Assembly: GCF_036669915.1 (NCBI RefSeq)
Contig: NC_089316.1
Coordinates: forward strand, 16,327,547-16,391,546
DNA length: 64,000 nt
Direction of reading: 5' to 3'
Origin: Pocillopora verrucosa
Lineage: Eukaryota > Cnidaria > Anthozoa > Scleractinia > Pocilloporidae
Below, in pieces: positions 1 through 64,000 of the stretch. Under the pieces are notes generated by a model. That model was given only the letters and a program-made list of their open reading frames with translations. It was not told the DNA's origin and searched no databases. Numbering within the stretch: the first letter of the stretch is position 1; the number at the start of each line of letters is the position of its first letter. Made by a program: the position numbers and the translations under genes.

Positions 1-1646
1 CTCGCGCAATTTGGCGTAAACAAGAAACTATTCTCTTTTCGTAAATAAGCACTAGTAAATTTTTCAAGGACCAAAAATTGCACTAGCCCTACGGGCTTTC
101 GCAATTTTGTTGTCTTTGAAAAATTTATTCGTGCTTGTTAACATCCAATGGCAGTCGCAATCATGTCATTACCCACACTAATTGTGATGTCATACGTCAT
201 ACAATCAACTGAATATTATTCAAAACAAATTTTGTCAAATAACAGAAATTGAATTTCCTTGATAAGCGCGTTATTATATTTGCGTTTTTTAACAGAGTTG
301 TCTCCCTACTTCAAACTTTTTTTCAGAAGTCAATTTTTTAACGTCCATTTTAATTAAATAGCTAGTGACGTTTTCTTGTTTCGATCGATATTCCTCTCGG
401 TAATATCAGTATTCAGCTAATGTTTCAGCCATAAATTTCCTGTCGCGTAGTAACAGCAGCTGACAATACTTCTTTAATATTTAAAAAAGGAAGTTCAAAA
501 ATGGTTACAGGATGAATGATATAGTTTATTGCAGCAGGAGATTTCAAACGAAAAATGAATTAAACGAATTGCAACATCATTTTCATCAACTAAGTAGATT
601 GTTAAGTGATGTAAAAAATAAAATCTTTGGTGATCACTGTGGCCAGTTAACAGAAAGGAGAACAAGTAGATACATGTAGTGAAACTTAACTGCCAAAGCA
701 TGAGTGACAATCATGATTGGTTTAAGTCTTCATCAGGGCGAATAGAGGAATTTTGGCTTGTATTTGGTTTAAATACAGAAAAAATGTAACCAGGCTGTTG
801 ATGGAAACGAAGTAATGTTAAAAACAAAAGAATGAACCAGTTGAATGTTAAGCCTTCGTTGCATTGACACAGTGGGGAGCAAGAAAGCCGATTTGAAAGA
901 TAAATTTTGTAATAAATTTGTTGAAATTGGTTACATTTCGTGGAAATTCACTCAACAGGCATTGTCTCAAAAGAGGTATTCGTGAAGCTGTGAGAAAATC
1001 TAGCGAGGATTTTCCAAGCTCTACTCCAAAAACTGTTTCACGGGATTTCCTGATAACGTTCGCATCACAACAGGGATTGCCATAAGACGCCCGCCATTTC
1101 AAACTTAAATCCATTGGTTAACAAATGTGTGAAACTGGTTCGACTGTGAAGAAGGAAAGATTTTTTTTTTAGCGCTTTGAATATAGTCAGGTGTCTCGGA
1201 AACCTATTTCAAGCCACCTATATCTGTAAAATTGGGAGACGGTGAAAATAAATGTTTCTTGTTTTCTTTTTTTTCTTTTTGGTTTGTTTTTCTTAATTGT
1301 TTTACAAACTGATCTTTGCCTTAACATCGCACAGAAGGAAAGAAAAATTAAGAACACATATCCAAGTCAGTTTGTTAAAATATTTTTCACAGTATTTACA
1401 TGGATTGAAACACGATTTCTTGTTTAAGTTAGTTAATCCTGTCGTCTATATGATTAATCCAATTGTCTTTAAAGCCGAAATGTCATTGATTTCAAGCCTA
1501 ACGCCGAAACAAGATACGAACAAAGAAATCTTGCATGAAAGGAGCAGTAAAAGTATTCATGGGGTCATCGTCACGGCAATATTTCCACTTTTTAGTAAAG
1601 CTTTGTCATCACCCTTTCATCAAAGCTTACTTGGTTTGAGGGGCTT
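1..1646. other. intergenic, no gene seen
   Basis: I find no open frame with recognisable domains and no convincing exon here. The sequence is AT-rich with short chance open frames on both strands. It lies downstream of the 3' end of the DNAJC27 gene. Confidence 0.5.
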
Positions 1647-1854
1647 TTACCCACTAACTGCTAAGAGTCACCAAGACAGAATTTCTCGCTAAAATATCAA
1701 TACTATATCTGACAAGTGATGAGAATAAAGAAAAAATGCTAATTAAGGGATCATCCGTTGATCCAATACTTTATTCTCCCAATTAACATCGTATGAATCG
1801 GATGGCAGACAGTAAGGGGAATTACTAATGAGATCCTGGGAGTGAAAGGTTTAA
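1647..1854. repeat. MITE-like repeat, family R1 copy 1
   Basis: A short element whose two ends are inverted versions of an ACCC(T)TTNACTC-type motif: it opens near 1647 with acccactaactgctaagag and closes near 1854 with gggagtgaaaggtttaa. The inside shares stretches such as caccaagacagaatttct, gataagtgatgagaataaag and gttgatccaata with copies at 5791, 41947 and 51019. No coding capacity. I read it as a non-autonomous inverted-repeat element; the autonomous family is unknown. Confidence 0.6.
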
Positions 1855-1978
1855 GAAGAATAGACTGGTAACATCATAGTGCACAGAGAAGTGAAAGTTT
1901 CATCGGCGACGTCATCGATGATGTCATTGAAAAAAGCCAGCGACATCATCGACACCATCGCCTATCTCTTGTTCAGTG

Positions 1979-4900
1979 TTATCTGTGAGACTGTAGTAGA
2001 GCAGCACGGGCATTCACCAACGCCTTGAAGGCCTCCTCGGTTCCTGGCGCCAAACTTTTGTCTGGGTGTATTAAGATGGCCAACCTTCGATAGGCTCGGT
2101 TAATTTCCTCCCTGAAACGATGATCCAGACGAATGGACTTAGTATTTTAAATCATTACATTTTAGTTTACAAGTTGAACTTGATCGAGCGCTTTTCGATT
2201 GAGTGCGGTAAGACCAAAACTAAACTAACTACAACAGCCAATGAGCAGAAAGAAAAATACCGCCTAAAGCGCGGGAAAGCGCGGGTGACCAAGTCAAGAT
2301 TGATGTTGGTTTTGCATCTGATTGGTTGAGGGAGTGGCGCGAGTTTTGAGGACCAATCACAGAGCAAAGTTAAGCAAAACCAGTGTAATCCCGGATTACT
2401 TTTAACTCTGTTGAAAATGTCTCTTCCGAGAGCCATTAGATTGGGCTTTGACTATGTCCTAGCGAACACACACTAAAGATAATTTCATTGGCAAATGATC
2501 ATGGAAAAAAAATCAGTAAGGGCCGGTCATTAACATGATTTTTAACCTAAACCACGGTTTTACGCAATCAGTGTGCCTCAGAATTTCTCTATAAGAGAGT
2601 CGACTTGATGAAAGAAATGTTTTTCCACTGTTAGCTTTCGGCCTTCTTGGTGCTGTTCATAAAAATTTATTTTAAAGTTTGGATGAAAAGTTCAGCTTCA
2701 TCGAGGACTGTTTAGAACGCAGTTTCATAAATCAACAGCTAAAATTTGTTTAAATAATCAGACCTACGTGGTCTGTCTAACAGTGTCAGTGCACGGTTTG
2801 GAGAATGTCAGAGACAACAGTTAAAATTAAGAAATTTAAACTTTCAGTAAAGTAATAGCTCCAGCTGTTGATGAAGCGAAAACAAACTGACAAGAAAAGT
2901 TTATAAGTTTATGAAAATAACTGTTGATCATTCGACCACTGCATGAACGGTGCAAGTCTGCAGATTTAATCATATTATTTTGTTGTTTATTTCAGGACAC
3001 ATGTAGACTTCATTTTATTACTTCTTCAGTTACAAAAATATGCGATGTCGTATGTTGTTACTCATTTTTACTTGAGGTGATAATAAAACCAAGGCAATAA
3101 TTGAAGACGATTAATGTTACTCATCGTACCTGGTCGCTCCGGCTGTCAGCCCCAGTCTCTCGTAGTTATCTTTGGCTGATTTCAACCTGTGGATAGCCTC
3201 TGCCTGTTCTTTGGTGTAACCCAGAGTTGTAGAGGCATTGACCTCAACTGGTTTACCACCATTTTCAATCGTTGCCAATACTGATTGAAAGAGGGTCTGG
3301 AACAAGTGACAGATGTTGTTAGTGTTAATTATTCAACACTCATGAAAGTGCCAAGAGCTCATATAGTTACAAAAAGAGTTATTACAGAGCAAGTGAATGT
3401 AAAAATGAAAAAAGGTGACTTCAATTATTGAGTCTTCCTCTTCATGAATATGCATTTGTTCATGCAATGATTAACGAAAGGGTTTCGATGAGTAAGAATC
3501 AGAATTAAGTTGACTAAATTTAGGAGATTTTGGCTGATGACTCTGCAAAAAGGTTCGACTGTCTTGTAGAGTTCAGGCACACAAGGATTTATTCAAGTCA
3601 TGTACTGTACATAGTTAATGATCGAATCAAAAATAAAAAGAAATTGTAACCGAACTCAGAAAAGGTTAGTGGAACCAAGGCATGTATTTCGCTAGCATCT
3701 TTTTAATCTACGCTATTCAAAAATTTTGGGGTAGCTTACATAGCAGGTGTATTCCTGGCAGAAGTTCGAATTATTTCAACTGAATCTCTCTGTCGATGAA
3801 GGCCTTCCAAGGACGGCTTAGTATGAAAGAAAAAAAATAGTACGTTCCATCTAAGCCAATAAAGACAGGAACAAAAGTTTGGGAAAGCGCTGGTTCTTCG
3901 AATGGTAACGTATGCACTTCACAAGTTGCCGAAGCGCCAAGATGGCGGAGTAACAGGGCACGGATTTGGCTATCGCGTTCTGCGAGAGCTTAGCCAAGTC
4001 GCCGCATTTTCCGTGACAATTCTTTTTCATCTCTCAAATTTGTCTGTGATTTACTGAGAGACGAAACATATATTTGTGAAACAATTTGCTTAAATCGCCG
4101 AGGCTTCCAGAATGGTGTGTCGCCGCAAAATGCTGCTGTGTTAAACCTTACGAAAAGGCAAATCGAAATTTTGTAGCTGTGGCGACCGTGTTGCATCAGC
4201 TTGGAAAGACCAAAACTAGTTTGCTTTTTGAGCACCCTGTCAAATTCAGTTGGCAACCAAACAGTCAGCAGAAAGCAAAACAATGGAACCTTCGTTCAAG
4301 TTTCCACTGTCCCTACCGCCATTTCATACCACCAAAACATGGGAGGTGTCGACTTGGATGATCAGCTATGCCAAGGGCCGCAAGTCTCAAAAGTGGTAAC
4401 GATATTTGCTTTGGTCGCTAGTCGATGTTAGCATCGTGAATGCACACATTTTGGAAACCGAAGCAAGAAATCACCGCTCTAGGCCTCAGCTGCAGTTTCA
4501 GATACAGTTGGCGAAGACGGAATTAGTTGCTGTTCATTCAGAGAATCGGCAGAATGCTTGGTGAACCCTGTTCTTTATAAACCTCTAAGGAACGCTTCAA
4601 ACCTTGTTTGAAATGAAAGCGAACGAATCTTTGCAGATTGCCTTGCATCTCTTGCGGGAAACATTTCTGCTTGGATTGCTTTCAAAATCACTCGGAGTCC
4701 GATTTGTAAGAATGACACGAAATTTGAATTTTTGCAATCGAAATGTTTTGTGTTTTCACTTTGTCAATTCGCCCTTAGGAACCCAGCTTTCTGTATATAT
4801 GAAATGAATAAGACAATTATTGTTATTATATTTTGTAGTTTTTGACTTCTTGAATGTAAATATTGATTATGAATAGTATATCTAATGTGGAAGAAAACGT

Positions 4901-7900
4901 CTTGCTTGACATGGGACTGTGACAAATGTTCACAAATCAAGTTAATTTCGTTATCGTTGTGAACAGATTTTACATTTTTCTTACTTGAATTAAAGAGCTC
5001 ATTGATTTTCCTACAACTTTTGTCGCATTATGTGACTTTTTAGAGCTTAATTTTTGCCATAGAACTTTTTGGAAAGCCCCTCACATCAGTTAGTCTTTAG
5101 CTAATTGCCCTTAGGGAAGAGGATACATGAACCCTCTTTCTCTCCTAGTGGGGTAGGGGGTAAAAGTTACCACATTACTTAGTGTAAAACTGACAAACGC
5201 TTGTGTTAGGGGGGGGGGGAAGAGAAATAAAATTGTTCAATTTCCCTCGGGACTCCTCCCCTCCCCCCTACCCTTGCCTTACTGGTTTATCTGCTGCAGA
5301 CTTTCCTTAATCTGACGGATCCAATAAGGCTGCTTCAGCACTCAGTCAGAATACTAAGCTCTCACTCACCAGAAAAGACCCCTGTTATGCAAGCTAACTC
5401 CAGGGTTTCAATCAGAGGAGATGGAATTCATTTGCCACCTGCTCTTCCTTGAAAACTCTGAACCAGCCACTCTGATTATGACTTACATCTACAATCATGT
5501 ACATAACTTGCAAATCTGCACAAGCACTGATCAACCGGACCTCCTGTTATTGATAATAAAAGTGTATACTAAGTAAATGTTAATGTTGCATGATATTCCA
5601 TACCTGAAACATATCATTGATTCCCTCACCAGTCTGGGCAGATGTCTCAAAGTATTGAAATCCATGACTGTTGGCCCACAGTTGGCCTTCGGTTTCATCC
5701 ACCACTCTCTTCTTGCTATCAATCTATAAGAACAGTATATCCTTTTTAACTCATCAGTCTCTCAGTGAATCACACCAGTATTACCTGCTTTAATCCCTTT
5801 ACTCTTTAACTCCAAAGAGTGACCAAGAAAGAAATTCTCCTTACAATATCAATAACAACAATATCAAGCAGATAAGTGATGAGAGTAAAGAAAAATATCA
5901 AGTAGGGGACCATGAGTTGATCCAATATCAAATTGTGGGAACCAACATCATAGGAATTGTATGGCATGCACATCTTCAAGACTATAATAACATGTTAAAA
6001 TTGAGCATTATAAGTACTAAAATATTAACTATTATTATTGTTATTAATAAGAATTGCTAATGATATCTAGGAAGTGAAAGGGTTAAAGAGGGGCTGTGTA
6101 CAAGTTTTTACACAACAGGCATTTGAAGAAAATGTTCAGGATGTCTCTTTAAGGAAGTTTAATGCAGACCAGATAAATCCACTCAGTAATATTATCTCAG
6201 AAAAAAAAAAAGAATGTGATGACCCATCAACAAGTTTTCTGCCTCACCTTGTTAGCACAAACAGCAAATGTAACCCCTTCAAAGTCAGCAGCATTACCAA
6301 TATCTTTTTTAATTTCATCCACCCAGCTGTCCAATGCATCAAAACTGTCTCTGTTACCAACATCGTAAACAAGCATGGCACCCTGTGTATCCTTATAGAA
6401 TTCATTGCGAACCTAAATATTCATGATGCAATGAATTAAAATGACAATCAAGCAACAACAGAAACATTAGTTCCCATGATGAAAGTCAGTAACTTTTTAG
6501 ATCAAAACATTTTAAAAGAAGGAGCAAGGTACAATGAATTCCATATTTTCCAGTCCATTTCTTTAAATAGTCCATGCACATACTAAAAGTAAACGCCTAC
6601 AAAATTAAAAAATAGTCTACCTCATAGAACACAGGGTGACCAGCCATGTCAAATATGTTCACTTTAACATCCTTGTCATTTATTGACACCCTAAGTAGAA
6701 AAGAATTTGGAGCATAATAACCAGATTTTAAAAAAATGCCATATACAGTGTGATGTAGCAATAGAATTCTTATCAGTCAGCATACTTGGTTATGGAAACC
6801 CTTAGATCAGAATTGAGAAATTTTACATTACACTTTTCTATTATCTTTATCCCAAGAGTAGAAATGACATGGCTTTTGTTGGGTCCTATTTCGAACAACA
6901 TGCCATATGGCACACTCCATATGCAGTCTGCCTGTGACTCATGCAAAAAAAAAATGAGTGCACCAATTGGCATGTAAAAAGGCTTGCACATGACATGCAT
7001 GCTGACTGGATCATGCAAAAATCTAAAACACTCCAAAGTACCAACTTTATTAAGATAGGACTGCCACTATCAAGGGATTGAGGAAAGTCCTTTACCAGGG
7101 AACAATCAATTAATAAAGGCACAAATTTGTTGGTCTAAGAAACCCAAACACAATAATAGCAACCTAATAATTTTCACCAACTAAACAGATGTACCCCTTT
7201 ATCACCCTAAAAATGACAATGAGCCGGGGAAATTTACAACTGCCACCATTTAAATAACATAAATGACAATGAGGTAAACTCACTTTGTCACACCATAGTC
7301 AATCCCTATTGTTGTCATGTACTTGCTCACAAACCTCTTCTCACAGTACCTCTTGATGATACAACTCTAACAAGTGAATATAAAGAGATTGCATTACAGA
7401 TAATTGTCAGGTACACAGTTCTCATTTTCATCTACTTATATGTATGCTTTTTTCCTTTTCCCTTGATGTCTATTTTGTGCAACATTTTCAGCTGTAACTG
7501 TTTTCATATCCCCAGGACAAATGGTAAAGAATTTTCGGTACATTATAATGTGCAGTGGAAGTTGCCAATTTGGAGACCTGTGTTAAGTATGGTGATTCAG
7601 CAGGACATAACTTTTTTGAAAATTAAGTTTTATGGTTTGAAGTAAATGTGTGACAAACATTTTTTAACTCATAAAATTTAACTCAAGTTCCAAAATTTTC
7701 TTCAAAAACAATTTCTTGATTTTTTTCTTGGTTTCCCAATCATTAAGCCCTACAGATGGCATGCAAAACTCCAAAAATGAACGCTAGCCATAGTGATTGC
7801 TCCAAAGACAAATTGTAGAAGTATTTTCTATATTGGCATATTTTGTATGAGGGATAAGAGGAATACTACACAGACAATCACAAAAACAAGATGAAGCATG

Positions 7901-8772
7901 TAATGGGGATTTTCACTAGCAGCTACAACTGCTGCTGCTAACCCTGAGAGTCAAAAGAAGGTCTTGAAAATGATTAAGATTTAACCAGTCAACTCTAGTG
8001 CTTAAAAATGACATAAATGTTGAGCACAGAACTTTACTTGATCCAATGTCCACATGCAATACAGATATTGTAAATGGAAATCTAAGCTGTTTGAGTAAAT
8101 ACAATGTATCTGCAAAGTTCATCAAATTTACATTGAAGATTGCAGAGTAAAGCATGCATTTTCTCATCTAACAATGGTAGTAATGGTGATGTGTGAAACA
8201 ATTTACTCTTTTTACTAGTTGAGTTCAAGGATAAACACTCTAGGAAGATCTTGTAAGCTGAACATTTCATAGAAAATGTTTTTGCATGTCCATCGAGGTT
8301 TCACAGATATATGGAAGTTCAATCGTTTGTCTCGTGAGGCTGATTAATACATCTGATTAGCCTGACTCTTACATCGAAGACAAACGATTAAACGTTCAGT
8401 TATCTGTAACATTTTAATAGCGTACACATGTAATTTGAAATGTGAATTACCGGTATACTTCCAATCAATTCAAATGACGAACAAGTCCACTGCACGTATA
8501 TGTACATGTGCACGAACACTGTTGGAAACTAGAGAAAAAACATACACACAAAAAATTAAGCTTGATCTCCCTTATGTTTTATAAATCGTTACCCCGCGTT
8601 TGCCGCTAATGTCAAACTGGTAAAAACGTAAACTTAGAAACTACAGGCTCTAACTTGCTCGAGAACCAAGTAAGCAATCAACTTTATCGCGACTAACCTT
8701 TCCCGTTTCAGCGTTTCCCATGCTGATGATTTTTATGCGAATTGCTGTCTTGTTCCGATGAAATTTATCCAT
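1979..8772 (-). CDS. DNAJC27: DnaJ homolog subfamily C member 27 (Rab-like GTPase with J domain), complete
   Basis: Seven minus-strand exons join in phase: 8698-8772, 7284-7366, 6621-6690, 6248-6412, 5604-5723, 3130-3296 and 1979-2111, with stop at 1979-1981. The product is about 270 residues, close to the usual family length of about 273. Visible motifs are the P-loop GNAETGKS (residues 19-26), the switch II variant DMAGHP (67-72, in place of the Rab DTAGQE and typical of this family), NKID (130-133) and ETSAQTGEG. A short C-terminal J domain follows, with YERLG, AYRRLA and the Hsp70-stimulating HPD triad (242-244). Known biology: a small GTPase linked to MEK/ERK signalling, with J-domain co-chaperone capacity. 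Introns are GT-AG. Intron 4 holds an R1 repeat and intron 5 a piggyBac remnant. The start is the first ATG before the beta-1/P-loop exon; no extra N-terminal exon is needed. Confidence 0.96.
3958..4810 (+). pseudogene. piggyBac-type transposase remnant (PGBD-like), broken
   Basis: Conceptual translation shows piggyBac landmarks in order but in shifting frames. There is a GFGYRVLREL segment near 3962-3993 and, one frame over, FRDNSFSSL (the catalytic DN[FS]F-S region) near 4005. LRDETYICETICLNRRG follows, then FLSTLSNS and HQNMGGVDLDDQ near 4330-4370. A further frame shift gives KGRKSQKW, LVDVSIVNAHIL and a Cys-rich tail near 4690-4800. In-frame stops and at least two frameshifts make it non-functional. 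It lies antisense in intron 5 of DNAJC27. The N-terminal half of the transposase is absent and I did not identify TTAA-bounded ends. Inference: an old, 5'-truncated cut-and-paste element. Confidence 0.82.
5791..6086. repeat. MITE-like repeat, family R1 copy 2
   Basis: Begins with taatccctttactctttaac and ends with ggaagtgaaagggttaa, imperfect inverted termini. Internal blocks gaccaagaaagaaattctcc, agataagtgatgagagtaaag and gagttgatccaatatc match the copy at 1647. It sits in intron 4 of DNAJC27 and carries an extra AT-rich stretch near 5985-6050 relative to the other copies. Confidence 0.65.
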
Positions 8773-9492
8773 ACTGATCTTAGTATCGATCAATATCAAA
8801 CAACCGTTTGAAGATTATCCGTTAATTTATGTTTGTGCAAGTTTCACCGCAAACGTCGAGGAAAACTTCGCCACTGCTGCTCAACATACATACTCACTAC
8901 CACTTCATACATTTCTAGAGATTCGCACCAGGAGATCTGACCCCAAAGGCAATTTCAGCTATGGCTTACAAAGTGACAAATTGTGGTAAACAAACTGAGA
9001 AGTTCATGGAAACCGCGCCGACGCCATTTTGGTTGCCAACTTCGTTACCAGTTCCAACGAATAGTTGAGATCGAAAAAAGAATGAGACTAGGGAACTGGG
9101 TATTATTTTTTTCAGTCCAAGGACGAGAAAAACACTGGAAACACATAACTGCGTATTTAAATCTACTTTAATCTTTTGTTTCATTTTTTTGTTTCTAAAT
9201 AAACCTTAATTTTTAACTTGCCCAGTCAGCCATGCTGTCGGTCAGTTCAGTTAAAGAGAAAAAGCGACGAGACGTGAAAAAGAGCTAGACCGCCGTCTGA
9301 TCGATATCCGGGCATCCGCCGCGCTTAGACTCTTGCCCTCTCCTTCTCTTCTGACCGAGAGCTTCGCATAGACTTCTGCCACGTGATCTGAGTCTATAGC
9401 GGTGTTCATTTTACGTTTGAATTTTGAAAGACTGAAAGGTTAATTGCTATTGGACATATATAACTTTTTTTCATGAAGCAGAAAAGGTTACA

Positions 9493-9714
9493 GGGGCTAA
9501 GTTTCTAATGAAACTGTGGTGCTACGTCGGTGGGAGAGTGTAGCAAGTGATTTAGTGTTAACAACTGAGTTGAAAACAAAAATTGGCCACCGTAAGAGTT
9601 AAAAGGCTGACGTTTCGAGCGCTAGCCCTTCGTCAGAGCTCTGACCCCAGCTTTTAACACTTTACGGTGGCCAATTTACGTTTTCAACTCAGTTGTTAAT
9701 ACTGAATTACCCAC
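9493..9714. mobile_element. palindromic hammerhead-like element, family P2 copy 1, with 11-bp target duplication
   Basis: A near-palindrome: the left arm (gccaccgtaa, then gctgacgtttcgag) is repeated inverted in the right arm (tttacggtggccaattta). The whole unit is bounded by an identical 11-bp direct repeat aaaaggttaca at 9482-9492 and 9715-9725. On the minus strand the centre reads CTGACGA, a 13-nt stem-loop block, then GAAACGTC, a hammerhead-like order of conserved blocks. The same unit recurs at 25531-25767 with a different, 14-bp duplication. No protein is encoded. Confidence 0.7.
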
Positions 9715-10220
9715 AAAAGGTTACACAAGGTTACACTTGCTTGCAGCCATCAAACTGATATCAAGTCTGTAGCTCCTCTCAATATTACTCAGTACAGAAA
9801 TTACAATGCTGTTAAAAGATGTAAAACTAGTTGAAATGATGGTATGGAGGTAGCCAAACGTATTTCATAATCACCTTCATTTAATTTGATCTTCATCTTT
9901 TGCGCATTACGAAAAAATACCTTCTCTTACTACTACCATTTTACAACTTGACGGTAGCACATTTGAAGTTATATCTGAGTTTTCTGATCTAGCTTGGCTC
10001 AACAACTGATCATATATTATCTTGGAACCTCACACTCTAAAGCAAAACTATGCCTAAAAAAAACTTTAGAGTTTCAGTTTTTCTAATCGTATTGTATAAT
10101 ACGTGGAATTCGCCGCCTTTACTTATCAGAACCGCACCTAGTTTCTTAAATTTCAAAGGCGGCGTAACTATAACAATAACAGAAATATCAATTCCACTTT
10201 CCACTGTAAAACATTTTAAT

Positions 10221-11177
10221 CTAAATCAACAAAACTTCGTCCGAGGGAAATTCGGAGCTTTCTTTGCTCGACAAGGAAAACAGCCGTTTCGTTTTCCTAC
10301 ACAAAATGGCGCAACACACCAAAGAAGCTGAGCATACAGGGACGATAGAGATCAGTGCCGGGTATGGCTTGTTGGTGTCCACTTGACTTAGAAAGCCGAT
10401 CGCTGTTGAATAACTTGCTACCACTCCAAGGAGACATCTGGGGGACTTGAAAAACGACATGGCAAAGTTTGCGACAATGGCACCAATAATTATGTCTCCT
10501 GTTCCAAGAAAAACGTGCGTTTGATTCTCTCCAAACCGCACTGTGAACACTGAAGGCAGCTCCCACGCACTGTTTATTTCGAATAACTGACAGAGAAGAT
10601 TGCCACATTCTCCAATGCTTAGGACCTGGGGAGTTTCGTTCATACGTGCAAGTAGGCAAACGTCGTATACGAGAGCAGTCCACAAAAAAATCTGCAGAAA
10701 GGCAAAGTTTCTGAACTGGACGTGGCTGGCCAGAAAGGCAAACATGGTAATGATCACATTGTTAATGATCCAACGAAACTGGGTCTCCACCGATAATAAC
10801 CAAATCACACCGAATAAAATGCCAAGTAAATAACCGATCTTCAATGGCAACCATTGGGCGAATGCGATCATAATAAAACAAACGACGGCGACATGTTGTA
10901 AAATGATCATAACAGACGGATAATACTGGAGAATGACAACAGTTAAACCCATGGCTGCGAAATACGTAAAAGTAAAAAGCAAATACTGTGGTAGCCTTAA
11001 CTCCGCTCCTTTACCTTCGTGTTCAAGAGATGCGGAGTTCTCACGATTATCTTTTAGTTCGTTCTTTGGGGCGCTTGTCCATTGTCCATTTCGTCGCATC
11101 TTTTCGCCGTATATCGCGCTGAAAAAAATCAATGCGCTTACCGAAAAATCCATGATCCAGAAATTGTACAGCACCAT
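10221..11177 (-). CDS. signal-peptide-peptidase-like GxGD intramembrane aspartyl protease, single exon
   Basis: One uninterrupted 318-residue frame on the minus strand. It has about eight or nine hydrophobic segments and the three hallmarks of the presenilin/SPP clan in order: YD (Asp172) in a membrane helix, GTGD (Asp228) in the next, and PAL (273-275) in a later one. The context LVYDVC, FLGTGDIIIG and PYPALISIVP resembles SPP/SPPL more than presenilin. The family cleaves transmembrane peptides inside the membrane, so an endomembrane location is expected. A polar loop (about residues 28-60) separates helix 1 from the rest. SPPL2-type ectodomains are absent and the length is slightly below the roughly 370-380 of SPP. 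The lack of introns is odd beside multi-exon neighbours and suggests a retrocopy or a lineage-specific intronless paralogue. The ATG at 11177 is the first in frame; an upstream exon cannot be excluded. Confidence 0.82.
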   Translation of the reverse strand: MVLYNFWIMDFSVSALIFFSAIYGEKMRRNGQWTSAPKNELKDNRENSASLEHEGKGAELRLPQYLLFTFTYFAAMGLTVVILQYYPSVMIILQHVAVVCFIMIAFAQWLPLKIGYLLGILFGVIWLLSVETQFRWIINNVIITMFAFLASHVQFRNFAFLQIFLWTALVYDVCLLARMNETPQVLSIGECGNLLCQLFEINSAWELPSVFTVRFGENQTHVFLGTGDIIIGAIVANFAMSFFKSPRCLLGVVASYSTAIGFLSQVDTNKPYPALISIVPVCSASLVCCAILCRKTKRLFSLSSKESSEFPSDEVLLI

Positions 11178-12709
11178 TTTTGGAAAGGATAAATAAGCAA
11201 AAATTAACAGGACGATCTTCTTTTTTTCTTTCTATTCCTTTTCTTGTCGGAGTTGACTGTAAAGAAATTTTTATTTGAAGCGATGTTTTCAAAGACGTAT
11301 TACCTGCTCTGACGTCACAAAGTGAAACAGCAAGCAGCTACACGCGGTCTTTTTAATAATTCAAAGGGAGCCGGGAATTCTCTCGAGGTTATTGGCAGGT
11401 AGAACAAGCAAAGGTCGGAATATGATCTTAACACTTAGAACCTAATGAAACATAGCGCTACCATTGTGTAGCAAAACAATGAAGACAGTGACCAGAAAAA
11501 TAAAGCTATTGATTTGTTGAGTGAAAAAAGGGATTTTCCTTCGAATTTTACTCTTCTTTCTATTTCATTATATGACAAAATAAAATTAAAATTCTTATCT
11601 TTATCCTAGGGTAATTTGTTGATTATATAGCATTAGGGGATGAGCAATGAATTGGCCCAATCAGTCCAATAAGACAACAAACGACCATTAGTAAAATCAA
11701 CATTTCTCTTCAGCGGTCAATGTGAAAATATCATTCTTTCCAAAATAGACGTGGAGAAAACGAGCTCATGATAAAATTTTCTTTAATAGAAAATATTTAA
11801 AAAATATATAAAAAAATGCCCCAAATTGATTGCTTTCTGTTGTTATTTTGAACGTGTCCTGTGCCTTGATCAGCAGCGTTTACCAGACGAATTGGCTTGC
11901 TCGGAGAAAAAGTTTAAATGTTCTATGTTTTACCTTTCAACATCTAAAATAAGTGATATTGACATTCTCGAGAGAGTTCGAATGTTGCCACCCTATATTT
12001 GAGAAATGGAGGACTTTTTCTGTGTTTACTTTTCTTGAAAAAGCCTCGTCTCAATTGCCCGTCTTAGTTTCTCTAGGGGCATATTTCAAAAATTTCTCAA
12101 GAAATAAGAGAGATACTGCGGAAATAGACCATTAAAGGAACAGGATTTCAAGGAAAACGCGTTTCTAAGTTTTACTTTGTTTGGTAGAAGAGGACCCCTT
12201 AGGGAAAAAAGACGGGAAAAAAAAACAAAAAATTCGAGAAGAGTAAGTTATGCTCAGCAGCTTTGTAAATACAGGCCTCACTTTGAACTTTCGCAAAGAA
12301 ATGAAAGAACAATGAGAGCAGCTAGCTTCGACCCTTGTTTGGCTCAGATGGTCTGTTTTTAATGTATCCTTCTAAAGTTATTTTGTACACTCAAAATGAT
12401 TCGTGTAATTTCCCGGAATCAATGTTACATGCTGTTTGCTCGTTTCTCTAACTTCTTTTTCCTTTTTTAGTTCTTCTACGAACAACCATACAATCTACGA
12501 GTGGTTTCCACGTGAGAAAATTCAGAACTGGTTATTTCTTGATTCTCCTGGGATCCCCAGTACCGGGTCTAAGAGAGAAAATTAACCTTACCCTTGGAGT
12601 GGGTCACGGGATCACCCTTAGTATATAAATTTGAAGAAAGCGAGTTAAAGGAAAGCTTTAGGTGCAATAGTATGGCAAATTAGGTTTCTAAGCTAGTTAT
12701 GAATGTTAG
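11178..12709. other. intergenic between the SPP-like and esterase genes
   Basis: About 1.5 kb with no recognisable exon on either strand. The sequence is AT-rich, especially near 11550-11820, with several poly-A stretches. It should contain the SPP-like promoter on its left side and the 3' untranslated region of the esterase gene on its right. Confidence 0.5.
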
Positions 12710-13384
12710 TTACATATTTAACGGTTCCTCAAAGTCATGTCCTCGTCTTTTCCGCTTGTTGCAGTTGATCACCAATACAACAAACAAAATCACAGCTACA
12801 GCACCAAATACTCCAGTTAGGGTGGCCAGGACAAGCAGCAGTGTATCTGGAATTCAAAGATCAAATAGGTTAATTTTCACAGGAGCCTCATGAATCTCTG
12901 GAAACCTCTCCTGCTATACGCCATATCCAAAAGTGACTTAGGGCACTGCCACTCCTGGTGGACGGAGCGTTCTTCCAAAGCTGGTAACCCCAAGCCAGAA
13001 AATTTTCCTCATCAATTTGTCAGTAACAATGTACACTCCTGGGTAGAGAAAAACACTCTGAAGGTTTTGTGTATTGATAAACGGCACATCCCGATGACCA
13101 CTACGGGTTGAGCCCGGATCTCTCAATCCTGAGCTAGTGTGCCAGTTATGCTCACCGCCAAATGGCATCTATCTAACCTTGTTTCCAGGGTCTCTCTACA
13201 TCTTGCCTTCAGGGCGCGCAAAGAATTCCAGTAATAAAAAATCAATTCACATCAACTGAACTCGCATGAGATCAGAACTAAAACGGCTTATCTATGTTAA
13301 CATTTTTTTTGCCTGGTTGGTGTGACTTCTTATCAACTGATATATATTCAATATGATATATTAATATATATATATATATGTATG

Positions 13385-13422
<38 letters not shown>

Positions 13423-13628
13423 GAGAGGAAAAAAGGGACGTAACTACATTTCCCGACAAGCCTGTTTCGTGAATCGCTTCACTCTTCAGGGGTTTAATGA
13501 GTGAAGCGATTCACGAAACAGGCTTGTCGGGAAATGTAGTTACGTCCCTTTTTTCCTCTCATAATATTTATCCTGCTCTGCTTCAACGTATTGAGCACTG
13601 TTCCACGCGAAAATCGACTTGCAGACTT

Positions 13629-13666
<38 letters not shown>

Positions 13667-16600
13667 TTATGAGAGGAAAAAAGGACGCAACTACATTTCC
13701 CGACAAGCCTGTTTCGTGAATCGCTTCACTCTTCAGGGGTTTAATCCCCTGAAGAGTGAAGCGATTCACGAAACAGGCTTTTCGGGAAATGTAGTTGCGT
13801 CCTTTTTTCCTCTCATAATATTTATTCTGCTCTGCTTCAACGTATTGAGCACTGTTCCACGCGAAAATCGACTTGCAGACTCCCTATATATATATATATA
13901 TGATATATAAACTCTACCTTTTTGGAGACTTTGTTGAACTAAGATACATATATCTTTCTCCTCCATCTTTTTAGAATGAATAACCTCTAAAAATACTGAA
14001 AATATTGTTTTGCACACACCTTTCCCATCCTCTTGTTTTTCTGATATTGTCGGAATGTGACTAGCTGTGGATGGCCAAGCTATTTCTTGAAGACTTGGTA
14101 GAAGCTCATTCCATAGCGCCATTTTCTCTGGACGCATTTTGAACCGAAGTGTCAAAGTGGAACCTAGTCCCATATATTCTTCTTGGTCTGTTGTAAACTG
14201 GGGCCAAGCTTCTGCTAGTGGCGTTGGCTTATTAGGGTTCCTAGTGTGTTAAGCAGTGTCATTGGTGAACAAGAAAATTGTTTAGACGCAGGGAATTTAG
14301 TTGGAATAAAACACCACTTCACGAAAAAAAAAAACAGCAAACAGGGATAGGAGTATTAGTTTTTCAGTTCCCTTTGAAATATTCTGAGATTGGTTTGGTC
14401 AGCCACATATGAGATAAGCGCAAGCTAGCAAACGGAAAAAAAGAAAAACACAAAACAAGAAAGAAAAAACACGAGCCAGAAGCCTTTCCTGGTTAGAGAT
14501 TAGTTACTTGGAGACTGATCGAAAGCTTTTTTTTTCCCTGTGTGGTTGCTGTTGGACTGAAACCATAAAAAACAAAATTCCCTTTGCATCACTGGTCAGA
14601 GGCAACGCAAATAATGTATTGCGGTGAGTTGTATAATTAACTATTCTGGATACCAATCTTGCATGGTCTATGGTTTCTAAAAATAAAATTTCCAACACCT
14701 GGTAATAAGTCATCCCTAAAATGGGGCTTTTCAATCTTTTTAATACCCAGTGACTTGTTCTGACTTACCCTGTTTTAGCAAAATTAGTCCAAAAGGTCAT
14801 GATATCTTTACTCAGTTGTATGTCGTCAGGAGACGTAAGATTCTCGGTCATAACAAGAGGCTCTCCAAATGTGTATAAGACATCGGCGCGATGATACACT
14901 CCAAGCCACGCAGGAAGCGGGAACGGGATCGCGGGAAATGTTTTTGGTACTTTTTCAAGTTGATAAAAGTAGGTGGGTGCCTGTTTCTTTGTGAATGCCT
15001 TGACTGCTTTTAATAGCGGAGCTTTAAATGTTGCGTCTGAGTTAATGTCAATGAACTGCTGTCTTATCACATAAGGATCAGAAGCATTCGACCAGTCAGT
15101 GTACTGGTAGATTAGCAAATCCAAGATTTGAGAGTTTTGATTACGAACCCAAGTCCAGTTGCGTATCGTTTCTTCAAATTGAGCTCTTGACATTCCGTTC
15201 GTAACTTCAAGACCTTTCAGAACACCTTTAAATTAATAAAACATGTTAACAGAAAAAATTGCACCTAAGCCATACTTATGTGCTCCGTTTTTTTTGTCTA
15301 ATTTCTTTGTATGTCGATTTTTTTTATAGCGATAAGTGTGCTTAGTATTGACTAATAAAGGTCGCATGTGGCCTACGATAGTCAAAGTACAAGCAGGTAA
15401 ACAGTTATAAGACAGAGCACAGTGGCTAAACTACTTCTTATTGGGAGGCTAGCTCAATATCTGAACTCTTACCTTCACACTCTTTCTAATGTAGAAAAAA
15501 TGGTGAAAATCAAAATAAATACCATAAAATAAATAAATGAAGTCATAAATAATGAATAAATAAATTAAGAAGCTAGAATATTTTCCCACATAAACATCCT
15601 AGTCCAGCTGGATACCGGAAAACGGAAGTCTGACTGCTTTGATCATCTTGTTAGGCGGGTTGATGTTTCAGATATGAATACCCGGGATGAACTCTCCAGT
15701 TAGAACCGGAGGCAAAATTCACTTCGATAAAGGGCCAGCCTGATTACTGAGCTCTCATGAACAGGTTCTTACTAATAAACATGCCTTTTTCAAACTTCTT
15801 CATTACTGGTGCAGCCAGGAAGAAGGTGATTCTAAAAACTAAATGCAATATCAAAATATGGTATGAAAGTTTGAGGAGATCCGAATACCCACCAGGCGCA
15901 CCAGTGACAAAAATTGAGCCGTCATCTTGGGCCACTCCAGCAATGATATTAGTATTGTTGAACTTGCCGGCTTGAAGCAATTTGGCTGGTAAATCTGTAC
16001 ATGAGTGATAACATAACTTATTACGTCTTTTAAATATCGCCTGTGACATGAATTGTATAGACTTTTTAGATGTTGTTTTGTTTGTGGCAACACTCAAAGT
16101 TGACTTTAACACCAGCATCAAATACCTGGTAAGAAAAATCCATCCACCACCGGTCCGAAGGGTAACAAAATTGGGGTTGAAAAGACTTTTATTTGGGCAT
16201 CCATCAATTGCTGAACACTTTTCGTCTTCGCACACAATTTTAGGGAATCCACATCACAGCCAACGGCATTAGCGAAGCTCCTAGAAGAAAAGTGGAATAT
16301 ATGGGCATTGTTCATGAATTTGGCAATCTGTTGGGGTGGGGGCGTGAGTTTTCAACCATAAGGGAAGTAATGGGGTTACAATCCAGCATCTCATGGGAAA
16401 TTAAGAGTGCAGTGGGGGGAAAGAGAAGGGAGGGAGGGGGGTGTGAGGCAGTTGAGTATTTCCTAATAAAGAACTAAACTCATAACCGCCTTAGGGTGGT
16501 GACCAACGTGTCATTTTATTACAATAAAATAATAACCTCCATTAGGGTTGTCGTGAGGTCAGTCACTGGTGCCGAAAACTTTCGTTTAGTGGTTATTACC

Positions 16601-18245
16601 GTTTCAAGTGTTTTTATTGGCTCAAACCTTTAACTGTGACAGTTCTAGTACCTTGCCCTTCGGTAAGCCTCGTTTTTGGTCATCGCCGATGAAAGAGATG
16701 CGGGATTTCCACTCTGCATGATGATGTTCTGATACAGACCATGAGCCATTGGCGATAACATTAATAACGACACACATGTTCCTCCAGCTGAACCACCAAA
16801 TAAGGTAACTTTGTTTGGATCTCCTCCAAACCTGATTGATCAAACATATTCATGCTCAGATTTTAGTTTGATTAGTTTATTGAGGTATGATTCACCACCT
16901 CATATGTTCGTGGACGAACGTTCACAGAAGCTGACTTTTTGCTTTCCTGTAGTCAGTTTGAACCGCACAGTTTTAACAATAGTACCCCCCCCCCCCCTCC
17001 TTCTCCCGCAAAGTAGTGAACCTTAGAGGTGGTGGTTACCTATTACAACCTCCTTGCTCAGCCCCTACCTGCAAGTAACAAATCCTTTCTCCCTTACCAG
17101 GTACTCTACGGTTTTAGGAAGTACTTTGTTGTTTTAAATGTGATATAGCTATAGCGCGTAAACATTTTATATTCTGTTGGTTCTTGTTAGTAATCATATC
17201 AAAATAATTTTTTTTTCACTTAAGTCTTAGAAGCCGTTCAATCCGTTCTTCTAAGGTGCAGTTACTTTTATATGCGAACTACGAAGAGCCGTAAATGCCG
17301 AAAGTATACATCTCCGATGGACACCTGGAGACAATTAAAGACTGCCCTCAAGCCGCAATCATAACACTCGTCACATGGTAGGTCACGAAAGTACTTAATC
17401 CGCTTCAGTTACTCTTCAAATTAAGAAATATGATTTATTTGTTTGATTCCCAAAATGTCGTAACTTGGAAATTATCCCAGCATAGCATTAGAATTACGAT
17501 TATTAAAGTTTCGCTGTGATTTAAGTCCAAAGTCCCCACGCCTTGCCAACAATCCATAGTTTTCTGATCAAAGGGATAAATAGGGTTTTGGCGCACCAAA
17601 CGGTAAACAATTTGCATAATACTATACATACCGATATGAGGAAAAAAATAAATAACAAATATCACATTCCTACCTTGCAATATTTTGGTTAACCCACTTT
17701 AAGGCCTCTAGCTGGTCCATTAGACCGTAGTTGCCTTTTAGATTGTCGTCGTTTGCACTCAAAAATCCCAAAACACCCAAACGATAGCCGACCGTGACAA
17801 CGATCACGTTACCTTCAGTTGCCAAAACGCTGCCGTCGTAAGCGAGTGTATCACCCAAAGAGAAGGCACCTCCGTGGATCCAAAACATCACAGAGAGAGA
17901 AGAATGTTGTGATACGTTAGCAGGGACATATACATTGAGTAAAAGACAATTCTCATCGACAAGACGTTGTTTATGCAGCGGAAGATTTAGTTGTGGGCAA
18001 ATCTTGTCGATCTTGTTCGCTTGAAGGAGAGTGTTCCATCTCTCCAGTGGCACTGGATATTCAAAACGTTCTGACCTGGCATATGGAATGCCTAAGTACT
18101 TTGTAACAGTTTTGTTCGTTTGCAGCGATACCACAGATCCGTTAATGGGACCAAATGTCGTGTTAACGATCGCAGGAGTCACAACTGACACCCAGCAATG
18201 GAAGAGTGACAGTGTGTACAGCCTAACCATACGTGTCCGTTTCAT
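12710..18245 (-). CDS. membrane-anchored carboxylesterase/cholinesterase-like protein, complete
   Basis: Seven minus-strand exons join in phase: 17674-18245, 16652-16831, 16126-16280, 15893-15994, 14769-15225, 14020-14240 and 12710-12846, giving about 607 residues. Exon 1 gives a signal peptide, then [19 protein letters not shown] and the oxyanion-loop WIHGGAF. Exon 2 gives FGGSAGG with the nucleophile Ser205; most relatives have FGESAGG. Asp327 (in AQDDGS) sits where the family usually has Glu, and His448 (VYHRAD) is the third triad member. Exon 7 encodes a hydrophobic helix (about 564-592) followed by a basic stop-transfer NKRKRR and a short tail, so a type I surface or secretory-pathway protein is expected. 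Substrate cannot be told; the conserved triad argues for an active hydrolase rather than a neuroligin. The last intron holds the P1 palindromes. Confidence 0.92.
13451..13494 (-). ncRNA. hammerhead ribozyme motif, unit 1
   Basis: Read on the minus strand, the blocks are: stem I CCC, core CTGAAGA, stem II GTGAA with GCGA tetraloop and TTCAC, core GAA, stem III ACA with loop GGCT and TGT, cleavage base C, and stem I GGG. Every invariant hammerhead position (C3-U4-G5-A6-N-G8-A9, G12-A13-A14, A15.1-U16.1 pair, H17) is present. Stem III is only 3 bp, as is typical of the short-stem type I ribozymes in Penelope-like elements. Confidence 0.85.
13698..13743 (-). ncRNA. hammerhead ribozyme motif, unit 2 minus strand
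   Basis: Same block order as unit 1 on the minus strand: CTGAAGA, GTGAA-GCGA-TTCAC, GAAACA, GGCT, TGTC, with a short CCC/GGG stem I. All core bases are conserved. It abuts an inverted copy starting at 13745, so the two ribozymes are head to head in one palindrome. Confidence 0.83.
13745..13787 (+). ncRNA. hammerhead ribozyme motif, unit 2 plus strand, stem III damaged
   Basis: Plus-strand mirror of the preceding motif: TCCC, CTGAAGA, GTGAA-GCGA-TTCAC, GAAACA, GGCT, then TTTC where the others have TGTC. Core bases are intact, but stem III loses its central C-G pair, so activity is doubtful. The corresponding plus-strand copy in unit 1 (from 13497) lacks the CTGAAGA block altogether. Confidence 0.65.
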
Positions 18246-19506
18246 TATCTTTTGAAATTGCCAGCAACAGGTTCAGTGCTTAGGTAAATCGTTTGTTTTA
18301 CCTGTTGCGATCATACGACCTCTAAAATTGACTGGTGAGACCAGAGAGATGGTGAACTTCCATACACCGCGGAAATGAAAATAACACTGGAAGGATTGTT
18401 AGAATGCCGCTAAGCCGTCGCGCATCCACCCATCCGTGACGCGGACAGTGCTAAGGAAAACATTACCATTTTGATAGATGTTATCGATCATCAACATCGA
18501 AAGTTCGGTGGAATACGCTCAGTAGACATATAAATCGACCAGAATTTTCAAAAGAAGAGTAATTAATTCCTTGTAGTTTCTTTTCCCTTGAAAGGCCTGA
18601 CAAACCAGCAGATACATGAATAAAGATAACATAGATCACGTGGGTGAGAATATTTGGCTTGCCGGATTAAATGACTTTGAGTCAGTGGTTAAATATTGGA
18701 CTCGTTTTGTTTTCTCTTTTTTCAGTGTTTGTTAGGGTGGGGACAGAGGGGAAGGTATTTTTCAGTCAACTTCTAAACGTTGTTCGTGCATAAATCAGGC
18801 GACAGAAGATACATCTCAACTAAATAGTTTGAGCAAGAGGAATGGCCTTTAGTTTTCATTTAATTCGAGACTTTTGCTGTCTATTGAAGAAAAGTAATAT
18901 AAGAGCAGTATTTACAATATTCATGATAATTATTTTTCACTGCTGCTCAAGCTCAAGACCAATCAATATGAACAAAGAACACGAAAGCTAGCAGTGGCAA
19001 GACTCAAGAGAATGCCAAGTGCAAAATTTTTCCCTAGGCAAATGAAAAAATTACTATAAATTGGCTTTTTGATGTGGGAGGCTTCTCCCATATTAGCTTA
19101 TATGAGGCAAATTCTGTAACTATCCATGGAACACTTCACAAGGTTGAAACATGAAAGTAACACCATCGTGATTTTCCACCTAGAATAACACCAAATTTAT
19201 TATTAAACAACTGGTATTGTATAATGTATAAATTGATGCTGCTGTAATTATCCACTTGCGGTCATACTGTGGAAACTAACTACAAGTTTTTTATTGACGC
19301 AGAATTATTTGTTATTTTGATTAAGCCATTTACCCCCAGATCTTGAAAAACACTCAAGTTTACACGTCAAATCTTTCTGAGGTTAGATTTTCATTACTTT
19401 GTCGGTAGTCGGTTTTTTTTTTCTTTTTTTTTTTTTGACCGTGATCAGAGGTCAATAAATCTCAGTTAGTTATTAAAAGTGCAAATAATTGTTCATACCG
19501 TATTTC
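18246..19506. other. intergenic, upstream of the esterase gene
   Basis: No exon recognised. The first few hundred bases left of this interval's start should hold the esterase promoter; I see no clear TATA box or initiator to call. A poly-T/TTTTTTCTTTTT stretch occurs at 19412-19434. Confidence 0.4.
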
Positions 19507-19895
19507 TTCGATTAAACGCCGCCCTCGAATAAACGCCGCATCCTGATGCGTTTGTACGAATCAGACTCAAAAATCACACAGTGATCATTGCGTCGATCGC
19601 AGTTTGAGTGAACCAGACTCAAATCCTTTTTTACCAGTTATGATGTCGAGAAGGCATATCCGACATTAGAACTTTAATCACTTTGTGTACTGCAGTACTG
19701 ATCAACATGCAAATTGTGAAATTTAGAACAATATGAAAAATGACTTTTAGACAAGCAACATGTTTCTGTTTCTTTTTTCTTTTAATTACAATGCTCAGTT
19801 ACCAAAGTATTGTTTGCAAATAATAAATTGGATTTTGAATAAACGCTGCACTCGAATCACGAAAAATTCAGTAAACGTGGCGGCGTTTAATCGAA
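19507..19895. repeat. MITE with 17-bp terminal inverted repeats
   Basis: Left end ttcgattaaacgccgcc (19507-19523) is matched exactly in inverted form by ggcggcgtttaatcgaa (19879-19895). Subterminal blocks containing gaataaacgc also repeat inside both ends. At 389 bp with no open frame, this fits a non-autonomous DNA transposon; superfamily not assigned because the target duplication is not clear. Confidence 0.75.
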
Positions 19896-22302
19896 TCATC
19901 ACGGTGTTCGTTAGCAAGAGATAATATACCAGTTTATGATCTCTAACCGCTAAGTAACTGGACACTGTTCTGAAAATGAGCCCGCGCTGTTACAAAGCCA
20001 TAAAGTAGGCTTAAGAGTGAATATTAATCTCTATTAATATGAATCTAGACATCAATAACTGAGAGGCCTAGACTGGATACAGGCAGGGTGCAAATAAGTA
20101 TTTTCCTTTTTCCGTAAGATTGAGCAAATTTGTTCAGCATATAAGTCATAAGACTTGGGTAGAGCCAATGACTATTCACCACGCTAACGCGTTTTAATCG
20201 CAAAATTACTTTAGTATTACCGCTTAGGTATCTGTGCATGTGTTATAAGTAATCTAGCAAGCAAGCAAGTAACAAGTTTATTTCTAGCTTTAAGAAAGTT
20301 TTAGTTTCCCTCCCACCCACACCATCGACAGTTTTGATTGTATCTTAAACTCATTCGTGTTTGTAATTTATTCTTGATTACTGGACCGTTGGTTCAGTGT
20401 ATTCGTCCAATATCTTTGTTATGTAAAGTCTATTGTGTTATTTAAGTAGGATATGAACTATTTCATAAGCGAGGGAGAGTGTTTCATCAGGGTCTCCAGA
20501 CACGAGAAAACTGTTTGGAAATCCTGATGAAACACGAAGCTTGAGTTTATGAAATGACTTCTTAAAAGGGCCTAATTTATTAACAATAAACACAAAAACA
20601 GGAAGACCACGTAAATAGTCAGTTTTTGTTTTCTTATGTTTCATTATCGCGTGTGTATAGTTGTTAGTCAGTGTCATGAAAGATGTGTTTTTCCACAACT
20701 TCGGCTTTTCAATTAAAAGCCTCTGCCTCCTAAGCTAGAATGCTCTTCTTTCTGAAAACAAATATCGGTAATGTTGGACCGTATCGGTTATCGGCTAGTA
20801 TTTACTTGTCGCTAACTGATGATCTGTTTTGTTTTCTGTCGCTGGTCAGCCATATTTTTCGCTCTTTGTCACTGGTAGATTAACCCCATTCAGACCCTTT
20901 TTACCTGCTGGTACTAAGGTTAGACAAGAATATTATATTTAGATGTTGAGCTATGCTATTGTTATAACATTGCACTGTTGAGGTTTTGCTCGCAATTGTA
21001 GTGATGAAAAATGAAATGTATCTAAGAATGACATAATCTGAGGGTGAGAGAGTTTGCTTGGCGCATTTTAATTTTGTTTGTGTTCATTTTGTATATATCA
21101 CTGTTGTATATATCACTGCAAGAGGAGCGCCGCGTTTTACATTTTCTGGGACGTAAAGGCACAACTGAAAACAATCCTCGTTCGTTCAGGAGAGGAGCTT
21201 TCATAGGCAACAGGCAAGCGATCTTGATAGGTCCATAATTCCTTCACAAGCGCGTACGGAAGAAATCGTGATATCAGAACCCGCAATAAAAGAACCAACG
21301 GGTTTCATGCAAAATAAAATCGGCTCACAAGTCTATACAGTCACACTATTAACAAACCCGAAAAAAATATTCATCGAATCCTCACAGAAAACCTCACGCC
21401 AAGAAATACAAGGGTTTCTTTCATTGGACGAATACCACTAAGATCGCTCGCTCAGAAATGTTTCCAAAGTGTCGACAGCTCAAATAACTGAAGTATTGGA
21501 ATCGCTTGACATTTCTAAACAAACAACCGATTCTCTCAAAAGAAGTTTGAAATAACCTTTCTATTGTAATTCTGTGAAAATTAATCTCCTCGCTATCAAT
21601 TTTGGACAACTAAGCCGTCATCGTATTATGCAAAGCATAGCCATACCAGCGGAACAAATAAACTTCCTGAGAAAAAGAAAAAGGCTATATCACCAATTCA
21701 GGTAATTTGCATTTCTTACGCTGATATTTAAGCCGTAAACTTCTTAATAGGATAATGGTGTTTTGGACACCTGCTCGAGAAGAAATTCTTCAAATTCTTC
21801 TTGACGGCTACCTTTTGCTAACTTTCTTTTGACTTTTCACGCCATGAGACGTGCAAACCTCTCTTCACTTCGTGTTACTTAAGTCCTAAATCTTATTCGT
21901 GGACAAAGAGCCTCTCGTATTGAAGGGCAACATAGAAGACAACATAGTATGTCTAGCGATCTTCTTCTCCCTTTTCTCATCTTTGGAAGTAAGAGTAAGG
22001 TCACCCTACAATCGCGTCGAAGCTTGCTGCAAGCGCTTATTGTTGCTCGCCATTGGATCGAGGTAACAGACATGAAGCATAAGGCATAGTGTCCTGGCGT
22101 CCTGGTAAGTTTATGATCAGTCCTAACGAAAATGAAATGTATAATAGCACAGCATCATCGCAGTCATCGGGTTGGGATAACAACAAGACTCGCCATTAAT
22201 ATTGATTCTCTTTGTTCAGCAACCTACTGTATTAGCTGACCTTAACTAGCTGGTCAATAAAAGGTCGCTTTGATATTTCATCTTGCGAGCAGATTACCGG
22301 AC
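19896..22302. other. intergenic, nothing recognised
   Basis: About 2.4 kb without a convincing exon or repeat that I can match elsewhere in the window. Short frames near 20045-20239, 20438-20698 and 21044-21238 have no recognisable motifs and look like chance. Confidence 0.4.
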
Positions 22303-22410
22303 TAAAGTGGTTTCCTAGAAAAACTGAATCGAGGATCACCGGATCTTGGATCAAGGATCAGTTCAAAATGAATTAAATAAATTTAATAAATTGATAGGCG
22401 TGATTGATTG
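22303..22410 (+). repeat. left arm of a distant inverted repeat (GGATCAA-rich)
   Basis: The stretch ggtttcctagaaaaactgaa, then ggatcaaggatcag, ttcaaaatgaattaaataaa and taggcgtgattgattgc is repeated in inverted orientation at 29668-29785. The arm contains degenerate ggatcaa/ggatcac heptamers. It directly precedes the left end of TE-X copy 1. Confidence 0.6.
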
Positions 22411-23634
22411 CACATCTGGCGGTGTGCGCACTCAGATTGTGTTGCATCATGGTCGTAAAACGACAAAAAAGTCATTTGCATCCTGTCGTGGTCGAGTGAA
22501 CATCTCCGGTAGCAGCAAGATAGCGTGAATAAACGTGGAATTTAATGGAAATTCTATCTGTTGCCGTTCCTTCGAAAGTTAAAAAGTGTTCGCGGGCCTG
22601 CGCGACTCCTGTTATTCCGACTCCTGTTATTCCGAGTTATTTAACGGGGAATCGTCCCTTGACATGCAAACGCATTCCAAAGAGGCAGCTACCTTTTAAT
22701 AAACGAACTATTTTCCATGTCATACACTTAAAGGCGTGAATACGGGATTCGCGAAAGGAGAGGCTTTACGCCTCCTAATACCAAATTCGTCACGCTCAAC
22801 GTTTATTAAAAAACCTACAGAATTTAAAATATGCTTGAAGAATAGAGAATACTTAGAATAAGGTTTTAACAAACGTATCTCTGGAGTTATTTTCTGCGGG
22901 AGAGATTGATACTTAAAAAAAAAAAGCGCGCACACATGAAATATTACCTTTTGTAACAATCTCATCTGGCTTTGCCTGGCGCGGGAGTTGGGCGACGAGC
23001 GGGGATGAAGAAATGACCGAAATACGAGTGGTCAGCGGAGAAACAAATTTAATACTTCATATGGAGACATATCAGTTGTAGTTGCAGAAAACAATAGTGT
23101 TGTAAAGCCGAAATGTTAACAGTGTACTTCGCTAATGGAGGTATCGGGAAAGGTATCGGTGGCATTCGGAAAGGCACCAAGAAGAATTACATTTACGTTT
23201 TGTAACTTGCAAAAAAACAATCTATTGTAAAGCCAAAATGTTACCAGGTTATACTTCGCTAATTCAAAAGTTAAGCAATTTTCCAAACGCTTTGACTGGA
23301 ACAATATTTTTACAACTATATTAACCAACGGAGGCATCGGGAAAGGCATCGGTGACACCGGGAAAGGCATTAAGAAGAATGATATTTACGATATGTGACT
23401 TGTTGTATGACGGAAAAAAGTATCTTGACTTGTTTAAGGCGTAAATCACAGTCTTTTTGCCTGTTCACTTGAATTTTGCAATCTCGACTTTCGATTACGG
23501 AAAAATGAAAAGCTAACCAACTCAAAAAAATTTCGTTGTAGATATCTACATTTTTAGAGTCATTAATAAGTTTGTTTCCCCAGCCTTTAGATAAGAAATT
23601 TTAAATTTCCATCAGCTGTAGTTCTTTTAGTGTT

Positions 23635-23638
<4 letters not shown>

Positions 23639-23672
<34 letters not shown>
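23639..23672. repeat. TA dinucleotide microsatellite
   Basis: A run of TA repeats within the nested 1.67 kb element. Similar TA tracts occur in the esterase intron at 13356-13420, 13632-13662 and 13886-13902. Confidence 0.9.
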
Positions 23673-23677
<5 letters not shown>

Positions 23678-24059
23678 CGCCTCATTTCACGTGAAAAAGG
23701 TATGTAGTAAAACACTGAGCTTCGAGAAACAGCCAAGTTAAGGCTAATGTGTTTACCATGCTTAAATATTTATAATCAGGGCCACTCGTTTAGGAGACCT
23801 TTCTTCAGAAGATCCAGGCATTAAAATAATTCTGTTTTCCGTTCGAAGTGTTTTTTTTCCTATTTTATTTAACAAATGAACTCGGGATGAAAACTTAATT
23901 TTCGAAGCGAACGGCAGGTGAAATGTTGTGTTGGTGTCTCTGTCCCCCCCCCCCCCCCCCACGTCTCTGCGAAAGGTACATCCAGACAACCTGCATGAAA
24001 AAACTGACCATAGCTATCGCAACAAATTCTTAAACAAAAATCTTTAAAACTAAACTGGT

Positions 24060-24165
24060 GAGCAGCACTCTACGAACGGTAGTTGTAAAATTTCTTTATT
24101 CTCCGACGCGTTTCGTTTAACTGTCGTAGACGTCTTCGGGGAGTTTTACAATTTAACACTAAACA
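24060..24165 (-). repeat. hammerhead-like retroelement terminus, degenerate
   Basis: On the minus strand the blocks CTCC, CCGAAGA, an 18-nt spacer, GAAACGCGTC and GGAG are followed by AATAAAGAAATTTTACAAC. The order imitates a hammerhead with matching stem I (CTCC/GGAG) and a palindromic ACGCGT stem III. Core U4 is C and stem II does not pair well, so I treat it as a decayed or non-functional relative. Confidence 0.4.
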
Positions 24166-25530
24166 CCTGTATTTATAAGCCATAGTTAGTGGCTATACGA
24201 AAGCCAATGACCATAAAGGCTTGGCCGGACCTACGAATAGGAAAAGGTGAAGTTGCGGAAAATTTGAAAATTTTTTGGGGCAAGGTGGGAGAATTCATTT
24301 GGGGACCACGGTTTTGGTTTTCTTTTTTCGTCACGCAGCAAGTTACAAAACGTAAATATAATTCTTCTTGGTGCCTTTCCGGATACCACCGATGCCTTTT
24401 CCGATGCCTCCATTGTTTATTACAGCAGTAAAAGATATATGTGCCATCAACACTTTTGAAAAATTGCTTAACATTTTATTTAGCGAAGTATACTGTTGAT
24501 ATTTCGGCTTTACAACACTATTGATTTCCGCAACTATAACTGATATGTCTCTATATGAAGTACTAAATTTGTTTCCCTGCTGGCCACTCGTATTTCGGTC
24601 TTTTCTTCATTCCCCACTCATCGCCCGTGATGTAGTAACTCCCGGCATTGCCAAACCTCAAGAACATACAGATAGGGAAATGATACCTTAAAACTAACCC
24701 TGAATATCACATCGCAAACGGAAGTTATTAAAGGATATCCTAATGACAGCTAAGCTTTCAGGTTAGAAGATTTAAAAGCGCAAGCGAATGGCAGGAGTCG
24801 CTCAAGCCTACCAACACCTTTTAACGATCGACTACCTTTTGCTTTCCGGCCAAACTGGTGTGTCGCCATGCGCATTGTAGAGTTATTCATTGGTCAAATG
24901 ATTCCGTTATTAGCTCAAATTCAACTGTCCTTCATTCAATGATCAAGATAGTAGATTTACCATACAACACTCGCGATAACATCGGCAGAAATATTGGACA
25001 AGATGGCGGCCGTGCTTGCGCATTTCGTCCATAATGGCGTCCAAATAATATAAGAAATTGTATGGAAATTTGTAAAATTTCTAAAATGTAACAATCAGGA
25101 GCTCATGGTCCCGTCTGCTCTCGATCGAGACACATTCAGTACTGATTCTGCTATTCATCAAACCTCACAAGGACTCGATAAATAAAAACCACTTACTTCC
25201 CGAACCAGTTCTTCTGTCATTGATTATTGACCTAGGTCGCCATACAATTCTTAAAAATCCGTCGTTCTCCATCCCAAACACTCGCCTATTACAGGAAAGT
25301 GCATCAACAAAGTCAACTGCTCTCGATCGAATTGACTGCTACAGAGTTCGAAGCGTCCAAATATCCTGTAAAATTGCCATTTCCTCCCATCTAAAAAGTT
25401 CCCAACGCGCCAGAATATCCCTTATTTTCCATGTTGAGTAAGTGACGAGACGCCATGTTGAAAACTATGACTGAAATAGTTACACACGAGCAACGCTGAT
25501 CTTCAAATCGTCGGCCATATTTGTTTTATG

Positions 25531-25536
25531 AATAAA

Positions 25537-25581
<45 letters not shown>

Positions 25582-25767
25582 TATAGCAGGTAATTTAGTG
25601 TTAACAACTGGGTTGAAAACGTAAATTAGCCACCGTAAAGGGTAAAAAAGCTGACGTTTCGAACGTTAGCCCTTCGTCAGGGCTAACGCTCGAAACGTCA
25701 GCTTTTTTACCCTTTACGGTGGCTAATTTACGTTTTCAACCCAGTTGTTAACACTAAATTACCTGCT
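25531..25767. mobile_element. palindromic hammerhead-like element, family P2 copy 2, with 14-bp target duplication
   Basis: Two arms of about 70 bp (gaaaacgtaaattagccacc inward to gctgacgtttcgaacg, and the exact inverse) meet near 25678. The entire 237-bp unit is flanked by an identical 14-bp direct repeat atatttgttttatg at 25517-25530 and 25768-25781. Minus-strand centre: CTGACGA, stem-loop block, GAAACGTC. The left half also resembles 9493-9714 outside the palindrome (aactgtggtgct, cgtcggtgggaga). Confidence 0.78.
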
Positions 25768-26652
25768 ATATTTGTTTTATGTTCTTGCAGGGAAATAAAT
25801 TAGTTCTCGGTCCTTTTCGGAATAAAAATATGCCAGGCATTGAATGCAAATTCAGTAGTCTTAGCGCGAAAATTAAATTAAAGCAAATCAAAATTCTGAC
25901 ATCATGTCATCGCTCTGCCTCGAAAAATCCCAAAGGTTTACTTGCAGGTCATCTTTTCTTTTTCTTTTCATCAAATAGAAGATCTGTGGTGCTCAAAGTG
26001 TATAAGTCATGGTACGAAACACTCTTCTTTGCAGATCGAGCCGTGATCGCTGCCATATTGAATTCTCTTGATATTCTATTGTTCCGGAGTGTAATACGAT
26101 ATACCGCTGATAATTGTTAGCGGGCTCGAAATGTCCTTGATTTCTGGCGATGGTTAATTTCATCTTACTCAGGAAAGTAGCTTTATATAATAGTAACGCT
26201 GTGTAACGCAACAAGCCTTTTCTCGGCCATAATCGGTCTCAAACACCCGCACTTAAAATGCGAGAATCACATGTACCGTTGGAGAGCGTTTGAGAGCGTT
26301 TGGTCAGAGCTGTTAAAGAAGGATCAAAACAGCCATCCAAATCTTTGAAAGGCTCCAAACTACGACGTACATCAAATTTGACCTTCTTGAAATCCGGTCT
26401 CAAATTACATACAAAAAAACAGTGATCGCGTTTGTCCTTGAGAACCATAGAATACGCAACAAATACGAACAAAAAATACTTTTACACATTTAGAATAAAT
26501 CAAATTACATTCGTCTATGGTGAAAGGAAAAAGGAACGGCCTAACTTTAACGGAATGTTCAGTCAAAATCTGCCGAATTCTGCTGCTTTCACCGCCATAT
26601 TGAAAACGAAGCTACCACAATGAAACGCAATCGGAGTGCGCACACCGCCTGG

Positions 26653-27731
26653 TCAAGATCTCTCTCTGTTGACAGTCAGGCGTTGTTTTTAAGCCCTTCC
26701 CCCGTCTACCGACTTTCACGCTACTCCCAAGAACGCTTGACCGAAAGTTAGATAAGAAACTGTCTATTCTTGATTCCGGTGTAGTTTTCGGAGATTTTTA
26801 TTGATAGTCAAAGCAAACGACTGTAATTTTATTCTTTCACTAGAGAAATGGAAAGATAACCTTTTTTTTTGGCATTCACACAAACCTTTCTTCTGCACAG
26901 AGACATTGTAGACACGGCCAATGGACGACAAAATCGCCATTATTTTCCAATTCTTTGCATTTTCACACAAGCATTAGTCGATCTAACAAATAATTCCCAG
27001 GTTTTCTCCTTGACATTGAGCAGGATATTTCATCTGCTCGCGAAAAAGTGGTTAAAAAAAAGTCACGTCTACGAGTTTACAGACACCAAACAGACAACCG
27101 GCTGCGAGTCGTTCGCACGTCTAAGTGAAAATCCGTGACGTCATTTGTTTGCAGCGCTGAGGTTCGAAACAATTCCTGTGGCTATTATCTTTCTAACTCG
27201 AGCACTTTGTTTACTGAAAATACTGTGAATACGGATTTGTCGTCATCTCCCGCTAGTGACAACGAAAATGCTTGCAGATATTTTAGCACTTCTGCTTTTG
27301 CACACCATGCTTAACCGTTGGTGCGGTTCCCCTGTTAAAGCTATCGAGAAACAGAGAATCAGCAAACGTCAAGGTCCTTTATTTTGTCGGAAGTGATCAA
27401 AAGTGTGGGACTAAATTTTCTACCTGCTGTGCTTTCTGGAGACAAAAAAAAGAAAAAACAATTCTTCCTCGTTAGTCGTCAGGTACTTTCTTTTAAAAAA
27501 AGATCACCTTAGATTAAGAACTGATTCAGTTCTCCAGTGTGTGTTCTTGAGATTTTCGACTTGTTGCCTGTTGTTGTGAATCCCCTGGAATATACATGGA
27601 ACTCAGTGGGGTGATACAATTTTATCACTTTCCGAATCGTGTCTCTTGTCAAATCCCGTCGTAAAAACGACTAAAACGTCTCCTTCTAAGCGAGTGATTC
27701 TTCAGATGCATTCCATCTGCTTTTCCTTTAA
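26653..27731. other. no gene seen between TE-X copy 1 and the TTAA element
   Basis: About 1.1 kb without a recognisable exon or matched repeat. The frame at 26869-27138 shows no motif and I treat it as chance. Confidence 0.4.
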
Positions 27732-29315
27732 AGGGTGACTGACGCCAAATTTTTCTCCTTTTTTTTTTGTCCCAATGCATTCCTCTTAGGTTAAAGAATC
27801 CAAAATGAGCAAATTAACGATATATTGTGCAGAATTAAGTTTTCTACAAATTTTTTTTGACGCCTAATCAACGGCCATTATGAAAAAGGTTTCATTCAGG
27901 TCACGTGATGTGATACGTCACACGTGTGTAAGGCGGTAAAAAGTGTCATGTCAAGATCTGGGAGTAACAAATTCGTCCCGGATGTTCAGCTGCTGCCGAA
28001 ATTTACGAGTGGAATAAAAGTAAGATTTGATTCTGATATAGGTCACCATTTAGAGACTACGAAATACGAAGTGAGGCATAAAATAACGAAGGCTGAATAA
28101 TCGAAACGCGACGGATCGCATGTCTGTATTCAGAGACACATCTAATTTGCACGCCTTTCCAAACAGCTGTAAAAATATATATGTTCCCATAATTTTTCCT
28201 CTTAATTATTATCGAGTTCTATATTTAAAGAAATGTTTTTTAATTCTAAGCCGAAAAGTATTTGTCTTTAGATTTTATCTGGTGTGTATCACTGTGACCT
28301 CAGGCCCATCGGTTCAGGAGTGAGCGTGACTAAACGCAAAGTATTGTCACGTATTATGGGAGGTTGTCATCTGGTTTCGAAAGTCTTCTTCCACGGTCCG
28401 GAAATGGGCAAGATTTATCCTTTTTTAAAATTTTTTAATGAGACTAGTGAGCAACACAAAAGATGACTTCCTACTGTTGTAACTTTTTGTTTATTTCTTT
28501 CGATGCGTTTCGTCTCTAACTGAGAGTTTTTCAGGAATGATTACAACTAACATTGAGCAGCATATATAGCACATTCGTGTGCCTAAGTTTAATTAACTTC
28601 TAATGGAAGTGTATAATAACAGAACCATGCTGTAAACGGATGTAACAAGAATCGCCTTGTTATGAGCGCCATATTCAAGCGTAATGTTTCTCATTTGCGA
28701 CCGGAAACATGATGAAATCAATCCTGTCCGAAAGGTTACTCGTTTCAAAAATGTACCAATGTCAGCGCACGTTTATCGGCATCCAAGAGTCTGCACATTA
28801 GGTTTTCTTTACTTGATCGCTCCTACGTTTAATAAGCGACTGATTCTCAAATAATTTACTTATAATCGTAAATGCACTCACCATTCTTGCTTTCTTGATT
28901 GAGGCGGCCGCGGCGCACGGGCCATGGATCCTCCTCTAACTCTTGCGCTCTATTTTAGGTTACGTTCGTCTTGGCGGTCCAAATTGCCAGGGCCTGATTT
29001 TACCAACAGATTTTTAAACTTTTCCATTCTGTTCGCCTTCCATCGAAGCCTCAAAATCCGAATAATCAGACCCCGAAATAGAATTGCTTCCGCCTTAATT
29101 ACTTTGCTTAATGTACACACGTGTGACGTGTCAAGTCACATGATCAAAATCGAAGCATTTATGGCGGATGACTCACGAAGCTGCATCTTGGACAGTTTTC
29201 CCGGCGAAAAAAGGCACAAAGAGGCATTCGAAGCACCTTGTATCTGTTTCAATGTGTTAGCCGAGGCATTTAGACGGTATTCCGAAAAAGTGACCTGTTA
29301 GCCGTCAGTTACCCT
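27732..29315. mobile_element. 1.58 kb TTAA-flanked inverted-repeat element
   Basis: Both ends are bordered by TTAA (27728-27731 and 29316-29319). The inner termini are inverted copies, agggtgactgacgcc at the left and (inverted) agggtaactgacggc at the right. TTAA target choice is the rule for piggyBac-type elements and their MITEs, so a non-autonomous piggyBac-like element is the best guess. The 125-residue frame at 28924-29301 has no known motif. A degenerate hammerhead-like block lies inside at about 28466-28560. Confidence 0.65.
28466..28560 (-). repeat. degenerate hammerhead-like block
   Basis: Minus strand: TTC, CTGAAAA (invariant G8 lost), a CTCT/AGAG stem, GAAACGCATC, GAA, followed by AGAAATAAACAAAAAG. 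The arrangement parallels the block at 24060-24165 and suggests another fragment of a retroelement terminus; the G8 change should abolish cleavage. Confidence 0.35.
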
Positions 29316-29667
29316 TTAAGGATATGAGGTCAGTAAAAATTTAAAGAGATGAAGTTAAAGCCGCTGAAAATTTTCTGTTCACTCCGGCAGTCGCCAAAAG
29401 CGGCGTCGTGTTTTGAAATTGCACCAGAAGTCAGAGACGTAATCTCATGCCGACACTCGGGATAATTTAGAAATTTCACGTGAATATAGCATATGCACAA
29501 GTAAACCCGCTCTGTAGCGGTCAGTCTTCAATAGCAGTCCTAAAAGTCCGCGAAAATTGACACTTCCACAAAGTGGTATGGCTTTTTCAGTATTCAGTAT
29601 TTTCTCTTATTTTCGCTTTAGCATACGGGAGATCTTGACTGAGTCACGAAGATGAGCAATCAATCAC

Positions 29668-29785
29668 GCCTATTAATTTGTTTAATTTATTTAATTCATT
29701 TTGAACTGATCTTTGATCCTTGATCCTTGATACGGTGATCCAGTGATCCTTGATCCTATTTTTCCAGGAAACCGACTTCAGTAGC
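29668..29785 (-). repeat. right arm of the GGATCAA-rich inverted repeat
   Basis: Inverse of the arm at 22303-22410, sharing gcaatcaatcacgcctatta, atttatttaattcattttga and runs of tgatccttgatcc, then ccaggaaacc. The two arms are about 7.3 kb apart and enclose TE-X copy 1 and the TTAA element. Confidence 0.55.
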
Positions 29786-30173
29786 TCTCCATTGACGTTC
29801 TGACGCGGTTTTCAGACCGCTCGAAGAACTATCGATGATTTGTGTGTTTTACTCAGAGGATGTATGGGGAACAGAATATGCAAAATTTTCATAAAACGCC
29901 ATATATCATTATGCATAGAGCCAGTTGTTTGATAAAAATTATTTTTACGTTAAAACAGTATTTGACCCTGGGAATTAATAATTTTATGTGGTCTCTCATC
30001 AACCGGGATCTGTAACGATAATTTATTTACGCTAAAAGTTAACTCTAAAGCTGAGTTCAAGGAGCACGGAGGTGAAACATGGGCGCCGAAGTGAAATACA
30101 TTTAATTGCTTTATTTTGAACTGAACACAATGTCCAGCAGTTTCTTGTGAATCACATTGTGATAAAACTTATG

Positions 30174-30620
30174 TCAACTTGTAACAGAGCCATCTGCGAC
30201 AAACTTGTCATAATCCTCTTGAATGTTTTCAAGGCTTTGTTTTTCTGCATGCCCAAGTTTATGGCAAGAGACGTGCATTACTTCATAATTTATCTTGCAC
30301 CAAGGACATGGATACTTGCCTACAAGTACAATTCTCAGTTGTTCTCCACACTGAGGTTGTTGCACCAGTGGTGGTTGTAAGTTCTGCTTGTACTCATGGT
30401 ACATTTACCTTTGAGAGGGCAAATGTCAAGGTCATCTTTGCGAACTTTGACACCAAAGGCTGTGAAAGTGATCTCCATCTTATCAGCTCAAAGAAAATTG
30501 TTCTCATACTTATCTTTTGCCTTCTTCAATCGCTCTCCACAAATTCCGCAAGTTTTTTCCAATATTTGTTGATGTTCAGAGAGACTAAAGTTAGACATCT
30601 GAATGTATTAATCGAACCGA
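30174..30620 (-). pseudogene. fragment of a zinc-finger protein ORF, broken
   Basis: Minus-strand translation in shifting frames gives MSNFSLSEHQQILEK, then CGICGERLKKAKDKY, a stop, FGVKVRKDDLDI and, after a frame change, GKYPCPWCKINYEVMHVSCH and KQSLENIQEDYDKFVADGS. The CxxC / FG-DV-D-DI spacing recalls the N-terminal zinc region of RAG1-like proteins, which has many relatives in cnidarian genomes, but the similarity is by eye only. At least one internal stop and two frame changes are present, and the usual HP-x-x-x-C-x-x-C end is lost. I take it as a decayed gene or transposon-derived fragment. Confidence 0.4.
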
Positions 30621-31084
30621 GTTCTAAACTAAACTTGGATTAAGCAACACAGTACTAAATTGACACAAGATATGTTCTAAAGTTCCTTTCTCCGACCTTT
30701 TATTGCTTCAGAAGGGTAAACCCTTTGAGTTTGTAGCTTGTTTCAGGAAGGGGTGTCTATTTAATTAATCTCTCTCGATCGGTTCTTCAGAGGCGCGAGA
30801 ATATTTGCATTCTTGTGTTAGTGCGTGTAGTTCGTTCCATTTGAAGGGGGAGGGAATATTCGCATTAACCATGTTAATCATGGCCAAGAACAACGATTTA
30901 ACTACCAGATCAAAACACAACTAGTAAAATATAATTGGAAGGTTTATCATCCCTGATCGTGACTGAAATGTTTCCTGAAAATAGGAAGACCTCAGAAAGG
31001 CAATAAGTCATCTTGCGTCCAAACAAGATGCCATTAAGCCGTCGCATTGTTGACTATCTCACACGTGCAATTTTTCCTAATTAA

Positions 31085-34000
31085 CCAGGGAAGCAAAACA
31101 CAATTCATTTTCAATATGGCGGTGAAAGCAGCAGAAATTGGCAGATTTTGACTGAACATTAAGTAAATGTAAGGCCGTTCCTTTTTCTTTTCACCATAGG
31201 CAAATATAATCTGATTTATTCTGAATGTTTAAAAGTATTTTTTTTTTGTACGTATTTGTCGCACATTCTGTGGTTCCCAAGGACAAACGCAATCACTGTT
31301 TTTCAATAAGTAATTTGAGACCGGCTTTCGAGAAGGTCAAAATTTGATGTACGTCGTAGTTTGGAGCCTTTCTGAGATTTGGATGGCCGCTTTGATCATT
31401 CTTCAACAGCTCTGACCAAACGTGCTCAAACGCTCTCCAACGGTTCATGCGTTTCTCGCACTTTAAACGATAGTGCTTGAGACCGATGAGGGCCAAGAAG
31501 AGGCCTACTGATGCGTTACACAGCGTTGTTATCGTATACTCAATTGTGTTGTAAATCTACTTTCATAAGAAAAAGGAAATTTACGAATGGCGAGTGTTGC
31601 ATGGTAAATCTACTATCTTGATCATTGAATGACAGGACAGATGAATTAGAGCAACGAAAGGTGTCACTTAACCAATAAATAACAGTCTACAATGCACACG
31701 GCGACACACTGGATAACCGGAGATTAGAAGGTAGTCGATGGTTAAAGGCCCATTTCCAACCTTGATGCAACGCGCGCCGCGACCCAATTTCCTGTAACAC
31801 GAAATTCCCAGATCACTGAAAACCTTCTAAAATCGCCTCAAAAGCCATCCTGGACATATAGTCAACGGTTTTACGGTAAATAAATTCGCCGTTCGTCATT
31901 TTACAGCTTCCTTACAGTATTTTGAATTTTGTTCGGAAGAATCCGCAGAAAATTTTTTTCAAGTGTCACGCTTGGATCTCGTCGTACTCTGTGAACAGAG
32001 TCGCCGAAAAGGACAACGTTCAAATTTTTTCACTTTCTAGAAGTGCTTGAGGATTCTAAATGAAGATAAAATATTTCCAATAGAAATTGGTATTTTTCAA
32101 AGAGGAATATGGAAAAATATCAGACTGCCGGACGTTTAGTTATTCAAAGACCGTGTCCGGTAGTGTCCGGTGAAAATTTTCTTAGTGTCACGCTTGGATC
32201 TCTTCGCACTGTATGTACAAGGTCAGCGAAACGGACAACGTTGGGATTTTTTCACTTTCTAGAAGCGCTTGAGGATTGTAAATGAAGGTAGAATATTTTC
32301 CTACGAAAAATTGGTAAATTTCAGAGAAATATGGAGTTATTTGTGGACCGTGTCCAACCGTGTCATCATATTGACAAGTTTCTAAGTGTCAAGCGTTTGG
32401 ATGGCTTTGTACTCTTTATACAGGGTTAGCGAAAAACATCAAGTTCGAAATTTTAGGCTGCCTGGAAGCGCTTGAGGATTGTAAATATGGATAGAACATT
32501 TTCGTATAAATATTTTTTGGATTTCGAGGAGAAATATGAAAAAATATTGGACTGCCGGACGTTTAATTACTTTAAGTTTAGTCACTTCATTACAGGAACG
32601 TCAGCGACACTGACAGTTTGTGTTACCATTCTTATTTGCTGCTTTGCTTGGACAACAACCTCGACCACTCTTTCGAGCGCAAGCTCCTCTCCACGGGCAG
32701 GAAATTTTAACTGACCCTTGGTCCTATTTAACAAGGATGGCAAACTTCAATTTAAAAAAATTGATGAATGTATGAAAACGTGGTGGATCAACATTTTCAC
32801 CTTCTTCGAAATGCTCGCAAGGATTTTTGTGTTCCTCTTTAGCAACAACCGATCCATAAGCATTTACTGCCTCAGAATCTACGAAATCAATCGATTCATC
32901 TGATTCCATGCCCGATTAAAACGTATAGAACTGTTTTGAACAGAATTATTTTGACAAACTCTTCAAATTCATCAGAGAAAACGCAGAAAGTACTTTGAGC
33001 AACGTGACAAGGTAAAAATAACCGACCAATCAGAGGCGCTATTCAAACAAAAGCGGCGATTCAAAACAAAAACAAACGACCGCATTGCATCAAGGTTGGT
33101 AGGCTTGTGCGACTCCGGCCATTCGCTTGCGCTTTTAAATCTTCTGACCTGAAAGCTTAGCTGTTATTACGATATCTTTTAATGACTTTTGTTTACGATG
33201 TGATAGTAAGGTTTTTCAGTTGTCATTTCTCCATCTGTATGTTCTTGGTCTTCTTGAGGATTGGCAAAGCCAGATTAGATTATGTTACCAGAGGTAATAT
33301 TTTCATTTGTGCGCGCTATTTTTTTCGTTTTCAGGTATACTGTCTCTCCCGCATAAAATAACTCCAGAGATACGTTTCTCAAAATCTTATTCTCGGTATT
33401 CTTTATTCTTTAAGCATATTTGAAACTCTGTACGTTTTTATTAAACGTTGAGCGTGACGAATTTGGTCTTAGGAGGCGTATGCCTTCTCCTTTCAGGAAT
33501 CCCGTATTTGCGCCTTTAACTGTATGACGTGAAAAGCAGATCGTGAAAAGTAGATCGCAACGCCTTATATTCTTTTTCGTTTGTTTATTGTTCTCGTGCA
33601 AGAGTGCTAATTGTAGTAAAATTTTGCGTGCGCTTTCTTTGTGTCATTGTGTAATGTTGAGTAACGTATCATGTATTTAACCGTATTGTTCATCGTAGTT
33701 TGGTGCAGTTTTGCAGTGTAGTTTCGTCGAGTGTAGTTTCGTATATTTGTTCTTTTCGCTTCGTGCAGTTTGTTCGCCACTAGGCAGTATCTATAACATC
33801 GCAACAAATGTAAGTTTTGTATCATGTAGTTTTCTTCGTTGTTTTCGTTGTAGCTTTCCTTGTGTATTTAGTCTAGTTTATATTGTAATAGTTTTCGTTC
33901 GCTGTTTTATTTGCAGTTTTAACCGTACCGTGTCGTTTCGTTCCGCGTTAAAAATTGCGCTAGAATTAATTAGTATTAGTCGCCAGTGGCAGTTACATAG

Positions 34001-34334
34001 TTCGTGTATTAAGGGGGCCGCTATCTCTTTGTAATATAATGCGTTTGCATGTCTAGGGTCGATTTTCCATTAAATAACTCGCGAATTTGATATTGTTCAC
34101 ACAGCCATCAGCTGTGAGCGTAACTGATAACGAATTTGTCACGGAGGAATAACGCTTTTTAACTTTCGAAGGAACGGCAAATGACAGTAAATCCCCATTA
34201 CATTCCACGTTTATTCACGCTATCTCGCTGCCACAAGAGACGTTCACTCGACCGCGACAGCGACAGGATGCAAATGACTCACTTTTCGTTTTACGACCAT
34301 GATGCAACACAATCAGAGCGCGCACACTGCCTGG
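31085..34334 (+). mobile_element. TE-X copy 2, interrupted by a 1.34 kb element
   Basis: Shares with copies 1 and 3 the block caatatggcggtgaaagcag near its left end and, near its right end, cgtttattcacgctatctcg and gatgcaacacaatcagagcg, closing with cgcgcacactgcctgg. The left terminus is degenerate (only ccaggg remains recognisable). The right terminus coincides with the left boundary of segmental-duplication copy A. A 1344-bp insertion (31756-33099) splits it. No transposase is visible. Confidence 0.68.
31756..33099. mobile_element. nested 1.34 kb inverted-repeat element with internal 0.2 kb tandem repeats
   Basis: Ends ccaaccttgatgcaa (31756-31770) and its exact inverse ttgcatcaaggttgg (33085-33099). 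Inside, three imperfect copies of a roughly 200-220 bp unit start near 31962, 32184 and 32385 (each begins agtgtca.gc.ttggat and includes gcgcttgaggatt.taaat). Flanking TE-X sequence is continuous in copy 3 (near 56020-56030). Short frames at 32472-32714 and 32718-32903 have no motif. Confidence 0.7.
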
Positions 34335-35345
34335 GTTGGACTGTAAAAGAGTTGCCTTGTTTCTTTTGTATAACATGATTGATAGGTGGGCGTTTAACAA
34401 ATATTTGTTTCTTCATGAATATTTCCTACTCTTAATTACACACTGAGAAATGTCACGATCCATGTCAAGAGCAATTAAATTCTCTTCGCTGTTCTTATTT
34501 GAAAGCTCCTTCACCAAGGTAACATTAAATGCACGTAAACCGCTTTATATGGGGTACACTAGCCTTATTCAGTGGATTGGTATAATTATAATATAAAACG
34601 CCTGGATATTATGTAACATTTTTGTTCGAGTCTCGTAAGGGCGACGAGAATGCGAGCAATGAGGAAAATTCCTATTTCATCACGTATACATGCAGCATTT
34701 GTGTGACGTGCGAGAAACCATTTGAGAAAAACATCACTTCTCATGCCCTTTTCGGAAGTGATCGTTGTCCTGTTGCCTGAACACTTCGAAAAGTTTTGCG
34801 GATACTGGCATAAACAAAAGTTGGAAGGGGCTTTGTATTCCCCCAACTGAGGTAACCACATATGAGTTTCAACATTTTCAGCTGTCAGGAAGTGCAAATG
34901 ACCTCTGGAAGAAAGGTAGCGGCAATGCCTATTTAGTCGGGTAGACTTTACCCCGTGGGAAAGCCGCAAATGAAAGCGTTGCGTGGGAAAGCAGCAAATG
35001 AAGCGTTGCGATAATTCAAGGTAGCAAAAATTTTACTTTCTATGGGGCAACTTTTTAGTTCATATTAATTTTGGGAAGTACACGTTGTTTTCGACATGTA
35101 ATCAATACAATGACGGGTTCAGTGATATCAGAGCATGACTCTAAATTAGAGTCATCGAAACTTGATTTCAATTTCATTTTGTATCTTTTTTTGTTTCTAT
35201 TCCACTTTTTGATTTGTAACCAAGCAATTGTCTTCCAGTTCATTTGCATGGAATGCTCAAACACGTGTCTATGCTCTCTTTAGATTTGCATGACATCCTC
35301 CGCTGAAAGACGGCTTTTACTGATTTTGAGGAGGCTAAGTTCAAA

Positions 35346-38300
35346 ATGTTTTGCTGTGATTTTTCATCAAGAAGAAGAAGAATGCTGGCGAACAGGCTAC
35401 TGATAATATCATCAGTTATAGTATTACTTGTCTTGGTGAGCCTCCATCTGGTAATTTTACCATCAGTGAGTGGGGGATATAACGAGGAATGTTACTTGCC
35501 ACTGGAGAGACGTCAAACGTTAAGAATGATGGTGAAGAACATTTCGCGGGTGTTTGACAAGTACGGTGTTCAGTATTGGCTCGATTATGGTGAGTTTGGC
35601 ATTCATTTCCAAGTTTAAATATAATTGTAACGTCACCACGCGCAAAAAAACCAACGCCAAAACTTAAAAGGACGCATCGTTCAAAGAATTGTGTTAAGAA
35701 TCTACGGACTCGTATTGAGACACCTAGAAAACGTATCGTGCCTTTATTTCCATCGCTATCACTTTGTGGCGCATTTTGCGGGCTACAATGGATATTTTTG
35801 TGCTAAAATGTACTTAGGCCCGCTCGCATGCTCGCGTGGTTGTTCAGACTAATTTGTCATTCTTTTTTAGTTTTTATTTTTCTCAATGCCCTCTCATGTG
35901 ATAATAATAGTAATATAGTTGATGTTCCTGAGCTAAATTTAATTTTTGGGTCTCTCTGAGAGTCAAGTTAATCCTTGCCTTACGAATCAGTATTATAACT
36001 AGTATAGGGGGTCTGTAGGACTGGCATGAAAGTGAAGCTCTAAGAAAAAAGTGGTCACGCAAACTACCAATGTCACGCGCCAGGAGAGGACAGCATGCGA
36101 CAGGAAAAAATGTTTTCCTGCACGCGTTTGTGTGGTAAGTAACTCATGTCGACGGGAGATATTATCAGCATGCTTTTTTTCTATAAACAAAATAGTACGA
36201 TTAGATGTCTATCATTTTATGATGGATCGTCTTCGAAATTGGCGCAAAGAATCGTCTCTTTCTCCGCCGAGTTATCAATTCATTTATTATTCGTTTGACG
36301 AGAAAACACGTTATACGTCTGAAGTGCCTCACCATCACTCAAAATTTTTAATGGGTCCTTCCAAGACGTTTCAATTTAGTCATTGCCCTTACACCGCTGA
36401 ATCTGTCTTGTCAGTGATGTGGTGTCCAAAATGTAAACATACAGCCGTGTCTATTTACACACGAGTTTCACTTTATTGAGATAGGAAAAAAGATACGTGC
36501 GTGTGGGCATGATTTTGAAGAGGCCATGCATGCCTATGACAATTTGAGGAATCCGAGGAAAGATGTGACAGATTTGATTGGTCAAATCAAATATCCGCCT
36601 CGATGGTATAATATTGTGGAAAGAAACAGGAGACACACATTGGACAACTAGTTGTGTATGTGTCAAGACATGGTGGGATCCTTTTGTGTGAAAAAAATTC
36701 GTCGCTTGAAAAGAAAGATCCGTTTGCAAGCTTCGGAGTATGCTCAAGACATTGAAAAATACAAAGCTATGATTGACGGGATGAAGTTACGTGAGAGACA
36801 TCGTGAACTTGTGTTTTAAGCGGCTTTACATCATGTTCACGAACCGACAGGGATGAGACATGGATGGGTCGATGGCGCTACTTGGGATAAAGAAATCGCG
36901 GCTGGTTTGGATTCTAAATATCATGATAAAGACTATTAAGATTTTTCAAAACATGATTTATTATACTTTTTTGTAGTTGTATACAATTGAAAAAAGTTCT
37001 ATATGTGTCGAATAAAATGAATGATGGAATGATGTATATGTCTATTATTAAATGTGATTAACCAATCTGCATTTTCAATCACGGGCGGGTTTTCATAATT
37101 AGTAAATCCATAATGAATTATAGAAAGATTAATCTTATAAGCATTGATATAAGTGAAAAGTTGACATTGATAAACAGTAAATAGAGGTCTTCATGTTCAC
37201 TCATTAAAAATGCATGTAACGCATAAAAGGATTGACTAAAATCTTCTAGGGGAAATTCAATCTGAAAAATAAAAATTAATCACTCATGTAAATTCTTATG
37301 GTACCACACGCAGGTAAAAAATTTTGTGTCTGATCCACGATATTCCATTATCTGTATTTCTTCATCATTTGAAAAGGTTAAACAGTGAAAGTGTTCGCTC
37401 AAAGTATAGACACTATCTACTAACATATAAAACATTTCATCATCAAATTGAATCACTTAGTTCATGTCTTCTGATGGTAAATAACGTAAAATCAAATCAA
37501 ATGATGTGTAAATATTTTTCACTTCATCGGGTTCATACTGGAAATGTTCGATCTAGAAAAATTAAAAAGTGAAGATCGTTACTGTTTTGCCTACAAGTAA
37601 AAAAGTGGTAGTTAGCCAATAATACTCGGTGCGTCTGTCTACCTTCATGAAAGCAACGAAACCATGTATACGAATCATACACACGAAGTACATTTCTTAG
37701 AAAATCGATATTTTCAAATTGAAAAGCTAGATTGAGTCCTTCTGTTCTTAATTCAGTTACAATCAAACGGAATAATGCGTAAAGATCTCCAATTTCCTCA
37801 GGGTGGTAAAGTGGTTTATATTCATCTAAAAAAGTCAAAGTACAAATGGTTACTACATCAGTTACATGTAAAATGAATTCTAATATCGTGTTATATCCTA
37901 AAGATAATCTTACATCATCATGAAAAAAACAGTGAAACAATTCGTTTAAAGCATAGACACGATTCACTTTGATATAAAACTGTACCTTATTAAATTGAAA
38001 GGCTAGATTCATGCCTCTCCTTCTTATCTTCAATAAAATACAAAATAATATTCGTGAATAGCATGACGTTCTCTAGTACTGATCTAAAAGAAAAAATGAT
38101 TTATATTGATGAAGATAATATCTATCGAGTGCAAATAACCGTACTTCCATAAAAAAGTTTACATGCGAATAACATCGCATTCCTCGATGATATTGTGAAT
38201 ATAATCCAAGAAACTCATTGATGGTAGGTGATACTAGATGAACAAAACCTAAATCACGAAAGGCGGTTTCAGGATTTGTATCACAGGTTTCTAAAAATTG

Positions 38301-41300
38301 TTTTGAAACTCATCACAAAATTTGACATGTACTAATAATAAAAAAAACATTTTGATGTAAGTGTAACTTTTTAGCGTAGATGAGACTTTGAATGGCATTC
38401 TTGACAAATCGATGATTCAGTGCATAACAACACATCTCGTAAATCATTTTCAGGCGTGTAGGATCTGATCTCATAAAAAATTAAGCCGCCTGTAAGAAAA
38501 AGTGACGAATATGATAAATGCTATTGGTATACCGAAGTGTTTCTCGACTAGAAATAACAGGATGTTGTAATTTGAATCTTACGAAAGGAAAAAATAGAGA
38601 AGCATTAAAAAAAGTGTCTTAAAAATGAAGCAAAAGGAAATTGTCTGCTACGAAATAATGATCGTGTATTCTCAGGTTAACTGTGTTCAAACCAGGCATT
38701 AAAATATCCATCAAATTCAAAATGTTTATAAATTTCAACGAGAATGAGATCTTCATGTGAAATGTTGCGATATGTCATGGCGGTTCGCACATCATCGATT
38801 AATTGTAGCATGTAATTATACATGAAATCATGTTCTAGTATAAAATAGGTGGCTTCTAAGAGATCAGGCATCTAAAGATGAATAAAAAAGTGGGTCTTAG
38901 TCTTAGATAGTCATTATAATCATCTAAAATTCGAAACGAAAAAAATTAAACATGGAAAGTGGAAAAAATAAATATGAAATAGCCTCTAAACTATATTTAC
39001 AAAAGATGCTATAATAACACAATTGATGCATTTCTTCAATATCATTTTGTAATAATATATGTTTCATGGAAGTTATTAGCGAATACCGTTTTGTAGGTAA
39101 ATTGAAGTGAGGTTCAAAAGTATAAATACGTAGCATCATATATGGCATGGAATCGGGAAAATTTTGCATGTACTGAAAGTTAAAAATAAAAAAATTACGA
39201 TCAGAGTCAGAAGTAAATAGGCAGATTTAATGGAGTCACACGTTCACAACAATAATCGACCTGTTCTTCAATCAACTAAGAAACCAGCCACCCACAACTG
39301 CAAATAGGACACCAAACCATTTCATCAATATCTTCATCCTCAAAAAATAAAAAATTTTCATTCTTAGAGTGAGGTGATATTCATACATTCCAGGTGACAC
39401 TTGAGCGAATGATACTTAAAGATCAGAAGAAACACCTAATCCACCTACTTGAGTAATTCGGTCTTCAATAGCGCCTGGTTCCAATAAGGCTTCCAAATCT
39501 CTAAGGGCTTGTTGACGCTGTTGTTCTCTATCAGGTACACGGACAGGATTGGTAGCAGCAAAAGGGGTTCGACAATTTCCATAACAATCGTGCGAGTTCA
39601 CATGATGTTGACGACAGGTACGGTGAATTCGTCGACTACAACATAAAGTCGGTTTTGCACCACGCATCGTCACATCGATCATGACGAGGCATAAAAAACA
39701 GGCGTAGGGCGTATCATCCACTTCCACCTCTTGTTGAGTAAACGTCTTGATCGTCGTACAGGAGGCATCTTTAAAAAAAGACAAATTGTTATCAAGGTCA
39801 CAGACACAGACACAGATCAAATACAGACTTACTCTATAGCGTGACAGCGTGACAGTATTGCTCTCTCTTGTCTTCTTGTTCACTTGGTAATACTATGATA
39901 ATCAATGAGGACGAGTTCGCAGTCTTACTTCATTTTATAATATAGAGTGACGTCATGAATTATATACCCATACCCCCCTCCCCTTTCCCCATCCCCATGA
40001 TGTGACAGATGTCTATTGGGGTTGACATGTAAGATAAAATCTGTCAATTAGGGTAAATACGATTTGGCGCAAAATACATCTACCTATTCTCGTGTGTGCT
40101 GCCACGACTCTCTCCGATACTATTCGTTCTTTCTATAGGTCAGATTGTACGGCAGATTTCTTAGCCTTTCTCACCGAATTGACGGTGAATGAGTATGGTG
40201 AAGATCGAGATGTCATATGTATCTTTCATGACCTGAAAGGGTACGGTTCGGTGTTTTTACAACATCAACTGCAAAAAGAAGGAAGACGTATGGAAGACAT
40301 GGTGAAAACCGGTACCAAAGCCCTTCCGTTTTGTGTGGGGCCTATTTTTTTTAAAGGTTCGCTTTGTTTCTTACCTGTGGCTCTCTTCTTTTTCTACCAC
40401 CTTTGGTATTTCTGAATGGAAAAAAGGGGTTCTTTCCTCATCTTTTCAATATGCAAGACCATCAAGAGTATGTAGGACCTATCCTAGACATAGTGTACTA
40501 TGATCCAGAAGGCATGTCAGCCAAGAAAAGACAAGAATTTGAAACCTGGTACGCCACCCAACTTCAAGAAGAAGTGAACTTTAATTTGAAAAAAGAATTG
40601 ATTGCTTACTGCAAGTCGGATGTAGCTTTACTGAAAGCAGGATGTCAGGTGTGTGTTCTGAAACCCGTTGTTCTCCACCATTACGTACGTGCTGAATACG
40701 AGGTATATCACAAGACGATGAGGGCAACTGATGTTCACACCACAATAACCATTCTAAGGCTACTCTTGATTGGTTGACTCTGGCGCCTTTCCAACCACGA
40801 GGAGGTTCTACGGCTACGGTCTCAGGTGAGAGATGACATTTTCGCTAATACCGGTTACAAGCTGAGGCAATCGTAATACATTTTTCGTCAGGGTCAAACT
40901 GGGAAATGTCCTTGAATTCTTGGACAAATTTCTGACATCCTGCTTTCAGTAAAGCTACTTTATCATGTAGAATCCAAACCAGCCGCGATTTCTTTATCCC
41001 AAGTATCGCCACAGACCCAACCATTTCTCATCCCTAACGGCTCGTGAATATGATTTAAAGCCGCATAAAATACAAGTTCACGATGTCTCTCGCGTAACTT
41101 TATCTCGTCAATCTTAGCTTTGTATTTTTCAATGTCTTGAGCATGCTCCGAAGCTTGCAAACGGATCTTTCTTTCAAGCGACGAATTTTTTTCATACAAG
41201 AAGGTCCCGCCATGTCTTGACACATACACAACTAGTTGTCCAATGTGTGTCTCCTGTTTCTTTCCACAATATTATACCATCGAGGCGAATATTTGACCAG

Positions 41301-42789
41301 CATCAACGCTTCTATTTGACCGATCAAATCTGTCACATCTTTCCTTTTCCTCTTCCAATTGTTATACGCATGACCTCTTCAAAATCATGCCCACACGAAC
41401 GTATCTTTTTCCTATCTCAATAAAGCGAAACTCGTGTGTAAACAGATACAGCTGCATATTTACATTTTGGACAACACATCATTGACAAGACAGATTCAGC
41501 GGTGTAACGACAATGACAGAATTGAAACGTCTTGGAAGAACCCATCAGACATTTTGAGTGATGGTTAGGCACTTCAGACGTATAACGTGTTTTCCCGTCA
41601 AACGAATAATAGATGAATTGATAACTCTTTCCGCCAAAATCGAAGACGTTCCATCACCATTTTATTTATAGAAAAAAGCATGCTGATAATATCTCCCGCC
41701 GCCATGAGTTACTTACCACACAAACGCGTGAAGGAAAACATTTTTTCCTGTCGCATGCTGTCCTCTCCTGGCGTGTGACATTGGTAGCTTGCGTGACCAC
41801 TTTTTTCTTAGAGCCTCACTTTCATGCCAGTCCTACAGACCCCCTATACTACTCGAATCGGGCTAAAATGACTCTGAGACGGGTCCAAAGCATATGTTAA
41901 CCAGAGAACATAAACTCGTTTTTGTTTTATTGGTGCCGTGTATTCTTAACCCTTCGACTCCCAATGTGTCATTCGTAATTCCTCTTACCGTTTGCCATAC
42001 AACTCTTATGATGTTAGTTGGGAGAATATGTGATTGGATCAACTAATCCCCAAACTGATATTTTTTTTTTATACTCACTACCAGTCTGCTTGGTTTTGTA
42101 CTGATGTTGTAAGGAGAAGTTCTGTCACGGTCACTTATCAGAGTTAAAGGGTCCATATTTGCAAGGTCATTCCGTCTATTCGTCGATCTCTTGTTGTAAT
42201 TGTTTTTGTTTTTTCGGTTATTGACTCAATCATTTTTTCATTAATTAATCGAATCTCTTTCTCTTATTTACTTCACTTATAAAGTTCGATTCTTTTGTAT
42301 TCAGGAACCCTGCTTGGCGCCTATCGCATGGGAGACATCTTGCCATATGATCACGATGCCGACATTTCTTATATTTTGGAAACCGAGAAGCCGGAAGCTT
42401 TCCGTGAACTGCGTGAGCTTGGAATGCAAGCCAATGGTTTGGTTGCAGTATTAGGGGATGTGACTGTGGATTTTATGAGATGGCAACCAGTGAACGTATC
42501 AAGTTACATTTCTGGCAAAACTGAAACAATGCTACGCAAATATTATCCTCCTTCATCAAAGGACAATCTCATTCTGAAATACCATCATACGTTGGAAACT
42601 TCTCCCATGTCGTGGGTGGTACCATTCAAAAAGTTCTATTTCCAGGAAGTGAACGTCGCACTTCCCAACTCACCGGATAAATTACTAGCCTTTAGATACC
42701 CGTATACGTTCGGAACGCTTGGATTACCGTTTCCTTATAAGTGGAAATGCTGGGTGCCCTGTTATTTGAGAAAAAGCAATGGCTGCTAA
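35346..42789 (+). CDS. LicD/fukutin-related membrane protein, copy A (two exons)
   Basis: Exons 35346-35589 and 42305-42789 join in phase to about 242 residues. An N-terminal basic stretch (SSRRRR) and one hydrophobic helix (about 17-40) predict a type II Golgi/ER anchor. The junction restores LDYGTLLGAYRMGDILPYDH, the LicD/FKRP nucleotidyltransferase signature, with the acidic motif Asp97-His-Asp99-Ala-Asp101. Family members transfer phospho-sugar alcohols or phosphocholine from nucleotide donors onto glycans (FKRP adds ribitol phosphate to dystroglycan); the substrate here is unknown. Splice sites ATG/GTGAGT and TTTGTATTCAG/GA are clean and conserved in copy B. The 6.7 kb intron is long only because a Polinton-like element and an R1 repeat sit in it. 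The MS4A-like gene is convergent downstream. Confidence 0.85.
35989..36931 (+). repeat. left terminal inverted repeat of the Polinton-like element
   Basis: Matches 40961-41853 in inverted orientation nearly throughout (for example agtatagggggtctgtagga at both outer ends and ggctggtttggattcta at both inner ends). It carries two broken frames on the plus strand. One ends in a zinc-binding-like MWCPKC segment near 36420-36479. The other is a coiled-coil-like frame around 36690-36820 with internal stops. The left copy has lost cysteines and gained stops relative to the right copy. Confidence 0.85.
37190..39370 (-). pseudogene. unidentified minus-strand frames in the Polinton-like element
   Basis: Several open stretches (37533-38033, 38677-38871, 38924-39169 and shorter ones) read on the minus strand. 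The 37533-38033 frame contains two related units, roughly 90 residues apart, each starting LNLAFQF or MNLAFQF followed by a RVY segment; a third related piece (VYTLSEHFHCLTF) occurs near 37380-37430. Pieces are separated by short AT-rich gaps, some with TTTTTCTTTTAG-like acceptor sites, so they may be exons or a degraded repeat protein. Near 39290-39350 the frame DEMVWCPIC suggests a second zinc-binding segment. I recognise no family. Confidence 0.4.
39416..39883 (-). CDS. RING-like zinc-binding ORF of the Polinton-like element
   Basis: A 155-residue minus-strand frame. The central part has CFLC, then LCC, IHRTC, HH and CYGNC, a Cys/His spacing compatible with a RING-type or related cross-brace zinc domain (about residues 63-107). 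A Gln/Arg-rich acidic C-terminal tail follows. An alternative start would give a basic MPPVRRSRR leader in another frame, hinting at a frameshift near 39730-39760. RING-like ORFs are common accessory genes of large DNA transposons and related viruses; the role here is unknown. Confidence 0.5.
   Translation of the reverse strand: MNKKTRESNTVTLSRYRVSLYLICVCVCDLDNNLSFFKDASCTTIKTFTQQEVEVDDTPYACFLCLVMIDVTMRGAKPTLCCSRRIHRTCRQHHVNSHDCYGNCRTPFAATNPVRVPDREQQRQQALRDLEALLEPGAIEDRITQVGGLGVSSDL
40090..40660 (+). pseudogene. protein-primed family B DNA polymerase, exonuclease-domain fragment, frameshifted
   Basis: The first frame (from about 40092) contains HDLKGYGSVF, the Exo II-type motif of pPolB. After a frame change near 40380-40415 the second frame gives WKKGFFPHLFN, YVGPILDIVYYDPEGM and YCKSDVALLKAGC, the Exo III-type YC-x-x-DV motif. 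This order is diagnostic of pPolB in Polintons and related elements. The polymerase palm domain (SLYP, KKY, DTD motifs) is absent. The copy is broken and truncated. It is described only as found; the break lies between the two frames named. Confidence 0.78.
40844..40966 (-). pseudogene. inverted piece of the same DNA polymerase gene
   Basis: On the minus strand, entering from the right inverted repeat, the frame reads KVALLKAGCQ, then KFVQEFKDISQFDPDEKC and ITIASACNRY before a stop. It therefore repeats the end of the plus-strand fragment (KAGCQ) and continues further into the gene. The two polymerase pieces face each other 0.2 kb apart, showing an internal inverted duplication or deletion between mirror halves. 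Confidence 0.7.
40961..41853 (-). repeat. right terminal inverted repeat of the Polinton-like element
   Basis: Inverse of 35989-36931. The minus-strand frame 40963-41229 (88 residues) is open here although its left twin has stops. It contains a charged coiled-coil-like stretch (HAQDIEKYKAKIDEIKLRER) and ends WDKEIAAGLDST. Further out, the minus-strand frame near 41450-41600 keeps HHSKC, FCHC and MCCPKC cysteines that the left copy has partly lost, suggesting a zinc-ribbon-like protein. Confidence 0.8.
41947..42151. repeat. MITE-like repeat, family R1 copy 3
   Basis: taacccttcgactcccaa at the left and (inverted) ccctttaactctgataag at the right, with gattggatcaact and gtaaggagaa blocks inside, inverted relative to the DNAJC27-intron copy. 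The same insertion is present in copy B (51019-51225), so it predates the segmental duplication. Confidence 0.65.
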
Positions 42790-42851
42790 AGGTATCGAAT
42801 GAATTAAAACCGAAAATGTGCACTGTGCTACTACGCTAGTTAAATTGTCCA

Positions 42852-42990
42852 TCGCTCTGACGAAGGGCTAACGCTCGAAACGTCAGGTTTTAAACACTTT
42901 ACGGTGACTAATTAACGTTATCAACTCAGTTAATAATACCAAATTACCCTGTTATACTCTCACACCGACGTAACACCACAATTTCTTAGG
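42852..42990 (+). repeat. half copy of family P2 hammerhead-like repeat
   Basis: CTCTGACGAAGGGCTAACGC, then TCGAAACGTCAGG, then tttacggtgactaattaacg and, farther, tcacaccgacgtaacaccac: one arm plus outer part of the units at 9493 and 25531, not palindromic here. It lies in sequence that copy B lacks, just downstream of the LicD-like stop codon. Confidence 0.6.
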
Positions 42991-43668
42991 AAACATACAC
43001 CTTTTATTCATACGCTTGATAAATAAGACAACGCAATAACGCCTAAATGCGTAAATGCATCCGTCGGCATACGCAAGAAAAGTGAAGCACTATCCGGAAT
43101 GCAGTTGTCCACAAGGTTAGAGCGCACTGTCCTGAGCGTTGGGAAGGTAATTACGTTGTTTATTTTGGCGAAACATTTGAATTTCACTACGACTCTCCCC
43201 ACGTATTAGTAGCCTGCGTAGCGGATGGTTTTTTTGCTTCATAGCGCACACAAAACCGCTGCTAACGCAGGCTCAAGGGGCGGCAATAATGAATCCAATC
43301 AGAGGGCTGCAGGAAGAAAACCAAAGTAAGAAGATGCAGAGAGGATCAAGTGGAATATGAGAATCCATATGTTAATTTTTTTAGGGGTTTTAAGGAAATA
43401 TTTATATACTTTTATGTGATTAAATCAGCAAAATATTTAAGAATGTAATATTTATTAATGATGTAATTGCTTAAATTTAAAAGTCGTCTGAGCAAATAAT
43501 AATTAAAGTTTTATTTATTAACAGCAGGCACACTAAATTTTTGCATTGTTTTAAACTATCTTTACTATTGTCAATTTTGTAATTAAAGTTTGCTATTATT
43601 TGTCAAAAGATGTATGTTGACAAAGGTTTTCTTTCATTCTAGTGTCATGTTACAAACTGGCGCGATGA

Positions 43669-46026
43669 CTAAGACTCACACTTAGTCTGAATAGTATTGG
43701 ATCTTCCTCTTGGTGGGTGAATACAATGCAGCTGAAAAAGATCAGTCACCATATAAAAATAGGAGAATTTCAATCGTAATTGGATTGGGAGGTCGCGGAA
43801 TATTTACCTTTTAGGAATGAGTTTGTTGTTTCTTGGGATATAAATTGGGAATTTGATGCTAAATCATAGGGTGACACTCTCCATACGCACCGTCAGTCTT
43901 AAATGGGTATGTGTCAAAATTGGCCGAGTCTTGGGTTCTGTAACAATTTCCAACATGCAAGAGAGGTTTTGAATAAATATTTACCTTTTTACGAAATCGC
44001 TCTACGTGTAGCTTATAAACAGGGAGTAAAAAGGGTCTAAATCCTTCATATCTTGCGTCTCCATAGCTTACCCGTACCTATCCTTATTGAATAATTACGG
44101 TTGATCATATTGGATTTATCATGTTTGCAAATGTGAGAAGAAAAATACAAGTAAACTCATGTAACTCGTCACCAGATTCGTTTTTCGGACTGCTTCCTTG
44201 AAGTAACCGAATGTACAAATTTTTTTTCCGGGATACGTTAGCCAATCAGAACTCAGGGTTTGCTTTATTTCGACACTCGCAGCACTCGCCTTAAAACGTT
44301 TGGGATTTTTCTTTTTTGAAAGAAGTTTTTTCACGATGATTTTCAAAATAATTTAGAATAGTTTGCGGTCCTAAAAAACTCCTTGTAATGCTTACCTCGT
44401 GCTCTGATGAGGGCTGGAGGCTTGCAAGGGTTGTGCTTCTAACAAGTGTAGCAGCGAGCATGATCTCCAAGATGAAAAACGCCACGAGGAGAGATGATAT
44501 GGCAACCATCAGCTTCTCCTTATCAGTCAGGAAGGCAGTTGTCCCCTCTACCACGAAATCATAATTTTCCCATCGGTAGGTGTTAATCAGGCAATGGATC
44601 AGACCCCGATGATAGCTGTAAACTGCTATCGCAGATAGTACGATGCAAGCCACGCTAACTGACCACAGCGCATCGATCTGTTTCACAAAAAGGTAGTATA
44701 AGAGATTAAATAAGCAGCTTTAAGAAGATTCTAATGGACTAGGAATGAAAGGATCCCAATGATAGCTGTAAACTGCCATCGTAGATAGTACGATGCGAGC
44801 CTCACTTACTGACCACAGGGTACCCATTTGAGTAAAAAAGGGTTGGTGTTAGAGATTAAATAAGCTTTACGTAGATTCTAACGGGCGAGGAGCCCTAGGA
44901 CCTTAATGCGAGGATTCATTGCAGCTTCAGTTTAATTTCAGGCCGTCTCTTCAACTTTTTAAGGATTTTAATTACCGTGTATTTTCATCCTAAAATTTAC
45001 AAGTTGTGCTCCAAGTCGTCTCCCTCAATTTTATTTTCGCTGTTTGTTTATTTGTTTGTTTTTTAAGACCTCCTTTAATCAAAAATAGGAACGTTTGTAC
45101 GTCGCATAAGGAATTGAAAAAATACGGTCACGTGAATCCTTGTTTTGGTAGTGTCCTACCAGAATAGACGATGGGATTGGAGCGCGGATTACAGCAAGTC
45201 CCATGGTGCCAGTCGCGAGAACCTTAGGAAAATAAAAGATTTTTTACATAGATTATAAATTTTCGTTATGTCAACTAAAAAATACTACCACTAAACCACA
45301 TGATAACCTGCCTACAATTATGAAAATAATAATGATGATGACAATAACTGTAATAAGATAATGATGATAAAAGTGATATTTAATTTAAAATATTAGTACT
45401 GACAATGATCAGTAGCAATAAAACCTGCAAATATGGATGGTAATCAGCCAAACTGTGCGCCGCAACCCGAGCCGTATTTATTTACTATTTCCTTTTTAAG
45501 TATATTTCTCAATTTGCATTTTACAATATATATTTCGTATTATTTAGTATATTTCTCAATATGCATTTTATGCATTTCAATATTCAATATGCATTTTGGC
45601 GGTTAGAAACCAGTAAATTGTTCTGAAATTTTTATATGAACTGCTGAAATGCGGACCAAACGAGCAGACGAGTTTTGCCTTACATGATCATGATGAAAAT
45701 AAAATTGTTATAATCATTAGCTCTACAGGAGATATCCGATAATCGATAACATAGTCAATCTGCAAACCCGGCTGACTCTCTTTACTCCATGGGGTAATAC
45801 ACAGCAGCAAAAGTCCTATTCCTCCTATAAACATACTGCATATTTCTCAAATTTTAATTTCAAAAGGTATCAGTTTTCTCACCAAGCTAGATATCCAACA
45901 TGGCATATACGTTAGGCTGGTTTTGTATCCTACTTTATATCGATCCACCATACCAATCGTGAGGAAGATGGCCGCCATCGCCAACTGGGAAATTGAAAGG
46001 ACCTTCATTCGTTTCTTCCCGCACAT
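43669..46026 (-). CDS. MS4A-like four-pass membrane protein, copy A
   Basis: Four minus-strand exons in phase: 45883-46026, 45160-45222, 44396-44677 and 43669-43731, about 183 residues. Four hydrophobic segments lie at about 9-28, 45-66, 73-91 and 125-148, separated by short loops and one longer hydrophilic loop before segment 4. FFILEIMLAA in segment 4 and the overall spacing resemble the MS4A/CD20-like tetraspan family (membrane proteins modulating receptors and ion flux). Assignment is by topology and weak motif, so a TMEM176- or CD20-like relative is possible. All splice sites are GT-AG. A decayed copy of the exon 3 start lies upstream at 44755-44825. It is convergent with the LicD-like gene and intact. 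Confidence 0.78.
44755..44825 (-). pseudogene. decayed duplicate of MS4A-like exon 3 start
   Basis: About 65 bp (minus strand CTGTGGTCAGTAAGTGAGGC onward through TACAGCTATCAT) closely resemble the first third of exon 3 (44677 downward), including the lead-in, but the frame is damaged. The equivalent copy B position (53459-53525) has the same feature, so the partial exon duplication preceded the segmental duplication. Confidence 0.7.
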
Positions 46027-46386
46027 TTTTATCCCTTTGAACTTTGCTTCGAAAACGTTTTAATTAGAAAGGCTTGGACTTACGATCATAATAGTTTGTG
46101 TTCTTTATGCAAAATTAGGCTACGAAATAAGACTGCATGCAGCTGTGATGAATCCATGTACTTATATGACCCATTGGCTAATTTCTGTCACTCGCATATG
46201 AATAATTATGCGAAGCGATTCAGTGCCAACCAAATTTATAAAGAGCGTTCATATGGCGAAAAGCTTCCAGCATTTTTTCTTATATTACGTCTATACAACC
46301 TGGCTAATTTTTTATGTAACTTACTCAACAAAGATATCATGAAAATTCAGCAGTCGCATTCACAGTTGTTTTTGACGTTATATTTC

Positions 46387-47139
46387 ATTTGCCTCACGCG
46401 TCATGCGTGGGAAACACGATCAAAGGTAAATGCAAATATTTTTTCCTGAGTTACTCAGGAAGTTTTTGTGGCTCTCTCGTAGTCCTTTGACGAAAACTCT
46501 ATCACTGAAACCAAAACACATCCCTTCTCTAAAAGACAAAGAACCTTCGTTATTCTTCTGTCTTGGATATCTTCCTCAGAGAATACTTACGAAAACTCGA
46601 ACCAATGTAACACAGATGTTCTTCCTATACTCTGAATTGCATGTCATAGTTTTATTCTATTATTATAACTCTAGGTGCAAATTTTTTTCTTTTTGAAAAT
46701 CTATCGACCGGCTGCCACAGAGTGGACCCAACCCGATCCAGTTTTTTCCTGGTTTTCTTTGACGAACTTAACCTGCGCGTGAAAAGGTGAATTTTCAGGG
46801 AATGATAAGTCATCTTAATAGGCGTACCCTATCAAAAAAATAAACATTGTACTAGTTGCTATTTAGCTCTTGTTGTTATTAGGAATACTCACTCAAGACG
46901 GTATGGTATAAGGTGCCGTGCTTAACCTTAACAAGCATGTTGAGTCGTACAAACTGCATGGGTTCTTGACAACTATTTCCACAGGTTCACGATCATTTTA
47001 ATTGCATCATCTTATTTTAAGTCTCTCTTATAGTCTTTTTGCGTGCATTTGTCACCCTCCTCTTCAAAAACAAATCTTCCTCATTGCAAAAAATTCCCTA
47101 TCAGCCGCTGGAATATTAAAAAATTCCATTTGCGTCTAA
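46387..47139. other. spacer between duplication copies, nothing recognised
   Basis: No homology to copy B and no recognised exon. Open frames at 46430-46696 and neighbours show no motif. Confidence 0.4.
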
Positions 47140-47790
47140 TTACAATAACAATAATAATTTACATTTCTAAAGCGCTAAAATTGTAAAAGTATTCTAAAGC
47201 GCTTTACAAAATATTCCGTAAAAGCATTAAAACGATTAAACGATAGAATATGAAAAATATTAAAAATATCAAAATGTTAAAAACATTAATAATGTTAAAA
47301 CAAATTGTAAGCCAGCTTGAACAGATGTGTCTTTAGCTTGGACTTAAAAATGGCTACACTCTGACTGTCTCGAATTTCAAGCGGCAGTTTGTTCCACAGA
47401 GGTGGCCTGGAACGGGCAAAAGCGCGATCACCAAAGGTCTTAAAATTAGTTCTTGGGATCTTAAGAAGGCCCTGGTCACAGAAACGTAGGTGATGACCAC
47501 AAATGGAGTTTGGCTGCAGATATTCTTGAATGTATTGTGGGTCTTGATTGTCAAGAGATTTATAAACTTAGAGTAACAACTTAAAATAACGCGATAAGTC
47601 ACAGGAAGTCAATGAAGATGAGATATGGCGGACGAAATGTAATCAAACTTTGGGATCCTAAAGATTAATCGAGCAGCGGCGTTAAGCACCTTCTGAAGAC
47701 GAAGACGATCTGTCTAGTACTTAGGGACGCAAAAGAGAAGAGAGTTACAGTAGTCCAAATGTGAAGTCATAAATACGTGAACAAGAGTCT
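47140..47790 (-). pseudogene. L2/CR1-type LINE reverse transcriptase, C-terminal fragment
   Basis: Minus-strand translation over shifting frames gives TSHLDYCNSLLF, TDRLRLQKVLNAAARLIFRI, the HLHWLP-like region, VTYRV and, near the 3' end, the FKSKLKTHLF-like tail before an AT-rich end (47150-47290). These are the usual C-terminal reverse-transcriptase blocks of L2/CR1-group LINEs. Frameshifts and stops are frequent; 5' truncated. Confidence 0.8.
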
Positions 47791-48188
47791 TCTCCTAAAT
47801 AAACTTTCACATTGAATATCTCGTCTGAGTGTAGTCAGAATTTACCATCTTTCTCTCTGGAAAATAATATTCAATTTCTCCGAAAGGCAAAAAAAGGGTT
47901 AAAAGCACACTTAGAACTTTGGAAAACGAATTATTCATTTTGTTCTTGTCACCATACGGTAAATACCATTAAGTTGATAAATTCCCATTATCATTAAAGC
48001 ATTCACTTGTTAAATTTCGTAGGTTAAGAGCAAATGGGACAAAACAGCCTAACTATGGAACATTTGAATCGCATTCGCTTTAAAGGCTGGGTGTAATTTT
48101 TCTAATTATTATTTTTTTTTTCAATGTCCAACATCTTTAAGATGAATTGTTCGTAATGGACGCATCTCATCATGCATCCCTTACTTAC

Positions 48189-49400
48189 GTGAAGAGGGAA
48201 TACGCAACTATTGTCATAAGATTTCCAGTGATGGAAAGGCTCAATCCTACGTAAGTGATGATCTCCAAAACAAAGTCGTCCATCTTGGTGAGCTATAGAA
48301 AGTAGTTATATGTTAATTAAACCAATGGACTTATCGCTAATGTTGGAAGAAAGATAGAAAAGGCAATAACGATAACAATCACCAATGGGCTGTAGCCGCT
48401 GTAGTCGACTAAGACAGTAAAATGAGATAAATGTCTGCAGCTGCAAAATGTTTCCTCTGAGTTGCTTTTCGATGTAACTACATGGCATCCTTCCTCTGAA
48501 AACCCTTGTGGGCTTAATGATGAAATGAATAGGTCAAACAAATCAAACTTTATCACATAATTTATTCCTTCCCCTACTCGCGACATGTGGCTCAGTAGCT
48601 CAAGTGGCGATGCCGTCTAATTAGTATTCGAAGCTAAATTTTGGAGACTTCTTACCAGCAGTTTCTGTAATTATAGCTCGCCCCCGAGGGTCATTAGTTT
48701 ACTCTACACAATCTGCAGGCCAAACCATGATTTATTTCAATTAATTCTGATGACAAACAAAATAGCGCAAAACGGAACCTACACATGCTTTTTTGGGCGA
48801 CATAATTCTGCAAAACGGCAACTTGAGATCAAACTACTTTGTATTACCATTACAAAAAACCCGAACGTCGAATTACTCTGGTTTTCAAGAATAATTTAAT
48901 GCTGCCTTTCTTTGTAAGGGTGAAGTGGATAAGACTCTGGTGCCGTTAGATGGGGTAAATTCATCGAGTCACCAGCGAAATCCTTTTTAAAATGGAGGTT
49001 CATTTATCAATCGATTAATTTCCAAGCCCCATTGTCTTCATTGTCACTACCTCCCCTTATGAGCTTCCCTCACCTGAACGATGACACTACACGATCTCCT
49101 TTCAAATTTTTCTGTTTCTAATTAATTTTTGAATTAGGTGTAGATTTCCGAAAGCAAAGTTATCAATCGGTACTAAGGTTACCTTTTTGCACTAAAGCCA
49201 TTCCAAAACACGCAACTTTTCTCCCCTCTATCGTCCTGAAAATACATTTTATCTTTGTTGAAAACACCAGAAGGACTGATATTATGAGAATTTTTTCTCT
49301 CGCTGTTACCTTCAGATTCCTGAACTTTAAAATGATATTATCTTGCAATTTGTCCGGTTTGGGATCCATGGCTGCGGCCATTATCCTGGTGCCCACATAT
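48189..49400 (-). pseudogene. adhesion GPCR gene fragment (GAIN end, GPS, first TM exons)
   Basis: Three minus-strand exons. 49310-49400 encodes the GAIN-domain end (DNIILKFRNLK). 48383 to about 48495-48504 encodes the GPS motif (EEGC, FCSCRHLSHFTVLV) where adhesion receptors self-cleave at HL/S-T. 48189-48292 encodes transmembrane helix 1 (VLEIITYVGLSLSITGN). GPS and TM1 exons join in phase. The exon that should supply the conserved C-x-F-W of the GAIN/GPS is not visible between 48510 and 49300, and no exons for helices 2-7 are seen before the LINE. The fragment fills the gap between duplication copies, so it may be a gene truncated by the rearrangement, or an incomplete view of one. Confidence 0.72.
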
Positions 49401-50293
49401 CTACAGTGTATTCACAAATCATACTATTAAAAAGGAATCACATACCTTCCATTTTTGCGGTCGAATCCTATCCTATCATCTGAGTTAAAGGGAACTAGTT
49501 GATAGTAGCTCCAAAATACCACTAACATGATTTCGGTAGATAAAAATGAATTAAGTCTTACATGAAAGATTATTTAAGTCTTAATTAATTGGTTCCGATT
49601 TAAGCGACCGCGCAATACAGGTGGAGAACGATACAAAAAGACCTTTGGGACTTTGTAACGGGTGACTGCGACCGCTTAATAGAGGTGAAAATTACAGTCA
49701 CCAAGGGGTAACAATTTCGTCCTTTGAAAACCGACCGCTTAATACAGGGTGAAAGCTTAACATGGTGCTGCTTAATACAGGTTGGACTGCAAAAGAGTTG
49801 TCTTGTTTCTTTTGTATAACATGATTGTTAAATAGGAGCTTAACAAATATTTGTTTCTTCATGAATATTTCTTACTCTTAATTACGCACTGAGAAATGTC
49901 ACGATCCATGTGAAGAGCAATTAAATTCTCTTCGCTGTTTTTATTTGGAAGCTCAAGATAACTCAACGCGGCAAAATTTTACTTTCTATGGGGTAACTTT
50001 TTAGTTCATATTAATTTTGGAAAGTGCACGTTGTTTTCGACATATAATCAATACAATGACAGGTTCAGTGATATCAGAGCATGACTCTAAATTAGAGTCA
50101 TCGAAACTTGATTTCAATTTCATTTTGTATCTTTTTTGTTTCTATTCCACGTTTTGATTTGTAACCAAACAATTGTCTTCCAGTTCATTTGCATGGACTG
50201 CTCACACACCTTTCCATGCTCTCTTTAGATTTGCATGACATCCTCCGCTGAAAGACGGCTTTTACTGATTTTGAGGAGGCTAAGTTGTTTACA

Positions 50294-51810
50294 ATGTTTC
50301 GTTGTGATTTTTCGTCAAGAAGAAGAAGAAGAATGCTGGCGAACATAATAATATCATCAGTTATTAGTATTATCCGTGAGCGAGGGATATAACGAGGAAT
50401 GTTACTTGCCACTGGAGAGACGTCAAACGTTAAGGATGATGGTGAAGAACATTTCACGGGTGTTTGACAAGTACGGTGTTCAGTATTGGCTCGATTATGG
50501 TGAGTTTGGCATTCATTTCCAAGTTTAATTATAATTGTAACGTCGCCGCGCGCAAAGAAACCAATGCCAAAGTTTAAAAGAACCCATCGTTTCAAAGAAT
50601 TGTGTTAAGAATCTACGAACTCGTATTGAGATACCTGTTAAACGTCTCATGGCTTTATTTCTATCGAAACGAAATTTATATGTATTTTTTTTCAAACTAG
50701 ATTTTGTTATCACTTGGCGCATTTATCGGGCTAAAATGGATATTTTTGTGCTAAAATGTACTTGGGCCCGCTCGCATGCTCGCGTGGTTGTCAGACTATT
50801 TTGTCATTCTTTCTTAGTTCTTATTTTTTTCAACCCCCTCTCATGTGATAATAATAGTAATATAGTTAATGTTCTTGAGCTAAATTTAATTTCTGGGTCT
50901 CTCTAAGAGTCAACTAAATCCTCGCCTTACGACTCGGGCTAAAATGACTCTGAGTCGGGCCCAAAACATATCTTAATCCGAAACATAAACGCTATTGTTT
51001 TATTAGTGCCGTGTATTCTTACTCTTCGACTCTAAAGATGCCATCCGTAATTCCTCTTACCGTCTGCCATACAATTCTTATCATGTTAGTTGAGAGAATT
51101 TGGGATTGGATCAACTAATAATCCCCAAACTGATAGTTTTCTATATACTCACCACCTGTCTCCTTGGTTTTGTATTGATGTTGTAAGGAGAAGTTCTGTC
51201 ACGGTCACTTATCAGAGTTAAAGGGTTCATATTTGCAAGGTCATTCTGTCTATTCGTCGATCTCTTGCTGGTGCTGTTTTTTTTTTTGGTTATTGACTCA
51301 ATTATTTTTTCATTAATTAATCGAATCTCTTTCTCTTATTTACTTCACTTACAAAGTTCGATTCTTTTGTATTCAGGAACCCTGCTTGGCGCCTATCGCA
51401 TGGGAGACATCTTGCCATATGATCACGATGCCGACATTTCTTATATTTTGGAAACCGAGAAGCCGGAAGCTTTCCGTAAACTGCGTGAGCTTGGAATGCA
51501 AGCCAATGGTTTGGTTGTTGCATTAGGGGATGTGACTGTGGATTTTATGAGATGGCAACCAGTGAACGTCTCAAGTTACATTTCTGGCAAAACTGAAACA
51601 ATGCTACGCAAATATTACCCTCCTTCATCAAAGGAAAATCTCATTCTGAAATACCATCATACGTTGGAAACTTCTCCCATGTCGTGGGTGGTATCTTTCA
51701 AAAGGTTCTATTTCCAGGAAGTGAATGTTGCACTTCCCAACTCACGGGATAAATTACTAGCCTTTAGATACCCGTATACGTTCGGAGCGCGTGGATTTCA
51801 GTTTCCTTAG
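50294..51810 (+). pseudogene. LicD/fukutin-related gene, copy B, frameshifted
   Basis: Exon 1 (50294-50499) and exon 2 (51377-51810) keep the splice sites of copy A. Exon 1 has lost roughly 45 bases inside the membrane-anchor coding part, and the frame from the ATG stops at a TAA near 50390, before the catalytic region. Exon 2 stays open with DHDAD intact but stops early (TAG at 51808), about 18 codons short of copy A. A shorter cytosolic product from an internal ATG is conceivable but would lack the anchor. I call it a pseudogene. Confidence 0.8.
51019..51225. repeat. MITE-like repeat, family R1 copy 4
   Basis: Orthologous to the R1 copy at 41947-42151 in duplication copy A (same position in the LicD-like intron), with small indels. 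A piece of its right end also remains in remnant C at about 59650-59690. Confidence 0.65.
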
Positions 51811-52384
51811 AAGTGTTAATGCTGGGTGCCCTGTTATTTGAGAAAAAGCAATGGTTCCTAAAGGTATCGAGGGTAATTACGTTATTTTGACGAAACACTT
51901 TCATTTTATTACGACTCTCCCCTCGTATTGGTATCCTGCGTACCGGGTGGTTTTTTTGTGCTTCATAGGCTCGTAGGGCGGCAATAATGAATCCAATCAG
52001 AAAGCTGCATTCGAAAAGGGAACAAGAAAACCAAAATACATAGATACAGAGAGGATTAAGCGGAATATGAGAATCCATATGTTAATTTTTTTAGGGGTTT
52101 TAAGGAAATATTTATATACTTATATGTGATTAAATCAGCAAAATATGCAAGAATGTAATATTTATTAGTGATGTAATTGCTTAAATTTAAAAGTCATATG
52201 AACAAGTGATAATTAAAGCTTTATTTATTAACGGCAGGCACACTCAATTTTTGCATTGTTTTATACTATCTTTACTATTGTCATTTTTGTAATTAAAGTT
52301 TGCAATTATTTGTCAAAAGATGTATGTTGACAAAGGTTTTCTTTCATTCTAGTGTCATGTTACAGACACAAACGGGCGCGATGA

Positions 52385-53753
52385 CTAACACTCACACTCA
52401 GACTGAATAGTATTTGATCTTCCTCTTGGTGGGTGAATACAATGCAGCTGAAAAAGATCAGTGACGATATAAAAAATAGGAGAATTTTAATCATAATTGG
52501 ATTGGGAGGTCGCGGAATATTTACCTTTTAGGAATGAATTTGTTGTTTCTTGCGATATAAATTGGGTATTTGATGACAAATCTTAAGGTGACAGTCTCCA
52601 TACGCACCGTCAGTCTTTGACCGAGTCTTAGGTTCTGTAACAATTTCCAACGTACAAGAGAGGTTTTGAATAAATATTTACCTTTTTACGAAATCGCTCT
52701 ACATGTAGCTCATAAATAGGAAGTAAAAAGGGACTAAATCCTTCATGTCTTGCGACTCCATAGCTTACACGTACTTATCCTTATTGGATAATTACGGTAC
52801 GTTGATCATATTGGATTTATCATGTTTGCAAATGTGAGAAGAAAATATAAGTAAACTCATGTAACTCGTCACCAGACTCGTTTTTCGGACTGCTTCCTTG
52901 AAGTAACTGGATGTACAAACTCTTTTTTTCCGGGATACTTTAGCCAATCAGAACTCAGGGTTTGCTTTATTTCGCCCACCCGCAGCGCCCGCCATAAAAT
53001 GTTTGGGATTTCTCGTTTTTGGAACAAGTTTTTTACATTGATTTTCAAAATAATTTAGAATAAATTGGGGTCCTAAAATTCCCTCGTAATGCCTACCTCG
53101 TGCTCTGATGGGGGCTGGAGGCTTGCAAGAGTTGTACTTCTAACAAGTGTGGCAGCGAGCATGATCTCCAAGATGAAAAACACCACGAGGAGAGAAGATA
53201 CGGCAACCATCAGCTTCTCCTCATCATTCAGGAAGGTAGCTATTCCCTCTTTCACGAAACCATAATTGTCCCTTGGGTAGGTGGGAATCAGGACAAGGAT
53301 CAGATCCCGATGATAACTGTAAACTGCTATCGCAGATAGTATGATGCAAGCCACGCTTACTGACCACAGCGCATCGATCTGTGTCACAAAAAGGTAGTAT
53401 TAGAGATTAAATAAGCAGCTTTAAGAATATTCTAATGGGCTGGGAATAAGAGGATCCCAATGATAGCTGTAAACTGCTATCGTAGATAGTACAATGGAAG
53501 CCACGCTTACTGACCACAGGGCATCCATCTGAGTTAAAAAGGGTTGGTGTTAGAGATTAAATAAGCTTTAAGTATATTCTAACGGGCGAGGAGCCTTAGG
53601 ACCTTAATGAGAGGATTCACTGCAGCATCAGTTTAGTTTCAGGCCGTCACTTGAATTTTTTTAAAGATTTTAATTATCGTGTATTTTTATCCTAAAATTT
53701 ACAAGTTGTCCTCCAAGTCGTCTCCCTCAGCATAGTTTTTTTTTTCTTTTCGC

Positions 53754-53785
<32 letters not shown>

Positions 53786-56483
53786 TTAAGGCCTTCTTTA
53801 ATCAAAAATAGGAACGTTTGTACGTCGTATAAGGAATTTAAAATACGGTCACGTGAATCCTTGTTTTGGCGGTGTCTTACCAGAATGGACGATGGGATTG
53901 GAACGTGGATTACAGCAAGTCCCATGATGCCAGTGGCGAGAACCTTAGGAAAACAAAGAGATTTTGAAAAGGCTTTTTCAATAGCTTTTAAATTTTCATT
54001 ATGTTAACTAGTAAATACTACCACTGAACCATATGATAACCTCCAAACAATTATAATGATCGAAATAACCGTAATATGATAATGATGATAACAGTGATAG
54101 TATTTAATTAAAAATATTAGTACTGATAATGATCAGTAGCAATAAAACTTGCAAATATGGATGATAATCAGCCAAATTATGAGCCGCAAACCGAGCTGTA
54201 TTTAATTACTATTTCCCTTTTACCTCACTAGTTTCGTTCAAAGCAACTTGAATTGGAGCTGTTTCAATGAGACGTCATCGAAATCAACCACAACAGCGCA
54301 AAAAAATGTTTAAATGTTTTGGCAAGAAGAACTTTTCAAATTACACTTAAATCGCGGAAAGAAGAAGGAATTGTCACGAACTACGAATTTCTGAAATTAT
54401 AAAGCTATGTTGACCACAATCACTTTGTGGTTTTCGTTCCCCTGTAAAGTTTGAAAGAAATGCAGATTCGATTCATCGTTACAAGTTCCTTGAGGCAAAG
54501 AAAAGTCAAATTTTTGGTTTCTTCACCAGTGGTTTAGAAGAAAGTCCTTCACTTTCAACCCAAGAAACAATTTAAAACTTCAAAGGCGCGACCAGTTCCG
54601 TTTCAATTGCATATTTTCGATTTTAACAATGGTCGAAGAAGAAGAAATAATTTTTTTCAAAGCCTTTAACAGTGGATATTCAACGTAATAAAAAATTTCA
54701 ACACAAGTACATTTCTTAATATGTATTTATTTGTATAGCATGGCCCTTGAAGGGAATTGACCAATCAGATAATGTGTACTGTGTACTTTGATTTTATAAA
54801 AAAGGAAGTCAATAGAAGACAGCGCATCTGTCGATTATACTTTTGACTCGATAAAAATTAAACAGGTTACTAACGGCGTGATGATTGCTAGGTTTTCTTT
54901 TCGAATTTGAAATACAGTCTCACCTCCTTTTTTTCCACACAAAAAAACGGCGTAAGTTATTTGCATTCAATTTCGTAACCATTAATCACAATTTTTGAAA
55001 AGTGGTGACAATCAGCAGCTTGTCTTTGAGTTAGGTCATGTTAAGAACTTTTTAGGATGACTCATACTGGCAGTTAGAAACCAGTAACTTGTTCTAAAAT
55101 GTTTATATGAACTGCTAAAATGCGGACCAAACGAGCAAGTGTTGCCTTACATGATCATGATGAAAAAATAAAGCTTCCTGGTAATCGCTATTTTTTAAAC
55201 ATTAAGTCACCACTTTCACAACTTCCTCTCGAACAATTTCTGATCGATTTATAAATTTATGCATCTTATAAGAATAAAGTGTTACAAACATTAGCTCTAC
55301 AAGAGATATCCGATAATAGATAAAATAATCAATCTGCAAACGCGGCTGACTCGCACCCAGGCTCGCACTCCGATTGCGTTGCATTGTGGTAGCTTCATTT
55401 TCAATATGGCGGTGAAAGCAGCAGAATTCGGCAGATGTTGACTGGAAATTCCGTAAAAGTTAGGCCGTTCCTTTTTTCTTTCACCGTAGGTGAATGTAAT
55501 TTGATGTATTATGAATGTGTAAAAGTATTTTTATTCGTATTTGTCGCGTATTCTATGGTTCTCAAGGACAAACGCGATCACTGTTTTTTTGTATGTGATT
55601 TGAGACCGGATTTCAAGAAGGTCAAATTTGATGTACGTCGTAGTTTGGAGCCTTTCAAAGATTTGGATGGCGGCTTTGATCCTTCTTTAACAGCTTTGAC
55701 GAAACGCTCTCCAACGATACATGTGTTTCTCGCATTTTAAGTGCGGGTGTTTGAGACCGATTATAGCCCAGAAAAGGCTTATTGTTGCTTTACACAGCGT
55801 TACTATTACACACTCAATTTTGTTGTAAATCTACTTTCCTAAGTAAAAGGAAATTAACTTATCACGAATGTTGTATGGTAAATCTATATATTGATCATTG
55901 AATAAAGGACACTTGAATTTGAGCTATGAACAGAATCACTTGACCAATGAAAAACTCTACAATGCGCGCGGCAACACACCAGGTAAGCCGGAAAGTAAAA
56001 GGTAGTCGATTGTTAAAAGGTGTTAATTGCTTGAGCGACTCCTGCCATTCGCTTGCGCTTTTAAATCTTCTAACCTGAAAGCTTAGCTGTCATTAGGATA
56101 TCCTTTAATGACTTCCGTTTGCGATGTGATGTTAAGGGTTAGTTTTAACGTGTCATTTCCCCATCTATATGTTCTTGAGGTTTGGCAAAGCCGGATGAGA
56201 TTGTGTTACAAAAGATAAATATTTTCACGTGTGCGCGCTATTTTTTTATTTATTTTTTTTTTAGAGGGCACGGTAACAAATCCTGCAATCTGATTGGTTC
56301 TCAACACAGTCAGTATTTTCCTATCTCTGCCCACGGGCCACGGTAACGCTTTCGTGAGTCGCCGAGTACATCTCAAATTTCGTTGCTATTTTTCATAAAT
56401 ACATCTCGTTTTTCCGGCTGGGCAGTATTTTTAAGCAAACACGTCGGTCACTATCTCAAGCCGATAAATAACTTGTGAATCCT

Positions 56484-56560
<77 letters not shown>

Positions 56561-57922
56561 TGTGGTTGACAGAAAAATATTGGTTTCAGAAAAAATTTGT
56601 TTAAGCAATAGTGTCATTACGTTGGTTGACTAGCGGCCTAAAAACCGTCTGCAATTAATTTTAATCGTTCACAAAAAGTACCTAGAAAGTTAAAACGTGA
56701 GGTATTTGGTTGTAGTTAAACTGAACGAAGGAACTTCAATCATTTAATATCTGAATTTTCCCAAACAATTTGTTCGAAGTGAAAAAGCGAGCAAAGTTTT
56801 AAATTCAGTTTTACAACAAATATACGCTCTCGGTGAGTCTTTCCTAGTCCGTTCAATTTAGACATTTGTACCGTAAATTATACTACAGAAACTGAAGGAA
56901 TTTATTGAAAAAAGGCTGCATTAAATCCCCTTGTGTCTCATTGGAGTGTGCCATTCGAATTTAGTTTTTGTGGAGGAAAGACCAGATTTACACACGCCAT
57001 TGCAGCAAACAAACGAGCAAACTCTCACAACTTCAAAATAAAAGATTTGAATTTACTCACAATTACTTTCCTCGCCGTTCACTTAGTGAACAGAGGTAAA
57101 TCTTCGTACATGAATGAATCGTCGATGAGAGTGAATAATACTTTCCGTTAGATCATTGAATGTTTTTGAAGAAAACATCGGCCATCGGCTGTGTGTGAAA
57201 CTGCTGCCAAATGAACAGATTCTCAGGCAAGACTGCAGTTTCGATTCTTTCTGAATCTCTTCAATTGCCTCCTAACAACGAATTTGTCACGGAGGAATAA
57301 CAGGAGTGGCACAGGCCCGCAAACACTTTTTAACTTTCGAAGGAACGGCAACAGACAGTGAACTTCCATTAAATTCCACGTTTATTCGCGCTATCTTGCT
57401 GCTACCAGAGATGTTCACTCGATCACGACAGGATGCAAATGACTTATTTTTCATTTTACGACCATGATGCAACGTAATTTTTTCGTAATCAAACACCGCC
57501 TGGGGTAATACAAAGCGACAAAAGTCCTATTCCAATTTTAAAAAATGCTAATTCATCGCAGTTACGCTCAAAATTTCCTGCTTTCCACCTTTCTGTGTAA
57601 TAGGCTCACTGTCAAAGTATATATATTCTATATTTCAAGAACACAACACAACATCCCCGAAATATGCACAGACCTGGAGCTTTCGATTTGGTTAGTTAGG
57701 CCTTAATCCTCTAAAAACCTCAATAATCAAATTACATATTTCCCAAAATTTAATTCCAAAAGGTAAAAGTTTTCTTACCAAGCTAGATATCCAACATGGC
57801 ATATACGTTAGGCTCGTGCGGTACCCTACTTTATATCGATCCACCATACCAATCGTGAGGAAGATGGCCGCCATCGCCAACTGGGAAATTGAAAGGACCT
57901 TCATTCGTTTCTTCCCGAACAT
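52385..57922 (-). CDS. MS4A-like four-pass membrane protein, copy B
   Basis: Exons 57779-57922, 53881-53943, 53097-53378 and 52385-52447 have exactly the same lengths as in copy A (144, 63, 282 and 63 bases) and join in phase to about 183 residues. Differences from A cluster in the hydrophilic loop between helices 3 and 4 (for example PTYPRDN against NTYRWEN). The membrane segments and FFILEIMLAA are conserved. No stop or frameshift, so both paralogues look functional. Intron 1 is enlarged to 3.8 kb by TE-X copy 3 and other insertions. Decayed partial exon 3 duplicate at 53459-53525. Confidence 0.78.
55357..57503 (+). mobile_element. TE-X copy 3
   Basis: Left end ccaggctcgcactccgattg and right end (inverted) of the type aaacaccgcctgg. 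Subterminal blocks as in copies 1 and 2: caatatggcggtgaaagcag, then gggcacggtaac and CT tract near 56270-56553 (an additional insertion), then cgtttattcgcgctatcttg and gatgcaacgtaat. It lies in intron 1 of the MS4A-like copy B; copy A shows continuous flanking sequence near 45765-45800. Confidence 0.75.
56482..56553. repeat. CT dinucleotide microsatellite
   Basis: A long, nearly pure CT run inside TE-X copy 3. Confidence 0.95.
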
Positions 57923-58273
57923 TTTTATCCCTTTGCTTTGCTTTGAAAACGTTTTAATTAGAAAGGCTTGGACTTATCACCGGAATATTTTGTGTTCTTT
58001 ATGCAAAATTAGGCTACGAAATAAGACTGCATGCAGCTGTGATGAATCCATGTCCTTATATGATCCACTGGCTAATTTCTGTCACTCGCACATTGATAAT
58101 TATACAAAGCGATTCAGTGCCAACCAAATTTATAAAGAGCGTTCATATGGCGAAAAGCTGTCAGCATTTTTTTCTTATATTACGTCTATACAACCTGGCT
58201 ACTTATTATGTAACTTACTCAACAGGGATATCATAAGAATTCAGAGGTTGCATTCACAGTTGTTTTTGACGTT

Positions 58274-58368
58274 ATATTTAGTCTCCACTACACAACAAAT
58301 AACACAGTAGTGCACACCAGATAAGTTTATTTAGGAAAGCCTGCCGAGAACCAACCCGAGGCATATAT
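58274..58368 (-). repeat. direct repeat unit, distal copy (possible split direct repeat B2)
   Basis: atatttagtctccactacac, then acaaataacacagtagtg and gcctgcNgagaaccaacccg, repeated in the same orientation at 58882-58976 with a few differences. The 0.5 kb between the copies has no gene. Confidence 0.75.
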
Positions 58369-58881
58369 TGCCCGAGGCGTGCATACATACATACATTCGC
58401 AACTGATATACCATATACATTACTGATCTACAATCAATTCCTTACACATTCAAAATAAGTATACATTACTAACATGCCCACCTCACCAAGTCGGGATTAA
58501 CAGAGGTGGGTAACCGCTTACAAGAACATTACTACGGTTATACGGAGGCCAGAAAAAACCTCCCAGAAAAAACCCCTTTAGGGAAAAAATATGACAGGAA
58601 ATCTGGATAGGAACCATGGCCCACACTCAGAGCAGTTGGCAGCCCGTCCTACGAGGCTTTACAGTTAAAGAAAATAACTTTTCAAACTAAAATAAATTTG
58701 TCATCAGCCAGAGGTGGACGGTTGGTTCTGAGGCCTAGATGGACACCACGTGCTATACTCCCCCTTATGTACAACTGCATCATTACCCATGATGCTCGGC
58801 TAAGGCCCAGGCCTTGTCGTATCTCGTGCCGACAAAATATTTATTTCTGCCTTATTCGCAGACTCTATCGTCAGAAATACC

Positions 58882-58976
58882 ATATTTAGTCTCCACTACA
58901 CAACAAATAACACAGTAGTGTAAACCAAACAAGTTTATTTAGGGAAGCCTGCTGAGAACCAACCCGAGGCATATAT
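58882..58976 (-). repeat. direct repeat unit, proximal copy (possible split direct repeat B1)
   Basis: Direct repeat of 58274-58368, immediately 3' (minus-strand sense) of the tyrosine-recombinase frame. Recombinase gene, repeat, spacer, repeat is the order expected at the 3' end of Ngaro/DIRS-like retroelements with split direct repeats. Confidence 0.7.
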
Positions 58977-59650
58977 AGACTGACAAAAAATTGGGCAAGA
59001 CGCACGAGGTTAGGTGATATTATACCACTAAAAAGAACACGAAAACGCCCCCAGAGCCCATGAAAACGCGATACTTCGAGTCGTTGCTCAAGATTATCGT
59101 CTACGTATGTATCTTTGGCTTGTACCTTTGGCTTTACTCCATTATTCGCTTCCACAGTGGCTCCTCCAGATCGTAGGGAATGCAAACCAAACTTGGACGG
59201 TTCAACTCCGAGACTTTGCAAGTCCCGGCGAAAAGTCCCTCTAGTAGTAGAGTAACTAATTGGCTTATCAGGGGCAACAAGCTTATAAGAGCCCTTCCCT
59301 TTAGAAATGGGCTTGAAAATAAAATCTTTGGAATCAGGGGGCATCTTAGACATAGCTAAATACCTCTTAAGCAACACTACGGGGCATGCAGAACTAGACA
59401 ATTGTGAGATAAACGACTTCGTCGCCTTTACGGAGCTGGTCATTCATGCTTTTCAAAACCTTAATAACCATGAAGCCTTCTTCAAAGGGAATATCACTTC
59501 TTCTAATTCTAGACACATCGTCAAACTTAAAGAAACCGGCAAAAGATAAAACATACATAGCAACATTACGCAACTCTACAGGGTTGTCTAGGTCTGATTT
59601 GTTAATAATATCGTGGATTAAAGTGGCCGAAATAGGTTCTTTAAGACTAA
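58977..59650 (-). pseudogene. tyrosine recombinase (YR) fragment, broken
   Basis: Minus-strand frames give NVAMYVLSFAGFFKFDDVSR (catalytic Arg I region), and after a 1-base shift LLKRYLAM, then FGLHSLRSGG (the H-x-x-R box) and KDTYVDDNLE with the candidate nucleophile Tyr. The stretch that should hold the H/W box between NNGV and the Tyr region is missing about a dozen residues, and the end runs into another frame. Typical of cnidarian YR elements (DIRS/Ngaro or Crypton-like). No reverse transcriptase remains. It lies between duplication copy B and remnant C. Confidence 0.75.
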
Positions 59651-60004
59651 GGTCACGGTCATTTATGAGAGTAAAGGGTTCATATTTGCAAGATCATTCC
59701 GTCTATTCGTCGATCTCTTGTCGTTGTTGTTTTTTTTTTGGTTATGGACTCAATCCTTTTTTCATTAATTAATCGAATCTCTTTCTCTTATTTACTTATT
59801 TAGTTCGATTCTTTTGTATTCAGGAACCCTGCTTGGCGCCTATCGCATGGGAGACATCTTGCCATATGATCAAAGATGCAGAGAGGATTAAGTGGAATAT
59901 GAGAATCCATATGTTATTTTTTTTTTCAAGGGGTTTTAGGAAATATTTACATACTTAGTTGTCATTAAATCAGCAAAATATGTACAAATGTAATATTTAT
60001 TAAG
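59650..60004 (+). pseudogene. third copy (C) remnant of the LicD-like locus
   Basis: Intron end, acceptor CAG and the first 50 or so bases of exon 2 (GTLLGAYRMGDILPYD) from 59824, then a jump to sequence matching the region downstream of the gene in copy B (about 52040-52170). The catalytic DHDAD is cut off. An internal deletion of roughly 0.6 kb relative to B accounts for it. Confidence 0.85.
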
Positions 60005-60426
60005 TGCCACTCTCGCTAAGAGCGGTCGTCTCGACTTCCTGTCGGAAAAAAGTTTTCTTTTATTTTTTGCCTATGAAAAGGGTTTAGGACACATTCAATT
60101 CTCTTTTTTTCAATCCAATTCTCTTTTTTTGCGTCGCCACAAGCCAAAAAATTATTTTTGGCCAGACCACCCCTGTCAGCAGCGATCGAAAGTGTAAATT
60201 TCAAAGATTTTGTTCAGCGCGCAGCGACTGCAACAATGTAGCTCATGGCGTGACGTGATTGTGCAAATTTTTCCCTTGCCATCTGGCCTGTTTCGTGGGT
60301 TCTACAAATTGAAACCAAAATTAGTTAGTGTAACGAATAGAATCGAAAGTTATTAAAATGGACTGAATAACATTTTAATGAGAATTTAACTTTCAAAAAG
60401 GTTTACTTAATTCATGGAAAGCAAAG

Positions 60427-60690
60427 ATGGGAGCGGCTTTGGGTATTTCAGCCCTCATTTCTCTCCTGGAATGCCAGAACGACGTATCGAGTCATTTGAA
60501 GTACTATCAGCTATCCAGCGAAATCCTCGATTACAAGTTAATTTTGTTTCGTTCCGGTCATTTTGATCACGATATGGAAAAAAAGTTATTTGTATGTTCT
60601 AAACATCCGAACACTTTAAGAAACATTGGAAATGCAGTTAAAGTACTTGTTAACAGCCACAGCACAAGGAAAAACTATGTGAGGCAGTAA
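60427..60690 (+). pseudogene. short Cys/His-rich ORF fragment, unidentified
   Basis: An 87-residue frame: GHFDHDMEKKLFVCSKHPNT resembles a motif (basic/aromatic, then C-x-x-H) found in many uncharacterised cnidarian ORFs. In another frame the following sequence offers a further CEAV segment, suggesting a frameshift. No family name can be given. Confidence 0.3.
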
Positions 60691-60995
60691 AAGAAAGCCA
60701 GACTGACTGGAGATGTTTTCGAAGTTTTCGGAATTAAAGTTGTAGTCGAATCACATGGGTAATATATTTGCAATTTCTCGAGAGTAAATGCTATTATCGG
60801 ACGTACCGCGAAAAGCGTAACAGAATTACTTATTTTTTCCGGGCGCCATATATGGTGCTGGTAGTTGGTAGAATTTCTACAGTGACGTCACTTTCCTACA
60901 AGCAAAGAGGCATGGCTGCTAAGCTGATTTAATGCGCGGGCCGCGCGAAATTGAACTGCTGATTCCGTCGGCGAATTTATCGGCAGAAGTCGGAA

Positions 60996-62838
60996 ATGGC
61001 GGAGGTTTCTGCGAGTTCTTCTGCTAGTGATAATCCCAGGGTATGTATTCATTTGATATTTATGTTATCTTCGGCATTTCAATGTTTCAATTTTTAAGCT
61101 AAGCACACCTACTGAAAGCTTGAACTGAATCGTATTCGACTATTCCAGTCGCTGTTTTCGCTCGATATAGTCGCTCTCCTTGTCACCATCTCCGAAACTT
61201 ATCGTTCGAAACTTATCATCTTCGAAATTTATCGTTCTTTTTCCCAATAACTTTCAGCTGGAATTTAGTAGGAGCCCTGATGATACTTGCGTTTCGTACG
61301 ATTTTCGACTGTGAAGTGTGAAATTAAATTAAATTTAAATTAATTTTGCTTGTAAGATAACTGTGACGACGCTTCAAGTTTTCGTGAATCTTTTGTATAA
61401 CTGATGTCTCTCGAGTGAGATTACATGTTAAGTATCAATAATGTGAGGGCATACATACGCGGACTTTACACGCATTTTATGCATATGTAAAGTGCTACAA
61501 CACGATATCGGAATTGAAGCGTGTTTGCTCTCCATCAGCGCGCATGCTGTGTCACTTGGAGCACGTTAAAGCAAGTATTTCTCGGCTTTATACGAATTAC
61601 CCTTTATACTACTTATGTACAAATCAAAACAAACATCCAAAGGTATTTCACTACAAATATCCGTGCATAATTTTTAGCCAAATGTAGGCTATTGTGTTTA
61701 TTATCCTTCATTTTACACAATGCTTGACCACCAGGAAAACTTCCTGAGGGTGGATCACAAAAATGGCAATTCCGGCCCACCCAGTTGGAGCAAAGTAATC
61801 AGAGGAAAAAACCAAAAACACAGAAACAAACATATGCAAAGGGACACAATAAACAGTTTTACTTTCACCAGACTGGAATAACATTAATAACATGCATGTC
61901 TTTTTATTTAGTTAACATTTACCCAGAAACCTTATTGTTAAAGCCTGTGTGGAGTCCTTGGACGCACCGGAATTATACTTCTAGTTTTATGCGCTTTCAG
62001 CGCTTTCAGTTAAGTCTTAAGTCTTAAGTCTTAAGCTTTTCTCATGCTATCCTAGCATTCCTTGTGGGTTATTGTGCTAGTAAACCCCCAGGTTTTGCTC
62101 TGCAATGACCAGTAATTTGCCGGTAGTTTTTAGGGGGTGGAGAGGAGAAAGCAAGTGATCACTTTTACATTAATAGCTAATATGTATCATGCTTTCCTCA
62201 TTTTCCACATGGAACAGTTTTCGTTTGTTTTCAAGTAAATTATTTTATATCATAGATGTTGCCTGAAGAACCAATGTCTGAAGAAGAAGAAGAAGAAGAA
62301 CAGGAAGAAGTGGAGGTACAGCTTTATGTACTTTTATTGTAATAAGTGTGCACAGTGGTTGCATCCTAGTTTGTGAATTAAGTTTGTGAGACATATAACC
62401 TCTGAAATGTTATTGCATTTCTGTAAAGAAAAGTCTTAAAAATGATGTGAGCAAAGGTAGTATGGTTGCATTGTAACTTGTACTGCTGAAGTTAAGTTTA
62501 GATTTATAATGACTGTCAGTGGGTGAATAGACTTGTTAACCTTCCTTGAGATTGTTGAATGGTGATCAAGTATTTTCTTTGACAAATTTGACTGAATGCT
62601 ATTGCACTTGGGGCTCTCTTACTATTGTGACAAGTTACTACACTTGTGCCTTCAACAAGGGTGTGTTTAATTCAGTGTGTAGGCTTCACTGTTCATTTGT
62701 ACATACAATATAATTTTAAAAGCACTTAAAATGGAGCAATAAATTTATTGTCATCTTTTTGTGCTGCTTATTTTATAGAATTCATCAGCATCTGAATATG
62801 AAGATGCTTCTGATTCAGAAAGTGATGGGAATGATGAG
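60996..62838 (+). CDS. 5' end of an unidentified acidic protein gene (three exons, runs on)
   Basis: Exons 60996-61040, 62256-62315 and 62779-62838 (15, 20 and 20 codons) all begin and end in phase 0 with GT-AG sites. The start MAEVSASSSASDNPR follows a plausible ATG context (ggaaATGG). Exon 2 has a Glu run (SEEEEEEEQEEVE) and exon 3 is Ser/Asp/Glu-rich (EDASDSESDGND). Such N termini are common in nuclear or nucleolar proteins, but identity needs the downstream exons, which lie beyond the window. Small symmetric exons encode a disordered, alternatively skippable leader. A LINE fragment occupies the next intron. Confidence 0.65.
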
Positions 62839-63069
62839 GTAAATTCTTTTTTCTCTACATATTCATAAAAATATGATGACTCTACAGGTTTAAAAAAATC
62901 AACTAGAAACACTTTCAGCTCTGGATTTCATAGCTACATGTACATGCATTAAGTGGTTTAAGTTTGGCTTTTTTCATTACAAATAATATTCTTGTCTTGT
63001 TTATCAAAGTTCTTAAAGTCTTTTGTTTTTCATGAAAAAATTTTCTTTATTTCTGTTGACTTTTGCTCT

Positions 63070-63850
63070 AGCTGTCTAGGAAATATGTGCCAAGTTGATT
63101 TCCTTGATGTCCAACATGGCCTGAATAGCTTGCAGAATTGGTCCCTGACTGATAATGAGATTTTTTTCCAACCATCTAAATGTGTAAACCTCACAATAAC
63201 GAGAAAAAGACAAAGCTCCAAAAGGTTATATAGGTTAATGGATAAGGATCTTAAATTTGTCTCTTCTGCAAAAGACCTTGGCTTCACTGTCTTGAAGGAC
63301 TTGAAGTGGACTGCACACATTGCTCAGGTGGTTGCAAAATCTAAAAGAATGCTGGGATTCCTAAAAAGGAACTGCTCGGGTGACCTCAATAAGGAGTCTC
63401 TGAAGCTACTTTATATCTCCCTTGTGTGCTCTAACCTGTGTTATGCCTCACAGCTTTGGGCGCCACAATCTCCTACATTGATGCTAGAATTAGAAAATAT
63501 CCAAAGGAGAGCTACACGTTTTATCTGCAAGAACTCTGAACTCTCTTACAAGGACAGATTCTTGAACCTTGACCTCTTACCTCTCAACTACTGGCGGAAA
63601 TATCTTGATTATTATTTCTCTACAAGTGTATTTATGGAATTATTGATATTAATTTAGATAACTCTGCTCAATTTTGTAGTGGGTGTTCCCATTGGGGATC
63701 TTCTGGGCTTTTTCTCAACAACAAAACTGCTAAAACATCTCTTTTCCATGATTCCTACTTCATCCGAATAACTAATCTGTGGAATGCATTACCTATCGCT
63801 TTAAGATCGGAGGTAAAGTTCCTTTTAAGAAAAAGTTAAAATGGTTTTTT
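63070..63850 (+). pseudogene. non-LTR retrotransposon (Jockey/CR1-group) 3' fragment
   Basis: Starts inside the reverse transcriptase: SLQNWSLTDNEIFFQPSKC, then SSAKDLGFTVLKDLKWTAH, LCYASQLWAPQ, IQRRATRFICKN and LNLDLLPLNYW; after a frame change near 63630, TNLWNALPIALRSEVKF. These are the thumb and post-thumb blocks seen in Jockey/CR1-like elements annotated from coral genomes. 5' truncated, one frameshift, followed by T-rich sequence to the window end. Same strand as the acidic gene and probably intronic. Confidence 0.85.
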
Positions 63851-64000
63851 ATGATAGACTAAGTTCAATGTTCAATCATTATGATATTTGTTCTTATGAG
63901 TTAGTCTGTCTGAAGTGTCACTGTGCCAATACTATAACATGTTGTTCTTTTTAATTTCTCAAAATTTTTTTTCTTTTTTTTTTTCATTATTATTTTTATC

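Follow-up and report, generated by a model that had tools for sequence, protein, structure and literature searches.

A Polinton-derived element in a LicD-like gene of Pocillopora verrucosa with a right end that resembles an inverted copy of its left end

Insertion site, arms and relative age

The window analysed here, a stretch of 64,000 nucleotides of the Pocillopora verrucosa genome (C5:16327547-16391546 of the 353.4-Mb, 52-contig assembly that was used for genome searches), contains two LicD-like genes in tandem (PF04991 with E 2.2e-07 and 8e-06), referred to as copies A and B, and an element of 5865 bp at 35989-41853 that lies inside an intron of copy A. This intron has its donor, GATTATG/GTGAGT, after position 35589, with the same motif at 50493 in copy B, and its acceptor, TTCAG/GAACC, at 42304/42305, followed by the LicD-like exon downstream of the insertion (42305-42789, plus strand). 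The element is bordered by a perfect 6-bp target site duplication (TSD), CGAATC at 35983-35988 and at 41854-41859, while copy B reads CGACTC once, at 50930-50935. Of the two flanks, the left one (35010-35988) has its counterpart at 49957-50935 of copy B; that of the right one (41854-42798) is 50930-51870, and what the two alignments share is exactly the 6-bp target. At this site of copy B, where the initial annotation had called for a search for homologous sequence, the element has no match at E 1e-3. Precise excision from copy B was considered and rejected, as B carries a single intact target and excision is not needed. The locus offers a precise empty site together with a relative date within a tandem duplication. 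An Rfam scan of the window at gathering thresholds gave 0 matches.

The two ends of the element are inverted arms of about 0.93 kb. The left arm (35989-36931, plus strand) consists of a terminal inverted repeat (TIR) and a block of left-end-only sequence, and the right arm (40958-41853, minus strand) is its inverted copy; 36000-36931 aligns to 41851-40958 with 85.3% identity over 950 columns, gaps included. The termini read AGT...ACT, and the right end finishes in ACTACT, that is, (ACT)2. At the left terminus (35989-36007) the sequence is AGT, then ATTATAACT, then AGTATAG, a 9-bp addition at the terminal triplet that occupies 35992-36000. The element's own right end and the end of a relative on contig C7 both read AGTAGTATAG and lack these 9 bp; the ends of the other relatives were found using the motif itself and do not provide independent evidence on this addition.

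Because the B site is clean, the insertion postdates the A/B duplication. The arms differ by 66 substitutions in 876 aligned sites (K2P 0.080), distributed from the end inwards over four bins as 3.4, 9.7, 10.8 and 6.7%, with no jump at the native TIR boundary. Four blocks aligned between copies A and B differ at 75/935, 62/938, 216/2291 and 42/556 sites, which corresponds to K2P values of 0.085, 0.069, 0.101 and 0.080, respectively. Arm divergence is about equal to the divergence of the two gene copies, and because of this resemblance the insertion would have followed soon after the duplication, provided that the arms were identical when inserted. The main structural points of the initial annotation, namely an insert of 5865 bp with AGT/ACT termini, inverted repeats of about 0.9 kb and a 6-bp cgaatc duplication, an intron in copy B that is uninterrupted near 50928, and a duplication that preceded the insertion, are all borne out by the alignments.

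A resident Polinton lineage and the gene content of the element

The first 220 bp of the element match, besides its own arms, one other place in the genome, at about C7:11906734, so that its TIR end is common to another locus, as the initial annotation had asked to be verified. A relaxed end motif, AGTAGTATAGNGNGTCT, has 21 matches in the genome, amongst them the element's right end, compared with 1 for the motif read backwards. Twelve of the 21 could be paired into six candidate elements, with nine left unpaired. In five of the six pairs, the ends enclose 14.8-26.8 kb and carry alignable TIRs of 573-623 bp. Identical 6-bp TSDs flank four of the six (C5 GGCAAA, C8 CGTCGG, C10 CATAGA, C13 ACTGCG); the C3 pair has unequal flanks (GACGCG/GTGGCT) and no TSD match. 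The C10 copy measures 18.9 kb and its arms are 99.3% identical, which suggests recent activity. Vertebrate Mavericks are described in PMC8097293 with (AGT)2//(ACT)2 ends and 6-bp TSDs, and the agreement in ends and TSDs is the reason why the lineage is taken as Polinton/Maverick.

The genome search for relatives that had been suggested did recover full-length Polintons and pieces with integrase. Coding sequence for an rve integrase (E 2.9e-15), with a chromodomain match under the Pfam cut-off (5.5e-05), and for an adenovirus-type protease (E 1.3e-05) lies in one piece of the C8 copy; a C3 piece encodes a PLA2-like domain (E 4.3e-11) and has a sub-threshold FtsK-like match (0.0016). No capsid match was found in PHROGs (five of the relatives' frames) or in the PDB (two frames). 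Of 20 loci matched in the genome, 16 were taken on, leaving out the element's own three and one that overlapped. The nearest relatives, on C6 and C7, are decayed and the outer termini of C6 were not located, so that the length of the native TIR is less well established in the C6/C7 group than in the other groups. Looking for the second end of the C7 copy with the end motif and its presumed TSD gave 0 matches.

Several of the relatives have peculiarities of their own. At C13:5499989-5513906, two Polinton ends from different groups point towards each other at a distance of 13.9 kb; they have neither alignable TIRs nor equal flanks nor a TSD, and may represent two elements, a hybrid or a recombined pair. 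The paired ends at C5:18804012-18830861, with the perfect TSD GGCAAA, enclose 26.8 kb, which exceeds the 18.8-18.9-kb copies by 8 kb, and may hold a nested insert. A zinc-like domain of the TIR stands in tandem at the C7 right end (L003:1689-2532, three matches among the matches listed) and as a run of four on one side of C6; these arrays suggest that TIRs in the C6/C7 group lengthen through tandem duplication of coding sequence for a domain. At L020 (C6:11749500-11754396) a block matching L066 from about 2890 to 3950 is present in tandem at least two times among the matches listed.

Within the element, the outermost gene, referred to as the end gene, has a Cys/His-rich part at 36307-36671 (plus strand, inverted copy at 41212-41596), called zinc-like by eye and having no Pfam match, which is assigned to the native TIR because it is present on both sides of the related C6 copy. 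The C-terminal part of the same gene (36727-36936, plus strand) lies just inside the TIR at one end only, the left, in relatives. It is followed by a repeat-containing gene (37053-39272, minus strand) broken into short frames by short introns and/or decay, and by a RING-like gene (39419-39892, minus strand; named by eye, no Pfam match) with 16 genomic matches including itself, which in relatives stands between the end gene and the gene for the family B DNA polymerase (PolB). In the repeat-gene region (36927-38474), about 1.3-1.45 kb has no blastn counterpart in C6, where 36926 adjoins 38380 (element coordinates), or at C8:22.90 Mb, where 37185 adjoins 38475, and repeat number may vary between copies.

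The DNA-polymerase fragments named in the initial annotation are real, though weak: one matches DNA_pol_B_2 with E 9e-05 and 22 bits, below the Pfam cut-off of 25.8, and has 25 genome matches including itself, seven of them in open frames of more than 900 aa. An intact protein-primed PolB is absent; there are two broken, opposed fragments, and the start and end of the polymerase are missing. The Pfam scan covered nine of the element's 35 frames of at least 50 aa and returned nothing above the curated cut-off, and in these nine frames there was no match to an RVE integrase, a protease or an FtsK-like ATPase. In direct tblastx comparisons at E 0.01 the element had 0 HSPs with the relatives' integrase/protease piece (L065), against 17 HSPs for the PolB control, and 0 with each of the pieces L067, L020, L045 and L058; L066, L021 and L056 gave one weak HSP each (E 0.003, 5e-06 and 0.004), matches that the copy-back account given below leaves unexplained. 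With its PolB broken and no integrase or protease match, the element agrees with the earlier description as non-autonomous, and given that it shares ends and gene order with full-length relatives it is a non-autonomous derivative of the resident Polinton lineage. The view that its gene set falls outside the Polinton core did not hold: relatives in this genome also have the end, repeat and RING-like genes at their left ends, with order and orientation unchanged. They are the lineage's own left-end genes, and the gene content is ordinary for this lineage; foreign gene cargo was rejected on the same grounds.

Collinearity with full-length copies and the origin of the right arm

The arrangement of the element was mapped onto the 18.9-kb C10 copy, with distances counted from the left end of that copy and the best of overlapping matches retained. 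In the same direction as in C10 are 36727-36936 (0.69-0.90 kb), the repeat gene (1.0-2.6 kb), the RING-like gene (2.8-3.2 kb) and the first PolB fragment (5.85-6.42 kb); inverted are 40991-40689 (6.36-6.67 kb) and 41178-40964 (0.67-0.88 kb), and the C8 copy gives the same picture. By the C10 and C8 maps, the element starts with left-end sequence running inward and, after a gap (D1), continues with PolB; from there PolB and the left end run outward. It is collinear with the left ~3.2 kb and a PolB piece (~5.85-6.67 kb) of the 18.9-kb relative, the rest being missing; by collinearity it is without everything to the right of ~6.67 kb, and the right two thirds of the relative are absent.

D1, at 40031-40069, was placed by comparison with C3:24.58 Mb and C10. 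It spans 39 nt here against 2287 nt at C3:24.58 Mb among the matches listed, where one side is a 31-bp match only, and against C10 the distance between 39783 and 40077 is 294 nt as opposed to 2636 nt, a loss of about 2.3 kb. PolB fragment 1 (40069-40648, plus strand) has broken frames and is continued, in inverted orientation, by fragment 2 (40649-40958, minus strand); in the relative L006 the blocks of both fragments are contiguous and in one orientation (tblastx). The fragments have a 27-nt stem in common (40622-40648, with an inverted copy of 100% identity at 40932-40958), which encloses a unique loop of 283 nt. At junction D2 (40958/40959) the inverted PolB block is joined to the inverted left end with one shared base.

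What sets the element apart from its relatives is its right arm. In relatives, the outer ~0.57-0.62 kb is common to both ends, but the gene block just inside is not: in every one of the six pairs, a protein from this block matches a single end (E 6e-15 or better), a chance-level match at the C10 right end (E 5) not being counted. For C3, C5, C8 and C10 the direction of PolB shows independently that the end with the block is the left end, and for C13:15.74 Mb the RING-like gene does so; in the pair at C13:5.5 Mb, which is not a clean element, left and right are told by the block alone. At the C7 end, which is taken as a right end because integrase follows, only residues 1-20 of the block match (E 0.002). 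On C6, the zinc-like part of the TIR is present in inverted orientation at 11745573-11746528 and 11759351-11759647, and the left-only block on one side only. In the element, the block is present in both arms, the second time at 40964-41178 on the minus strand. The right end thus looks like a copied left end that extends beyond the normal TIR, an end structure which, as far as these comparisons go, is unusual for the lineage. The description as a short Polinton derivative therefore needs qualification: a derivative it is, but not one that was simply shortened, as the right arm holds left-only sequence with an inverted PolB block adjoining it.

Routes to the present arrangement

We favour as the probable origin of the element that a derivative of a resident Polinton/Maverick was made by copy-back (snapback) synthesis and integrated as a 5.9-kb unit after the A/B duplication. 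DNA synthesis would have run inward from the left end, on a template without the ~2.3 kb between the RING-like gene and PolB unless that loss came afterwards. Inside PolB it would have turned back onto the opposite strand, followed this for ~0.3 kb, skipped ~5.5 kb and then copied the left end back to its terminus. With two left-end TIRs, the product would have carried the cis signals for the protein-primed polymerase and the integrase of an intact relative, and the unit could then have been integrated into the intron of LicD-like copy A, generating the 6-bp TSD. Two hallmarks of a snapback product are seen here, an inverted first end that reaches beyond the normal TIR and a U-turn with a unique loop. 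The ends, the TSD, the empty site, the kinship and collinearity with full-length relatives, the missing right two thirds, the left-only sequence of the right arm and the inverted PolB block are direct observations; copy-back as the route, the use of a relative's enzymes and integration in the short form are what we infer from them.

The number of copies bears on mobility. In searches that score the best candidates only, one copy of the 5.9-kb arrangement was found in the genome rather than several, and right-arm DNA has 14 genome matches, of which two are the element's own arms and the others are weaker (74-86% identity) and lie elsewhere. The earlier statement that the element shows mobilisation in trans is too strong for one copy that may have been rearranged where it stands; such mobilisation is plausible.

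A single copy is also what would be expected if a full-length Polinton had inserted into the intron and had been cut down in place by host repair, through template switching and TIR recombination, with the short form never having been mobile. Several rearrangement junctions, of which D2 has one shared base, and the presence of full-length relatives with TSDs in four of six end pairs would fit such a history, and had the native right TIR been retained, with the junction closed by recombination inside it, the sequence predicted is identical. This route needs, however, D1, the U-turn and the loss of about 12 kb, as well as a join that restored the right end perfectly down to its final base and left the TSD unharmed, and we consider it unlikely. 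Another starting point would be a Polinton with TIRs of ~0.93 kb that suffered a plain internal deletion, the inversion in PolB being a later, unrelated event between the 27-bp inverted repeats. TIR length does vary by group, from 573-623 bp in five pairs to ~680 bp as judged from the C7 match (to 36671), and a long-TIR parent followed by deletion and inversion gives the same sequence as copy-back. Yet the left-only block stands at both ends in none of the six pairs, for which reason a native long TIR was rejected as the first choice, the C7 right end lacks all but the first 20 residues of the block, and the inverted PolB block abuts the arm exactly, which would have to be a coincidence; we hold this history to be quite improbable. 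That there is no integrated element at all, only chance repeats or an assembly artefact, has nothing to recommend it except the odd 9-bp addition at the left terminus, and in view of the exact TSD, the empty site and ends common to relatives its probability is close to negligible.

The copy-back reading has counterparts amongst known systems. Adenoviruses, which share protein-primed replication with Polintons, give rise to left-end-duplicated defective genomes such as Ad12 SYREC, which are linear, symmetric and have two left ends; unlike these packaged virus DNAs, the element is known only as a genomic fossil. Non-autonomous DNA transposons of the MITE type keep both ends, have lost their enzymes and are flanked by TSDs. 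The element resembles them in these respects and differs in that one copy was found, in its length, and in its end duplication as opposed to a plain internal deletion. In the open-licence literature no copy-back Polinton was recognised by title and abstract opening among the matches listed, and no paper was found there on non-autonomous Polintons or Mavericks, searched by phrase, or on left-end-duplicated defective genomes of adenovirus. For adeno-associated virus (AAV), PMC8235507 describes self-complementary snapback genomes that have the sequence of one end at both ends and include asymmetric forms, and cites template switching as their proposed origin. The element likewise has one end's sequence at both ends; unlike the AAV forms described there, it is chromosomal with a TSD, belongs to Polintons rather than to parvoviruses, and lacks most of the back arm. 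With Polintons and Mavericks as portrayed in PMC4028283 and PMC8097293, it shares (AGT)2//(ACT)2-type ends, a 6-bp TSD, TIRs, PolB and relatives with integrase and protease; it departs from them in measuring 5.9 kb instead of 15-20 kb and in having no match to the relatives' integrase/protease piece. Its PolB, in two broken, opposed fragments, and its right end, apparently copied from the left, set it further apart.

By analogy with these systems, it is possible, with somewhat less than an even chance, that Polintons make copy-back defective genomes with two left ends that are integrated by the integrase of an intact relative. If this is true, the genome would hold a fossil record of defective, possibly interfering, Polinton genomes, and would provide indirect evidence that Polintons replicated in an animal germ line as free, linear DNA with protein priming. 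Polinton replication has been argued mostly from gene content, whereas copy-back junctions would be footprints of the replication process itself. Should further copies or other species show the arrangement, integrated defective genomes would allow protein-primed, extrachromosomal replication of Polintons to be tested with genome assemblies alone.
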